A stretch of DNA of 64,000 nucleotides, from contig NW_022985446.1 of the NCBI RefSeq assembly GCF_010093595.1, positions 266,161 to 330,160 of the forward strand. The letters run 5' to 3'. The stretch comes from Mytilinidion resinicola (Eukaryota; Ascomycota; Dothideomycetes; Mytilinidiales; Mytilinidiaceae). The notes below the pieces were generated by a model. The model made no database searches. It was not told the origin of the DNA and saw only the letters and a program-made list of their open reading frames with translations. Below, in pieces: positions 1 to 64,000 of the stretch. Numbering within the stretch: the stretch's first letter is position 1; the number at the start of each line of letters is the position of its first letter. The position numbers and the translations under genes were made by a program.

Positions 1-2059
1 GGTCTGTTGTGGGAGTGTGGTGGATTGCAAAAGACTCCTCGGATGTGTTCATGGGAGGTGTTCAAAATATCATCACCAAAATGCCATGGAGTTGCTGGAG
101 TGGAGTGAAACTCGCGCCGAGGAATACCTCGTGGAGCTTGGAGATATTTCATTGCCGGTTGATGATGTTCGGACTCGGACAATGAAGATGATTCCATTGG
201 TCGAGGACGGTGGATTTTCATGAAGATTAGAAGGTAGTGATGGCTATGTTACGTACCTGGAGATCGATGATGAGTGGCTATGGAAGTAGGCTGTCGAAAA
301 AATAGCTCTTATGGTCGGCATCACTGCCATCAATTGAGTAGCTGGATTCTCCTCCGCTTCATGAACTTCGGGAGATCCGGGTTCGCAGCAAATCATAGCT
401 TCCCAGATTTCATTAGTTGATTCTTCTGCTGCATTTGCACACCCACCATACAGTGGTGTTCCATTGAACGGCCAAGCCGCCGACTAATAAGTGTAGCGCG
501 ACTGTTACTCTTCCTTGTTAGAAATCAAGACTGAAGACCGCGGTAGAAGTTTTATACCCTGGCCCAGCCTGAAGTCATCCGTGTATTCGTGATAAGGAAG
601 GGAAGCATGTGACTAGGAACGCTCAAGCATGATTCGCGGCGCGATCTGAGATTACTTGATGGTAGAGGATTTGATAATTAGCTAGGAATGAGTCTTGGAG
701 ATGATGATGCGAAAGAGCATAGGCATAGCGCCAGGGAAATTTGGGAAGACCGAATTTGAAAGAGCCCTTCCTATTTTCTTACAACTCATCTTTTTAGTTA
801 GCACGGCCCTGGCTACTAGATGTGGTACCACAGCGCTACAGTTCCCAACTCGAGGTCGCTACAGCTGAGAAACAACTCCTGGTTGACCTTCAGGATACAC
901 TTTCTCTGCACGGTTCCGCCGCTTTCTCAATTGAGATTGAGCTGTAGAATATCACTGTGCTACGCTTCAGAGGAGACCCTTGCTCTTTTCAAAGATATCA
1001 CCTACAATCGCTCGAATTTCCGCGGTATCTCGAGGTGCAATCCGACCATTCTGCCCCCGTTAAATTCCAGTTTGACTCGGGTTGCAGCACTACAACCTAG
1101 GGTCAGCAACTCATATGCAGTAACGTATCAGGATAGCATGCTGATACAGGAGGAAGTAACAGGTAGTGCAACAGCAGTGCTGCAGCACGGTATCAGTACT
1201 GTATCAGGAAACAGGATGAATCAAGTAACGCGTCAGGAAGAGATNNNNNNNNNNNNNNNNNNNNNNNNNNNNNNNNNNNNNNNNNNNNNNNNNNCGAGCT
1301 AGACACCCATAGAAATCAGAGTTCACATCAATTTCAACCTGAGTGTTTGAGATGGTGGCAATACATCCGGAAATTGATTGAGGTCCTGTGCTATAGCTCT
1401 AAATTATCGAAGAACGTCTCCGCTAGCTGGAACTGGAGGAAATCGCGACTTGGACGAATGCGACATGAATGGCTACGAGTGTTTGAGATAACAAGACGCA
1501 TTGGTGACCATACTGCTCCTTTTTCGGTCAAATGCCGAGGGACATAATGGTTTCAGAACGCAACTTCCCCCTAATAGTGAATTACGACCTCTAAGAAGCG
1601 CTTGCTTCCCTGAAATACACATTACGGAATGCACAACAGCGATACTAGAATAGAGTTGTCAGAATGAAAAATGGAGTCAGGAGCTATCTAAGAGGACAGT
1701 ATCGTGGGAAGGACGTGGCCGAAGTTCGAATTGATGTTTCTAGTTCGGGAACAGTGGGACCCCTTGGCATGATTATGGATAGTTAAATTGTGCTATTATA
1801 CTCTGAATTGTATCGATTGAGACTGCTCAACAGTTTGGAGCATATGATAAGAGAATATGTCCTTGCGCGTGGGCATGCCGTTAAGGGCCATGTGATGTCG
1901 CGGTTGGTGCTTGGGCCATGCACTTTACTTCAACCTCGTTCTTGCTTCCTTTCAACTACATACACTCCATTACATCTGAACCTTGCCTATACTCGTTGTC
2001 TGGTCATCGCTTTGCTCGTTGGAAGAAGGGCAGAACGACAACAAGAGCACGCAATTACA
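1..2059. other. No supported gene
   Basis: Short open frames occur on both strands but none shows a recognisable domain, a convincing intron structure or a plausible start context. Around 1120-1240 a GTATCAGGA-like word recurs several times just before the N gap, suggesting low-complexity sequence. I see no RNA gene here. Confidence 0.5.
1245..1294. other. Assembly gap of 50 N
   Basis: Fifty consecutive N characters. An open frame that spans them is an artefact of the gap. Confidence 0.99.
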
Positions 2060-3949
2060 ATGGCTTGCACGCTGGAGCTACCGAATATCAACTTCCAAAT
2101 ATCTGTCAGCATTACCACACCATCCCAGAACCACCCATCTTCATCTCGCTACGCTGTTACATTCATTCAAGATGGAAGCGTAAAACATCGATCAGAGCAC
2201 GTAATTGAAAAGGATTTCCTCTTGAAGCTGCCGAATGAAGTTCTCCTCAACATCTGTGGACGACTCGATCACCAAAGCCTTAAGTCTCTGCGCCTGACGT
2301 CCAAACACTTCGATAAAAATGCCATTATCACGGGTCCGCTCTTTTCAGAAGTCCACTTCTTCCTATTTGAAGAGAGCCTCATGACGTTCATGAACATTGC
2401 AAATACGAACCACTTATGCGCTCTTGTAAGGAAAATTGTATTTCGCGGGGCCGTTGCAAGGGCTTTTGATAATCAGGAAGACTGGGAAAAGAAACGCTGG
2501 GGGTGGGAGTTAGTAGACTCTGGATGGGAGATAGATAAGGATTACCTGTGTCAATTCGGGCTAAGAACCTGTGAAGTGGAGGGATGTAAGAGTTAGTTGG
2601 TCGCATTCGTACCAAGTATGGCATCGCTTTCGCAATACTGACATGACTTTCCAATAGGATGGCATCTAGGAAATGGGTACTCCAGTTTGGACCTCCGTCG
2701 ATACTACGAACGGTACGAGGAACTCCGGTTGCAGTGGCATCAGTTCAATAAATGCATGCGAGCCGCCCATGACAGAAAAGATGGTCATAAGCCGTACAGC
2801 ATCATGGGTCGTATCCTCGACATGTTCACGGAGGCGATTGGTAGATTCCCGAACCTTGAAGCGGTTGTTGTTGCTGGAATACACGACGGCGAGGAATCAT
2901 ATTACTGGTCTGATCACTCCTACGCGCACACTCTTCACCAACAAACCCTTTATGCCCCCATGCATTGGAGGGAAGATCAGCCAGACGGTGGAATCATTCC
3001 AAGGGACGGCACTGACGCTCAAAATCACGACTACTGGTTCGATGCCGTCTCTCAACTGAGCTGTATCTTGACCGCCATCAGCTCAACAACAGCTCGAAAC
3101 CGCGTCACATCCTTGGGGTTTTCGACAATGGGCCAAAACTTTTGGGATCAGAGACATCTTGACGGGGGGGATTTGCAATGTGGCCCACAGCTATCTGAGC
3201 GAGCGAGAGATGGCATTCTCAACACCATGGTCGGGGCGTTCACGAATCTTCGCACTCTTGTGGCACAAGTACACCTAGATTTCAAAGCTGACGAAGGTCG
3301 GACCAATGAGGCCAAGATTGCAGGGTGTCTCGCTCACTTTCTACTACAAGCGACCAGTCTTGAGCATCTGTACCTTTCCTTCGGCGAAGTCTCTCGGGGC
3401 CATCCCCAATTTCCACTACGCGGAAGTTTTTGGGGTGAAGTTAAGGTTGACTTCCTCGCATTAATTCAAGACGTTTCATGGTCTTTTCTGCGGGTGCTGG
3501 AGTTTGACATGATACCTACCACGAGCGAGTCTCTCGTGGGTTTCGTTTTAAAGTTCTCGGCTACTCTCAAGCAACTCTGGATCCAGGATCTTCGCCTCGT
3601 CGGCGATAGAGACACTACTGATGTTATGCTCACTAAAGAGGAGTACTTCTACCGGTCTCAGAGGGAGAGACACCTTCAAGCTTCGCTCCGAGCGGCCCTC
3701 CCTGACACGCGCAACAAAACTGGCGGCAATACCTTCTTACGCGAAAAGTACCAGGACCCAGCAGGCGATTTGGAGGACAAGAGAGGAGCGGATTATACGG
3801 TCTCAGAGGAGAAAGGGACTTTAGGCTACACTTCGACTAGTTCTATCGAATACTACAATAAAAGTCGCCACGATTTCTTCACGAAAATGTCGGAAAGCGG
3901 AATGAGCGGATTATGGGTGGAAAGGGACGGGTGCATTCAGATCAATTAG
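2060..3949 (+). CDS. F-box domain protein
   Basis: Predicted 607-residue protein in two exons (2060-2591 and 2658-3949). The 66-bp intron starts GTTAGT, ends CAATAG and has a CTGAC branch-like site near 2636; other nearby donors would create a stop at the junction, so this pair is preferred. Residues about 53-88 form an F-box: LLKLPNEVLLNIC, then a spacing of Leu and SLKSLRLTSKHF typical of fungal F-box proteins. The remainder is a long Leu- and aromatic-rich region without clear repeats. F-box proteins join substrates to SCF ubiquitin ligases through Skp1. That role here is family knowledge, and no substrate can be inferred. The ATG at 2060 is chosen because upstream in-frame sequence looks non-coding. 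The protein could have lost ligase binding, but the gene appears intact. Confidence 0.8.
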
Positions 3950-4515
3950 CAGTAATTTCCACAAGTGCTATGCTATACTTCCATGCGAGGAACCACGGCT
4001 ATTGTGGACATTCCTCTCATAATTTGAAGGGATTGGGGGATACGGTGCGTATACAAGAAGCGCATTACGTTGTCTATAGGTATGGTGGCTGCAGTCGGCT
4101 CCAAACGCAACCTTTAGTTGTACGGTAGAGCGTTTGACCAATTTCACTAGCTCTTTCATCTTCAAAGATCGCCGCGAAAATGTGTCAGCTCTCTTCAAAA
4201 GCACTTGGATAAATAATTTCTCATTAGGACCTTAGCTTCATTGGACCTCCTAATCATCGTTCTTTTCGTCGCTCTATCCGCCTTCGCATTACTTACTTCT
4301 CTAAAATGCCTAGACACTCATCTCAACTCAACAGAAACACCAAGCCCCTGAACTGTAAGTGTGAGTGCCACAACCATTTTTACCATCGTCCTCATGACCG
4401 TCTCACTTCCACCACACAGGTTCGAATACGTAATATGCTCGCGCCGAGCCTGAGGACACAGCTACACCCGCCTTCTCCATTCATCTACGACACAGGTGCG
4501 GTTCTTGGCATTGGC

Positions 4516-4851
4516 TCACGAGAGCTCTAGTGCAATCTCGAGCGCTTTGATGATGCTGAATGCTTCGGCCCTGTCGGGGTCGACGCGACCTGCGATGCGC
4601 GTTGAGCGCGTCACTTCAGTGGGTAGCGAAAGGCTGCAAGTCGCTCGAGGGAGCATGTACACCACCGCTGCAGCGGTCCTTTGGCCGAGGGATCTGATGG
4701 CGTTGGAGAAGAAGACTTTATGGAAGGGCAAGCGGCATCAGGCATCCGATTTTGCGGGGCGGGTCTTGCGGCCGATACTTATGCTGGGCGTGGGGCTGAG
4801 GGTGAGGAAGAACGTGTAAGAAACGCCGGTGGCAGTGAGATTTCGGCCCAT
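4516..4851 (-). pseudogene. Small ORF of unknown function with in-frame TGA
   Basis: Reading the minus strand from an ATG at 4851 gives 112 codons to a stop at 4516, interrupted once by TGA at 4738-4740 (codon 38). Both sides of the TGA have ordinary, balanced composition: the first part has a hydrophobic YTFFLTL stretch, and the second ends in an Asp-Pro-Asp-Arg plus amphipathic helix (DRAEAFSIIKALEIALEL). The TGA could derive from CGA by one C-to-T change. I do not recognise the family. It may be a decayed gene, or the downstream part may be the remnant of a larger one. The plus strand here is also open but has no coding character. Confidence 0.4.
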
Positions 4852-6388
4852 AGCTCTAGATCATCTTGGGCTTCGTGTTGGGGAAGCGGAGCGTGCGATT
4901 TAATTAGGAATGGTAGTAATAGAACCGACAATCGGGTTAGTGGCTTCTAAGGGTTTGTAAAGAATGTCAGGGTGTGGAGTTGTGCGAGCGGTTCATGATA
5001 GGGATTTTCGTGACTAGCCCACGATTTAGAACACACATGCAAATTGCTCTTCTTTCCTACGGAAGGATCAGAAATGACCTGTGTTCCTCTAAATCAACAT
5101 CGGCTCCTTTTAATATTCTCCTTAGGTGAGAGTTTTCGGTCAACCAACCACGGCCGATTCCTAGTTAGTAGAACTCGATGTTAGTCACGTGCCATCCAGT
5201 TGACTTCGTGGAGACTCTCTTTCTTTGGCCTATAAATCCATCTGACGGCGAAATCCTAGCTTCTCATGAGCTCCTACTATCGAAATCAAAACCGGAGATT
5301 CTGATCGCTCATGGTGCGGTCGTTGGAGACGGTGGCTTGCAAAATGTAGCTCGATGAACCTGCCATGGAAGGCGAAGCAAATAGAGGACGAAGGTGCAGC
5401 ATGGAGATTGGAGACAAATGTAGGAGAAACGATGATGACAGCTAGAATCATTAGCTTAAGATGGACACAATAGATAGAAAGCTACAATTTTCATTAGCTC
5501 TTCCACAAGAAGACGACGTATCCCTACTTCATGTCTTCGGTATGATTAGAATATCTGGATGATTTCGACGGCTTAATGATTTCGTGGCGCTGAACATCAC
5601 CACTGCCAATGTGATATCCGATATTCCACCAAAGGCTCCATCGCATGCTTCCGAGCGCAATTTCAACCTCCCTCTTGGAAAAGATTGCCATGAAGGGTGC
5701 GTCTGGACTTGGTTTGACCCGGAAGATCCTATAGACGAGTTCGGGGAATGATTTTGAAGCTTCAGGGCGCAAGGCCATAGTGAAACCGCAGACCCCATTC
5801 TTGATACCCCACTTGATTCTCTTTTCTGTTCGGAAACCAAAGACGGATCTCATACGTGAGATTTTATACTCCAGCCAAGCTCTTTCATGTGATTACAATG
5901 ATAGGCGACCAGAGTAGGCATGCTGACAGGATTGTAGGACGGAATCGTGTTCCGTTCTAGGTAGCAATAGGAGATAGAGGGTAATAATAAGAGTGACGAG
6001 GTGATTCCACGTGTGCCCGTAGTTTCGTTCTAGATTCACAGCTCCTTGGGTTCAGATGGCCTCTCACAGCTCGTGATTGAGGACATTGGGATAGAAGTGT
6101 GGTGTTGACCTCGGCAAGTTCGGTGGCTGGGGGGTCACGTGGATGGCTGGATCCGTGTGTTGTGGCTAGCTGACAACACTGCGACCTCGACTCCATCACA
6201 AAACACCCCTGGTTGATGCTCTCCCGCACTCCAGCACATCCATCCCATCAACCGCGGCGCTCTCTCCCCTCGACCCGGCTTCCACCTCGAGGAGGACCAA
6301 TTGCACTCCGATCAATCGCGCGTCGCGACTTTCTTAGGAGCTCTTCCGCCCAGAACACCACCCCCAGCCCCCTCAAAGATCCACCACT
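4852..6388. other. Mostly non-coding stretch
   Basis: Apart from the weak minus-strand ORF at 5524-5853, I see no supported gene. The 3' end acts as the promoter region of the gene starting at 6389. A 73-codon minus-strand ORF at 5230-5451 begins with a hydrophobic stretch but has no other support. Confidence 0.5.
5524..5853 (-). CDS. Hypothetical 109-residue protein
   Basis: Single-exon ORF on the minus strand from ATG at 5853. Composition is protein-like, with a Trp- and hydrophobic-rich segment near residues 70-85, but there is no known motif, signal peptide or clear membrane helix. It lies alone between the broken ORF at 4516-4851 and the gene starting at 6389. A second overlapping minus-strand frame (5529-5840) is a shadow. 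It could be a lineage-specific small gene, part of a larger unrecognised gene, or chance. Confidence 0.3.
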   Translation of the reverse strand: MRSVFGFRTEKRIKWGIKNGVCGFTMALRPEASKSFPELVYRIFRVKPSPDAPFMAIFSKREVEIALGSMRWSLWWNIGYHIGSGDVQRHEIIKPSKSSRYSNHTEDMK

Positions 6389-7412
6389 ATGGCGAAAGGC
6401 AAAGGGCTCTTCGCCGCCATCGGCGCCGGCACCGCCATCTCCGCCATAGCGGGCACCTACAAGCTTTCCGAATTTCTGGTCCGAGCCAAGAAGCTCCACG
6501 AAGTCGGCCGCGAGAACGAGGTCTTCATGCGCCTGGTCCGCCGCGTGAACGAAGACCTCGGGGAGACGCGCCGCCTTGTCCAGCTCGAGGAGGTCGAATA
6601 CGCCCTCTCCACCGCGCCCGAGAAGGTCGCCTGGATCAACTCCGTCATGAAGAGCACGCGGGGCGCGCTGGAGCGCATGATGCCGCTCGTCGAGCCCGTC
6701 GCGGCGGATACCGAGGGCGGCCATCATGTGGGGCTCAGGCATCGCATGAAGTGGGTGCTGGATACGAAGGAGAGGCTGGTCAACCATAACTTGGAGCTCG
6801 TGGCGTGCCATAATAGCTTGACGCAGGTGTTGGGGTTCTTGGCGGCTATGGAGCCGTTGGCGTGCTGTGTGGCGGAGAAGAAGGGGAAGCAGCAGCAACA
6901 ACAACAGCAGCAGCAGCAGCAGAGGACGGTGACGAGGGAGATTGATGTGGAGTTTGACAAGAAGAGGGGTGGGCACAAGGATCTTCAATTCGAGAGGAGG
7001 CATCAGGGGCCGCCGAGGGAGATTCGCTATCAAGCAGAGGTCAGAAGGGAGGGTCCGCAGGGTCCGCCGCAAGACTTCCAATACCAGGCGGACATTAGAC
7101 GTGGAGGCCCTCCACAGAACTTCGGTCCTCCTCCACAGGACTTCGGACCTCCACAGGACTTCCGCTATGAGAGGGAGCTCAGACGCGAGGGTGGGCGCCC
7201 CGAGTTCCAGTACAGAGCAGAGGTCCGAAGAAATGGCGGTGGCCAGGAAGAGTGGATTGAGGAGAGAGAGGTAAGGATGGACCAATTCTGTTCTCACAAT
7301 GACCAATACGCTAATTCGATGCCAACAGGTCCGTCGCGATCAGAAGCCCTACTACACTCCCGATCCCCGTGATGTCCCTCGCATGACTACCTGGCCGCGA
7401 AGTCGTCTTTGA
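6389..7412 (+). CDS. Repeat protein with polyglutamine tract, unknown function
   Basis: Predicted 321-residue protein in two exons (6389-7270, 7329-7412). The 58-bp intron (GTAAGG...ACAG, GCTAAT branch) is needed for a natural C-terminus; reading through adds an unrelated tail. Residues 7-24 are small and hydrophobic (a Gly/Ala-rich possible membrane or lipid-binding segment), followed by a helical region with many charged residues (about 30-165), a tract of eleven Gln, and then a Pro/Gly/Arg-rich tail. The tail contains at least four copies of a short pattern, aromatic-x-Tyr-x-x-Glu/Asp-hydrophobic-Arg-Arg (QYQADIRR, RYERELRR, QYRAEVRR, RYQAEVRR). I do not recognise the family. The polyglutamine is encoded mostly by CAG/CAA and could vary in length between strains. 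An antisense ORF of 352 codons over the same region is a composition artefact. Confidence 0.7.
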
Positions 7413-8026
7413 AGCAGTCAAACGCATTGTCCACGGCAGTGATACTTAGGAAGATATGGAGGTTTGTTTTTGTATGTTATTTGGGAATGGAACATCAGTG
7501 CAAAATGCCGTCGAGCTCTTGATTCGTGCGTTTTGCAATTACTTGGATTTTCGCCAGAACTTTGGTTGATTTGCCGCAATGGTTTGTTGCTGGATCACCT
7601 AATCATGCTCAAGTTTGTAGATCCTTTATCCGTGGTACTTCTACGCGAAATTCACTCCTTTTGTCCATAGTCTCTTCTTTAGTCAATACGATACCCGATG
7701 ATCCCATGACTTCTTTAGTATACTCCCTTCTTTTCGCTCCCATTTTCATTTTCATTTGTAAACATAGCTCACGTTAGTCACTTTTACATCGTCACGTCAA
7801 TTTGGGTCAAAGAAATTTGGGGAAAGGTTTTGTATTGTGAGGACCCCAGCAGTTCACCTGCTAAGGAAATGTGTGTTAAGGAAAGCTGCTGGACCATTAA
7901 TCAACAGCAGCCAAGATATCTGTCAAACTGCGGATGTACTATTCCGAGCTATCGTCTGAAATCAAGACTTTGGGAAAGTCATGAGGAGCGTCTCTTCGAC
8001 ACTCACCGGGATGGATCTACTACTCA
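7413..8026. other. Convergent intergenic region
   Basis: Lies between the 3' ends of the genes at 6389-7412 and 8027-8872. It is T-rich and I see no gene or clear terminator structure. Confidence 0.5.
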
Positions 8027-8872
8027 TCAATCCGATTCATCGCCAGAACAATCACAGTAATCGAAGCTAGATCGCCTGGGCCGCCTGGAACGATACCCTC
8101 GCTCGCTACCGGCATACCCAGAACCGAAACTAGAGCGTCGCTCAGAGCCGAACCGACTCCTAGACTCTGTGGGGTAATATTCATCGTGGCTATAGCTCAC
8201 TGTGAGCCCGGACAATCCGATTTCCACGTGGTAGCCTTCATCGCCGTAGCTGCTTGTCGTGGGAGAGCGAGTGATCACGCCGTAGCTGCATGTCGTGGGG
8301 GCGCGAGCGGTCATGCCGTAGCTGCTTGTCGTAGGAGAGCGAGTGGCCACGCCGTAGCTGCGTGTCGTAGGGGCGCGAGTGGTCACGCCGTAGCTGCGTG
8401 TCGTGGGAGCGCGAGTGGTCAGACTGTAGCTGTTCGTCGTGGGAGCGCGAGTCGTCACGCCGTAGCTGCTTGTCGTGGGAGCACGAGTGGTCCTACCAAT
8501 ACTGGATGAAGGTTGGTATCGGTCGCTGCGAGAGTCATCGAAGGTAGTTCGACCCCGCTGGCTGTCATGGCCTGACTGGTGTGATCGCGATTGGGATCGT
8601 GGTGTCCGAGTCGACGGGCGTAACATCGAGAAGCTCTGGGAGTTGGAGTGATGCGGCCGGGAACGGCTCTGGGACTCGGAGCTCTGGTGGTGCGAGCGGG
8701 ATGCTTCACGCCTCGTATCTTGGGAATAGGATGATGATGAAGGCGCAGCACGTCGCTCTGGTCGAGGCGCCGGCGAGCCCGGGATGATTGGGCGGGCGGG
8801 CGTGAAGTTGCGTACGTCGTGGCAGCGCGTTGCTCTATCGGCCGCTGAACTATTGAGGTAGTTGAGAGGCAT
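8027..8872 (-). CDS. Ser/Thr/Arg-rich protein with seven 12-residue repeats
   Basis: Single-exon gene of 281 residues from ATG at 8872. That start is chosen because the protein then begins MPLNYL, exactly like the next gene at 9690-11111. Residues 1-28 hold the shared leader, including a V-R-N-F-T-P-A-R stretch. The middle is low-complexity (Ser, Arg, His, Gln). Residues 127-210 are seven tandem copies of a 12-residue unit of the form x-T-R-x-P-T-T-x-S-Y-G, and the C-terminus is Ser/Arg-rich ending in an acidic Cys-Asp-Cys-containing tail. No enzymatic motif is visible. It is probably an intrinsically disordered protein related by duplication of its leader to the RING protein beside it. The ORF extends upstream to 9088, but that extension is low-complexity His/Asn-rich and probably untranslated. 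Confidence 0.65.
   Translation of the reverse strand: MPLNYLNSSAADRATRCHDVRNFTPARPIIPGSPAPRPERRAAPSSSSYSQDTRREASRSHHQSSESQSRSRPHHSNSQSFSMLRPSTRTPRSQSRSHQSGHDSQRGRTTFDDSRSDRYQPSSSIGRTTRAPTTSSYGVTTRAPTTNSYSLTTRAPTTRSYGVTTRAPTTRSYGVATRSPTTSSYGMTARAPTTCSYGVITRSPTTSSYGDEGYHVEIGLSGLTVSYSHDEYYPTESRSRFGSERRSSFGSGYAGSERGYRSRRPRRSSFDYCDCSGDESD
8243..8494 (-). repeat. Seven tandem 36-bp coding repeats
   Basis: Seven in-frame 36-bp units encode the x-T-R-x-P-T-T-x-S-Y-G motif. Variation between units is modest and keeps the frame, as in a coding minisatellite. Confidence 0.9.
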
Positions 8873-9689
8873 GGTTAGATGACCGTGTTTGTGAGTGTGG
8901 TTGTGGTTGTGGTTGGGATTGTGGGGTTTGGGTTTGGGAAGCGGAGATCTGTTGGGAAGTGCTTTGCAATTGTGGGTGTAAGTGGACTTCTGAAGATTGG
9001 TGACGAGAAAGACTATTAACGTGAATTTAGGCAGGGTTTTATATGGTTGCGATGCGGGTCTTTGGAGGGAGTTGTTCAGGTGGAACAACGGGGTTGTGAG
9101 GGTTGCGTATTGTGAAGATGGTGAACAATCTGGAACGCATTCTTCAAGAAGAGTAGTTTAAGGGAAATGGAAACGTATATTGTAAGTCAACAATGAGTAC
9201 TGCCATTGAGTAGCGGAACGATGCGGTGCTATAGGTCTTGAATCGTTGCAAGATCTCCTCCTAACGTATGCAGGAATCGATATCGCCACCTACGAAGCTG
9301 TCAAGTCCTCACATCAATTACTATCTTACGAACTACAGTTGCTTTCACGGTCGCATCACGATCAAGGCGAAATAAGTTTTGGTAAAGGTTTTTCATTGGT
9401 TTAAGGAGGATATCAACTAGCCTATGAGAATTTGCTAATTTCTGGCGCCGAATATCAGCGCCAGAGCAGTAGGCTAACCCGCGAAAATGGGAGATTTTGA
9501 AGAGATGATTGAAAGGAACGAGCCATCAAGGCTCATTCCTATTGGTTAGGAAAGAATGAAGGACGGTACGATTCCTAGCCCTATTTTAGGGCTTAGTCTT
9601 CGCAGGGAAACGCCAAAGTCCCGCGGCTATAACCGTGCTCTGTTGCCAGTGCAATGGTAGGGCCAGCGGTCCTAGCCAAGCTAGCGAAA
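8873..9689. other. Upstream region of the 12-residue-repeat gene
   Basis: No gene is supported. It contains the promoter of the minus-strand gene at 8027-8872 and the 3' flank of the RING gene. Confidence 0.5.
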
Positions 9690-11111
9690 CTAAGAACGAT
9701 AATCCGGGACTACGATCGAATCGCCACTATAGTCAAAGATGAATCCTTCTTCACCAAAGATCTCGACCAATTCCTTGCCTTCTGCAAGCAGGAATCGTTT
9801 CTTGGCGGCATCCGGCTCTGTCCTATACCAGTCCTTTTCCGCATTCTTCTGAGCTCTATAACGATCGATCCACGAAGCGCCCAATGTTGCATTCTCTCCT
9901 CCAGCGTCTTCGCGGACGAGGATCTTATCTTCATAGCGAAACTGGAGAGCCTTTTGGCCAAATTTGGCGACAAGCGCTTTCCCTTCTGCCAACATCTCGC
10001 CATATGGTGGTGGCCTTCGCCATTGCGCTGAGACTTCAGACTCGCGCCCTCGATGTCGTAGCAAGCAAGCACGTTCGTGCCCGCGCTGGGTCTCAAGCCG
10101 CCTATCCCATTCTGGACCACCTGATATGGTGGGCGTAGAATCAGTAACTCTATGACGATGTTCGGGAGCTTCTGGATCTATGATCTCGTCGCCATCATAG
10201 TTGAAGACAAGGACAGAAGGATCATTGAAGTGGCGAATCAGATCCTTGCCTTCTTGGAGAAGTCGACGCTTTTTAGCCGCGTCTGGGATAGGTCGCCATT
10301 TCGCAGGGATCTCATTCATACGGCCAACAGCCCGATACCACATAGCGCGCTCTTCACAAAGCTGGTGCTCAAGCCGCTTCTCCCACGCCGGAGTCGACCT
10401 CGGTCGATCTAGCTGGGCCCTAGACACCTCAATGCCGTGCTCTTGTCGCAGCCATTCTTCCTCCGGCACGATGCCGTCCAAATTCGCTCGGCTTTGCTTG
10501 ACAGCGTTTGGATCTAAGGAAAAAAGGGTGCACCTTCCTGTAGGGCAGAGATTTGAGGTCTCTCGCTGGCTTCGGAACCAGATGATTATACATTCGCGGC
10601 CGAATACGTGCTTGCAATGGCGGTTAGTGTTGACGGTGACCGCCTTGTGCGTTCCCATATCGAATTCGTTGGTGCATATTATGCAAGTCTCTCCCGACTT
10701 GACGTAGGTGGGAACGAGATGGTTCCGAATTGTTGTTTCCAGGTCGGGCAAGCTGCGGGTCGTAGTATGGGTATGACCCCGTGGCGCAGAGCTGCGTGTT
10801 GTGGTATGGGTGTGACCCCGTGGCGCAGAGCTGTGCGTGGTCGTTCGATGCCGACCATCATCGTCTCGCATGGAACGATCGTGTCTAGATTGGCGTTTAG
10901 TCGTGCCTCGCGAGGAGCCCCCGCGGCTAGGCTCTAGTGATAGTGCGTCGAAGCCCCAAGTGGGGTCGTCTTGCTGTCTAGATGCTGGGGACTCGTTTTG
11001 AGGCCGAGAAGACCCGCCTGGTAAATTTGTTCGGGCTGGCGTGAACTCGCGGACCTCGCGTCGTCGAGACGCAGGAGCTCCGGAGCCCGGGCCTAAGTAA
11101 TTGAGTGGCAT
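9690..11111 (-). CDS. Variant RING-finger protein with triplicated C-terminal module
   Basis: Single-exon gene, 473 residues from ATG at 11111, chosen because the protein then begins MPLNYL like its neighbour. Residues 1-27 are the shared leader, ending V-R-E-F-T-P-A-R. Residues about 90-120 carry short repeats (S-S-A-P-R-G-H-T). Residues 143-194 look like a RING finger: C143-x2-C146, C166-x-H168, C174, then C189 and C194. The residue after the HVF segment is Gly instead of Cys/His and the last cysteines are spaced four apart, so zinc binding may be atypical. After it come three related modules at about 242-311, 334-399 and 413-468, each with an opening Trp, an EGK-x-L helix and a closing F-x-Y-x-x-D/K-x-I strand. 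RING proteins usually act as E3 ubiquitin ligases; that activity here is inferred. The C-terminal module is not one I recognise. Confidence 0.75.
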   Translation of the reverse strand: MPLNYLGPGSGAPASRRREVREFTPARTNLPGGSSRPQNESPASRQQDDPTWGFDALSLEPSRGGSSRGTTKRQSRHDRSMRDDDGRHRTTTHSSAPRGHTHTTTRSSAPRGHTHTTTRSLPDLETTIRNHLVPTYVKSGETCIICTNEFDMGTHKAVTVNTNRHCKHVFGRECIIIWFRSQRETSNLCPTGRCTLFSLDPNAVKQSRANLDGIVPEEEWLRQEHGIEVSRAQLDRPRSTPAWEKRLEHQLCEERAMWYRAVGRMNEIPAKWRPIPDAAKKRRLLQEGKDLIRHFNDPSVLVFNYDGDEIIDPEAPEHRHRVTDSTPTISGGPEWDRRLETQRGHERACLLRHRGRESEVSAQWRRPPPYGEMLAEGKALVAKFGQKALQFRYEDKILVREDAGGENATLGASWIDRYRAQKNAEKDWYRTEPDAAKKRFLLAEGKELVEIFGEEGFIFDYSGDSIVVPDYRS

Positions 11112-11656
11112 GTTCCTGGAGTTGTTGTGTGTAGAGTTGTTTTCAGAAACGATGGTTGAAAGATTTGTTGGAAGATCTGATTTGTGGGAAGTGTGACTTG
11201 AAGAGTGTATGTTGCAAGTTTGGTTTCCAAAGATCCGATGAAGAGATTCAAACGCAGAGTGGGGAGGTTCTATATTTTTGGATTCGGTACAATGTTGTCG
11301 TTGTGAAGGGACATGCTGGAAGACTATGGAAGAGGAGCAGTACAATTCGCATTGTGAGTAACATTTTCCTTCCATGTATCGTCAAGTTTACTAACAATGG
11401 ACTTTCTATATCTAAGTATTGTACTTACATGGTAGACATCGTCTTCTGCATTATTCATTAACGATGTATTCGTGGACTATGTACTTAAATAGAGTCTTTT
11501 CACCCACTCTAAATTCCACATCACTCTCATTGCTCAAGTTAAGCAACATACAGACTTCCAACCTAGTTGACCGCAACACACATCTCCCTGCTAACTGACA
11601 CCAAAATAAATCAACCGCAACACAACTTTCGCATCCTAGTCAACACACTTAGCATC
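11112..11656. other. Intergenic region
   Basis: Promoter side of the RING gene and of the decayed gene beginning at 11657. No gene is supported here. The minus-strand ORF continues upstream to 11375, but that part is Ser/Asn/His-rich and probably 5' UTR. Confidence 0.5.
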
Positions 11657-12325
11657 ATGGAAGCCTTCACGCCCGACGCCCCAGTTGATCCCGCAATTAC
11701 TTAGACTCCCCTTCCGGATGTGAATTACGACATCCTCGACACGACCCTAAGGCTTGAGGGCTACTAGGCATGTGACAACGTAGACCTATGGGTACTCCGT
11801 GGGATGTTGCTGCGTTCCTTCAACACATTTCAGGATCGAATATTCTTTGACGCATTCCATAGCGACGCTCCAAGCCCTGACGTCCACCGTTGCCTACGCG
11901 ATGTCTTCCATCTACACCCTGCCGCAGAAAGCCTCTTCCCCTCCACAGAAGATCTTGAGCCCTTTGTACAGTCAGTGCGGGACCGAGGAAATATCAAGAA
12001 TTATCAAAAATCATGGGAGGGACTACCTCGCCCGATTGGATCGTGAGTTGAGCAGCCCCCAGGTTCAACTAGCAGACGGGAGCCTGATTACCGCGGAAGA
12101 GCGTATTGCGCATGGACTAGGCAAATACTATGCCTTCTCCAACTCAGTTGAGGAAGCTACCACTAGCTTTTATCGGTATCGTGCTCTGTTCTTGGAATGC
12201 GGGTCTGATCTGCTGCGGCTGCCTACGCGCCAGGAGTCGAGCCAGAACTCCTAGATCTTCAATATCAGTACGCTGAGCAGTTAGACGATGACCCTAGCGA
12301 GTCGGACTACTATTCTGATTTCTGA
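11657..12325 (+). pseudogene. Decayed gene of unknown function
   Basis: From the ATG at 11657 one frame has coding character but meets TAG at about 11702 and again near 11767, then continues for 80 codons to 12046. A second frame carries coding-like sequence from roughly 12000 to 12250 (a helical stretch around EERIAHGLGKYYAFSNSVEEATTSFYRYRA). The first frame resumes with a strongly acidic end (QLDDDPSESDYYSDF) closing at 12325. The simplest reading is an old gene with two nonsense codons and two frameshifts. An undetected intron could explain one shift but not the stops. The family is not recognised. Confidence 0.45.
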
Positions 12326-12723
12326 TACCTAATGCTTCGCGGATGACGACGTTGAGACTACCGAGTAACTCATTCCAAGAACTTGAGTCGATGGTCGTTT
12401 CAATTTCTTCCGACACTACATGAGAATGTTTGACTACGCCCCATGATTGAGAGTAACCAATGTTTCCTTCTTCAATCTTCTAGAACCACTTGAAAATGGA
12501 TGATACGATTAGCGTAGCTAATCCATCCAAAGCTCGACCACTCAATAGAACAAACCTTTCCTCCTCCAACTTTCGCATTTTCTATGTTGTACTCAAACGG
12601 TTAGATTATGTGATGCGACGCAAAAATAAATGTACTTGTTATGTGAACCCCTTAGCGTAGAAGCTAGCAATGAATGATGAAATCCGCGTAGCGGGAGCGG
12701 TAGATTCCATGCTACAGATTGTC
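12326..12723. other. Intergenic region
   Basis: Short stretch between the decayed gene and the 3' end of the gasdermin-like gene. Nothing is recognised. Confidence 0.5.
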
Positions 12724-13611
12724 TCAGCTCCCCGTAAAAGCAAGTGCTAACTCCCCAAGCTCCTCAGTCTCCAATTCGCCATCATCCTCGTCTAACACAT
12801 CCGTCCAGCTTACAAGATCTTCGTCCATTTCTACCTCCACCGGCCCGTCTTCCGTCTTACTTTCTTCCTCCAATTTGCCCGCGAATCTCTTCACACCCTC
12901 CACCCGCGGACCCTTATCCTCCAATCTCGGCGTGAAGCTGCGCCCGATAGCCCATGCAGGTCTCCGCACGGCCTTGTACTGCACCGCGAAGATATGGCTC
13001 CCAAGGCTCAAGCCAGCTAGCTTCCGCGAGGTACTGCTTCCCTTCTCGCCCTTCAGCTTAGGGTTGATTCCAGGGACAACCACACCCGTTGTGGCCGCAA
13101 GAGTTGCGGTCAGGGGCGCCGTCACGCTGCCGGATACAGAGGACTCAAGAGATCGGACGTCAGTGAAACTTGCGTCGGTCCATATCAGCACCGCAACAAT
13201 CATGAATGCTGGTTTCCCTCCTGGTGTTAACATTCGCCCTAAGTCGGCTTTGACTTCGTCATTCTGTCGCATTGAATCGAAAATCGTGTCGTATTTTTGC
13301 ACCCGTACGCTTAGGATTTCTGGCGTCTTGAAGTCTGTGCCGCCTGAGCTTGACTTGGACGCGGCGGCGGAGGCGGATTTGGAGAGTGCAGCCGATAAGG
13401 ATGCGTTGTTTGAGCCGGAGAGAATGCTGCTGGTGTTGACGAGGGCGTTTGCGGAGACGGGGGTTGTGATAAATGGCGAGGGGTCAGAAGGTGTGTATGA
13501 GGCGTCGGGTTCTGCATAATGTTTGACAATTCGGCCAAGCCAGAGGGCGATGTCAGAGGCGGGGATCAAGCGCTCTGGGTCGAGGAGATAGAAAAATGGA
13601 GTGTCGGCCAT
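12724..13611 (-). CDS. Gasdermin-like (RCD-1/HET-Q1-type) protein, probable
   Basis: Single-exon gene of 295 residues from ATG at 13611, close to the 250-300 residues usual for fungal gasdermin-like proteins. The fold is suggested by an N-terminal LIPASD segment (residues 15-20) resembling the LIPV segment of gasdermins, a hydrophobic strand PAFMIVAVLIW (134-144), a low-complexity Ala/Ser/Thr/Gly region (157-180), and G-S-H-I-F-A-V-Q-Y (204-212), which parallels the conserved G-S-x-L-A-F-x-V strand. The last 45 residues are strongly acidic, as expected for a short inhibitory tail removed by a protease. In known fungal systems (HET-Q1, RCD-1) such proteins form plasma-membrane pores and kill the cell. 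The divergent neighbour encodes a CHAT-protease NLR, the expected activator. The family call is by pattern recognition and context only; no alignment was run. Confidence 0.6.
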   Translation of the reverse strand: MADTPFFYLLDPERLIPASDIALWLGRIVKHYAEPDASYTPSDPSPFITTPVSANALVNTSSILSGSNNASLSAALSKSASAAASKSSSGGTDFKTPEILSVRVQKYDTIFDSMRQNDEVKADLGRMLTPGGKPAFMIVAVLIWTDASFTDVRSLESSVSGSVTAPLTATLAATTGVVVPGINPKLKGEKGSSTSRKLAGLSLGSHIFAVQYKAVRRPAWAIGRSFTPRLEDKGPRVEGVKRFAGKLEEESKTEDGPVEVEMDEDLVSWTDVLDEDDGELETEELGELALAFTGS

Positions 13612-14078
13612 GATGTGGATTGTGGGTATGATCACGTGACGTTGGATATGATGGAAGTCGCGGCTGCCAGAGGCGATGGAGTCCTGGAACACTTTAAAGA
13701 CTTTCTCGCCTCGCTCCGTCGTTTCGTTGCTGCCTAGGAGGGGTACGTAGTAGAAAAAGCAAGTTCTGGGCCGCAGCAACCTTGGCTAGACCAATATTCA
13801 GCCGCAGACTGCGGATACCACGGAATCGCCAGAGCTGAACTCGCAGCTCAGCCTCGCCAACAATGCGCAGCCTTGAACTCTTTGGGAAGTGGTAAGCGGG
13901 ATCTAGACCATTTATCACGCTCTATAGCCCATGTGAATCCAGTTTCTGTCGCATACGTTATGCCCAGCAAATTGCTACCACGTCTTTTATATCAGGCGTC
14001 TGCCCAGGGCTGAGGCAGCAAGGTGGGCACCAAGTACGCAAATCCAAAACCAGCGAATTGAGTTGAATAACGAGCAAA
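13612..14078. promoter_or_regulatory. Divergent promoter of gasdermin-like / CHAT-NLR pair
   Basis: These 467 bp separate the two start codons and contain no supported gene, so both genes must be controlled from here. A TCACGTGA palindrome at 13632-13639 sits about 20 bp upstream of the gasdermin-like ATG. Confidence 0.55.
13632..13639. promoter_or_regulatory. TCACGTGA palindrome
   Basis: E-box-type palindrome (bHLH-like site) just upstream of the gasdermin-like start; one of six seen in intergenic DNA of the window. Confidence 0.35.
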
Positions 14079-17000
14079 ATGAGCGTTCTTACAATCACTC
14101 CGTTTCTATCAAGCCATAAACATCCAACTTCGATCTCCTATGACAGTTCTGCAACAACGTGCCTGATCGTGGACCATGAACTTGGCCGCCATATTGAGCG
14201 GGAAATCCCCACACTGTCGACAGCATCTTTAGAGGAGTTTCGCTGGTACCTCGAGGACTACGCCGAGCTTGATCCATTCAATAGCGAGCGTGCGTCGAAA
14301 GCGTTCTCCGCTCTCGTAGCTTACGGCAAGGAGCTTGTAGCCTCACTCAACCTCGCCGCTTTCCTACCCCCATCGAAATTAAACGAGCCACTCGTAGTCA
14401 GAGTCGAGGAACCGGCGCAGGAAGAATTAACCGCAATTGTGTTCTGGGAAGTATTGGAACGCTTAGAACTGTGGCGCCCCTCGCAACGTCCTACGTCGGT
14501 TAATATCATCCGAGTCATTGTCCGAAAACAAGGTCGCGAAGAGGCAAACTCGTCCACTGCCAGAGCAAAACACACGAGTATCCTCCGTGTACTCATTGTG
14601 ACTGCCCGCTCCGGTGAAGACAATGATGTTGCGCCACGACTCGTATCCCGGCTCATCGTAGAGGCCTCAAAGCGGTATGAAAACACCATCAACGTGGAGG
14701 TCGTCCGTCCAGGTACATTCGAAGCCCTTAAGACGCACCTTGAATCGCAAGAGCCAGGCTACTTCAACGTTCTTCATTTCGATATGCACGGCGTGGAGGA
14801 CACGGCAAGTGGCACTATGTTCTTGAAGTTTGTCAAGCACGAGGCCGGATCCGAGTATCTCAAGCTGCGGTCTGATTATCGCACTGCCGCAGAAGTGGGC
14901 GAGTTGCTCCAAAAGCGAGCAGTGGGCCAGGTTGTGCTGAACGCGTGTCGATCTGCGTATGGGTCTAGTCCAGAGACGAACATTGCGAGTGCATTCGTCC
15001 ATGCCGGGGTGCCTGCCGTCGTGGCCATGAGCTTCACAATTGCAGACCGAAGCGTGGAAGTCTTCACTGAAGCGCTCTATCGAGGACTAGCAGAACACAG
15101 ATTGCCACTAGAGGCGGCAGCATCTCTTGCACGGCGAGCCATGGTTCGCAACTCGAATCGAACCACAAAGATAGGGAGTGAGGTCAAGGTCGTGGACTCA
15201 ATTGTGCCAGTCGTTTACCTAGATGCCTCAGTCGATAGACCATTCCCAGAGGCGCTCCCGGAGCTCGAAGGTCTGGAAGAGGAACAAGACCTACGACGAT
15301 TATTCCCGTATGGGCGCGAAACAGATATTATGCACCTTGAATCAGCCCTGCTTATCGGAAGCAAACCCGTCCTCCTCACCGGACCCCCTGGAATTGGTAA
15401 GACGACTCTGCTGAAGCATCTCCGCCGCTGGTGGGCAGTCACGGGCCTTGTGGAAGATGCCATACATATCCAATTGCCCGCGGACCCATTTGATGCGGAT
15501 GCTCTTTACTCTCGCTTACAGGGCTACTTTACTGGTATCAAGTCTCCCGTGGTGCCAGCGAAGCTCTTTGCACATCTGAATAAACACAGATGCGTCATTA
15601 TTCTCGATCGCCTCGAAGCAGTAAACATGGCTCGGAAGTACGGCGTCTTCATCAAATTCATAAAAGCCCTTGCTAAAACGCAAGCGCTTGTGGTGATCGC
15701 TTCCCGGCGCTCAGAGAAATGGCTCGGCGCAGCAACAGTCCCTCATCGCCTATCTGGCCTTCGCACCGTTCCTGGAACGCAGGTTGTTTACGGCATATTG
15801 ACTAGTGCGCAGCAGCTGATGAATATCGGAGATTATAAGTCCGAGGAAGACTTCCAGTATCTGGAACAGATAGTAAATCTGACCTATGGAAACCCACTAG
15901 CGATTCGCCTCCTGGCTCAAGATGGGCTGTGTCTACTGAAGAGTCCTAAAGAGTACTACTTCGACATGTTAAGTGGCAAACATGTCATGCTGAACCGGTG
16001 GGAAGCGAGACGAACGGAGAGCTTGCGCAGCGTTATGCAACTCGATGAGATCGCGGACGAGCTCATGCCGAAGCGCTTGGGGGATGGTTTCACACCCGCC
16101 GTCTTTGCTTGCTTTCAACAGGTATTACCAGTGAATGACCTGGGGAAGTATGTCCAGCTGTGGAGCATGGCTACACAAAAGTTCATGGGCAACACTCCGC
16201 AACAAAAGGCTAAGGCCACACTCGAGATGTTGGAGAACTCTGGAATGGACATGGATGATATGAGTGAGAATATGAAAAATATGGTTCTATTGATGCGACT
16301 TGTGGCTAGTTCCAGCGAAGAGGAGGTGCCGAAACCAAAAGCAGACTTGGCAAGTATCATTATTGCCTATGAGGAAATTGATTTTCCCGAAGTACCTATG
16401 GTCAGTGAGATACTGGAGTCCGGCTGCACAAGGTTCGTGTCAATGTTGGAGGAAGCAGGATTTCTGGAGAAGTTGCCAGCGAATACGGCCACGATCGAAG
16501 GGGATCAGGGTAGGAAAGATAGGGGCTCCATGGCTCTACACCCACTGATCCCCATACTCATGAGGGCGCAACCGGGTTATGAGGAAAACGCACTGAGGAT
16601 TGCTGAGTCAATAAAGCAAGGGTTCGTCCACTACTACTGCTATCGCACGAAACAGTGGCCCTGGTCCAAAATCTACTACAGCCCGACCTGGACACAACCT
16701 CGGGAAGAGTTGCATACAGAGTTTGGTAATTTCGCGGCTGCCACCTTGATTGGACTGCAGAGCGATACATCCGACTCCTTGCAACTAATGTGCCTGTTTC
16801 GACTTGTCAGCGTTATCCAGCGCGGTGTACTCAAGGACCCAGGACGACTCCGAATCGTTGCCGTTCTCTGGGAGCTTGCCCTTACCCGTATTCTCAAAGA
16901 AGTAGACACCCTTAAGATTGAGGCGAAGGAGAAGCCATCCAATCTCTTGGCATCTCTCGAATCTCTGATCGGCGGACTCACGTCTTGGACCCAACCCACT

Positions 17001-17738
17001 CCAGAACCACGGTCCGAGGAAGAAGAAACGGCCGAAATGGCCATTTTTGTTCTACGAGGTATTGCGATGAACTTGGCTGCCAACCTTGGGGGACACTTCC
17101 ACCGTCTACATTCCCCTGAAGCCGCTAAGTTCATCAAAGTCGCCCAGTCGATCATTGACGATGCCCGGGCGCACCTGCCAGCAAGCATCCCGCCGGAGCA
17201 GAAGGAAAAGATGAAGCGCGCTTTTCAACACTGCGAATTCGGTATCCGACTTGTGCTTAATCCTCCTAGTAATGAGCGCGCGAAGAGTGAAGTCTTTAAG
17301 GAAAGAATGGCTTATCAGCGGCTCATATTGGCGGACGAGGGCAGTGAAGAGTATCCGGAGAACCAGAAATCGTGGGAGGACATTCCCGTTGAGATTTTGT
17401 CGTTATCGGCGCCGTTTGGGCACATGATTCCGATATATAGGGATATCCGTGCTGCGATCAAGAGGAAGGACTGGAAAGAAGCAGAAAGAGTTGTGGATGA
17501 GGCCTTTGTGATGGAGCTGAACGACGCGAGTAATGATATTATCAACAAAGCGGGTCTTCTACAAATTAGAAGTGAGATTGCGCAGGGCCAGGGACAGTGG
17601 AAGAATGCTCTTGAGCATTTGCAGGAAGCTTGGAGGCTGCAAGATGGGGTCAGTGGTGGATATTTGTCGGAAGAGGAGCAAAAAGAGAGGACGAGGATGG
17701 TAGAGCAGTTGAAGAGGAGAGGTGGGGAAGTTGGGTAG
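14079..17738 (+). CDS. CHAT-protease NLR (CHAT plus P-loop NTPase)
   Basis: Single-exon gene of 1219 residues. Residues about 165-385 form a CHAT domain, a caspase-like cysteine protease fold. It carries the expected histidine in the HFDMHG segment (H237, with H233 nearby) and the cysteine in LNACRS (C290), followed by the AFVHAGVPAVVA strand typical of the family. Residues about 410-600 are a P-loop NTPase of NACHT/NB-ARC type: Walker A GPPGIGKTT at 435-443 and Walker B VIILD at 506-510. The remainder is helical, with a TPR-like C-terminal part ending in LEHLQEAWRLQ. The layout is effector protease, switch, sensor, as in NLRs. In fungi such genes are reported beside gasdermin-like genes, whose products their proteases are thought to cleave. 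Divergent pairing with the gene at 12724-13611 supports that job here. Catalytic residues look intact. Confidence 0.88.
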   Translation: MSVLTITPFLSSHKHPTSISYDSSATTCLIVDHELGRHIEREIPTLSTASLEEFRWYLEDYAELDPFNSERASKAFSALVAYGKELVASLNLAAFLPPSKLNEPLVVRVEEPAQEELTAIVFWEVLERLELWRPSQRPTSVNIIRVIVRKQGREEANSSTARAKHTSILRVLIVTARSGEDNDVAPRLVSRLIVEASKRYENTINVEVVRPGTFEALKTHLESQEPGYFNVLHFDMHGVEDTASGTMFLKFVKHEAGSEYLKLRSDYRTAAEVGELLQKRAVGQVVLNACRSAYGSSPETNIASAFVHAGVPAVVAMSFTIADRSVEVFTEALYRGLAEHRLPLEAAASLARRAMVRNSNRTTKIGSEVKVVDSIVPVVYLDASVDRPFPEALPELEGLEEEQDLRRLFPYGRETDIMHLESALLIGSKPVLLTGPPGIGKTTLLKHLRRWWAVTGLVEDAIHIQLPADPFDADALYSRLQGYFTGIKSPVVPAKLFAHLNKHRCVIILDRLEAVNMARKYGVFIKFIKALAKTQALVVIASRRSEKWLGAATVPHRLSGLRTVPGTQVVYGILTSAQQLMNIGDYKSEEDFQYLEQIVNLTYGNPLAIRLLAQDGLCLLKSPKEYYFDMLSGKHVMLNRWEARRTESLRSVMQLDEIADELMPKRLGDGFTPAVFACFQQVLPVNDLGKYVQLWSMATQKFMGNTPQQKAKATLEMLENSGMDMDDMSENMKNMVLLMRLVASSSEEEVPKPKADLASIIIAYEEIDFPEVPMVSEILESGCTRFVSMLEEAGFLEKLPANTATIEGDQGRKDRGSMALHPLIPILMRAQPGYEENALRIAESIKQGFVHYYCYRTKQWPWSKIYYSPTWTQPREELHTEFGNFAAATLIGLQSDTSDSLQLMCLFRLVSVIQRGVLKDPGRLRIVAVLWELALTRILKEVDTLKIEAKEKPSNLLASLESLIGGLTSWTQPTPEPRSEEEETAEMAIFVLRGIAMNLAANLGGHFHRLHSPEAAKFIKVAQSIIDDARAHLPASIPPEQKEKMKRAFQHCEFGIRLVLNPPSNERAKSEVFKERMAYQRLILADEGSEEYPENQKSWEDIPVEILSLSAPFGHMIPIYRDIRAAIKRKDWKEAERVVDEAFVMELNDASNDIINKAGLLQIRSEIAQGQGQWKNALEHLQEAWRLQDGVSGGYLSEEEQKERTRMVEQLKRRGGEVG

Positions 17739-18955
17739 TTTCATTGATACTGGGATAAGGAGAGAGTAAAGATAGTTACGGTTAGCCTAGGAGCGAGGGC
17801 TTCCAATAATATACCATGAGATTGCCGTGAGTGTCTTCTCTGATGTTTCAAGTAGAAACAGTGACTAAAGAAACAAGCTTCAGATGACATGGTGGAAAAG
17901 ATCACGACATGGTTTCATGACCTGTGCTATGGTGTCCGGGGCAAGTGTTGTAGGTGGAACGTGCTCGGCATTCACCTCGTATTTTAGGGCACCAATCACA
18001 ACTCTCTTTGTATGTATCAAACTGCTCAGTAAATACTGTTATTGGTGTCTCGTGAAAACAAGGTGAAAGCTTTGTGTCACGGCCGTGACGGACACGTCAG
18101 CGTTAAGAGGCAGGCACGTGGACGGGACCGTATATAGATTACTAGGGTCGAGCCTTATGCTCGACAAGACGATACTCAATACAAAACTTATTTGCAATCG
18201 CAACACAACGATCCTGACGTGCGCGTACGCGCGCGAATGCACGCATACGTCCCTTACACTTTGCATGCTCCATCCATCACACTGACCCTGGGTACTACTG
18301 TATGTTAGTTCAAAGATTCGTTGAAATGAGATTCTAGACCAATGAGATAGGCTGTATAGCAGTAAATATAATTTGAGTGCAGGGGATGGTCATCGCTCCA
18401 CTTATTCTTCCGATCCCTTGCCCATTATTACGATAGTATGAACGCGGCACGTACTGCCATTGGAAGATCGAAAGGTCAGTGACACCCAGTGGCACTAGCG
18501 GGGAGTGTGTTTCATGATTTCTCAGTACTCATAATATGATTTTTCCTGTTCGCAAATTAAATCCCCGGGAATGCCTATCGTTTGTGTACTTTTTCCTGTT
18601 CCTTTAGCCCCCATTTGTTTGACAACCGCTGATTTCAGGCACGAAATTGGTAAATGCCTATGGCTTAAATTTAGGAACTCATTGAGGTTTGAGGAGTGTA
18701 CAAGGTCTAGGTTTATGTCTATATGCAAGGGATCGAGGCCAGGCTGGCCGGTGGCTGATACTTATACGAGAAGGATTCGACGATCTGTTTATTCATCCGA
18801 CTACTACATCATTCTTTAAAAGTAGAAGACGCGGATATATATAGTGTCAATGAATTCATGCACTCTTCTAATAAGTACGATTCAGATTCCGTTCTTTTTT
18901 GACATTTTGCTTTCTTTCCTCAAAAACCCTCAATTATGACATATATCGATTCGTT
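17739..18955. other. Intergenic region with two perfect palindromes
   Basis: No gene is supported. GTCACGGCCGTGAC at 18076-18089 and GCGCGTACGCGC at 18221-18232 are perfect palindromes about 130 bp apart. They could be binding sites, but no partner is evident. Confidence 0.5.
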
Positions 18956-20929
18956 ATGAAGGTCAAGTCGATGGTCCAATCGCTCTTTCTTCCCACGTGC
19001 ACTCTCACTGCTTTCCCTGGCCATGCTCTGGCTCTTCCAACTGTCACGGTTTCCGACGGGGTCCTTGTTGGGACGACCACTACTCTGCCTAGTGCTACCG
19101 CATCTGTAAACAAGTTCCTAGGCGTGCCTTTTGCTGCTATTCCAACGGGCAGCCTCCGTTGGGCCCCGCCGGCAGCTGTTCCCACCTATACGACCAGACA
19201 AGCAAATGCATGGAGCAACTCATGCGTCCAACAGTTCATAGGTATGCCACGCTCTCCATTCAGGGCTATGTGTGCCCCCAAAGCATACGGCTAATCTACA
19301 GCAAGATTCGCCTTACCCGCCAAATCGCACTCAAACCATGCAGCTTTTCAACAATCCTGCCCCGGTAGAAAGCGAAGACTGTCTTTACCTCAATGTTTAC
19401 GTTCCCAGCTCAGGAGCTACAGGAAAGGCAGTCATGTTCTGGATTCACGGCGGGGGACTGGTGTATGGCACTGCCTCGTATCCATGGTATGATGGATCGA
19501 GCTTTGCAGCCCATCAAGATGTTATTGTCGTGGCCGCAAACTATCGCACCAATGGTAAGAAGCATACTTGTTAACAAGGAATAATCGTTCTAATCATACG
19601 TTTTCTAGTCTTTGGCTTCCCTCATTCCGGCGATATAACCGACAAAACCAAATGGAATATTGGCTTCCTAGATCAACGGCAGGCCCTACAATGTAAGTCA
19701 CTGCCACGTAAACGTAAGAGTGTGGTTGGCTTACTCAATCAACTCCAAGGGGTCCAAAAGAACATCGCGGCCTTTGGAGGCGATCCAACTAAGGTAACGA
19801 TCTTCGGTGAAAGGTATACCCACTATCCAAACCCAAGCTCCTCCGTTCTGCAATACATGTCTAAGCCATAGCTTCAGCTCCGGAGCAACATCAGTCGACC
19901 GCTTGGTGACTACCATGGGTAGCAACACCCCCTTCCGCGCCGCCATCATGCAAAGTGGCACCTCCTCAGTCACAGCAGGCGGCGCCGACACCAGTACGAC
20001 TTATTGGGACTCCCTCGTCCAACTCTCTGGCTGCGAGGGTGCATCACCGGTCATTACCTGCATGCGCGGAGTAGCCGCCACCGCCATTAAGAGCACCATT
20101 GAAAAGGACTACAACGCCACTACCCCGTCGACCCCTTTCTTCGCTTTCAATCCTATACCAGATGGTGTCACGGAGCTCGCAAGCCCCGAAGCCTCACGAC
20201 TCGCAGGATCGATTGCCAAGGTACCAGTTCTACAAGGCACAAACGCGCAGGAGGGACGACTCTTCTCAGCCCCATATGCGGTATCAGGTGGGCTGGGCGC
20301 TTTCGTGCAGCAATATTACGGCAAAGCTCCTGGTGCAAACGTAAATGCTATCGATGCCGCCTATCCGGTCCCAGGGGCGTTTCCAGATGATGATACCGCG
20401 ACGGCACAGGCCTGGACGGAGTCGGTGTATCAATGCGTAGGTTCTCGTTCATTATTCCCACGTTGACGTCCCATTTCTTAACAACAACGTCTGACATTTT
20501 TCACAGCCGGCGGCAGTCGTAACCTCCGACGACGCCAAAGCTGGCATACCAGCCTGGCGCTACTACTTCAACGCCTCTTTCGCTAACTACGGAAGCGTTC
20601 CTGGCTTCACGAACCGCGGCGTCTACCACACGACCGAGATCCCGATCGTCTTCGGGACATACCCATCGTCAGGTGCCACTGCTCAGGAGATCTCGCTCAG
20701 CAGTTACATGCAAACTGCTTGGGCTACATTCGCGAAAAATCCTACGAGCGGGCCGGACCCGGCGTGGCCCAAGGTCGGAACGGCGAGCGGGAGCGCGTAT
20801 ATTGGTGTGCTGGGGAACTCGGGGAACACGTTTACAAATCTTACTGTGATCCAGTCGACTACCTTGGATGGGAGGTGTTCGCTTTTTTACCCTATCTATG
20901 GTAATTCAACGACGGGGAACACTTGGTAG
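18956..20929 (+). CDS. Secreted type-B carboxylesterase/lipase
   Basis: Six exons: 18956-19241, 19306-19554, 19609-19692, 19750-19813, 19878-20436 and 20507-20929, giving 554 residues with all phases consistent. The protein begins with a signal peptide ending near A-L-A-L. The fold is the alpha/beta-hydrolase carboxylesterase type: N-K-F-L-G-V-P-F-A near the N-terminus, S-E-D-C-L-Y-L-N-V, an oxyanion-hole HGGG, the nucleophile elbow G-E-S-S-G built across the fourth intron, the acid in G-T-N-A-Q-E-G, and the histidine in G-V-Y-H-T-T-E-I-P. Two acceptors (19305 and 19749) are AAG, not the more common CAG/TAG; these are the choices that keep the conserved frame. The GESSG elbow differs from the usual GESAG but keeps G-x-S-x-G. 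The enzyme would hydrolyse carboxylic esters outside the cell; the substrate cannot be told. ATG at 18956 is preferred over the upstream in-frame start because it directly precedes the signal peptide. Confidence 0.88.
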
Positions 20930-21815
20930 GGCCGAGGGAGGATGGTGGTGGAAAGAGTTCATCTCAACATGGACTTGGCTTTGCAGCAGGCTGAAGACTT
21001 GGATTGAGAGCAGGGGTATAAACCTCAGTGGTGAGAAAAGATTGGAGTAAGAAAATTGTGGTACAATGCGCCGTATAGAAACCCATACACTAATTTGCTG
21101 CTGCATGAAGAGCTTCATACTATTTTCCACATTCCGAATTAGAGAGAAGTTCAGCATTTTGGGCAACTACTAAACCAATGAGGCTACCCTAGACAGCGTC
21201 AACAGGGTGTACGCAAGATTGGAAGTGTATCCGCTTCTATTAGTATGTTGAAGCCCCATAGACAGTGGCAGGCAGGTGTACGGATTTCTATGCCGAGGCA
21301 TTGTAGATAGACAGTTCAATACTCAAGTGACATCGCGATAGAGTAGATGCCGAATCGTAGTTTGGAAATATCACTCTCCAACGTGTAGTGGGAACAGCCG
21401 ACATATCTGCCCATGTAGTCGCTGGAGGTGAGTAGTATGAGTGCCGTAGTCTCCTTCTCCGCATCCCACCCCACGCCGGTAATGAAGTGACGTCCGTTTT
21501 GACGCCAGTACCTAGCTTTCCCTTTAGCTTTGCAGCCATACTAGATATGTCAGGTCTAGCCGAGAAACTTCCGTAGTCCACCCATTCATTGGTGCTCGTC
21601 GTATTGCGGAGTAGGCTTGTTTGTAGTTTGACTTTATCAAGCGTTGCTTTCTCATTCAACGTCCCAATTCCGCGCTTTGGTAATCGGTGATCGGCTTACA
21701 TAACTACCCACTGTGGAGGTATTGTGTAGGCAGTGAGACGGAGAGATATAAGTGTAAGGCTGTCGTTACGCTCGTCAGTTTCGAATTTGAAGTATAGATC
21801 TTCTTATCAATAATA
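20930..21815. other. Intergenic region
   Basis: Holds only the weak minus-strand ORF at 21288-21659. Nothing else is recognised. Confidence 0.45.
21288..21659 (-). CDS. Hypothetical 123-residue ORF
   Basis: Minus-strand ORF between the esterase and the broken beta-lactamase-fold gene. It has balanced composition with Tyr/Trp-containing stretches (HSYYSPPATTWADMS) but no signal peptide, membrane helix or known motif. It could be an orphan gene, a gene remnant or chance. Confidence 0.25.
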   Translation of the reverse strand: MNEKATLDKVKLQTSLLRNTTSTNEWVDYGSFSARPDISSMAAKLKGKLGTGVKTDVTSLPAWGGMRRRRLRHSYYSPPATTWADMSAVPTTRWRVIFPNYDSASTLSRCHLSIELSIYNASA

Positions 21816-22947
21816 ATGGCGCCAAAGGCAATCCTCAAGACCTCCAATGACCTCTTGATCTGCACCGCTTGCGGCACCCAATTCGACGTCACAGGTTCGT
21901 CGAATAAGAAGGTGTGTCGGGACTGCGATGTTAGCCGCTGCTTTTCCTCGCCTATACAGAAATCAAGGAACTCAAATATCTTCAGGATCCACGACAATTC
22001 GTCTCCCCTACCGGTCAAGCCTTCACCACCCTCTCCAAGATCCGTGAAGCAGGCCACAGAAACACCTTCAAAAAAGACGAAGTCAACCCGAAGCTCTGAA
22101 AGATCTTCACAGAGCCCCAGGTAACCGACCATCATCCTCTGCACCCAAGATATGAAACAGAACAACTCACCAACCTCACAGTTCTCAATCGGCGAACGCA
22201 CCATGCTCCTCCAAACCCCCAACGGCAACGTCCTCTGGGACCTAATCACCCTCCTCGACCAAGAGACCGTGGACAAGGTAATCACCAACCTCAACGATCA
22301 CAATTGATCATACTCTGCTAACGAAACTGGAGCCCCAAATCAACTCCCTAGGCGGCATCGCCGTAATCGTAATCTCCCACCCGCACTACTACACCGCCTA
22401 CGCCGACTGGACCCTCACCTTCCACTGCCCGATCTACACCGGCGCCGCCGACTTCCCCTGGCTCGAGCGCACCTCCACCCAGGCCTAACCCTCCGCCCCA
22501 TAACCGCCCACCTGACCCCCATCCTCCCGGGAATCACCGCCGTCCTCTACGGCGGGCATTTCCCCGGTAGCTTATGCTTGCACTGGGACGCTTATTCTTC
22601 ACTTTTCATCGCGGACACCGTCGTGACGGTGCCCAGCGCCTCGAACCCGGAGCCGGGGAAGCCTGCCTGGGGTGATTTCGTACACGTTCTTTTGGAGTAT
22701 CCCGAACCGGATTCCGCTGGATGCGGCGGCGGTGGTGGGAATTTGGGAGGCAGTGATGGGGCTGGAGTGGGATGCGACGTATAGTGCGTTTATGGAGATG
22801 GATGTGCGGAGAGGGGAGGAAGAAGTGAGGCAAGGGACGGGAGGTGTGAAGGGGGGGTTTGAGGAGAGTTGTCGGAATTTTGTGAGGGCGATGGGGGTGG
22901 AGGTGCCTAAGGGGCTTGAGGGGGTGAGTGGGGAGGATGAGAGTTGA
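21816..22947 (+). pseudogene. Metallo-beta-lactamase-fold gene, disrupted
   Basis: Exons at 21816-21929, 21986-22120, 22182-22277 and from 22333 encode a fungal protein that opens with a small zinc-ribbon-like part (C-T-A-C and C-R-D-C) and continues into a metallo-beta-lactamase-like fold: TPNGNVLWD, SLGGIAVIVISHPHYYT (the metal-site HPH region), YGGHFPGS, and LFIADTVVTVPSA. Three lesions are visible. TGA at 22097-22099 replaces an expected Trp codon in KLxKIFTEPQ. A frame change at about 22480-22490 follows WLERTSTQA. A further one-base shift at a GGGG run near 22665 separates P-G-K-P from the ISYTFFWSIPNRIPLD segment. Known relatives read through all three. Sequencing error could explain the indels but less easily the substitution. 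Members are presumed hydrolases, with no defined substrate. Confidence 0.7.
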
Positions 22948-23185
22948 TAAATGAGATCGGAGTAAACTATAGGAACGGGAGTGGTGCTCCCAGGAAGAAA
23001 ATAATTCGGATTTGTTTATACCGACAGGATAGCATCTTATATCGCGGCGATTTGACTTAGACCGTTACGTTCCTATAATGTGATCACCACGTGACTGAAC
23101 TCTATTGATAGTATGAGAATCAATTTATATCTTTCTCTCACACTTCAGGAATGTCCTTCACTGAACCCTCTCCCAAAACCCCTCT

Positions 23186-25251
23186 TCATGTCTTCGTAAG
23201 TTTAGTGACAGTAAGTGGCAGCGCCGACTTTGTGATAGTCAAATAACTCTCCGTCGCAGCCACATAAGCCTTCGGATCAAGATTCGGATCAATCTGGAAA
23301 TCGTAATTCTGGAACATCCTGAACAAACAATCAAAGTTAGCAAGTCTTCCCATCAGCGTCAAAACAATCCAGGGTCTGACTCACCTGACCAAAAACATCC
23401 TCGACTCCTGCAACGCCAACCGCCTCCCAACACACTGATACGTCCCCTGTGAAAACGGGATAAACGCAGCCGCATTATGCGCCCCCTTGAACCCCGATCC
23501 CTCAATCCACCGCTCTGGAATGAATTCTTCTGGCCTTGCGAAGTTCCGCGGGTCGTGCATCACGCTCCAGCCGTGGACGCTGATCTTCGTGCCCTCGGGG
23601 ACGTACCTGCCATTTAAGGTAATGCCGCCGGGGGTGTTGACTACGCGCTGCATGCCGTTGGGGCCCGGTGGAATCATGCGGAGGGCTTCGTTGATGCAGG
23701 CGTTGAGGTAGGGCGGCCCGCCCAGTTTGGCAGCGTCGAAGGGTTCGTCTTTGAAGAGAGTGTTGACTTCGGCTTGGAGCTTGGCTTTGGCGGCGGGATG
23801 GCGGGTGAGATAGAAAAGGAGAGAACTAAAACAAACGTCAATAATTGAGTATCACGGAGTGGAGGTGCACTCACGTCATTAGAACTGCGGTAGTATCACC
23901 ACCTCCCAGAAGTACATTGCGAGCATCAGACTCGAGTTTCGCATCAGTGAGCCCGCCTTCTTCTCGAGCTGCGAGTAAGAAGCCGAACACATCGTTCTTG
24001 ATCGGTCCCTTTGCTAGCCTGGACTTGAACCTATCTGCGCCATAGGCGAAGAATCGAGCCGTGACCTCCCTGGTCTTCTTGTCGACAGGAACGAAGCTGA
24101 GGAGCGGCATGGCCCACGATATGGGTGCAAGAGTGCACATAAACTTGAGTCCTATATGGACGAATTCCACATAGTGGTGGAGCTCTCCTGATTCGAGCAT
24201 ATGGAACGAATCGCCCTAAGCAAAAAGAAGTTAGAATATGTAATGTATGAGGAAGGAGCGCTGGGGGCTGAAGAGACCCACAAATCCGAGGTCCCCCATA
24301 ACATCAAATGCAAGCAGCTCAGCCCACAAGCTCATATCAAAATACTCCCCCGTCTTTGCAAATTGATCTAACCTGGCACAAAGGTGATCAAGCGCCGTCG
24401 CAATTCGTGGTTCATACGCCTTCAACGACTTTACACCGAAAGCAGTGTCCCATGCTTTTCGGCGGGCCTTATGCTCGTCCCAGTCCTGGACGGAGAATAG
24501 CCCTGGCTCTGGCTCGTTGAGGTTCTTCCAGTACCACGGGCCTTTATTAAATTTAGATCTAGGAACGAGTATAAGTAAGTTTTTTAAGCAATCCTTTTAA
24601 AAGCAAGTTGTTTACCTATTGCCGTGTATGATAGGTAGATCATCAACGTTGGTTACGGAAAGCTCGTTGGGGCCAACGCGCACGTAGTCGCCGTACTTCT
24701 GGTGCTGGGCAAAGAGAAAGTGGTGAGTCTGGCCGTATTTAGCTACCCAGAAGGATTGCCATTTTGTAAGTGCTGGAAGTGTGTCGCCAGGGAAGCGTCG
24801 GAGGGGGTTGAGGAAAAGCCTGTAGAACGCTATCGATATACTGTTGCGGTAAGTTTATGTCGTTTCAAACAGTTTCGATGATTGCTTACCCGAGGGTGGC
24901 AAAGTAGACGCTCATGACAAGGACAACTGGAAGAACTGCGATGTTGGACCATCTGAAATCGTCAAGGTGGTCTCGGTTGAACAAAGTGAACTCCCCAGCC
25001 GCGAGCGCAAAAACCCAGAAGATAAAGCCAAGAGCAGAGGGTTCAAAATTCCTGAAGACAGTGTGGGAGAACTGCCATATTATGTCAGTTATCAAAGCTG
25101 TGAGTTAGATTGAGCGAGTGAACTGTACCAGGCCCAGAACAACTCCCTGAATGATCACATGCTCGGTAGCTCGTTCAAGCACAAGAGACGCTCCTGTCAA
25201 CACTCTAGGAGGAATTGCCGTCTCGACCTTGTGGAGAAGATCGTTAGACAT
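23186..25251 (-). CDS. Cytochrome P450 monooxygenase
   Basis: Seven exons (25251-25129, 25071-24890, 24840-24616, 24558-24282, 24215-23875, 23825-23385, 23318-23186) give 573 residues with every junction in phase. The N-terminus has about three hydrophobic segments, anchoring it in the ER membrane. P450 signatures follow in order: the WxxxR-like segment H-K-A-R-R-K-A-W; D-L-G-F-G-D-S-F; the I-helix L-G-G-G-D-T-T (about residue 375); K-helix E429-x-x-R432 in NEALR; P-E-R-W; and the heme loop F-S-Q-G-T-Y-Q-C514-V-G-R. The first intron is set at 25072-25128 because the shorter alternative would be only 31 bp. It is transcribed away from the Zn2Cys6 regulator gene starting at 26220, so the two share an upstream region of 968 bp. 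The substrate is unknown. Confidence 0.9.
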
Positions 25252-26219
25252 GATGAGAAGAATTGGAATACCAAATACGAGTGGGAGACCCGATTCAATC
25301 AATATCAAGATTTAATCCCGTATATATGCACAAGGCATTACCTGGGAGAAGATAAATATAAGAGCCTGAAGATTCGGAGAAGCTTCAGAGGAAAAGATCA
25401 GCCGGCTCCTCCGCTGACACCTAATCGATGTATTGCTTCTCTAGATTCGGAGAACATGTGGCCTGGAGACTCGGGCATGGCATCAAGCGCAGTACTTCCC
25501 CGGATTCTCAGAGTCAAGATACGAGCTACGAATCCGGGGAAAGACTCGAAATGGACGCTTGGGCAGGATTTGACCATCCGGATCGCCTCAAACGGCTTGA
25601 CTAGACCACTCCGCGGACCCTTTCAGGCGAACAGAATGTGTCTCCTGTGTAATGAGGTACCATTCGGTTTTCGATGCAGTCGACCGATACCATTTTTGTG
25701 ACATAGCAATTGAGACTGACTGAATACCTCTATATTAGGCGGTCCGATACAAGCGCTAACCCATTAGAGTAGGATTTCATCCGTCCGATACGAGGTAAAG
25801 TAAGCTGGCTCTCTGTAGAATCCGAGCTTCCGAGACCGAACATCGATACATGACAGAGAGAAAGTCGATATGGATCTCGGATGCAGCGGTTTGTGTATCG
25901 ATGTTGCGTCATGGCTCTACTAAAGATATAGACCCCCGGCATCCCTAGGATTAATCAGGTACTTAGCAGAAAGTGCTGATGGAGAAGAAAAAACATCTCT
26001 TGAATCTTTTTGACGTTGGACATGATGAATAAATCAAGCCTTGCCTCTCGCAGGATAATAAACAATAACCGAGGTCATAAAAAGCCGCTAGAACAGCTAT
26101 GGTATTGGAGTTACCCCGTGGGGAAAAAGCGGGGAAAGGGCCGTGTTTCTGCATCATTCCCGCGTACCCGCTCTCAACCCTCAACCTCACTTTGTGCGAC
26201 CTCATCTATCTATATCTAG
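25252..26219. promoter_or_regulatory. Shared upstream region, P450 / Zn2Cys6 regulator
   Basis: 968 bp between two divergent start codons. A plus-strand ORF at 25159-25701 overlaps the P450 exon in antisense and is not accepted. Several TCCG/CGGA words occur around 25780-25880, which would fit zinc-cluster binding, but spacing is irregular. Confidence 0.4.
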
Positions 26220-28766
26220 ATGGCCTGTGACAACTGCCGCGCTAAGAAGGTCAAATGTGCCTTTGAGGCTCAAAGTCTGAGCCCTCGAGACCCTGTTGAC
26301 GAGATAGCCTGGACTAATCTTGCGTCCAGGCAATGTAACGCATACAACTACATGTGACTACTGTAGGGTGCGTAATGGCTTGCCTCTTATTCGATCAGTC
26401 AATTAAACACCCGTCAGAACCATAACCTGCCGTGCACGACTGCGCCGGGAAAGAGACAACGTGCGAATACAGCCGAGACTCCGCGGAAACGAATGCGCTT
26501 TGGGTGGGCACGTATCAATGAACAACATGGCGGCCGTCCACCTTCCGATAGCCATCCAACTCTCCAAAGGTCGAACGACGAGAACTCCACGGCGTTCCTA
26601 GAGTTCAGGCGCCTCTCTGGATCTGAGTCCTCATTCTCGTCCAGCGAGTCAACCCTATCTCAAGATGTCAGAACTATGCCGTTATCGGATCTCCCAAATC
26701 TGGATCTCGCGAACGACCCTCCAAGAGCTACCTTACACGCCATACCGCACATTATCCAAAACAATCAAACAAGCCTCATAGACACCATTCTCTGGAACCC
26801 CGACGTAGACGAAGGCAATGAAGACAACTCAATCCTCCTCCGCCACGAGACGTCAGGCTTCGAGTTCACCGGCCCCTCATCCGGCATCTCCCTCCTTTCA
26901 AACAACGGTCTGCGCTGGATTCTTGAAAAGACTGAGGATGAAGAAAGCGTTGCCACGCTTCGCGAATTCGCTGAAGAGATAACGTCGCATTTCGCGATGC
27001 CGACAGCCGAAGACGAAGGCATGAGGATACTAAACTCCATGAAGAGTCAACTGAACCCTCTTCCGAACCCCGCAATAGCCAGGGAATACGTCAAGGCATA
27101 TTTCGACGCTGACCAGAGCTGGTTCCCGCTACTGGACCGCGAGGACTTTATGCGACAGGTTCAGTCTTACGCACACTCAAGCAATTCCTTCCTAAATAGT
27201 GTCCCCTGGTACGCCCTTTACACTACTGTCCTCGCCCTCGGCTGCCGCGTCGTCGGCTCCAAGCAAAATCCTAGCGATCGGCCCGCCCGTTTCGCGGAGG
27301 CAGAGTCAGAAGCAATGAAATACTTCCACAACGCTCTCGTGGTCCAATCAGAGTTGATAAGTCGCCGAACTACTCTGACAACCGTCAAAGCGTTCGCCGC
27401 CATGACGCTCTACGCTCAGCACTCCACGACCCCTCAATGCGAATACAAGTTCTGCTCGATGGCTGTTCGACTCTCTCAAGGAATGGGGATGCATAAAAGG
27501 GCTAGTCCGCAATGGGATATCACTCCCGCGGAGAGCGAAGAAAGAAGTCGGGTTTTCTGGGTGCTCTACTGGATGGATAAGACGATTTCGCTCCGTATGG
27601 GGCGGCCATCAGCTATTGACGACGGCGAGGTCAGCTGTCCACTGCCGCGTACATTGGGGATCTCGAGCGCGTCGTTCAGTTTTTACCTCTTCGCCGCTCG
27701 CTACGCTCGCATATGCTCACAAATCACGAGTTTGATGTACTCCGCAAAGGCGCTCATAATGCCGCTGTCTGAACTTTTGGAGACGGCGGAGGAGCTGGAA
27801 GCGAAGCTGCAAAGGTGGCATGATGATATTCCAGAACATGCTCGCTTGGAGAACTCGACGAAGGGGCAGCTGGATTCAAGCGGTACTGTACCACACTTGC
27901 AGGCCTTAGCTTTGGAGTACTTTTATCACTACGCGATCTGCGCCATCCATCGGCGGTTCCCTGCGCAGACTTTTTGGCACTCAAAGTCTCAAAACTCGCC
28001 AGACGATAGTGCTACCGAGAAAATGGTGGAGAAGGGGAGGAAGTGCTTGGAGGCTTCGAGGTCAATTTGCCTCCTTACCAGCAATCTCGAAGTCCATGCG
28101 TACAATCCTAGCTGGTAGGTTATGAGATGTCTTCCTCCATATAAGCAGTGCACTGATCCATCTTTCGTAGGCTTCTAATATACTACCCCCTCAGCGGCAT
28201 AATCACACTCTTTACCAACGTAGTCACAGACCCGTTAGCTCCAACCGCCAACACTGATATCGCACTCATGGAAGTCGTGACTGGGTTCTTCGGGAAGCTG
28301 GAATTCTGCACCTCTGGGGGAATGGCGTTTACGAAGACTGCGGAGCTCTCGCGATTGGCGAGAAAGGCTATTAAGAAAGCGAGGAGAGAGAAAGGTATGC
28401 TTCAAGCCCTTACTTTTCGAATGCTCATTCGCTAACGAGGAAACAGGCCTTGACCACAGGCCCGGCACCTCTCGAAGCCAGGGCATCTCTTCTGTCTCTC
28501 CGCAATCAGACATTCTGTCTGCAAACACTGCCACGACAGACTCAATCCTGAGGCTTCCCCAGAGTGCTACGGATGCTACACCCGGAAGCAGCTGGATAGA
28601 CTGTCCCGATTGGGCCAACATCAGCATCGGCAATGGTGTGCCAGATGCCGAAGGCGAGGCTGGCTTTGATATGAACTTGGAATCGGGGATGCAACTAGAG
28701 CATAATTTTGGCTTCAATGGCACCTCGCCTTGGCCCGGAACCTGGAACCTGGATCTATTGACTTGA
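26220..28766 (+). CDS. Zn2Cys6 / fungal_trans regulator, zinc cluster apparently frameshifted
   Basis: The ATG at 26220 opens A-C-D-N-C-R-A-K-K-V-K-C, the first half of a Zn2Cys6 cluster. After one or more introns (last acceptor at 26417), the second half begins N-H-N-L-P-C-T-T. The next conserved cysteines (C-A-G-K-E-T-T-C-E-Y-S) are in another frame between about 26440 and 26476, after which the first frame resumes as T-P-R-K-R. So a one-base loss and a one-base gain remove two zinc ligands. Downstream, the fungal_trans domain is intact (IAREYVKAYFDADQSWFPLL; V-F-W-V-L-Y-W-M-D-K; R-M-G-R-P-S), and introns at 28115-28170 and 28395-28446 lead to a stop at 28766. It lies between a P450 and an FAD monooxygenase and may regulate them if functional. 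Exon 1's donor is not settled. Confidence 0.75.
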
Positions 28767-28960
28767 TGGAGTGGTATGAAGTCGTTATTTTGCGATTCGA
28801 TAGCGATGATTGCTCGTGTCCCTATATACCCGGACTGACGTTAATCGTATCTATACATCAAGTTCCAAGAACTTATTGATATGCATGTGTCTGGCCAACG
28901 ATAGCCTTCAAATGCCACTACCGCAACCATCATCTTCGCATCTTGGTAGCTTGCAGCCCG

Positions 28961-28991
28961 CCCGGATCTTCCAAAACCACCCGGATCTTCC
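28961..28991 (+). promoter_or_regulatory. Two direct CCCGGATCTTCC copies
   Basis: Identical 12-mers at 28961-28972 and 28980-28991, 19 bp apart. The CGGA core resembles zinc-cluster regulator half-sites. Confidence 0.4.
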
Positions 28992-29112
28992 AGAACCACC
29001 AGTGTAATATACAAATTACGGTATCGGAGCCCCCAAACCGAAATGATTCCGAAATGCGGGGATGATCTCACTCGGACGCCCACACCCGGACCCACCCCTG
29101 CACCTCCCCTGC

Positions 29113-29121
29113 AGATCCGGG
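29113..29121 (-). promoter_or_regulatory. Inverted CCCGGATCT copy
   Basis: AGATCCGGG is the reverse complement of the core found twice upstream, about 235 bp before the monooxygenase ATG. Confidence 0.35.
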
Positions 29122-29355
29122 GCATTTTCCAGAGGGGTGTGGGGGCGCCCGGGGTAACTTAGCTTCGCTGACCACCAGGTGCCTCATGTGAGCGCTTTCG
29201 GTAGCTCGGAGCAGAACTTCCACGCGCGACGCGTTTCCTCAGGCGAGATACTTTATCTAAGTCCCGCATCTCCTACGATATTCTATCCAACTACTCCTTT
29301 TCTCTCGAAGTCGACGCTGTAGTTCTAGCAAGATCATCTCGCCTCTTCCTTCAAG

Positions 29356-31358
29356 ATGTCCAAGATCCAAGAAGTCCCTGTGATCATCATCGGCGGGGGC
29401 GGCTGCGGCCTGACGCTCTCCTCTCTTCTCTCTGACTATCATGTCGAGCATCTGCTCTTCGAGCGCCACGATGCTACTTCCCGTCTTCCGAAAGCGCACT
29501 ATCTGAACCAGCGCTCTATGGAGGTCCTGCGCCAACACCACATGGAGTCCGAGATCTTGGAGAAGGGCTCCCCGCTGTGGAACATGAGCCAGGTGGCGTG
29601 GCAGTCCAGTTTGGGAGGGGACGGTCCGCTGGATCGGAAGGTGATCCACAAGTTTACCAGTTTTGGGGGGGACGATGGGTCAGCGAAGGCGGAGAGCTAT
29701 AGGTACGTTTCCACTTGAATCTTGGAGCTGGGCGTGTTGAATTTAACGGAAACGCTAATCGGCGCAGACGTGATGCCCCCCTCCGCTCTTGCAACCTGCC
29801 TCAAATTCGCCTAGAGCCTCTACTCAAGAAGATCGCGGAATCGCGCAACCCGGGAAACGTGCGCTTCAGCCACAACGTTGTTGACTTCGTCGACGAGGGC
29901 GACTCCGTGCTTGTGACTGTGGAAGCCAATGGACAGCAGACCCAGTACCGGGCCCAGTTCCTCGTCGGCGCGGATGGTGGGAAGTTGGTTAATGAGAAGA
30001 TTGGCGCGGTGCTCGAGGGACCATCCGGGATTGCGGATATGGTCTCGACCCATTTCAGCGCCGACTTGTCGGAGTACTGGGATGACCGCTACTTCGCGTG
30101 CCACTTCATCAATGGATCCGGTGGGACCGTGCTGGAGAGCGGCGCTATGGTGCCTATGGGCCCGACGTGGGGCAGGCATTCGGAGCAGTGGTCTGTCCAT
30201 TTTGGGTTCAGTATGGACGACGAGAAGCGACATGAGGAGGAGGCGATCGTGCCGCGGATTCGGGAGCTGCTCAAGCTTCCGGATCTGAAGATGGACGTGC
30301 ATAAGATTAGCCATTGGAATTTGGAGCGGGTGCTGGCGAGTAAGTTTCAGAAAGGACGGGTGTTTATCGCTGGGGATGCGGCCCATCGTCATCCGCCTAC
30401 GACTGGGTTGGGGTTGAACACGGCGATTGAAGATGCGAATGTGAGTTTTGTTGCGTTGATCATACGGTCCATATCGCTAATAGGTCCTCTAGAACCTCGC
30501 ATGGAAACTGACCGCCGTGACGAAAGGGCTTGCCGACAAGAGCTTGCTGGATACGTACGAGACGGAGCGGCGATACGCAGGAAAACGAAACTGCGACTGG
30601 GGGCTCTTCACCTTCGCAAACACGGTCGTGATCAACGCAGCTGTTGGTCTTATCAAAGGCCAGCCCGAAGCCAATAAGCTGCGATTCCAAGCTCTTTGGG
30701 AAGACTCCGAGTCGGGACGAACCTTCCGAGCACAGGTGCAACGAATCATCGATTCGCAGGTCGTAGAGTTCAGCGCTCACGATCTGGAGCTTGGCTGTAA
30801 GTTAGACCTCCAGATCTGTTTTCTCCGAGACTGACTCGTTGTGATATAGTCAGATATCCTTCCGGGGCAATCATTCCAGACGGAGTTGATGCACCACCAG
30901 TTGACCCGCTCGGTCAGATCTACACTGCAAATACTGGACCCGGTAATCGGCTTCCTCACGTTTGGCTGAATGATGGCAAGAAGGTGATATCGACACATGA
31001 CTTGATTGCCTCAGACTCGACTTTCCTCATAATTACCGACGAAAGCGGAGCAGCGTGGCTGGAGGCGGCAAAGAAGGTCGCGAAATCGAACAATATCAAG
31101 ATCTCCACGGCTGTCATCAGCAGCTCCAATCGTAACGGTACGTTCAGAGACCGAGAAGAGAGATGGGAGAAATTGAAGGGTATTAAGGAAGGAGGAGCCA
31201 TCTTGGTGCGGCCGGACAACTTCGTTGCCGCAAGGTGGCAGAAACCTAGCAAAGAAGCCGAAAAAGAGGTCGCAGGAGCGGTCGCTACGTTGCTGGGTAA
31301 ATCGAGCGAAGAACTGGGAAGGATTGACTCCCATTCTGGCACCAATGGTGTTCATTAG
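29356..31358 (+). CDS. FAD-dependent aromatic monooxygenase (phenol hydroxylase type)
   Basis: Four exons (29356-29702, 29768-30440, 30493-30796, 30850-31358) encode 610 residues. Residues 9-20 are the nucleotide-binding V-I-I-I-G-G-G-G-C-G-L-T; the D-G motif follows in L-V-G-A-D-G-G and the second FAD-binding GD motif in F-I-A-G-D-A-A-H-R-H-P-P. This is the class A flavoprotein hydroxylase order of PheA/TfdB-like enzymes, which hydroxylate phenolic rings with NAD(P)H and O2. The C-terminal extension has a thioredoxin-like character common in the phenol hydroxylase group. The length suits the family. The next gene downstream on the same strand encodes a VOC-fold dioxygenase-like protein, so hydroxylation followed by ring cleavage is a plausible shared pathway. 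The specific substrate is not determinable. Confidence 0.88.
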
Positions 31359-31828
31359 AATAGCTTGTAAATGTCGAGATATCATGGCGTTTAATGCCAC
31401 GTCGGAATGGTGCATGAAACAGCATCCGCCTTTTTCGTTGCTATGTATATTTTATATCGTACCTTCAACTTGTATGGAGTTAGTGTTCTGTTCTTCGTCC
31501 TGATTCTGTTAGCAAAGTTGAGCTCTGGTCTGATCACGGGACCCATGACGTCGCGGGGCCACGAAGTTGCTCATTGGATGCGCCCGAAATCCGGGGTGGA
31601 ACCTCAAGACGTACATCAATACTGAAAACAGTGCCGAGCCCCGAGCTCGGTGGTGGCACATGTGCGAGCGCGAGCTCACAAGCAGCCAAAAGCGGTCAGT
31701 TTCCGCAATTTGAGCTTCTCGGGCTATTCCCCCATAAATCAGCAACGAATCCGCTCCCTGTTGCAGACGCAAGCACGAACGAATTCGCGACTCCTCTGTC
31801 GATATCGTCCCAGGAACCTGTTCTCACC
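31359..31828. other. Intergenic region with CCGAGCTCGG palindrome
   Basis: 470 bp upstream of the VOC gene. A perfect CCGAGCTCGG palindrome (CCG-N4-CGG) at 31641-31650 is of the kind bound by zinc-cluster regulators. An in-frame extension of the VOC ORF back to 31574 lacks protein-like character. Confidence 0.4.
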
Positions 31829-32386
31829 ATGTCGAAAGTCACAAGCCCTTCGAAGCTGGCACACGTGGTGCTGCGCACCCAGCAGTTCGCTCCCATGGTC
31901 TCCTTCTACAAGACATTCTTGGGCGGCCACGCAACCCATGAAAACGACTTCGTCTCCTTCATCACGTACGATGATGAGCATCATCGCATCGCGATTCTCG
32001 CTGCTCCATCTACAACGCCAAAGGTCCTGGGATCGGCGGGCTTGGAGCATGTGGCTTTCACATTCCCGACTCTTGATGAGTTGGCCCTGTCCTATACGCA
32101 GAGGAAAGAGCACGGGATTGAGCCCGTATGGAGTGTGAATCATGGACCGACGACAAGCATCTACTACAAAGACCCAGATGGCAACCAGATCGAGACGCAG
32201 GTGGATAATTTTGACAGCATCGCAGACGCGGATAAGTTCATGGCGTCGAAAGAGTTCGCGGAAAATCCTATCGGGACGGACTTTGATCCGGAGGAGTTGA
32301 TCAGGAGGCTGAAGTCTGGAGAGGATCATGCGTCGATCAAGAAGCGGATCGAGATCGGGCCAAGGGGTTTGCCTCCTGGGATGTAG
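31829..32386 (+). CDS. VOC-superfamily extradiol dioxygenase-like protein
   Basis: Single-exon gene of 185 residues from ATG at 31829. It has two beta-alpha-beta-beta-beta modules of the vicinal-oxygen-chelate fold. H12 (K-L-A-H-V-V-L), H74 (G-L-E-H-V-A-F) and E122 (D-P-D-G-N-Q-I-E) occupy the positions of the metal-binding 2-His-1-Glu triad, with F-Y-K-T-F-L-G before the first strand pair. Relatives include biphenyl-2,3-diol dioxygenases and glyoxalase-like proteins. Next to a phenol-hydroxylase-type monooxygenase, catechol ring cleavage is the favoured role, but a different VOC activity is possible. The C-terminal 55 residues form a helical tail ending P-R-G-L-P-P-G-M. Confidence 0.8.
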   Translation: MSKVTSPSKLAHVVLRTQQFAPMVSFYKTFLGGHATHENDFVSFITYDDEHHRIAILAAPSTTPKVLGSAGLEHVAFTFPTLDELALSYTQRKEHGIEPVWSVNHGPTTSIYYKDPDGNQIETQVDNFDSIADADKFMASKEFAENPIGTDFDPEELIRRLKSGEDHASIKKRIEIGPRGLPPGM

Positions 32387-32661
32387 TACAATGCGTGGTC
32401 ATAGATATCCGCACACTGGTCTACGACCGCTGGTGGTGTCTCATCATATTCTCGGATATCCAAGTTGGCAGATCACACTTCTCTGCATTTGTTTGGGGCG
32501 GCTTCAGGAGTTTATCAGTTGTACAAAAGGTGGTGCTTCCGTCAAGACACTTCACTCCGACTGTGGGATTTGGCGACGGGTAATTATTGTATTGAACGCA
32601 GTCATTATCCTACCACTATAATATCAATTCCCAACTTTGTCTGACCCAGAAGCACAGCTCC

Positions 32662-33558
32662 TCAGAAATTCCCAGGAGTACAACTATACTTAAAATTCCC
32701 AGAACTTGAAGTGTACACACGCCGCTCTTCCTGCGCATTTGCAATCGCCTGCGCCCTCATTCTCGCAGCATTCAAATCCGCAGCAGCCAAACTATTCTGC
32801 GCGCTCGTCAAGCTTGACTGTGACGCAGCTGCTCTCCCCTTCCGCGCCGCGCTCATGATCCTCGCCCTTTCTTCCCGCCACCTTGGCTGAATCTGTCGAA
32901 ATGTTGCTGCGAGTTCCTCAACCGGCTTTTCCGGAAACGCGCACCGTGGAATCTGCGGATACGCAAACTCTTCCTCCGTAAACGGGTCAATAAAGAGATG
33001 ATCCTTCTTCGCCAGCAGCGCATTAAGTCTCCGGTGCGCATCGTCCTAGAGTTGATAAGCACAATTCGCCACGCAAAAGCAACTTGCAATCAGATAAAAC
33101 AAACCGGGTCCATGATAATCCGAACAAGAAGCCACATGCGCAGGCCCTCGCGCGTAATCAGCGGAGCATTGCCATCCGGCCCGTCGCGCGGGTACGTGTA
33201 TGGCTCCTGGCCGGCGCAGAACAGCTTGAAGTACACATAATACAACTTGTTCATGGTCTCCAGCGTCATCTCCTGCGCCTCGGCGGGCGAGATGTGCAGG
33301 TCGATGATGTCCATGAGGGTGCAGAGGTTGCCCATCATCTCGGCGTTGAGATAGGGTCGTGCGCCGTTGGGTTTCATCTGCGCAATTGGGATTGCGGATG
33401 TGCTCCGGAGGTGGTCAAAAATGGCTATGCGGTCAGATGTATGAGAGAGATGGATGCTGGCTTGACATACAGATGTAGAGACGGCAGAAGGCTGGAGCTT
33501 GGACAGAGCCCGGGGCTACTAGCGTGCCCCAAAATGCGATGCTTTCTGGAGAATCCAT
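32662..33558 (-). CDS. Hypothetical protein, three exons
   Basis: Exons 33558-33471, 33424-33105 and 33045-32662 give 263 residues with consistent phases; introns are 46 and 59 bp. The protein starts M-D-S-P-E-S-I-A-F-W-G-T-L. A central region has conserved-looking hydrophobic and acidic helices (NLCTLMDIIDLHISPAEA; T-M-N-K-L-Y-Y-V-Y-F-K-L-F), and a long basic/Ala-rich helix follows (R-E-E-R-A-R-I-M-S-A-A-R-K). No signal peptide or membrane helix. I do not recognise the family, but splice and frame evidence make it a real gene. It is convergent with the VOC gene. Confidence 0.65.
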
Positions 33559-34221
33559 TGTTGATGGCGGGATATTGATTCTAATCTTGATGTAAAGTTG
33601 GGTTTGAGGTGCTCGATTGAAATCTGCGAACGAAGCTTATTCCGGCTTCAGGGGCTGCATTTTATCCTAAAGGTTTTATACTTGAATCTGCAAAGTTCAT
33701 CACAAGCTGAACCGGGAGCCTGGACTGCTCTTAAATGAGAGCTTGTGCCATTTTGGCTGCGCGTTAGCCTGTGTTCGCCGTCTTTGGAAAGCTGAACTCC
33801 CAGTCTCTAAATTCGGCGCAAGCCGCCTGCGGGGATTTAAGAGCCGGCCGAGACTTCGAGGCCAGCAAACAGCATCTGTGCGAGGCGCTTTCGAAGTTTT
33901 ACTACCAGGACTACGACGTGGCAAAGCTTCGTGCAAAAGGCAATATAGTAGATGGTTGTTGATGTGGAAGGAAAAGAGCTGTGATGAATTGGCGTTAGAA
34001 TACCGGTAGGTACCTGGCAGCCTGGCAATCCTAGGCAGCGCCACAAAGCGGATCTTGCACAGCCTCACTAGCACAGCCATCTACTCTTCATCCTTCGTCC
34101 GATACCCATCAACGCCTTCAAACATACTTTTGCCAACTCCAAACGTAAACCTCATTGTCTATTAGAAAGTTTTGGTATTCGTCTTTTCTTACCCCCTTCT
34201 CCCACTCCGCCCCGATCCGCA
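33559..34221. other. Intergenic region
   Basis: Divergent spacer between the hypothetical gene and the HET gene. Small ORFs here lack support. Confidence 0.45.
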
Positions 34222-36753
34222 ATGTCCACCCTACCCCCCACCACTGCCTTTCGAAACCCCGGCCTCGAAACCCCCGGCCTCGAAAACCTCGAAAACCTAA
34301 AACAGCACTTCATCCATTCTGCTCGCATGATGAGCATAGCCGCCTTCCATGCCGTCCTCCGAAGCCCACTCGTCTCCAAAGCCTGGTTTTATCTCCCCAG
34401 TCACTGTCAAATTTTCATCCTCCACCCCCTAGGCTCTCTATTGCTCCTTTTTCAACTATCAGAAACACGGCAGTTGTGCCTGAGTATATTAGAATGGATC
34501 AATACCGACGCCCCATGCATAGGACTACTAGGGAAGATGTGGGGAGATGCGGGCGAAGTGTGCAAGTATCTGATTACTAGAGTTCTGCTGCATTTTGTTT
34601 CATTTCCGATTCTTAAATCCTTACTCAAGGTAGAGCTGTACGCGCTCCTACTCTCTGGCAGCCTGGTCATTCTTTGGATCTACCTCGCCCGCGCCCACCA
34701 GGCCATCATTACCGCCGCCATCCTCATTGCGGTCCTAATCCCCAACCTCCCCCTCCTCACGATTTTCCACGGCCCCAGCGCGCTGATAAACGCGTTCACA
34801 TACGTCCAAATCGACCTCTCAATCCTTTACCGTCGGTTCTGGGCACCCTTCATCCTCTCCGGCGGCACACGTGATCACAGCCACTACCCACCATACACCT
34901 ACACGCCCCTCCCAACCCCTCGCTCCATCCGCCTCCTCCGCATCCACCCCCGCCGCTCCCGCACCCTCCACTGCACGCTCGAAACCCACACGCTCGGCGA
35001 CCCGCGCACGCCCGCCTACGACGCCCTCTCCTACCACTGGGGCTCCTCCACCCGCACGCACACCATCCTGCTGCACTCGCCCTCGTCCTCCCCCCGCGGC
35101 GCGCAGCCGCCGCCGCTGCCAACGCCAACGCGCCTCCCCGTCCCCGCCAACTGCTTTAAAGCCCTCGCCGACCGCGCCTCGGTCCGCGAGCCGCGCGTCG
35201 TCTGGATCGACTTCCTGTGCATCGCGCAGCGCGACGCGCGCGAGAAAGCCGTGCAGCTCCCGCTCATGCGCGCCATCTACAGCGCCGCACGGCGCACGGT
35301 GGCGTGGGTGGGCGACGCGCACGACGGCAAGCGCGCCGACAGCTTGGTCAAGCGCATGTTCGTCGCGAACGCGAGCGCGCCGGCGCGCCCCCGCGAGGCC
35401 CGGCTCGCGAGCTTGGTCGAGGCCAACAGCGGCGCTGCGCGGGATCGCGAGGCGGCCGCGCTAAGGGACATGCTGGCGCAGGCGTACTGGTTCCGCGTGT
35501 GGATGATCCAGGAGGTGGCGGTGGCGCGGCGCGTGGATGTAAGGTATGGGAATGCGTGGGTCGAGTGGGATATGCTGGCGGCCGTGTGTGCAGTGATTGG
35601 GGATCCGGCGAGGAGGAATCTGGCGCAGGCGATGGTCGTCTTTGATGGCGGGCGCGGGATTGGGTGGGCCCAGGTGAGCACGCTCGATCGGTTTAGGGAG
35701 GAGGTGCAGGAGGGGCGGGAAGTGAGTCTTGTGCACTTGCTTAGCGAGATGGGGGCGTTCGGCGCGACGGAGAAGCAAGATCATGTGTTCAGTCTTGTGG
35801 CGGTGAGTGCGGATAAGGGGGATGCGAGGCTGTTTGAGGATTCTGGGCGGACGCCGGCGGAGGTGTTTGCGCATACGACGAGGTTGTCGCTGGAGCAGGA
35901 TGAGAGGCTGTCGGCGTTGGGCTTTGCGGGCATTGGACATGAATGGGAGGTCCAAGGGCTACCGTCTTGGGTGCCGGATTATAGCTGTCTGCCGAAGACG
36001 TCGCTGTTGCAGAAGATGACGAATAAGAGGTTTTACAAAGCGTCCGGTAGAACGAAACAGAAGGTATCGATTGACACGTCGTCGAATACGTTGTCGGTAC
36101 GAGCGCTTGCAATCGACAACATCGCCACGGTGTCCAAACACTTTGTCCGCCGAAAACAGGACGAGAAAGATGCTTCCGAGTCCTTTGCCGAACAACGCGG
36201 GCCATTCCAGGAGGATGTAGAGCTCTTAGCACGTCGCTGTGACGAGAGATACCCTGTGGGTACCAGCACTCAGAGTCGTCGAGAGGCCACATGGCGGACA
36301 CTGATTGGGAATTGCGTTCATCCGATGACGACGCATGACAGTCTTGAATACCCAGCTCCAATGTCTCTTGCGAACGGAGACCAAGCAACGAAACGACTCC
36401 TTGGTTTCGAATCTCGCTCTAAAGGCTTGGATCCAAGCAAGCATCAACTAGACCCCGATATTGCAGCCTCGCTTCTGGAAGATCTGAAACTATCGAGTGA
36501 ATACGGTGCTGCCGAGGCAGCTTGCGCCTATGGGAGGCGCTTCGCAGTGACTGATGGTGGGAAGATGGCGATGGTGCCACCGGGCGCGAGACAGGGCGAC
36601 TTAGTAGTCGTGATTTTGGGAGCCGAGATGCCATTCCTAGTGAGAAACACTGAAAGCGAGTCGTGGATGCTAGTTGGCGAGTGCTACGTTCATGGGTTGA
36701 TGGAAGGCGAGGCAGTGGGACAATATTCTCCTGAGACGTTTGCACTCATATAA
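34222..36753 (+). CDS. HET-domain protein with N-terminal membrane segments
   Basis: Single-exon gene of 843 residues. Residues about 137-182 contain two strong hydrophobic helices (ALLLSGSLVILWIYL and AAILIAVLIPNLPLLTIF), and a weaker one lies near 64-78. The HET domain begins at about residue 265 with Y-D-A-L-S-Y-H-W-G, continues with V-V-W-I-D-F-L-C-I-A-Q-R-D and V-A-W-V-G-D, and includes the F-R-V-W-M-I-Q-E-V block; these are the three classical HET sub-motifs. The C-terminal region ends in the G-D-L-V-V-V-I-L-G-A and E-C-Y-V-H-G-L-M segments usual for these proteins. HET domains trigger cell death in heterokaryon incompatibility, and the domain is TIR-like. Membrane anchoring is less common for the family and may set where it acts. 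Partners are not evident. High GC in the domain region reflects codon choice. Confidence 0.85.
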   Translation: MSTLPPTTAFRNPGLETPGLENLENLKQHFIHSARMMSIAAFHAVLRSPLVSKAWFYLPSHCQIFILHPLGSLLLLFQLSETRQLCLSILEWINTDAPCIGLLGKMWGDAGEVCKYLITRVLLHFVSFPILKSLLKVELYALLLSGSLVILWIYLARAHQAIITAAILIAVLIPNLPLLTIFHGPSALINAFTYVQIDLSILYRRFWAPFILSGGTRDHSHYPPYTYTPLPTPRSIRLLRIHPRRSRTLHCTLETHTLGDPRTPAYDALSYHWGSSTRTHTILLHSPSSSPRGAQPPPLPTPTRLPVPANCFKALADRASVREPRVVWIDFLCIAQRDAREKAVQLPLMRAIYSAARRTVAWVGDAHDGKRADSLVKRMFVANASAPARPREARLASLVEANSGAARDREAAALRDMLAQAYWFRVWMIQEVAVARRVDVRYGNAWVEWDMLAAVCAVIGDPARRNLAQAMVVFDGGRGIGWAQVSTLDRFREEVQEGREVSLVHLLSEMGAFGATEKQDHVFSLVAVSADKGDARLFEDSGRTPAEVFAHTTRLSLEQDERLSALGFAGIGHEWEVQGLPSWVPDYSCLPKTSLLQKMTNKRFYKASGRTKQKVSIDTSSNTLSVRALAIDNIATVSKHFVRRKQDEKDASESFAEQRGPFQEDVELLARRCDERYPVGTSTQSRREATWRTLIGNCVHPMTTHDSLEYPAPMSLANGDQATKRLLGFESRSKGLDPSKHQLDPDIAASLLEDLKLSSEYGAAEAACAYGRRFAVTDGGKMAMVPPGARQGDLVVVILGAEMPFLVRNTESESWMLVGECYVHGLMEGEAVGQYSPETFALI

Positions 36754-36986
36754 TGGAGCCGAGGTTCAAGGCGAGAAATCCAAAGAAAATCATGGAACTT
36801 GAGTTTCGCAATTACACAAAGGTCTCTTTCCCAATGAAATAATCGCCATAGCTAACATCAATCGAGATATGGTGAGTAGATTGATGAGCTTGTACGAAAT
36901 AACGTCATCATACTAGTGTTGAGCATGCTCCTCTGGACTCGAAACACCTATCACCTAGTCGTGTGAACCCTGATGCTGAAGACTGC
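36754..36986. other. Convergent spacer
   Basis: Short stretch between HET and small-gene 3' ends. Nothing is recognised. Confidence 0.5.
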
Positions 36987-37384
36987 CTAGAGTTCCAACT
37001 TCTTAGCCTCTTCCCCAACCAACTTTCTCCCGGGACTTTTGCCTTGCACCCACTCGTCAGGAGTGAACAAGTCGAACATCCCAACCTTCTTAAGTACCGG
37101 GAGCGCGGCCTTCATTTGCTCAGCTAAGCCTTTCAGCTCTTCTTCGTCCTCTTTTGTCTTGTTGCTGTCTGCGGCGAGTTCGTCGTAGCGGCGTACATTC
37201 TACAGCAGAGCACCGACAGTTCCTGTTGGCACCTTGATGCCCGACGGTAGGGTGATGACGGGGAAGGAGGCTCCCAATGTCTTTGAGTTGCTTGAGGCGA
37301 GAGACGCTACCTGGATGATACGTTAGTCTTCGGTATTCTATGCGTAGAGGTTGAATTGGTTGCTACCTCGTTTGAAGAAGACAT
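36987..37384 (-). pseudogene. Small conserved protein (DUF7709-like) with in-frame TAG
   Basis: Exon 1 (37384-37367) encodes M-S-S-S-N-E; a 56-bp intron (37366-37311) leads to exon 2 (37310-36987). The reading frame of 113 codons is protein-like throughout except for TAG at 37200-37202, between G-T-V-G-A-L-L and N-V-R-R-Y-D-E-L. Sequence such as F-P-V-I-T-L-P-S-G-I-K-V-P-T-G-T-V-G and G-M-F-D-L-F-T-P-D-E-W-V matches my memory of a small family now labelled DUF7709; this label was not checked. CAG to TAG is a single C-to-T change at a CpA site. Function of the family is unknown. Stop-codon readthrough is an alternative but no special context is seen. Confidence 0.6.
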
Positions 37385-37995
37385 GTCGTTAGTATTGATG
37401 GAAGCTAAATCGGCCTAACTAGAAAGATTGTGCAGAGTGAATGTAGCTAGAGTTAATGGGCAATGCGTTTATATACGTTCCTGATCTCACCTTCGGCTTC
37501 AGCAGCTAGAAACCGCCAAAAATAGCTCCAGTCTGCTCAATTGGTCGTGACAGACATGTAAGATGACACGTCAGGCGCGAAGGATCACAGTCAGTATAGG
37601 CACCCGTCCTAAATGATGACACGCATGATGAGGGACGGGACGAAGTCGTTACAGCAGGACGGCAGGACGGTCTTCAGCTCAGGTCGGGCCGATTTCAAGG
37701 CGGGATACCGCGCGACCGAGAACGTCAGGTGACCTTTGAGCAGATGCATGAATCAATAGTAGAATAATGAGAGAGTTGTCACCTAGAGCTTCAACATAGT
37801 TCAAGAACGCAACGATGTATCCATTAGTGTATTTGAGAAGTCTGAGGATCCTGTCATGTGATGAGCCTGAACCTTCAATGAAAGATTAGAAGGTTAAAGG
37901 CTGATACTTTGCAGTCAGTCTGGAGTATCTGGTTTATCTTCGAGTATCTGAAATACCGTCGACGTTGATTTAAACTTACATTCCAGTGCCACACA

Positions 37996-38003
37996 TCACG
38001 TGA
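37996..38003. promoter_or_regulatory. TCACGTGA palindrome
   Basis: Within the longer palindrome ATCACGTGAT, upstream of the small gene. Confidence 0.35.
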
Positions 38004-38154
38004 TAACTCGCTGCCTTCGGACTGGTAAGTACTCTGGTAAAAAACGCAATTTATACTGCAATCATTGCTATATTCGGAGAGCTTCCTATTCGCTATAAAT
38101 GTTAATTTCTCTTATATCATGATTTATGGATAAGAGCTCCAAGGTCACGTGAAA

Positions 38155-38162
38155 GGATCCTT
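38155..38162. promoter_or_regulatory. TCACGTGA palindrome
   Basis: Second site, 159 bp from the previous one. Confidence 0.35.
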
Positions 38163-38285
38163 GTATCAGTGAATTGGAACACCAGCAAGCCTACTCCGAG
38201 AGGCCTAGTAGCTCAAGAGTCAGAGAGGTTACTTTAAGGTCCACGATGTCCATTGTCCGTATATGTCAGATATTCGTACATCTTC

Positions 38286-40207
38286 TCACGCAACCACCCC
38301 CTTCCCATCGAAGCCCGTAGCCCCAATAACACCACCTCCAGCCTCATCCCCACTTTCACTCTCATAAGATCTCCTTGCCGCCAACTGCTTCTGATGCTGC
38401 TCCCTCTTCCACAGAAACTTAATCACAAACGTCGTTATAATCAACGAGACACTGAGACACGTAATCGTGATATACCCCTTCCGATACTCCGGCGCATCGA
38501 CCTGCTGCCACACGATCAAGGGCAGCCAAGCCTGCAACACGTACGCGAACTCATTCATGGAGCCCACAACGATGGCGCGCTCTTCGTTGTCGTCGGCGCA
38601 GATCTCGTGCGCCCAGGACATGCATAGTCCTGAAAGCCCGCCGCCGCAGCCAAAGAGGATGAAGCAGGCCCACTTCCAGTTCAGCGGGATGTCCCAGATG
38701 GCGAGAGACACGTAGCACATGATATTCACACACTAGTCATTTCAACTTTATTAGTATTGTTCTGAAATATCACGGGCATGAGTGGGAGTACGTACACCAC
38801 CGAAAACGATCGGAGGCCAGCGAGCGCCTTTGAGGAACGAGTCAGAGCTCCAGGCATATATCAATGTCGAAACAATTTGCACCGCGTTTGTAGTAGTGGG
38901 ATAGACGTTGATCTGGGCGACAGTGTACTTTGGGTGCTTGGATGCTTTTAGAAATTGGGCGAAGACGGGGGCTGCGCCGGCGCCGCCGTTGTTGAAGAAG
39001 CTGCCATCATTGCAAGTGAGTACAGATGATGAGAAAAGGTACTGCTAGGGGCTTACATGTAGAGCAGCACGAGGGCGTAGATATGCCACAAAGTGAATAT
39101 TTTCCGAAGCTTAGCTTTCGTATATGGTTGGCGCTTTGCGCGTCCTTCGAGGTCCATTCGTTTTACTGCGAGTGCGACTTCCTATGAACTCATTAGAACT
39201 ATTTAACGATGTAGTTGCTGATAAAGCGTGATTGCTTACCTGCTTGGTCAAATACCACGGTCTTGATATCTCTGGCACATCCGGTAGAACAAAGTATCCT
39301 GCGATCGCGACGGGCAGAGAGATGATTCCATCGACAATGAAGAGCCTAGAAACGTCAGCTATGGTCTGCGAATCTTCTAAAGAAGGCTTGTTTGCATAAA
39401 ACCCACCATTGCCACCCCTTAAACCCACCCCTCCCGTCAAGATTGTACACCGCGGCCATCAAATACCCCGAAAACATGCTTCCAATCGCAGAACTCGTAT
39501 GGAAGATACAGGAGCGCTTCGCCAGTTCGTCTTTACGATACCACGAGCCGATTATATACTGCATTCCAGGATAAAACGTACTCTCAGCCAAGCCAACGAA
39601 AAAGCGGAGAATGTAAATAGTCCTTGCTGATTCTGCGCGAGACAAAGAGAAAGTGAGCACGGCCCAGATTACCTCCATGGTCGGGATCCATAACGAAGGA
39701 CGGAACTTGGTGAGGATGATGTTGCTTGGAATCTCTCCGATGACGTAGCCGACAGTCCAACACGTTTGCATATAATTCAGTTGGTTTCCATATAGACCGA
39801 GGTCTTCTTTCCTGTGTTGGGCGTTAGCATGGCGACGGTAGGACTCGACCATTTTGTTGACGTGGAACATACATGCCCGAAACGAAAGCACTGTTGATAT
39901 TGATCTGATCCAGGTATTTGATGAAATATCCTGTAGCTCGTCAGTCCCAAGAGGAGTATATCAGAAGGATTGAGGATGAGGCTGTCATACCAAGACTAGC
40001 AAACGTCAAAATCGCCGCATCAAGCTTAAACATAAACCATCTTTCCTCTTTCGGCTTATCAAGAGTGTCCCACACATAGTGCGTCCACTTCTTCGGTTTC
40101 TCCTCCCGCACCTCGTCCGCATGCCGTGTAAGGTGGTCTCGCTCAGATGTTACCGACGAAGTATTGCTCCCGCTCGATTCCACTTCTGCAATACTCGGTA
40201 CTCCCAT
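38286..40207 (-). CDS. MFS transporter, anion:cation symporter (allantoate permease-like) family
   Basis: Seven exons (40207-39991, 39930-39873, 39811-39407, 39345-39240, 39181-39057, 39000-38796, 38732-38286) give 520 residues, all junctions in phase. A hydrophilic N-terminus is followed by about twelve membrane segments. Signature stretches of the Dal5/Tna1 group are clear: Y-L-D-Q-I-N-I-N-S-A-F-V-S-G-M, L-N-Y-M-Q-T-C-W-T-V-G-Y, I-P-S-N-I-I-L-T-K and R-F-F-V-G-L-A-E-S-T-F-Y-P-G. Such carriers import small organic anions or vitamins (allantoate, pantothenate, nicotinate and others) at the plasma membrane with protons. Start 40207 is preferred; an in-frame ATG at 40261 would add 18 residues. 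It precedes a flavin monooxygenase gene on the same strand, so uptake of that enzyme's substrate is possible but unproven. Confidence 0.88.
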
Positions 40208-41083
40208 GGTAATGGTAGGCGACACTTTAGGCGTTATGGCGCCAGCCAAACGAAGACGCAACAGGCAACCGCAGATAGGGAATAGAAAGCTTGTCTAGGC
40301 CTCGAACTTCTTCGGCGCCCTGGAGGGAAAAGAGGCGCCAGGAGTGTTCGAGGAACCACCTATTAAAGGGCCCGAGTCCCAAGAACCACGCCACCCAAAG
40401 GGGAATTGACAATGCTGATCCTGGGCTTGCGTGCTATTCTAGCATCTCGGAACTTACTCGAGAGGGGGGAAGATCCTGGTGTGCATACGGTATGATGTCT
40501 TACTCTCACGAGGGTATCTCGAGGGCTAAGAGGGGCGAATAGGAGGACCGCGCTTGAACCGCGAGATACCCCAGGATCTCATGTTGGAGCTACTGTAGAT
40601 TGCGTGATGGTGGGTGGGACGAGTGGCATGAAATGCGGGGGATATTCGGTGATCGAGGAGAGATATGGCTAGATAGCGGGGCCAACGTTTGGGGAATAGA
40701 TTGCGAAGGAAGCTCCAAAGTAGTGGAACATGGTGCAAATTGAGTCCGTGGAAACGAAGACCCATGGTGGATTCGTGATTGAGCGTGGGGATGACGTGCC
40801 TGAACATCACTTTGGTGTGGGACTACCCGTGAAAATGGCCGATCTTCACAGCCAACGAGTTTGTAGCTGCTATAAGGAGTACCCAGGGCTTGCTTGCTAA
40901 TCGCGATAACGGGTAGCCCCTCAATTCACGCTAGGGCGGGACGGCACGTGTTCATCGGGTCATTGCGAGCCATGCTAAGAGCTCCATCACAACGGTCGTA
41001 CCACCAAGGGTTCCGCGGAAAGGATGTACGAGTAGCAGTATTATTGTTTGATTGGACCAGGCCGTAGGATTCTGGTGGTCTCG
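40208..41083. other. MFS promoter region
   Basis: 876 bp between the MFS start and the FMO stop. Minus-strand ORF 40526-40810 has no protein-like features and is not accepted. Confidence 0.5.
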
Positions 41084-42869
41084 CTATTGACGCGTAGAAA
41101 CAAGGTTTCCAGGCGCATCTGTTTTCCCCGGACCTCCACTAAAGAGCTTCTGCATTCTCAACACCAGCTCTTTCCTCGCAGCCTTCCAAGTTTCTGAATG
41201 TCCTACCAAAGGCTTTAACCCTTTTTTCTCCAGCTGTGGATTGACCCAAGCCAGCAACTCATCCACATAATCCACCTCATGGTCTTTCAAACTGTGGAAC
41301 GGCTTCCCGTACCCCTTCTCTTCCACACGTTTCCTATACTCCTCTTTCATCTCGCTCTCGGTGGGAAGGGATGCTTTTCCGCTCAGAACCTGCGCAAGAA
41401 CCATGGCCTGGAATTCGAAGAGCGTGAAGGTAGCTGTGAAGTAAGGCACCCCGATGAAAGCTAGAGTTGGCCGAGGGATGTAGAAGATGTCTTTGTGAAG
41501 ATTGTGGTATTGCGTTCCGTCAGTTACCAGCGTGTGATCGTTTGCGCGTTCAGGGTCGATGTTTGCATGCAGGTGGGCGAGGAAAGGTAAGGCGACATGG
41601 TACCCAGTACATAAAATGACCCTGTGGATATCGGAAAGCTTGGTGCCGTCTTTGAGCGTAACGGTCCCTGGAATGGGTTCATGTGGCGCAAGGCTAATCG
41701 ACGAATCGCCCTCCGGAAGGGTGAAAGACTCTATCTCGCTGACACGGACGCCATTCTCAGGGAGCATGCTTCCTGGAAGGTCAAACTTTCCGTTTCGATG
41801 AACCTGGTAAATCGATTTCGCAATGGGCCCTATCTCTCGGGCGATATCCGTGGAAGAGACCCCTGCGCCTACCAGAAGGACGTTCTATGTCACGGAGTCA
41901 GCCGAAGACTAGCGAAGAACTCGGGAATTTAGTCAGCCGAAGACTAGCGAAGAACTCGGGAATTTAGTCAGCCTACCTTATCTTTGAAGTCTTCTGGTTT
42001 TCGATATCTTTTCGAATGCTCGATGCGATCTGGCCAGCGACGTTTCCACTCAGCAAGACCCGGAGTATCAGGCACCCGAGGAGTATGATAATGGCCAGAT
42101 GCAACCACGACGCTGTCAAATTCCTGTATCTACTGTCAGAATAAATTACGGTATCCTTCTAAACACTTACCGTGACCGTTTTTTCTAACGCAATGCCCGT
42201 CCCTGCTTGAGCTTTCTGCAGTGTGCTTATTTCAACCAGCCACTTCCCATTGCTTTCTTTAATATTTCGGACTTCCGTGTTGAATTTGATGAGACTTTCG
42301 ACTTCGTTTTGTCTGGCAACGTCTTGGATGTAATCGCCTAAGACCTTGTGATTCACGTAGTCAGGAGTGCCTGGGGGGAATGGTGTGAGAGTCGTCTCCA
42401 ATAACGGCGTAGAGACATTGTTGGTTAGCCCCTCATAGCAAGGGCTTTACTAGGCCCCTTAATTTAGTATGTGTACCAACTGCTTTAGAGTCTGCGCCAG
42501 ACTTACCCAGGTGGTGCATGTTGGAGCAGACGATGTTCGTCGTCAGACTGGTACTCGCTTTCCGAACCATCGTGATCGGAGCCACTGTTCTCAGACCCGC
42601 TGCCCTCGGCGTCAATGGAATGGCGGTTTAGAGGTCTATCCGCTGGATATTTTGGCTCTAGTGGTTGCCTCGGGTCATATATCCTACTCTTCATTTAGCA
42701 GCTTCCCAAGAGTTCGGAACAGTCGCAAATCTCACCATACGCCGCCAGCGTGCGCCGATCTTTCAAACACAACGACTTCTAGCCCTTCGTTCTTCAGATG
42801 CGCAGCTGTTACCACTCCACTGATCCCGGCGCCAATCACCGCAACGCGTTTAACGGTGGATATCGACAT
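41084..42869 (-). CDS. Flavin-containing monooxygenase (FMO-like)
   Basis: Five exons (42869-42736, 42683-42507, 42444-42171, 42123-41977, 41884-41084) encode 510 residues. The FAD-binding G-A-G-I-S-G lies at residues about 13-18 (V-A-V-I-G-A-G-I-S-G-V). An acidic Ser/Asp/Glu-rich insertion follows P-L-N-R-H-S-I-D. V-V-V-A-S-G-H-Y-H-T-P-R is in the position of the family's linker region, and the second Rossmann motif V-L-L-V-G-A-G-V-S-S-T-D-I-A binds NADPH. V-I-L-C-T-G-Y-H matches the conserved A-T-G-Y motif. FMOs oxidise nitrogen or sulfur atoms of small molecules. The fourth intron is enlarged by a 35-bp tandem duplication (listed). The gene is divergent from a TauD-type dioxygenase, sharing a 659-bp promoter region, which fits sulfur or nitrogen compound metabolism. 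Confidence 0.87.
41897..41973. repeat. Tandem duplication of 35 bp inside FMO intron 4
   Basis: Two identical 35-bp copies (41897-41931 and 41932-41966) followed by the first 7 bases of a third. The duplication lies wholly within the 92-bp intron, leaving splice sites and protein unchanged. Confidence 0.9.
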
Positions 42870-43528
42870 CGAGCTATAGGATGATGGCTACACTCTTGGT
42901 CAATGTGGACTATGTATCTAAAGCTTCGCAGACGCTCAAGTACGACAGGTAGTCGATAAGGCTGTCGCTACGAGCTATTAGCTTGAACGCGTCAGATGGA
43001 CCCAAAATTTGCATACCGCGATTGTACAGTACCTCGACCACTGCCCTGGATATTATCATACCACGGCCCAGCTCACTACCGAGGCATTCTAACGGTTGCA
43101 GGGAAGGCTCATTGCATCATGAAGCCCCCGGAAGGCAATTCATGAAGATTCGCTGTATCAACGATGCCGAGCTTCCATCAAGGAGCGCAGCGACATCCAG
43201 AACAGGCATCCCGTGGCGAAATGGAGGATTCCCAACTGATAAGAAGCGTCTGTATTTCCAATCCGCGCGCGAAATGGAGATAGTGGTGCGACACGGAGGG
43301 GGAGCGCAATCGGATTGAGGAATGTCGTGCTTGTTGCAGATCCGCACCCCGCAACACCACGCAGCTGCGCGCGCTAGTGGACAACGACGCGCTCGCGATT
43401 ACAACGGCCAGACCCTTGGGATAGAACCATTGCGGGGTATAAGAGATCGAAAGGAGTCGTGTAAGAAATATCATTCAGACTTAACTTTCCCTACCCTTCA
43501 GATCAAATCCATACATTCACATCTCAAA
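42870..43528. promoter_or_regulatory. Divergent promoter, FMO / TauD-type dioxygenase
   Basis: 659 bp between the two start codons with no supported gene. Co-regulation is likely from the arrangement. Confidence 0.5.
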
Positions 43529-44801
43529 ATGGCCCCCATCGCCATTCCCAGCATCCCCTCAATCAAAGAGGCCGACACCGTCCAACCAAAGAAAGACAAC
43601 CTCGGCCTCCCCGAAGCTGCGCGTGCTCGTCTCGAGAAGGCGGGCATCGACCTCTCAAATGGATACCCCTACCGCCCGGCCAAACCGCTATACATCGACG
43701 ATGTCTACAAGATCCGTGACTACGACCGCCCCTTCACGGACCCTGGTTCTCGCGCTGACCCAGAGAAGAAGGCTCTCTTCTCTGCTGCTAAGGAAGTGAA
43801 GGACCTCACCGTCCACATCGGCACTGAGATCGTGGGACTGCAACTCAAAGACCTCACGGACCAGCAGAAAGATGAGTTAGGACTTCTGATTGCGGAGCGG
43901 AGTGTTGTTTTCTTCCGTGACCAGGACCTCTCGCCGCAGGACCAGAAGAAGCTGGGCGAGTATTATGGGGAGATTGAAGTGCATCCGCAGGTCCCTACGG
44001 TTCCAGGACTTCCAGGTGTCACGGTGCTCTGGCCAGCACTCCAGGCGCAGGAGTTCCCGGCGAGCTATAGGAACCCGGGAGGCGCGAGTCGATGGCACAC
44101 GGATCTTGTGCATGAGAGGCAGCCCGCAGGTGTGACACATCTGCATAATGATACGATCCCGAGCCTTGGAGGGGATACGCTGTGGGCGTCCGGTATGTTT
44201 AGTTTCCAAGAATCGTTAATCTTGAGAAAGGGGAAGTTCTAATACCTGTGTGATAGGTTACTCCGCTTATGACAAGCTCTCGCCCGAGTTCCGAAAGATC
44301 ATCGATGGCAGGGAGGCAGTGTATCGCAGTGCGCATCCGTATCTCGACCGCAACGATCCCACAGCAGGCCCGAAGTTCATTGAGCGAACTCATCCCCTTG
44401 TTCGTGTGCACCCTGCCACCGGCTGGAAAGCGCTCTGGGTCAACCGCATCATGACGGTGAGAATCGTCGGCCTCGACAAGGCTGAGAGCGATCTCATCTT
44501 GGGCTATTTGTATGATGTCTACGAACAGAATGTGGACATTCAGGTGCGATTCAAGTGGACTCCGAGGACGTCCGCGCTCTGGGACAATAGGTAAGTCAAC
44601 CTGATATTACCTGAATCGCGCCATTTCGAGAAATAGATACTGATTGAGAGCAGGATCACCATACATAATGCCAGCTGGGACTACGAAGGAAAGGAGCCGA
44701 GACATGGAACGAGAGTTACTTCGCTCGCGGAGAAGCCGTATTACGATGCAAAGGCGAAGAGCAGACGGCAGGCTTTGGGATTGGCTGGGCCGGAGGAATG
44801 A
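43529..44801 (+). CDS. TauD/TfdA-family 2-oxoglutarate dioxygenase
   Basis: Three exons (43529-44192, 44257-44590, 44654-44801) give 381 residues. The iron triad is visible: H190 and D192 in R-W-H-T-D, and the distal H337 in I-T-I-H-N-A-S-W-D-Y; the 2-oxoglutarate-binding Arg lies shortly after in H-G-T-R-V-T-S-L. The E-R-S-V-V-F-F-R-D-Q stretch is typical of fungal sulfonate/alpha-ketoglutarate dioxygenases (JLP1-like). These enzymes release sulfite from alkyl sulfonates such as taurine, or hydroxylate related acids. The start at 43529 follows an A-rich leader; the ORF extends upstream but without protein-like sequence. Divergent pairing with an FMO suggests a small sulfur- or nitrogen-scavenging unit; this is inference. 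Confidence 0.9.
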
Positions 44802-45071
44802 GAAGCTTCTGTTCTAAATAGCCAAATATCGAGTGATTCAATCGAAATGAGAAACCAGATTGCGATACCAACATCATTCCCTTACTTTCGTATTTAAAGC
44901 TTGTGTCTCGATACCTGCGAAATGAGTAGATTGCGATTTGGGTTGGGTCGGCAGAGGCGTCCGGTGTCTCTGCAGTTATGTAGTAAGTAGACGAGAAGGC
45001 AGAAATTGGTGGTGAGATTAGTCATTTCGATCATGCTTCGGAAAAGGGGTCGTCGAGGCGAATCGCATGAG

Positions 45072-45079
45072 TCACGTGA
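45072..45079. promoter_or_regulatory. TCACGTGA palindrome
   Basis: Within the 10-bp palindrome GTCACGTGAC. Confidence 0.35.
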
Positions 45080-45597
45080 CTGCTATTTAAGTCCACGGTA
45101 CAACGAAGTCGATACTGCCTATCAAAGCTCTGAATAACTTCAAGCCCTTTGAAGAATAGGATGTTGTCTCCACGTACGATGATATGTCATATAGGCTCTG
45201 AGCGTCATAGCACGTGATGTGCGTGAAGCCTTCCGCCAATCGATAAGAAGACCCCTTCTCTCCACACCAACCATTCGGACATCAACTCTATCCCCATCAG
45301 CTCGCTGAACTGCTCAACAGAGTGGCTATTCATCAAGATCTTACAGCATTAATAGCAAATCTGGATCGTGCCCCTTTTGTCTCCTGGCGGTTTACTACCT
45401 AGGTACTGTCGAGTAGACCACTTTTACAGACGCTCTCTTCCTGAGCGTCAGCGTTGGATGAAAAAGCACACCCCGCCTAAGATTAGGGGGACCGGAAAAT
45501 AAGCGACATTATATACTTCCAACAGTGTATTTGACCTGAACGGAATCAATTGACATCAACTCGGAGTGCTGTAACACCAAGGAGGTAATATGAATGA

Positions 45598-45605
45598 TCA
45601 CGTGA
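45598..45605. promoter_or_regulatory. TCACGTGA palindrome
   Basis: Within the 10-bp palindrome ATCACGTGAT, about 810 bp upstream of the ATG at 46415. Confidence 0.35.
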
Positions 45606-47854
45606 TGAGCTCTTTTGTCAAGCCCTTCTATAAATCAATATTTCGAGGGCCGTGGTTGGGTATAGATATATGTACTTGAGTTGCATTCTAGCTACATTAA
45701 CTCGCTGCCCCTATTCAAGCCGTACCTTCAACATCGAGGTTTGATGCGACAGTCGCCGTTGTAGGCATGAGCCAGACTCTACTCACTGAGAGTGATAATC
45801 AGCGAACAAAGCAACAAAGAAGCGCCGAAGTAGAATTGACAAGGCACACAAAGGTTTCTGTCTCGTCTCTCCAACCAGCATTCAAATACTTTCTTTGTCC
45901 GCCATCAAAGAGAATGCAACAATCGAGTTTTTATATACTACGCTAAGGCAGACTTCAACACTACATGAAAGATTATACGAACGACTTGCGGTCACTGGCA
46001 TACTGTAGATGCCTTAATAAGATTCCGAACTTAAATCGCGTGTAGATTCAGACTGCGCGGTAATCGACGGCCCGAAGCCCGCCAACGAGACAACTTACGT
46101 TACAGCGACCTCCGCCAGGTATTCAAACCTTCACTATCTAATTGACGGCGGTATTTGACGGCGGTATTTTCTCTTTATAGACACGTCTATACCCATTATC
46201 GAGTTCACGAAACGACCCGATACCTACACTTTTCAACGACGGGTGGAGAGCCATATCCCCTGACAGCCTTCATTCACCTTCCTACGGCACGCTAGTCCGC
46301 ACTAAGGGCACGCAAAACTTTTCTCGCCTTTTCTCGCTTACCGACAGCGAGCTCTCACAGACACGTCTTTCTCCACACACCGCTACCGGTATCTCGACAC
46401 ATTCATCGCCCACTATGGCTCAAAACGGACGCGTCTTCAACATGAACACCCTTGCGGGCGTATGGGGCGCCTACCTCTACGACCCCCAAGGCGCATTACA
46501 TGCCGCACGTACAGCCGCTCTCGCTTTGCTCGCTTCACTCGGCGTATACCAGTTCCCCATCAAGGACTACTGGTCCGTCGGCGGGCAAGAGAAGCGGACG
46601 ATCGCGTACATGAACTTAACGGAGAGCTACAAGAACGAGACGGAGTCGATGTCGGACAAAGTCAAAGCGCAGTTCGACTTCGTTACGGAACAGATGAAGA
46701 ACTATACCGAGCAGAAGCTGAACTTGTCGCAACCGATCGAGGAGCAGTGGGGCGAGATCAACCGGAATAACTACCTCATACAAGAGAATTTAAATCGGCT
46801 GCAGACCGATGCGGTCCGGAATATCACGCTTGAGATGGAGGGCCGGTGGTTGGCTACTGAGAGCCGGCTGGCAACTCTGTCCAGACTCTCTGATGCTGGC
46901 ATTTGGATTATCTTCTTCATAGTCATCCTCCTCGGAGCGTTCGCAGGGGCCTGGTATAATCGGAATGTCAGGATGCAGGAGGTGGACGACAGGCTCACCG
47001 CACAGATTGAGCAGCTGGGTGCTGATATCGAGAGGAAGAGAGACGGATGGACATATCGGGCCATTCGAGATCTGTTTAGCGACCCGGGCGACGATGATAA
47101 AAGCAACGACGAAGACGGCGATGATAACACGCCCGCGAAACATTACGGCGCCGCGAAACGCAGGGAGCTTCGAGAATTGCGCCGGATTGTCTATCGCAGG
47201 ATCGACCGTAGGGCCCACAGAGTAGTACAGCCTGCCGTGGCTAAGGCAGAGACCTTTGGGGATGAGTTGAAAAGGAGGATAAACGCTCTCGAGGATGACT
47301 TTATGGACGATGCCCAAGGGATTGAGCATCCCATGACCCATACCAACCAGCTCTGGATAGATCTTGAGAAGGAACGCAAAGCACGACAGGCCTTGGAGGC
47401 AAGGTTGGACGCACTTACGCAACACGGTGGAGTCCAAGCAACTTCGAATCATACGGACACGGGAGATGACGTCTCGAATGAGGCCGGATCTGAGAAGTAC
47501 TTGACCGAGGAGCAAGCCACCGAGCTCTTTGGCAGGCTGAATGCGGCCGCGGGAACCACACAAGCCCAACAGTCGCTGGAAGTCGGTCAGACGACCGATG
47601 AGCTTCAACGAGAGATCGCAGAAGCCATGGAGGATCACAAAGACTCAAAGACATCCGCCGTCAATCCCCAAGACTTCGACTTGCGTATCACCAAGCTAGA
47701 GAAGAAGGTCCAAGAGGTCGATTCAGGCAGACGCGAACCAACCAAGACGACCTCTGAAAAGACTGTCACTGTCCTGGAGACCAGCAATTTCGTCGGCAAA
47801 TCCGAGTTGAATGAGCTCAGGAAGGAGTTTAAGGAAAAGCTCGAGAACCTCAAG

Positions 47855-48076
47855 TCATGTAATTGCAAGACGCCAACGACCTTGGAAAACACTCTCTCTG
47901 CCGACAATAGTCAAGTCAGCGTGTCGGAATTCGAGGAACTCAAGGAGAAGTTTGAGAACTTTAAGTCATGCAACGGCGAGACCCCGACTGTCTTAGAAAA
48001 CGCTAGCCCAGCCGATATCAGTCAGATCAGCGCGTCTGAATTCGCCGAACTCAAGCAGAAGGTAGAGGACATCAAG
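47855..48076 (+). repeat. Two in-frame 111-bp coding repeats
   Basis: Encodes two copies of a 37-residue unit, each beginning S-C-N-C or S-C-N-G; a partial third copy ends the host exon just before the transposon. Confidence 0.8.
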
Positions 48077-48090
48077 CCATGTCACTGTAG

Positions 48091-48098
48091 CTCCCAAC
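48091..48098 (+). repeat. Target site duplication, left copy (CTCCCAAC)
   Basis: Identical to 50924-50931. Eight bases is the length made by hAT transposases. Confidence 0.93.
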
Positions 48099-48120
48099 CA
48101 GAGTGGGGAACAATCAACTT
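48099..48120 (+). repeat. hAT terminal inverted repeat, left
   Basis: Begins CAGAGTGGGGAACAATCAA. Matches the right end apart from extra ATCA copies there. Confidence 0.9.
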
Positions 48121-48393
48121 AAGTTGATAGATTGATTGATTTGATTTGGTTCAACCAAATCAATCAATCAATCCGAAGAGGTGGATTTTATCAATCAAAT
48201 CAACTTCAAGGCATCAAATTGATTGATTTGATTGGTTTGATTGATTCCTATTTGCGGAGCGTAGATAGAGTATCCTATAGAGAGCCCACCTAGCAGAAGT
48301 GCTTACTAAGCAGTCTCCTAACCCTGATTTTCATCCTAACTCACATCAACGCGTCCAACACCATACCACCTCTGTACAATATCACACCCAGCA

Positions 48394-50728
48394 ATGAATC
48401 AGAACCTTCAGAACGTACAGCAGGAAGTTATCGCACGCGCAAATCGAAAGAAACCTCCCCGTAAGGTTAATTCTATGCGCGCCGAAGTCAACACGAATGA
48501 ACACGTCGAAACACCTGCCACGAACGACGACGANNNNNNNNNNNNNNNNNNNNNNNNNNNNNNNNNNNNNNNNNNNNNNNNNNNNNNNNNNNNNNNNNNN
48601 NNNNNNNNNNNNNNNNNNNNNNNNNNNNNNNNNNNNNNNNNNNNNNNNNNNNNNNNNNNNNNNNNNNNNNNNNNNNNNNNNNNNNNNNNNNNNNNNNNNN
48701 NNNNNNNNNNNNNNNNNNNNNNNNNNNNNNNNNNNNNNNNNNNNNNNNNNNNNNNNNNNNNNNNNNNNNNNNNNNNNNNNNNNNNNNNNNNNNNNNNNNN
48801 NNNNNNNNNNNNNNNNNNNNNNNNNNNNNNNNNNNNNNNNNNNNNNNNNNNNNNNNNNNNNNNNNNNNNNNNNNNNNNNNNNNNNNNNNNNNNNNNNNNN
48901 NNNNNNNNNNNNNNNNNNNNNNNNNNNNNNNNNNNNNNNNNNNNNNNNNNNNNNNNNNNNNNNNNNNNNNNNNNNNNNNNNNNNNNNNNNNNNNNNNNNN
49001 NNNNNNNNNNNNNNNNNNNNNNNNNNNNNNNNNNNNNNNNNNNNNNNNNNNNNNNNNNNNNNNNNNNNNNNNNNNNNNNNNNNNNNNNNNNNNNNNNNNN
49101 NNNNNNNNNNNNNNNNNNNNNNNNNNNNNNNNNNNNNNNNNNNNNNNNNNNNNNNNNNNNNNNNNNNNNNNNNNNNNNNNNNNNNNNNNNNNNNNNNNNN
49201 NNNNNNNNNNNNNNNNNNNNNNNNNNNNNNNNNNNNNNNNNNNNNNNNNNNNNNNNNNNNNNNNNNNNNNNNNNNNNNNNNNNNNNNNNNNNNNNNNNNN
49301 NNNNNNNNNNNNNNNNNNNNNNNNNNNNNNNNNNNNNNNNNNNNNNNNNNNNNNNNNNNNNNNNNNNNNNNNNNNNNNNNNNNNNNNNNNNNNNNNNNNN
49401 NNNNNNNNNNNNNNNNNNNNNNNNNNNNNNNNNNNNNNNNNNNNNNNNNNNNNNNNNNNNNNNNNNNNNNNNNNNNNNNNNNNNNNNNNNNNNNNNNNNN
49501 NNNNNNNNAGTAGAGGAAAGCCGGGCCTATTAGGGTGCTATTTAATATTATATTATCTATTAGCGCCTTTTTATAAGCCCGAGAGCTGTTTATTAAGCTG
49601 CAGGCAGAAAACTTAAAGCACTATAATAAATCTTATAAACTAAAGAAGCTTATTAAGCCTATTAGAACTTAGTAGAACTTTTACTATAATTGCTTTAAGC
49701 GCGCCTATAAGCTCTAAGGCCCTTTTAACGCGTATATATATATAAAGCTTAAGAAATACAATATTAAAGCAGTATCTTAGCACAAAAATATAAAAAAGGA
49801 GAAACCGCAGTACTTTATTAAGGAGCAAAGGCTAAATACAGGTAATTAGGCAACAATTATAGAGTATAAGCAGCTGCTTAAGCTGTTTAAAAATGCAATA
49901 ATATAGCTATAGGGCAGAGGTTTAGCTAGTAGCTATAGAGCTATTTAGGAAGTTCTTATTATATTTAAATAGCTACTTTTAGCTTTTAAAAAGCAGAAGA
50001 AGAGGCTTAAGGCTATTAACTATAAGAATTTAAATACACCTAAAAATTACTTAGTTATTAATATTAACACCGCCTATAAAAAGCTTGCGGATTACTATAG
50101 GAAAATAGAAGACACCTTTATCTATTTTACAGCTATAATACTTTATCTAGTATATAAACATGCGCTTAAGGGGCTATAGAAGGTGCTAAAGGATTATAAT
50201 ATAAAGCGCGATAGGCTATATCTATATAAGAACTGGCTTTTAAATAGCTATAGCTCCTTCCGGCTGCTGTGGCAGGTATATAAGGATAAGGTGGCTGCAA
50301 AGGCTGCTGGCGCAGTATCTCCTACCTTATCTCCTAATATAAGGCCTGCAAAACGCCGTTGAACAAGCCCTATAAACGACCGAGCAGACTTCCTTAGGAA
50401 CTCTATAGAGGAGGGCAAGCAGGAGATGGAGGAAACTGTTAACGACGAGTACAAGAGGTGGAAGCGCGAGCTAACTCTGAAACAGGACAACCCACTAGCG
50501 AAGGACCCTATTTAGTACTAGGTTATCACAAGAGATCGCTATTCTATTCTAGGCCAGCTAGCCCTTGATATCTACTCCATCCCAGCCTCCTCAGCTAATT
50601 GTGAGAGAATTTTCAGCGAACTTGGCGATCTCCTGGGCGTACGACGCCTTAATATAAAGCCTGAGTTACTTAGTGCTCTGCAATCTATACGCTCCTGGCG
50701 TCGAATTGGCATCAAACCTCCTAAGTAG
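48394..50728 (+). pseudogene. hAT transposase, inactivated by RIP-like mutation
   Basis: An ATG at 48394 opens a frame that enters the N gap. After the gap, one frame from about 49620 to 50728 reads as a hAT transposase interrupted by many TAG/TAA codons: N-F-Y-Y-N-C-F-K-R-A-Y-K-L, L-V-I-N-I-N-T-A-Y-K-K-L, D-R-L-Y-L-Y-K-N-W-L, and finally the dimerisation motif S-I-P-A-S-S-A-N-C-E-R-I-F-S with G-V-R-R-L-N-I and L-Q-S-I-R-S-W. Near 50513 two TAG codons lie where Gln and Trp would be expected (D-P-I-x-Y-x-V). All are C-to-T or G-to-A type. No functional product is possible. Confidence 0.85.
48534..49508. other. Assembly gap of 975 N
   Basis: Unknown bases inside the transposon. Open frames reported across it are artefacts. 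Confidence 0.99.
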
Positions 50729-50893
50729 TAATCAACTTATCAATCAATCTATCAATCAAACCAATCAATTCAACTTGGGGGTCAAAAAGTATCAATCTCA
50801 TCAACTCAACTTGAGCATCTCAGAAATTAATCAAATCAAATCAAATCAATCACAGCCTGTTCAACGAAGCAATCAATCAACTTGGAGACGTCA

Positions 50894-50923
50894 AAGTTGA
50901 TTGATTGATTGATCCCCACTCTG
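50894..50923 (-). repeat. hAT terminal inverted repeat, right
   Basis: Ends ...GATCCCCACTCTG, the inverse of the left end. Confidence 0.9.
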
Positions 50924-50931
50924 CTCCCAAC
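50924..50931 (+). repeat. Target site duplication, right copy (CTCCCAAC)
   Basis: Identical to 48091-48098. Confidence 0.93.
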
Positions 50932-52922
50932 AACCTTTGCCTAAGAAACCGGAAGAGAACGATGACTTGTATGACGATCCGGAACTGACAAGGAACGAGA
51001 TGATTGCGGCTCGGAAAATGGCGAAGGCCGCCATGGCGAAGGCTGATACTACTAACGAGCTTATTGAAGCTCTAGAGGGCCGCGTTGATGGGTTGTTTGA
51101 AGGAGAGGAGTTCTCGAACTTGGTTAGTGGTATCGTGACAAGCATGGGTTTTACCTCTTCTACTGCAGAGACTAGTGTCGAAGCCCCAATTGGGGATAAG
51201 CCCGATGATGCCGAGATCGAGAAGAATGGCCACCAGAACGATGAGCAGGTTGGCACAGAAGTTAAGCCATCTGGACGTAACCCATTTGCTCAGACCATTT
51301 CAGTACCACCACAAGGAGGGTTCTTCTCCACTGGGGCCAAGGCATCCAAAACAACTTCAGTCCTCAAGCCATCCGCGACTACGTTCACTCCACGGTCACC
51401 CGCATTCACGTTTGGGGTACCCAGCCCAGGATCTAAGCCCATCTCCACGGCCGGGATATTCAACCCTTTTTCTAGTCAGCCGACGACCCCTACCACACGA
51501 ACTGGCAACCTCGACTCGCCCAAGAGTGAGTTTTTCGGAGGCACAAAACCGGTGATCGGGAACGCACACCAAGCAGGGAACATTTTCGGCCATTTGGTAA
51601 AGCCGGTGCAGTCTGATACCGAGACTTCGAGCGAGAGCGAGGAGAGCAGTGTATCTAGTGACGGCAAGCCCGAAGCGCTTGGTAGTGGTTTGTCCTCTAT
51701 GAAGAAGCCAGATACCAAGCCCTCGAGCGAACGGGGTGTTACTTCGGGCAAGAAGAAGCCCAACAGACCTGACAGTGTTGACAGAAGCCAGTCAAAGCAG
51801 TCAAATGGTAGTCAACCGCCCAAAAATAAGGTACAGGATCGCAAGCCAACCATTATCGAAGACCAGAAAATTGAGGGATTAGAGATGACCGATAAGATGA
51901 GGGCTGCTCAAGAGAAGTTGGCCAGAGCGAGGGCTATAGAAAAAGCCCAAGATCAGGCTCACAAGAAACAGGGTGGAATGGGGGTCAGTAAATACAGCAC
52001 TACACCCAAGACGACGACGGCTATTCCTCCTACGAATCCTACCTCTTCGGCCGGCGGAGAACCGACAGGCCAAGATGAAGAGGTGATAGAGGGTATGGAC
52101 GATTTTACCCAAGAAGAACTCGATGACCTTCATCTCCACGATCCAGATAGGTATTACCGGCTCATTGGGCAACGTCGCGAAGTGATGAAGGCCGACAACA
52201 AGAAAGATCTGGAACAACATGGGGGGATAGTCAATGGTCGAAAGAGAATCGAGGCCTATGAGGGGAAAATCGAATTCCCAAAGGCTGGTAGACAGGGTTA
52301 CTGTACGAACGGTGGAGAGTGCAAGCTCGTCTCAAAAGGCTGCCCAAACAGGCATTGCGAAGACTACTGTGGCGTCGACAAAGACGGGAAGAAGTATAAG
52401 GAAGCGAAAGATTGCCAGGACATGTTGTGCGTCAAGTATCATCCGGGTAAAGATGGGCACATCTTGAGGGATGCCGCTCAAAGGAGGGCTGCTTCTCAGA
52501 GTGCTGCTCAGAACACCACTCAGCCAGGTTCCAAGCCCCCGAGCGACGGAAATAGTACATCAAGCGGGATGATTACCACACTTTCTACAGGTAAGTCTTG
52601 GGTTGATCAGATGGACGACGACGCAGAAATCGAAAGAGAGCAAGCGGCTAAACTACAGGCAGTTAAAGTACAGGCGGCCAAGAATCAAAGCTCTCCGCGT
52701 CCTCCTCAGCCTGCTCCTGCGCCAACCACCCGGCCTACCCCTAACGGCTCCTCCAATGCTCGGGCGTTCCGGGCACCAGACGCCAAAGGCTTCTGTACGA
52801 ATGGTGGCGAGTGTAGGATTCCAAAGTGTCCGAACAAGCACTCCACAACCGAGTGCAGGTATAAGAGCAGTTGTAGGAACCCAGCATGCTCTTTCTTGCA
52901 CAGGGGAGGTGGCAGCAGGTAG
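50932..52922 (+). pseudogene. 3' part of the hAT-split gene (disordered region and Cys/His fingers)
   Basis: Continues the host frame directly after the right target duplication (P-L-P-K-K-P-E-E-N) and ends at 52922; with the 5' part it would total 1224 residues. It holds an acidic/Ala-rich helix, a Ser/Pro/Phe-Gly-containing disordered region (A-F-T-F-G-V-P-S-P-G, I-F-N-P-F-S), a coiled coil near M-T-D-K-M-R-A-A-Q-E-K-L-A-R-A, and two related Cys/His fingers, each starting G-Y/F-C-T-N-G-G-E-C (about 52290-52450 and 52790-52910). The last has C-R-N-P-A-C-S-F-L-H, a CCCH-like end suggesting nucleic-acid or protein binding. It is translated only if a product starts at an internal ATG. I do not know the family. 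Confidence 0.75.
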
Positions 52923-54079
52923 TAGTAAATTCAAGAAGACTGGAAAGCCTCCTCGTCGGAGGTAAAGAAGAAGAAATGACGGAAAAGAAGAAGTATCGAC
53001 AAGAGGAGAAGAGACAGTTGTGGCATGTTTTCAAGTAATAGCGTTTAGTGTATATTCATTTGATTCTTTCTATAGCGATGTGGCCCCTTGATGTCTGATT
53101 TGTATCACGCAATGGTGCAAGGCAGATGAGTCTTTGGTGAGCTTTTGCCTTTTTGTTGCTTGTTTTGATATTGTGAAGCGATGGTGTTGGGGTGTTGTGC
53201 AGCTAAACTAGACTATACCCGAGAATACGATGCGAAAACTTCTGAGCAGATTCTTGACATTCTTGTGACACTGAGATCTTGAGGGTTTGATCTAGTCGCT
53301 TCTGGTTGTCGTTCTGGTAGACTTCTCATAGACGGACATATCACTGCTCCGGCTCCACTCTTGCTCGCTGGACAGCACTGTAAGGAGTACCCCAGCCAGC
53401 AGTTATCAACTCCGCCAAAGGCAACTCTGATTTTCACTGCGCTAGGCTTTACATGCGTGTTTGCAGTAACTCTAGCCTTACAGTGTTTAGGTAGACGGAT
53501 ATATCACTATTCCGGCTTCACTCTTGCTCGCTCGACACTGCTGTAAGGAGTACCCCAGCTAGCAGTTCTTAACTCCGCCAAAGGTAACTCTGATTTTCAC
53601 TGCGTTAGGCTTTACATCTGTATTTAAAGTAGCTCTGGCCTTATAATGTTTAGGTAGACGGATATATCGCTGCTCCGGCTCCACTCTTGCTCGCTGGACA
53701 GCACTGTAAGGAGTACCCCAGCCAGCAGTTATTAACTCCGCCAAAGGCAACTCTGATTTTCACTACGTTAGCCCTTACATGCGTGTTTGGAAATTTGAGA
53801 GCCTATCGGGGTACCCCAAGAAGTTGCAGGGAGTACCAAAAACTTATGTCTTGGTGCTGTACCATTTGAAGACAGCCGACAATGTCAAAAGCCTGACTCG
53901 CAAGCAGCCCCAAGGTGACCTTAACATCCTAAGATCTATAGCGAATGACGTCAGGAAAGTGATAAATTCACTCCACGAATCGTTTGACTATAATAGGTCT
54001 TTAACGCTTTACACCACCGCTTCAACTTCTCATAACCTCCAAACTTTGACTCCCCAAACTCTTACCCGCACCCTGCATA
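52923..54079. other. Intergenic region with 162-bp tandem repeats
   Basis: No gene is supported. Small ORFs at 53361, 53559 and 53687 recur only because the DNA is repeated. Confidence 0.6.
53329..53790. repeat. Three tandem copies of a ~162-bp unit
   Basis: Copies start at about 53329, 53491 and 53653, the third being shortened. Each runs from a TAGACGGA(T/C)ATATC start through CTCTTGCTCGCT and AAGGAGTACCCCAGC to an ACTCCGCCAAAGG segment. Copies differ by scattered substitutions, mostly transitions. Confidence 0.85.
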
Positions 54080-55290
54080 ATGGCGCCTCCACCATCGACC
54101 AGCCCAGATCCCGAGCCAGATACTAAGGCGTAAACAAAGGTTCACTCACCCCCTACCTAAGCAGCTACTAACACGAGCACAGCGTCCACCCGGTCGTGAG
54201 CGAGCAGGACCAATCCGCCCCCTCCACTCTCCTCAACCGCCTCACTCTCTCCGATGAAGACGCAGCCGCAAAGCCGGACGAAGAGCAATCGACCCATGCG
54301 TCTCCAGTGGATAATCTCCACTCGGCCCTCAACTACGTCCGCGACCTCCCAGCTACACCAGCCGCCGACTCGAACCAAGTTCACCAGCAGCCATGCTCCC
54401 ACCCAACCCAATTCGGTGGCATCTGCCTCTACTGCAGCGCTAACACTCGCCTGCCTACCGCCTCCGACCACTCAACCCCAAGGAACACCCCCGAAGTCAT
54501 CGATCCGGAGCCCCAGGTCCGCTCTGCCCGTCTCCGCGGCATCACGCGCCAGGGACCCCTCCCACCCGGCTTCGACCCTGCATCTCTAACCCGCACCGAA
54601 GCGCGCGAGCTCGTGGACATCCGATTTGGCCGCCTCATCGCGGGCCTAGGGCACGACGCGTTCAAAGAAGCATTGCAACACACGGAAGACGGGGACGCGC
54701 ACGCGGCCATGATCGGGTACAAGGCGCAAGAGATCCTCCGGGAGCGCATCGTCGACGAGATTCTGGGGGTAGAGTTGGAAGACGGGTCCGTGATACGTCG
54801 TCTGGCTGAAAACCGGCGGGCTGGCGCGCCGCCGGCTGTAGAGGGCCCCGGGCCCTTTGATCGACTGCGCGAGGTGGATAGGCAGCGCCTGCGGGAGCTT
54901 GAGGAGCGGGAGCGCGGTGGGGGGTTTGCGGGCTCTGAGAGGCTGGAGATGAGTATGCTGAGGGCAAGGGATTTGAGGGATCGGCTTTTCCCGGTGGGTG
55001 GTGGGGGTGGAGGTGGTGAGTTAGCTTGTGTATCAATACGAAGGGTGAGGGGGAGTACTGACAATGGGTTAGCACCTACACAGCCCGCTCGTTCGACGAT
55101 GGGCCCTTCGCCGCCGCGTCTCTGCCCTATTTGCAAGAAGTTGAAATCACTCCGTGCTTGCAGCGGTTGCAGGACCATCTCCTATTGCTCGACGAAGTGC
55201 CAGCGTGTGGACTGGGCGCGCCATAAACAGCATTGCTGCCGTGCCCGCGCTGGCGAAAAGGAGAATGCGGTGGTTGAGGGAGATGAGTAG
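54080..55290 (+). CDS. MYND-type zinc-finger protein
   Basis: Three exons (54080-54129, 54183-55015, 55073-55290) give 366 residues. The first intron has a CTAAC branch; joining it supplies an ATG start for a frame that otherwise begins with GTG. The second predicted intron (57 bp, GTGAGT, TACTGAC branch) is a multiple of three, so a retained form adding 19 residues is possible. The C-terminal MYND finger reads C-P-I-C, then C-S-G-C, Y-C-S-T-K-C-Q, D-W-A-R-H-K-Q-H-C, with all seven Cys and the His in place. A central helical region (about residues 140-230) is rich in Glu/Arg, and the N-terminus is disordered with a C-S-H...C-L-Y-C group. MYND fingers bind proline-rich partners; no enzymatic domain is seen. 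Confidence 0.82.
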
Positions 55291-56159
55291 GTCGGAAGTT
55301 TCTTTTCTCTGATCAGACGGTGCGACTTCTCTTCTAGTACCCCTTGCTGCGGGTGGAGCGTCTGTCTCATATTTTGGCCAACGAATGAGGTTTCGATCGA
55401 ACGTATGATTTCGGTAAATGACTAAGGTTTGGACACTCTGAAAGAATCCGTTCTGCTTGGGAATCTTCTTTATCACTTGGAGACCTCCCCGGTGGGCTGG
55501 TTGAAGTGTAAAATAAATCAGGAGTATTGGAAAACCCGAACCTAGATCTTGTCGTGAAGACTTACAGTTGTGTGACTATCTGGAGCCCTAAATAGTTATG
55601 GTCTTCTTGAGCGAGCTTTGTGAGTATCAGACATGCCCGCGACAGAAGAGGTTATACTTTGGAATAGGATATCCGTCGCGTTTAGCAAGTAACCTGAATT
55701 CAGGAAGATACGAAGTGAAGGCTAGGTAGGAATGCAATCCGATTTACCACTCCCATTGCATCTCTAATGGCAGTTAGGTGTCATTTGCTTAATTCCTTCG
55801 CTACACTAAGTCTTGAATTAGGAAGGTCATAGTCGAGTGTACAATTCACGATTTTTACGCTAAATCTTGAAAGGTTTTGAGATGCTTTCATATGACCCTA
55901 CGACAACACGATCCAGCAAGGTAGCTCTTGAGCAGTATACCATCTCGACCGAAATGAGGCTAGTATGGAAGCCTTGCCGGACCCCAGAAGTAGTGGATGA
56001 CTCGTTTCCCTAGGTATAACCCGTTATCCAGGTCCCTTACGTCCCCTTTGACCGGCATGAAAAACCCGGCTTGTACTCGGCAGCCTCTCATCTCCCCTGA
56101 ACCTTTTATTTTGCAAAGACAAGAAGAAGGAGCTCTAGAGGCGAATCCTACTTACGATT
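55291..56159. other. Intergenic region
   Basis: Between the MYND gene and the decayed kinase. Nothing is recognised. Confidence 0.5.
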
Positions 56160-57077
56160 AGAGCTCAGACGGGCCGGATTGGATGAGTATGCCGAACCCG
56201 CGCTGAGAGGAATACCCATACTGAGAGAGGCCCGCTCCCTGAAAGACGACCGGGACTTCCTGATTACCTTGTAAGCTGCAAGCGAGGACAGCAAGGACGG
56301 CAGGCTCACAGGTGCAATGTAGCCGCGCGTGCCGGCAGTGAATGACATCTGGAAAGACTTGTCCGACAAAATTACACCGAAACCGAAGTCTGCAAGTTTG
56401 AAGGTGGGCTCGTTTTCGCCGTGACGGTTCACTAAGACTAGGCATCTGTTAGCCTTGATCTTGCCTAGTCGATGATAGGTCGCAAACCATTCCAAGGTTT
56501 GATAACGCGATGCAGTATCGGTTTCCACTCTTCGTCGAAATCGTTCAGGCAGTCCTTATACAGCCTCCCGCTCGCGCCTCGTAGCATGCCACTACGACAG
56601 TAGGCCAAGGCAGAAGAGAGTTGAAAAGCGAGATTCCATACTTCTTTTTCGGCCGGAAACTCCGAAGCCTGACTTCTCTGCGGAACAAGTTACTAAAGGT
56701 AAGACAGACTCGAACTACACCACTCACAGCTGCTATTTGGCCATTACATAGTCATCTAAAGTCTGCGCGTTACAGTACTCAAGGTACAGTTTTGCTTCAT
56801 TCGCGAGCCATTCGACATCGTAGTACTCCACGATATTCGGATGACGGAGTCTGGAGAGCACTGAGACTTCTTGCACAATAGCGGCCTTGCCGGTTTCCGT
56901 GCCGTCCAAGTAGATCACTTTGCAAGCCAGTATCTAGCGGAATTAGCGCTTGAAAAGAGCGGTACCTCGGTGGCACGTCCCGAACTCTGATACCTGGTGA
57001 TCTGAAAGTCGCTTCGCAAGGAACACCCGTCCATATTGCCCTTTCCCGATCTCTGTGGAAATTTCGTATTATGCCAT
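56160..57077 (-). pseudogene. Protein kinase gene (NEK-like), decayed
   Basis: From ATG at 57077 the minus strand reads M-A-stop-Y-E-I-S-T-E-I-G-K-G-Q-Y-G: a Gly-rich loop preceded by TAA at codon 3 (57069-57071), one change from CAA. After an intron-like segment come L-A-C-K-V-I (the VAIK lysine), V-L-S-R-L-R-H-P-N-I-V-E-Y-Y and L-Y-L-E-Y-C. A TAG follows V-M-A-K, and another intron leads to W-N-L-A-F-Q-L-S-S-A-L-A-Y-C. The catalytic loop reads I-L-H-R-V instead of H-R-D and then loses frame. The DFG segment (F-K-L-A-D-F-G-F-G) and A-G-T-R-G-Y-I-A-P lie in another frame near 56400. No functional kinase can be made. It is divergent from the HeLo-pseudokinase gene. Confidence 0.75.
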
Positions 57078-57529
57078 ATCTAGACGTTTGCATGGGTTCT
57101 CTGGAACATCGCTGGCGAAAATGGTGGTATTATTCTAGATCCGGCTGAGGCTGAGATGCAATGTGAGCACCGAAGATGTCTCTGGCCAGGGGTGATTAAC
57201 TGGGCATACAGAGCCTCAATTAGTGTCGATAGGCGGGTGGCCGGTGGTGGAGTTGATCACATGTCCATTGGCTTCATGCTTGGTGATAAGGGGTTGGCGT
57301 GCGGCTGATCGCTGTCTTGCGAGTGGTGGGTGCAAGCGTTGGCAGAAGATTGTGCAGCTCAGCCGAATCCCAAGAAAGGCTGAACCTAAAAGACGGGCGG
57401 GTCCATCCTCTTCTGCACGCTCTTCCCGTCAGCACTTCAGCCGCACGGCACTAGAGCTCGAGAAATCTGAGCATTCCATCTCTCTTACCGTCTACATCCC
57501 TTTGTTGCTACCCTTCTCGTTCATCTAAA
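57078..57529. promoter_or_regulatory. Divergent spacer, kinase remnant / HeLo-pseudokinase gene
   Basis: 452 bp between two start codons with no supported gene. Confidence 0.4.
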
Positions 57530-59022
57530 ATGCCGGTTGATGGTCTCAGCGCAGCCGGCCTGGTCCTCGCAGTGCCTGGAGTTGTCGATCTCTTTTGCAA
57601 ATATGGAACTTGGCTGGCCGGGAGGGCTCACACGTTCAAACACGCGAAAGACGTGTGGTCCAGCTTGGGCGAGTTCGGGCACAGTCTGGCAACCTGCCAG
57701 CTGAAAGTGCACATCGCAAGGGCACGGGAGAATATGTTTCCGCTGGCGCCGATCCCGAACTCAAGAAATCCTTGGAGTCGCAGATAGCGGGACTCGGCAA
57801 GGAAGTCGTCGCTGCAGTTGAGTTCTTGGACAAGCAGAAGCCGGACTCCTTCGCGGATAAGACCTTCTTTGCAATCCATGGAGAGAGAAATGCAAAGAAA
57901 ATCAACAAGAACTTGCGGGAATACCAGCAAGATCTTGCGCAGCTGCTCATCTTGGCCAGAGATTAGAAGGAACACAAGCACGACCAAGTCATGCTTTCCA
58001 GGAAGAGTTTTGTGCACTCGGAAAGCCAAGGATATACCCCCGTGCCTTTCACGACGAACATGTTTACTGCAAAGGCCGAGTACAAACAGAACGAGGCCGA
58101 TCAAAGATATTCGCAAACATCCGTCATCGTCGAGAAGTACCAGAATCAAGGCAATGTCACGTATCGTGTCCTGGACGACATCGCATCCCTTTTGTGCTAT
58201 GGCGTAGATGAGAGTACAAGGAAAGGCGTTCTGCGATGCCTTGGTTTCCGTCTAGAACCGACTCCAGAGCTTGTGTTCCAACTCCCCAAAAACGTCGAGG
58301 GACCGCAAACCTTACAGACTTTGATCGCAGCAGATGTTGGAAAGGCTTCTGGAGGGCCTCATTCTGTCAATTACCGATTTCGTCTCTCACGCCAACTCTC
58401 CGAGGCTGTTCTTGGGGTCCATTCCGCGGGCCTGGTCCATAAAAACATACGCAGCGAGACAATCGTTCTTCTCAAGCCAAGGCTCGAGGGCGCAGACAAG
58501 GACGCAAGCTATGCAATCGGATTTGGAGACCCTTATTTGATGAGTTGGTATCATGGACGAGCTATCGAGGGCAATCTTTCCAATATGGCTGGGAGTACCG
58601 ATTGGACGGAGAACATCTACCGTCATCCCGAACGGCAAGGAGTCGAAGTCCAGGATAGAGTAATGGTTCAGGAAAGATACAACATTGGTCATGACATCTA
58701 CAGTCTCGGGGTATGTCTGTTAGAGATTGGCCTCTGGGATCCTCTTGTCCGAACGAGAACGGCGAACGGCCAATCGCAGGTATCAGATTACTTTCGAGCA
58801 GCTGCCAAGGTCGATAGTGCACCGGACCCAGACGCTGCTCTTCGTGCAGCGTTGAAGATTCCCAATAAAGTGAAAGAGATATTGCTTGAATTGGCGGAAA
58901 AGGAATTGCCTCGGAGGATGGGCCTTAGCTACACCCGACTCGTCGTTGCGTGTATGAAAGGTCTTGATCATCCTAGTGGATTTGGACCAAGCGTTGATTT
59001 CACAGCGTTTAACCGGACTTAG
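57530..59022 (+). pseudogene. HeLo-like plus pseudokinase protein, broken frame
   Basis: ATG 57530 opens a helical N-terminal domain starting with a hydrophobic segment (A-A-G-L-V-L-A-V-P-G-V-V-D-L-F), like the HeLo/HeLo-like domains of HET-S and relatives, with L-K-V-H-I-A-R-A-R matching their fourth-helix region. The frame shifts near 57707-57765: either a poor 59-bp intron or a frameshift. It then continues helically to TAG at 57964-57966 and resumes in the same frame to 59022. That part is a kinase-like domain lacking key residues: the catalytic loop is L-V-H-K-N-I-R instead of H-R-D, and the DFG position reads G-F-G-D-P. The Y-S-L-G-V-C-L-L-E-I-G-L-W helix is retained. In related fungal and animal proteins (MLKL) such a bundle kills by membrane disruption under pseudokinase control. 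Function in this allele is doubtful. Confidence 0.6.
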
Positions 59023-59730
59023 AATGGGCTTGCCTTCAAAGAATTGGCTCTTGGTTTCTTTACCGACATGTTTCTATAGGTTGTCATGCCTGATTGCGGC
59101 GCGCCATAACATGTTGGAAGACCTATAAAACGGCGTCGCCAACGTCAATTCTCGGAGGGGTATTTACCAGAAACCTGCGGTTATGTGTAAATCTCCTAGA
59201 AGGTCGGGGCTTTGTATTACGATTAATGGATGATGGATGATGGGATTGGAGCGACGTGGAACAAGGTTTTAGAATGACCTCAGAATCAATCACGTGATTA
59301 TCTTATGAACACTTCCAAACTGCGTTGCAAATTTAATACGCAACGCATCACCAACTTCGAGAAATGTATACCTGCTTTGTGCAGTTTAAGTTTCATCATC
59401 GGAGCTTCTTCGACAGCATTTTCCCCAGAGCATCCCATCCTTCAAGCTCGAGAACACCCTGAGGGAGATGTGAATATCAAGGGCAAGATGCTGCATTCTA
59501 CCCAGTAGGCTCCTGGAGAGTTACTATGATATTGGCATAAGCATATGAACACGTCAATACTGAAGAGCGAACTTTTCTCAGCACAATTTATAAATTAAAA
59601 TTATTCCTAATGAAGTTCAACGCCGAAGAGTGACCTTCATGGCATCGTACTCGTCTATTGTACAACTCACACACGTCCCCTCCCATCGCTATGCTATCAT
59701 ATCCCGTCGGAGCCATCTGGGTGGGATGCC
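59023..59730. other. Convergent intergenic region
   Basis: No gene is supported. A TCACGTGA palindrome at 59290-59297 lies within AATCACGTGATT. Confidence 0.5.
59290..59297. promoter_or_regulatory. TCACGTGA palindrome
   Basis: Centre of the 12-bp palindrome AATCACGTGATT. Confidence 0.35.
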
Positions 59731-60471
59731 CTAGTAGTGTTGTTGCAGGAGCTCTCCAAGACCGGTAAGGACACCGCCAACGATATCCAACACCGGCCCG
59801 AGAACGAGCTTGAGCAGGGAGAGGACATCACCGACAATGGCCGCGACGGCGTGAAGCAGCGCAATGATGACGTTGACAAGGAGGGGCAGGATGAAGCCAA
59901 GGAGCTCCGAGACAGCTGTTCGAGATGTTAGCTGTCGGCAGCCTTAGACAGGCGAGAGATTCGACGTACTGATTCCAACGACCTTGACGACGCCTTGGAG
60001 CGTGAAGACGATTTCGACAATGAGCTCAACGAGGAGAGAGACGACGGTCTTCAGGTCCGCTTCCACGAGCTGGATAACTTCGAGCTCGGTGATGCCCTTG
60101 ATGGCGGTGGAGATAATGGCGATGATCTGCTTGACTTCGTTCTGGACGAGCTTTGTGATTTCGAGCTTCGAGGTTTCGTCGATGACGACGTCGACGATGG
60201 TGGCGTCTGGATTAATGTAAGTATGATATCCTCATTTGGGATTGCTAGCATGAGCTAGAATGCACTTACTGATGGCACCAGTGTGGACCTTGACATCCGA
60301 AACGAGCTGGGTCAGGATCGTGATCGTCTTGACGTGAGAAACCGTCTCCGTGACCGGCCCATAACCGGTATCGCGAGCGACGACATCACGCTGGCTGGAG
60401 GCGACAGGCGCAGCAAAGGCACCGGCGAACAGTCCCGAGAGGGCGAAGAGGGAGAAGGACGAGAACTTCAT
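59731..60471 (-). CDS. Small secreted helical protein, unknown function
   Basis: Three exons (60471-60270, 60206-59970, 59915-59731) give 207 residues in consistent phase. A strong signal peptide (M-K-F-S-S-F-S-L-F-A-L-S-G-L-F-A-G-A-F-A) is followed by a possible Kex2-like dibasic-free pro-segment and then a series of amphipathic helices rich in Val, Leu and Ile with regular Glu/Lys. There is no cysteine in the mature part. The last 55 residues are nearly continuous hydrophobic helix with Gly (L-G-P-V-L-D-I-V-G-G-V-L). It resembles cell-wall or surface-active helical proteins in general character, but I do not recognise a family. Its upstream region is over 1 kb and gene-free. Plus-strand ORFs over it are shadows. 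Confidence 0.75.
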
Positions 60472-61559
60472 GATGAACGATTTTGGCTAGTTTTAAAAGA
60501 GTGACTAGATTCGGAAATGCCTAAAAGAGCGACTGTGGGTGAGAATGGTAAAACCGGTTGTGATTGTGATGATGGAGTCAATTGAGAGACATGTCTTGAG
60601 CTCTTTATACGAATTTTCCACGCCTGACGCCCCCTCACTTGTTCGGTAAGACGCGGTCGTGTCACTCAGGAGTCTCATCCAAGCCCCAGAGATGTTCATG
60701 AGGTTTTCCTCTTCCTCTGGACCCTGGCCGGTTGCGAATCATGTCTCCGGCTCTTCCTTCTTTCGCGAGCTTGCTGTCAATTCATAGCCGGTAATTCCTC
60801 AGCTGAATGCAGATCCGTCACCCTGGCTGCGCTCGTGTGGGGATCCCGTTTTGGTGACGATCGCTGAAGACGCCGGTTGACAGCTGTTTGGCGGCTCCCC
60901 ATGTGGCCGCTTTGACTCGTTCCGGCTGGCTTCCGGGACGTGCAGGGGTACCATTTGAGGTATAAGAACTACAGGACGTGTGTTCTTGGCGAATTGCGTG
61001 AGTGTAGATCTTCGTCAAGTTTTTGTTAGGTGCAATGTCACGCGAAATGATGTGGTCAATACTTCTTAATCCCGCTGATAAGACCCAAATGTCTATCTGT
61101 TCTTGATCTCGACTAATTCTCTGCACTTTAAGCTAGAAAACAGCGGCTGTCTGCATCGATCTGAACCAGACTGAAGGAATGAATGGTAGTTGTTCGTTTA
61201 GCGAATGGGCGGTCAGCGGAGATTCAACATCCAAGCGTCGATCAGGTCCCAGCTGTGGGGATCCAGGGAAGGGATAGGGAAAATGAACCGGGAATAAAAG
61301 GAGCCTCATCAGCGCGAGTAATTCGTCCGTAACTTCCTGCAGTAAAGTGTAATCGATCCTGGCCGGCGCTAGCCGCTTCCGATCCTGTTTTGACTAGCAC
61401 TGGTGCTTTGAACTATTTGGCATCCTGCAAAGTGAATTGCACAGCCATTAGCTAGACCGCATTACATCATGTTCTGCCCATCAAAAGTTACCTGCTCAAC
61501 ATCAAACCAACCCATAGATCTATCCTAAACGCCTACTCAATGCTACTTATAGTCCTACT
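60472..61559. other. Intergenic region
   Basis: Promoter of the secreted protein and 3' flank of the transporter. No gene is supported. Confidence 0.5.
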
Positions 61560-63570
61560 TCAACTACACGTCTTCCCTTCTTCTCCACCCCTAACAATCT
61601 TACTTACACTGAGGACCGTAGAGATAAGCATAACCGTACACCCAAACGCCGCGACGCCACCCGCAGCCCACGTGCGCCAGCTCCGACTACTCAACTTGAT
61701 GTAACAAATCGGGGGGAATATGTAAGCTAACGCGCACGCGCTAGTGGCACCAACGAGCTCGAACACGACGCCGAGGTCGCAGGTGAGCAGGCTGAGAGAC
61801 ATGGCGGCGAATACGAGGACGGTGGTAAAGAGGAGGTGGCGGTTTGGGTCCCAGGCTTCGTGCGGGAAGTAGTAGGTTGTCATTACTTCGCGGCAGACGA
61901 AGTTTTCGAGCGGGAGGGTAGTGAGCATGTTTAGGCCGAAGCAGCTGTTGGAAATGTTAGTGAAGGCCGGCACAGGGAGAATGTATCAGCGGAACGGTGA
62001 CTTACAACCGTGCAACATTGACCATAACGTTGTCGGTAGGGAAGTTGTTGAGGACGTTGCCCTCCGTTTTGCTGCCGAAGGTGAGGTAGCCGGTAAGAGC
62101 CATGACGAGGCATGCGACCATGGAGATGCCCGTAGAGTAATGGGTGACGCGGGAGAAGCGGTCAATGGTAGGTTTCTTGAGGGAGCCGTAGATGAGGAGG
62201 GAGTTGTGATCTGCGGAGCTATAAGTGATGAGAAACTTTGATGGTTGGACATTTCGTTCTTACGGCAGACAAATGCTATTTCGAGTCAGTCCTGCTATAT
62301 CTACATTCAGCCACATATCTTACCAAAAGAAATAACGCCAATCGCTTCAAATATGCCCGAGTGTATGATTATGCCGCCTTTCAACTCGCCGCGCAACTCC
62401 GCAGGGACTCGAAATCCCTGTGTGATGACCGTAACAATAATAACCAACATGCTGATTAACGCCAATGTGCTTGCTTTCGCTAACTGGGAAAGGTCAGCTG
62501 ATACTTCAATGAAAGGAATGTCTGGCATACTTTAGCAATATCTCTATACAGTGAGAGCGGGTACGAGACCCCGAGTATGAAAATGACAATGACCGCTCGC
62601 CGATCGGTGAGAAGCCAGAGGAATGACATGTCTTTGAGTTTAGGAAATATGGCGTTGAAGACGTGGGGTATTGAGTCTCCAACAATGATACAAAAGGCGA
62701 TCATGCCTCCAAAGGCGCTGTTGAAAGTCAAAATCCATCATTTTCGAATATGTAGCCCAAGGAACACCCACAAGAGCCATTGTGCTAGGGAAATGGCAAC
62801 CAATCCAGATTTGCCAAAGCATTTCTCCATGGTCGCCTGAAACGAGTCGGCGCCGCTCAGCTTCGAATTTATGACTATGAGCCGGATTGTCCAATCCACT
62901 GTCACCGTAAGGCTTATGAGGAGGATGGTTCCAGTTATGAGGCCGGCCTGGCGAAACGCGTAAGGTTGCCCAATAATTCCAGCACCACTACGAACCCATT
63001 AGCAACGCTCAATTACAGCTCAGTATTACAATCTCATGCAAGCATGTGAGAAACAAATATGAATTGAGAAGTCTGTACTGACATGATGCTGTTGGCCATG
63101 TTCATAAAGGCACTGCTCATATTACTCCGTGGCCTCGCACTCTCCAGAAGGTCCTCCGGATTGAACATCTCATCCGCAACCGTCACACTTGGTGCCTCGA
63201 TCCCCGTGAGCAGCGGCAACCGCTGCACGCGCTCTCTTCCCTCTGAATTCCGCCCCGGGTCATCATCCATATAGTCCTCCCCCTCCAGCTCCACCCATTC
63301 CGAGCTCGTGCGGCCGTTCGCCCTCGCATCTCCATTCGCCGACTCCTGGAACCTCACGCGATTCGGCGTCCGCGGGGCCCCATCTGGTCTCGGCTGTGCG
63401 AAGGAGGATTGGCGGTTCCCATGCGGACGGGGTGAGCTGCTATTTGGCCTACTATTGGGGTTCGGGCTCAGGCTCTCGTTGCGGGGCTGGGGGAGGTGTT
63501 CCTCGCGGTCGCTGTCGTCATCTGAGGCAGCATCATCTCCGAGCAGCTTGCGAGACTCCTGCTGCATCAT
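61560..63570 (-). CDS. Amino-acid transporter, AAAP family (vacuolar Avt-like)
   Basis: Seven exons (63570-63083, 62987-62772, 62717-62531, 62483-62324, 62275-62264, 62210-62006, 61944-61560) give 550 residues with all phases consistent. A long acidic/Ser-rich cytoplasmic N-terminus (about 160 residues) precedes roughly eleven membrane helices. The first holds the family signature N-S-I-I-G-A-G-I-I-G-Q-P-Y-A-F-R-Q-A-G. Others include G-G-M-I-A-F-C-I-I-V-G-D and C-H-H-N-S-L-L-I-Y-G-S-L. Exon 5 is a 12-bp microexon, needed to restore the conserved F-A-F-V-C-H-H-N segment. Avt-type carriers exchange neutral amino acids with protons, usually across the vacuolar membrane; the direction cannot be told from sequence. 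Start 63570 is the first of two adjacent ATGs. Confidence 0.9.
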
Positions 63571-63800
63571 GGCATTGTCGATTGAGGGCTATTGGGGGGA
63601 GAATGCGACTTGTCAGCAGCTTAAGACCACCCTTGTCTGACAATCCTTGCCAAGAATTCCCTAATAATAACGTGCTGGTATTATAACGTAATCCACAAGT
63701 TAGTGGCCCGCACAAGCTAGTGGCCCACCCAACCACGCTACCGAGGCCAAATATTCCGAATTACTCCACAACGAACAAATATATTTAATGCAGCTACATA
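63571..63800. other. Spacer with possible transposon end
   Basis: Two adjacent 17-bp copies of CACAAG(T/C)TAGTGGCCC (63694-63710, 63711-63727) precede the AT-rich tail next to the transposase remnant; the element's end is probably here. Confidence 0.4.
63694..63727. repeat. Tandem 17-bp repeat, possible transposon terminus
   Basis: Two copies of CACAAG(T/C)TAGTGGCCC differing by one base plus the junction. Position outside the transposase stop fits a terminal repeat. Confidence 0.35.
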
Positions 63801-63998
63801 CTAGCTAGCTGCATGCCGCCTAGGGCACGTACGTGCATTGTGTTCTGTTGATTCGCACATGCTGCACCTAGGTTTTGCTCGCTGTGGCCGCTCGGCCGGT
63901 GGCTCTGCTGCCTCCTCTGCTGCCCCTTCCTGTACAGGTTGTGCACGATCGGCTGCTTCTTCACCTGATAGAATACCCTTTCTAGCTATATACGTGCG
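63801..63998 (-). CDS. Transposase C-terminus (pogo/Fot1-like), cut by window edge
   Basis: Minus-strand frame open from the window edge to TAG at 63801-63803. It encodes an Ala/Glu-rich linker (G-I-L-S-G-E-E-A-A) followed by a zinc knuckle C-S-M-C-E-S-T-E-H-N-A-R-T-C (C-x2-C-x4-H-x4-C) and a basic end. This ending is characteristic of fungal DDE transposases of the pogo/Fot1 group. The rest of the protein lies outside the window, so intactness is unknown. Confidence 0.6.
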   Translation of the reverse strand, partial: RTYIARKGILSGEEAADRAQPVQEGAAEEAAEPPAERPQRAKPRCSMCESTEHNARTCPRRHAAS

Positions 63999-64000
63999 CT

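Follow-up and report, generated by a model that had tools for sequence, protein, structure and literature searches.

The accessible parts of three reviews (PMC10197012, PMC12881547, PMC10989679) put the share of fungal gasdermin genes that cluster with protease genes at about 80%, with 17-19% for the CHAT or cysteine-protease type. CHAT-bearing NLRs or NLR-like proteins beside fungal gasdermins have been reported by the dozens (PMC10197012, available sections). A gasdermin of Podospora anserina is activated by its paired TPR-CHAT protein (PMC12881547, accessible text, relaying Clave et al. 2022); of this class, it is the only pair described as tested in the portions of the literature available. 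According to the same partly accessible sources, HET-Q1 is trimmed after F238, which removes about 40 residues from its C-terminus (PMC10989679), and RCD-1 of Neurospora crassa is not controlled by proteolysis, being set off when two alleles co-exist (PMC12881547). Because the available text of the reviews describes both CHAT-NLR/gasdermin and TPR-CHAT/gasdermin pairs, the locus reported below is a good new example of an arrangement with fungal precedents. What it contributes is the divergence of its gasdermin clade, and the presence of two such pairs in one genome.

The window, a stretch of 64,000 nucleotides of Mytilinidion resinicola, lies on contig C10 of the 47.1-Mb assembly that was searched. 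An earlier note had proposed that it holds a gasdermin-like gene and a CHAT-NLR gene, divergently oriented, as a probable complete cell-death module. The features of this locus are as follows.

12724..13611, minus strand: fungal gasdermin gene (fGSDM), 295 aa, single uninterrupted frame
12901..13611, minus strand: predicted pore-forming gasdermin domain, residues 1-237 (VIA alignments to RCD-1 cover model residues 3-239)
12727..12900, minus strand: acidic C-terminal tail without predicted structure, residues 238-295, candidate for an inhibitory part that proteolysis would remove (from pLDDT and net charge)
12787..12840, minus strand: conserved tail motif MDE....W.D, residues 258-275, candidate autoinhibitory or protease-docking element (A1 alignment)
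13612..14078, no strand: divergent intergenic stretch of 467 bp, probable shared promoter region (putative)
14079..17738, plus strand: CHAT-NLR gene, 1219 aa, single uninterrupted frame (Pfam, motifs, fold, relatives)
14139..15245, plus strand: CHAT protease domain, residues about 21-389, with the His237 codon at 14787-14789 and the Cys290 codon at 14946-14948
15300..16628, plus strand: NTPase resembling NB-ARC, with the helical part that comes after it, residues about 408-850, the Walker A and Walker B motifs beginning at 15381 and 15591
16629..17735, plus strand: predicted helical C-terminal solenoid, probable sensor, residues about 851-1219

The gene structure was established directly. The distance from ATG to ATG is 467 bp, as the earlier note had given it, and the minus-strand ORF (12724-13611, stop included) contains the LIPASD and GSHIFAVQY motifs and the acidic tail that had been picked out in a 295-residue protein. 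A 266-aa ORF runs antisense to the gasdermin gene; the conservation detected is that of the minus-strand product. Relatives of 295 aa (95% identical to the gasdermin) and 1212 aa (83% identical to the CHAT-NLR) were found in Lophium mytilinum, and both ORFs are for this reason genes rather than chance ORFs. Going by the identity of these two proteins alone, the source would be an ascomycete near L. mytilinum. These full-length relatives also bear out the impression that both frames are intact, and the word complete is a fair one as regards effector, protease and receptor. Decay was considered, namely that the pair is silent or degenerating, with frames still open and a module no longer working. 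Tandem repeats do occur within the window, which would fit such a history, but the frames are full length, the catalytic and Walker residues are kept, and full-length relatives share 95% and 83% identity with the two proteins, so that we hold decay to be very unlikely.

Elsewhere in the window, a HET-domain protein (PF06985, E 8.4e-24) of 843 aa is encoded at 34222-36753 on the plus strand, 16.5 kb from the gasdermin/CHAT pair; HET-domain proteins are another fungal cell-death family. The contrast drawn in the earlier note with many less intact genes around the pair is not confirmed: in one neighbour, at 18899-20466 (plus strand), carboxylesterase pieces are ordered along the profile, and are more likely to be exons than the remains of a broken gene. 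A tandem array occupies 53329-53789, with a 163-bp unit, 2.8 copies and 86% matches.

Pfam found no family in the 295-aa protein of the window, and did not recognise a gasdermin in any of 21 gasdermin-family members. Searches of the PDB with the single 295-aa sequence, or with the narrower profile A1, did not reach a gasdermin. Profile A4 gave RCD-1-1 at E 1.7e-4, RCD-1-2 at E 0.014 and HET-Q1 at E 0.3, the match being significant for RCD-1 only, and profile A3 gave RCD-1-1 at E 0.027. The structure model is of low confidence (pLDDT 52.6); when this model was compared by Foldseek and VIA, RCD-1 and other gasdermins ranked first, RCD-1 being the best structural match. The gasdermin identity proposed earlier, for which a profile search and a comparison of the predicted structure with RCD-1 had been suggested, is thus backed from both sides, and no confident non-gasdermin fold was found for the protein. 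It is extremely unlikely, in our view, that the protein is a two-sheet pore former of another kind, or that it is unrelated and has the look of a gasdermin in a weak model. Sequence profiles and the modelled fold together support its reading as a fungal gasdermin of a divergent clade that Pfam misses.

The protein P0149 (JGI metagenome, 569 aa) carries in one frame a nucleoside phosphorylase domain, PF01048 (12-296), and a gasdermin domain (about 339-568) in which some 40 residues of the family profile are missing. This is a possible enzyme-gasdermin fusion, and it may be a gene-calling artefact.

The 1219-aa protein was identified as a CHAT-NLR both by Pfam and by fold. Its CHAT domain scores E 1.2e-15 in Pfam and the CHAT fold was matched by structure comparison. 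The catalytic residues are directly visible, His237 within DMHG and Cys290 within NACRS, and in alignment A5 the Cys column is invariant in all 12 rows, the His being gapped in 2 of them (P0019 and P0020). Walker A starts at residue 435 and Walker B at residue 505, so that all the motifs announced for this protein were located in the ORF at 14079-17738. Pfam AAA (PF00004) reaches 22.4 bits for a cut-off of 21.2; AAA_16 and NACHT stay 0.4 and 5.5 bits below their cut-offs, and NB-ARC is also below. By fold comparison, residues about 408-850 match plant NLRs, CED-4 and a STAND protein, replication AAA+ proteins and NLRs fitting this NTPase part about equally well. The C-terminus, described as helical in the earlier note, is all-helical in the model. 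A match to a STAND-TPR protein has an rmsd of 25, and none of the Pfam repeat families passed its cut-off in the 1219-aa protein.

The pairing itself was then found to recur. A genome search with the window gasdermin returned one further match (C22:74019-74759, 24% identical, E 4.6e-4), corresponding to a frame of 273 aa. Profile A1, built without this protein, picks it out of 1735 ORFs at E 7.1e-10; the reverse profile, A3, recovers the window gasdermin at E 7.2e-12 among 3078 ORFs; and the comparison of A1 with A3 gives 97.7% probability and E 2.5e-12. The divergent neighbour of the C22 gasdermin, 242 bp away, codes for 1670 aa; its product shows weak TPR matches and carries a CHAT domain at the C-terminus (E 8.9e-31). 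This second locus reads:

L024 995-7071 (contig C22): the second pair, head to head across 242 bp, made up of a gasdermin-like gene (273 aa) and a TPR-CHAT gene (1670 aa)

With C22 counted, each of the two gasdermin-like genes detected in the genome has a CHAT gene as its head-to-head neighbour, a directly observed recurrence that backs the pairing proposed for the window. A search with a third gasdermin relative returned no further gasdermin-like gene from the genome. CHAT matches number at least 7 in this genome, and the other 5 of these 7 have no recognisable gasdermin in the fetched flanks (about 9-15 kb on each side). Under random gene placement, the chance of the C22 gasdermin falling less than 500 bp from a CHAT gene is about 1.5e-4, a figure which applies to this gasdermin because it was not picked for its neighbour. 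As to linkage in related genomes, a weak check placed 1 of 14 gasdermin relatives on a contig equal in size to that of a listed CHAT match. This is the case of L. mytilinum, whose gasdermin and CHAT relatives are both on contigs of size 1613766, which suggests a single scaffold; equal contig size does not imply adjacency. A literature search found no work linking gasdermin with L. mytilinum.

The gasdermin tail deserves attention. The model shows no structure for residues 237-295 (pLDDT under 50), and the net charge is +5 for the core (residues 1-237) and -17 for the 58-residue tail. A strongly acidic tail was present in 20/20 family members counted, with a net charge of -12 to -35, and the core ranged from -3 to +8; since the core is not always basic, a simple charge pairing between core and tail is not general. 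All 14 rows of A1, the clade profile, keep M262, D263, E264, W269 and D271 without exception; several of these rows are near-identical Fusarium proteins. In fragment P0006, which A1 does not include, an R occupies the position of W269. The cut of HET-Q1 after F238, as given in the accessible part of PMC10989679, falls at about the position where the fold of the window gasdermin ends. We infer that the acidic tail may be an inhibitory, and perhaps protease-docking, element, which offers a concrete hypothesis for how this gasdermin clade is held inactive.

Taken as a whole, the pair is probably a module of two genes through which a filamentous fungus carries out regulated cell death, and in which the CHAT-NLR would activate the gasdermin by cleavage, a step proposed by analogy. 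The CHAT-NLR would stay off as long as no trigger reaches its helical C-terminal sensor; plausible triggers are a mycovirus, a cue from bacteria, or non-self encountered when hyphae fuse. The NTPase module would then assemble and bring the CHAT domains together, and the Cys290/His237 protease, now active, would cut the gasdermin near the junction between pore-forming domain and acidic tail, at about residues 237-258. The freed domain would enter the plasma membrane and form pores, leading to cell death. Alternatively, the protein may be a true gasdermin set off without the CHAT-NLR, by an allelic partner as for RCD-1-1/RCD-1-2 or by another protease, the CHAT-NLR cutting another substrate. RCD-1, its best structural match, does act without cleavage in the available account (PMC12881547), and the cut site in the window gasdermin is tentative. 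However, the long acidic tail with its conserved motif is kept, and the head-to-head CHAT pairing occurs twice in the genome, against the low chance calculated above for the second pair; we therefore judge this alternative unlikely. Returning to activation by the CHAT-NLR, a bolder version can be sketched, on which we would not wager as a whole: a one-receptor fungal 'inflammasome', whose N-terminal CHAT, activated by a resistosome-like assembly, would cut a gasdermin of an uncharacterised clade, with the acidic MDE....W.D tail as both lid and protease-docking site, and with the two head-to-head pairs running the same effector logic from NLR-CHAT and TPR-CHAT sensors.

Receptor, protease and pore former being held in two uninterrupted frames, the pair should lend itself to transfer into yeast, and the way a fungal NLR activates a gasdermin protease becomes directly testable there. 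Compared with known systems, the genome adds a compact, apparently intact NLR-CHAT/gasdermin pair together with a TPR-CHAT/gasdermin pair. The P. anserina TPR-CHAT pair, as far as its available description goes, is like the window pair in joining two genes in a cluster, one for a gasdermin and one for a multidomain CHAT protease; in the window, however, CHAT stands at the N-terminus of an NLR-type NTPase, and it is the C22 pair that has the TPR-CHAT layout. The CHAT-bearing NLRs beside fungal gasdermins outlined in the accessible sections of PMC10197012 have the architecture and neighbourhood of the window pair, whose gasdermin belongs to a divergent clade unrecognised by Pfam that may lie outside the published set. 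HET-Q1/HET-Q2 of P. anserina, from the parts available, likewise comprises a gasdermin whose C-terminal part is removed by a protease, but HET-Q2 is an S8 serine protease whereas the window partner is a CHAT cysteine protease. RCD-1 of N. crassa shares the fungal gasdermin fold; the window protein differs from it by a long conserved acidic tail and by adjoining a protease gene. Among bacteria, SAVED-CHAT proteins and Csx29 of Craspase have the CHAT fold in common with the window protein, and the gasdermin-protease clusters described in the available part of PMC10197012 have the same protease-effector pairing; the bacterial CHAT systems differ from the window pair in their sensors, in part in their effectors, and in their hosts.
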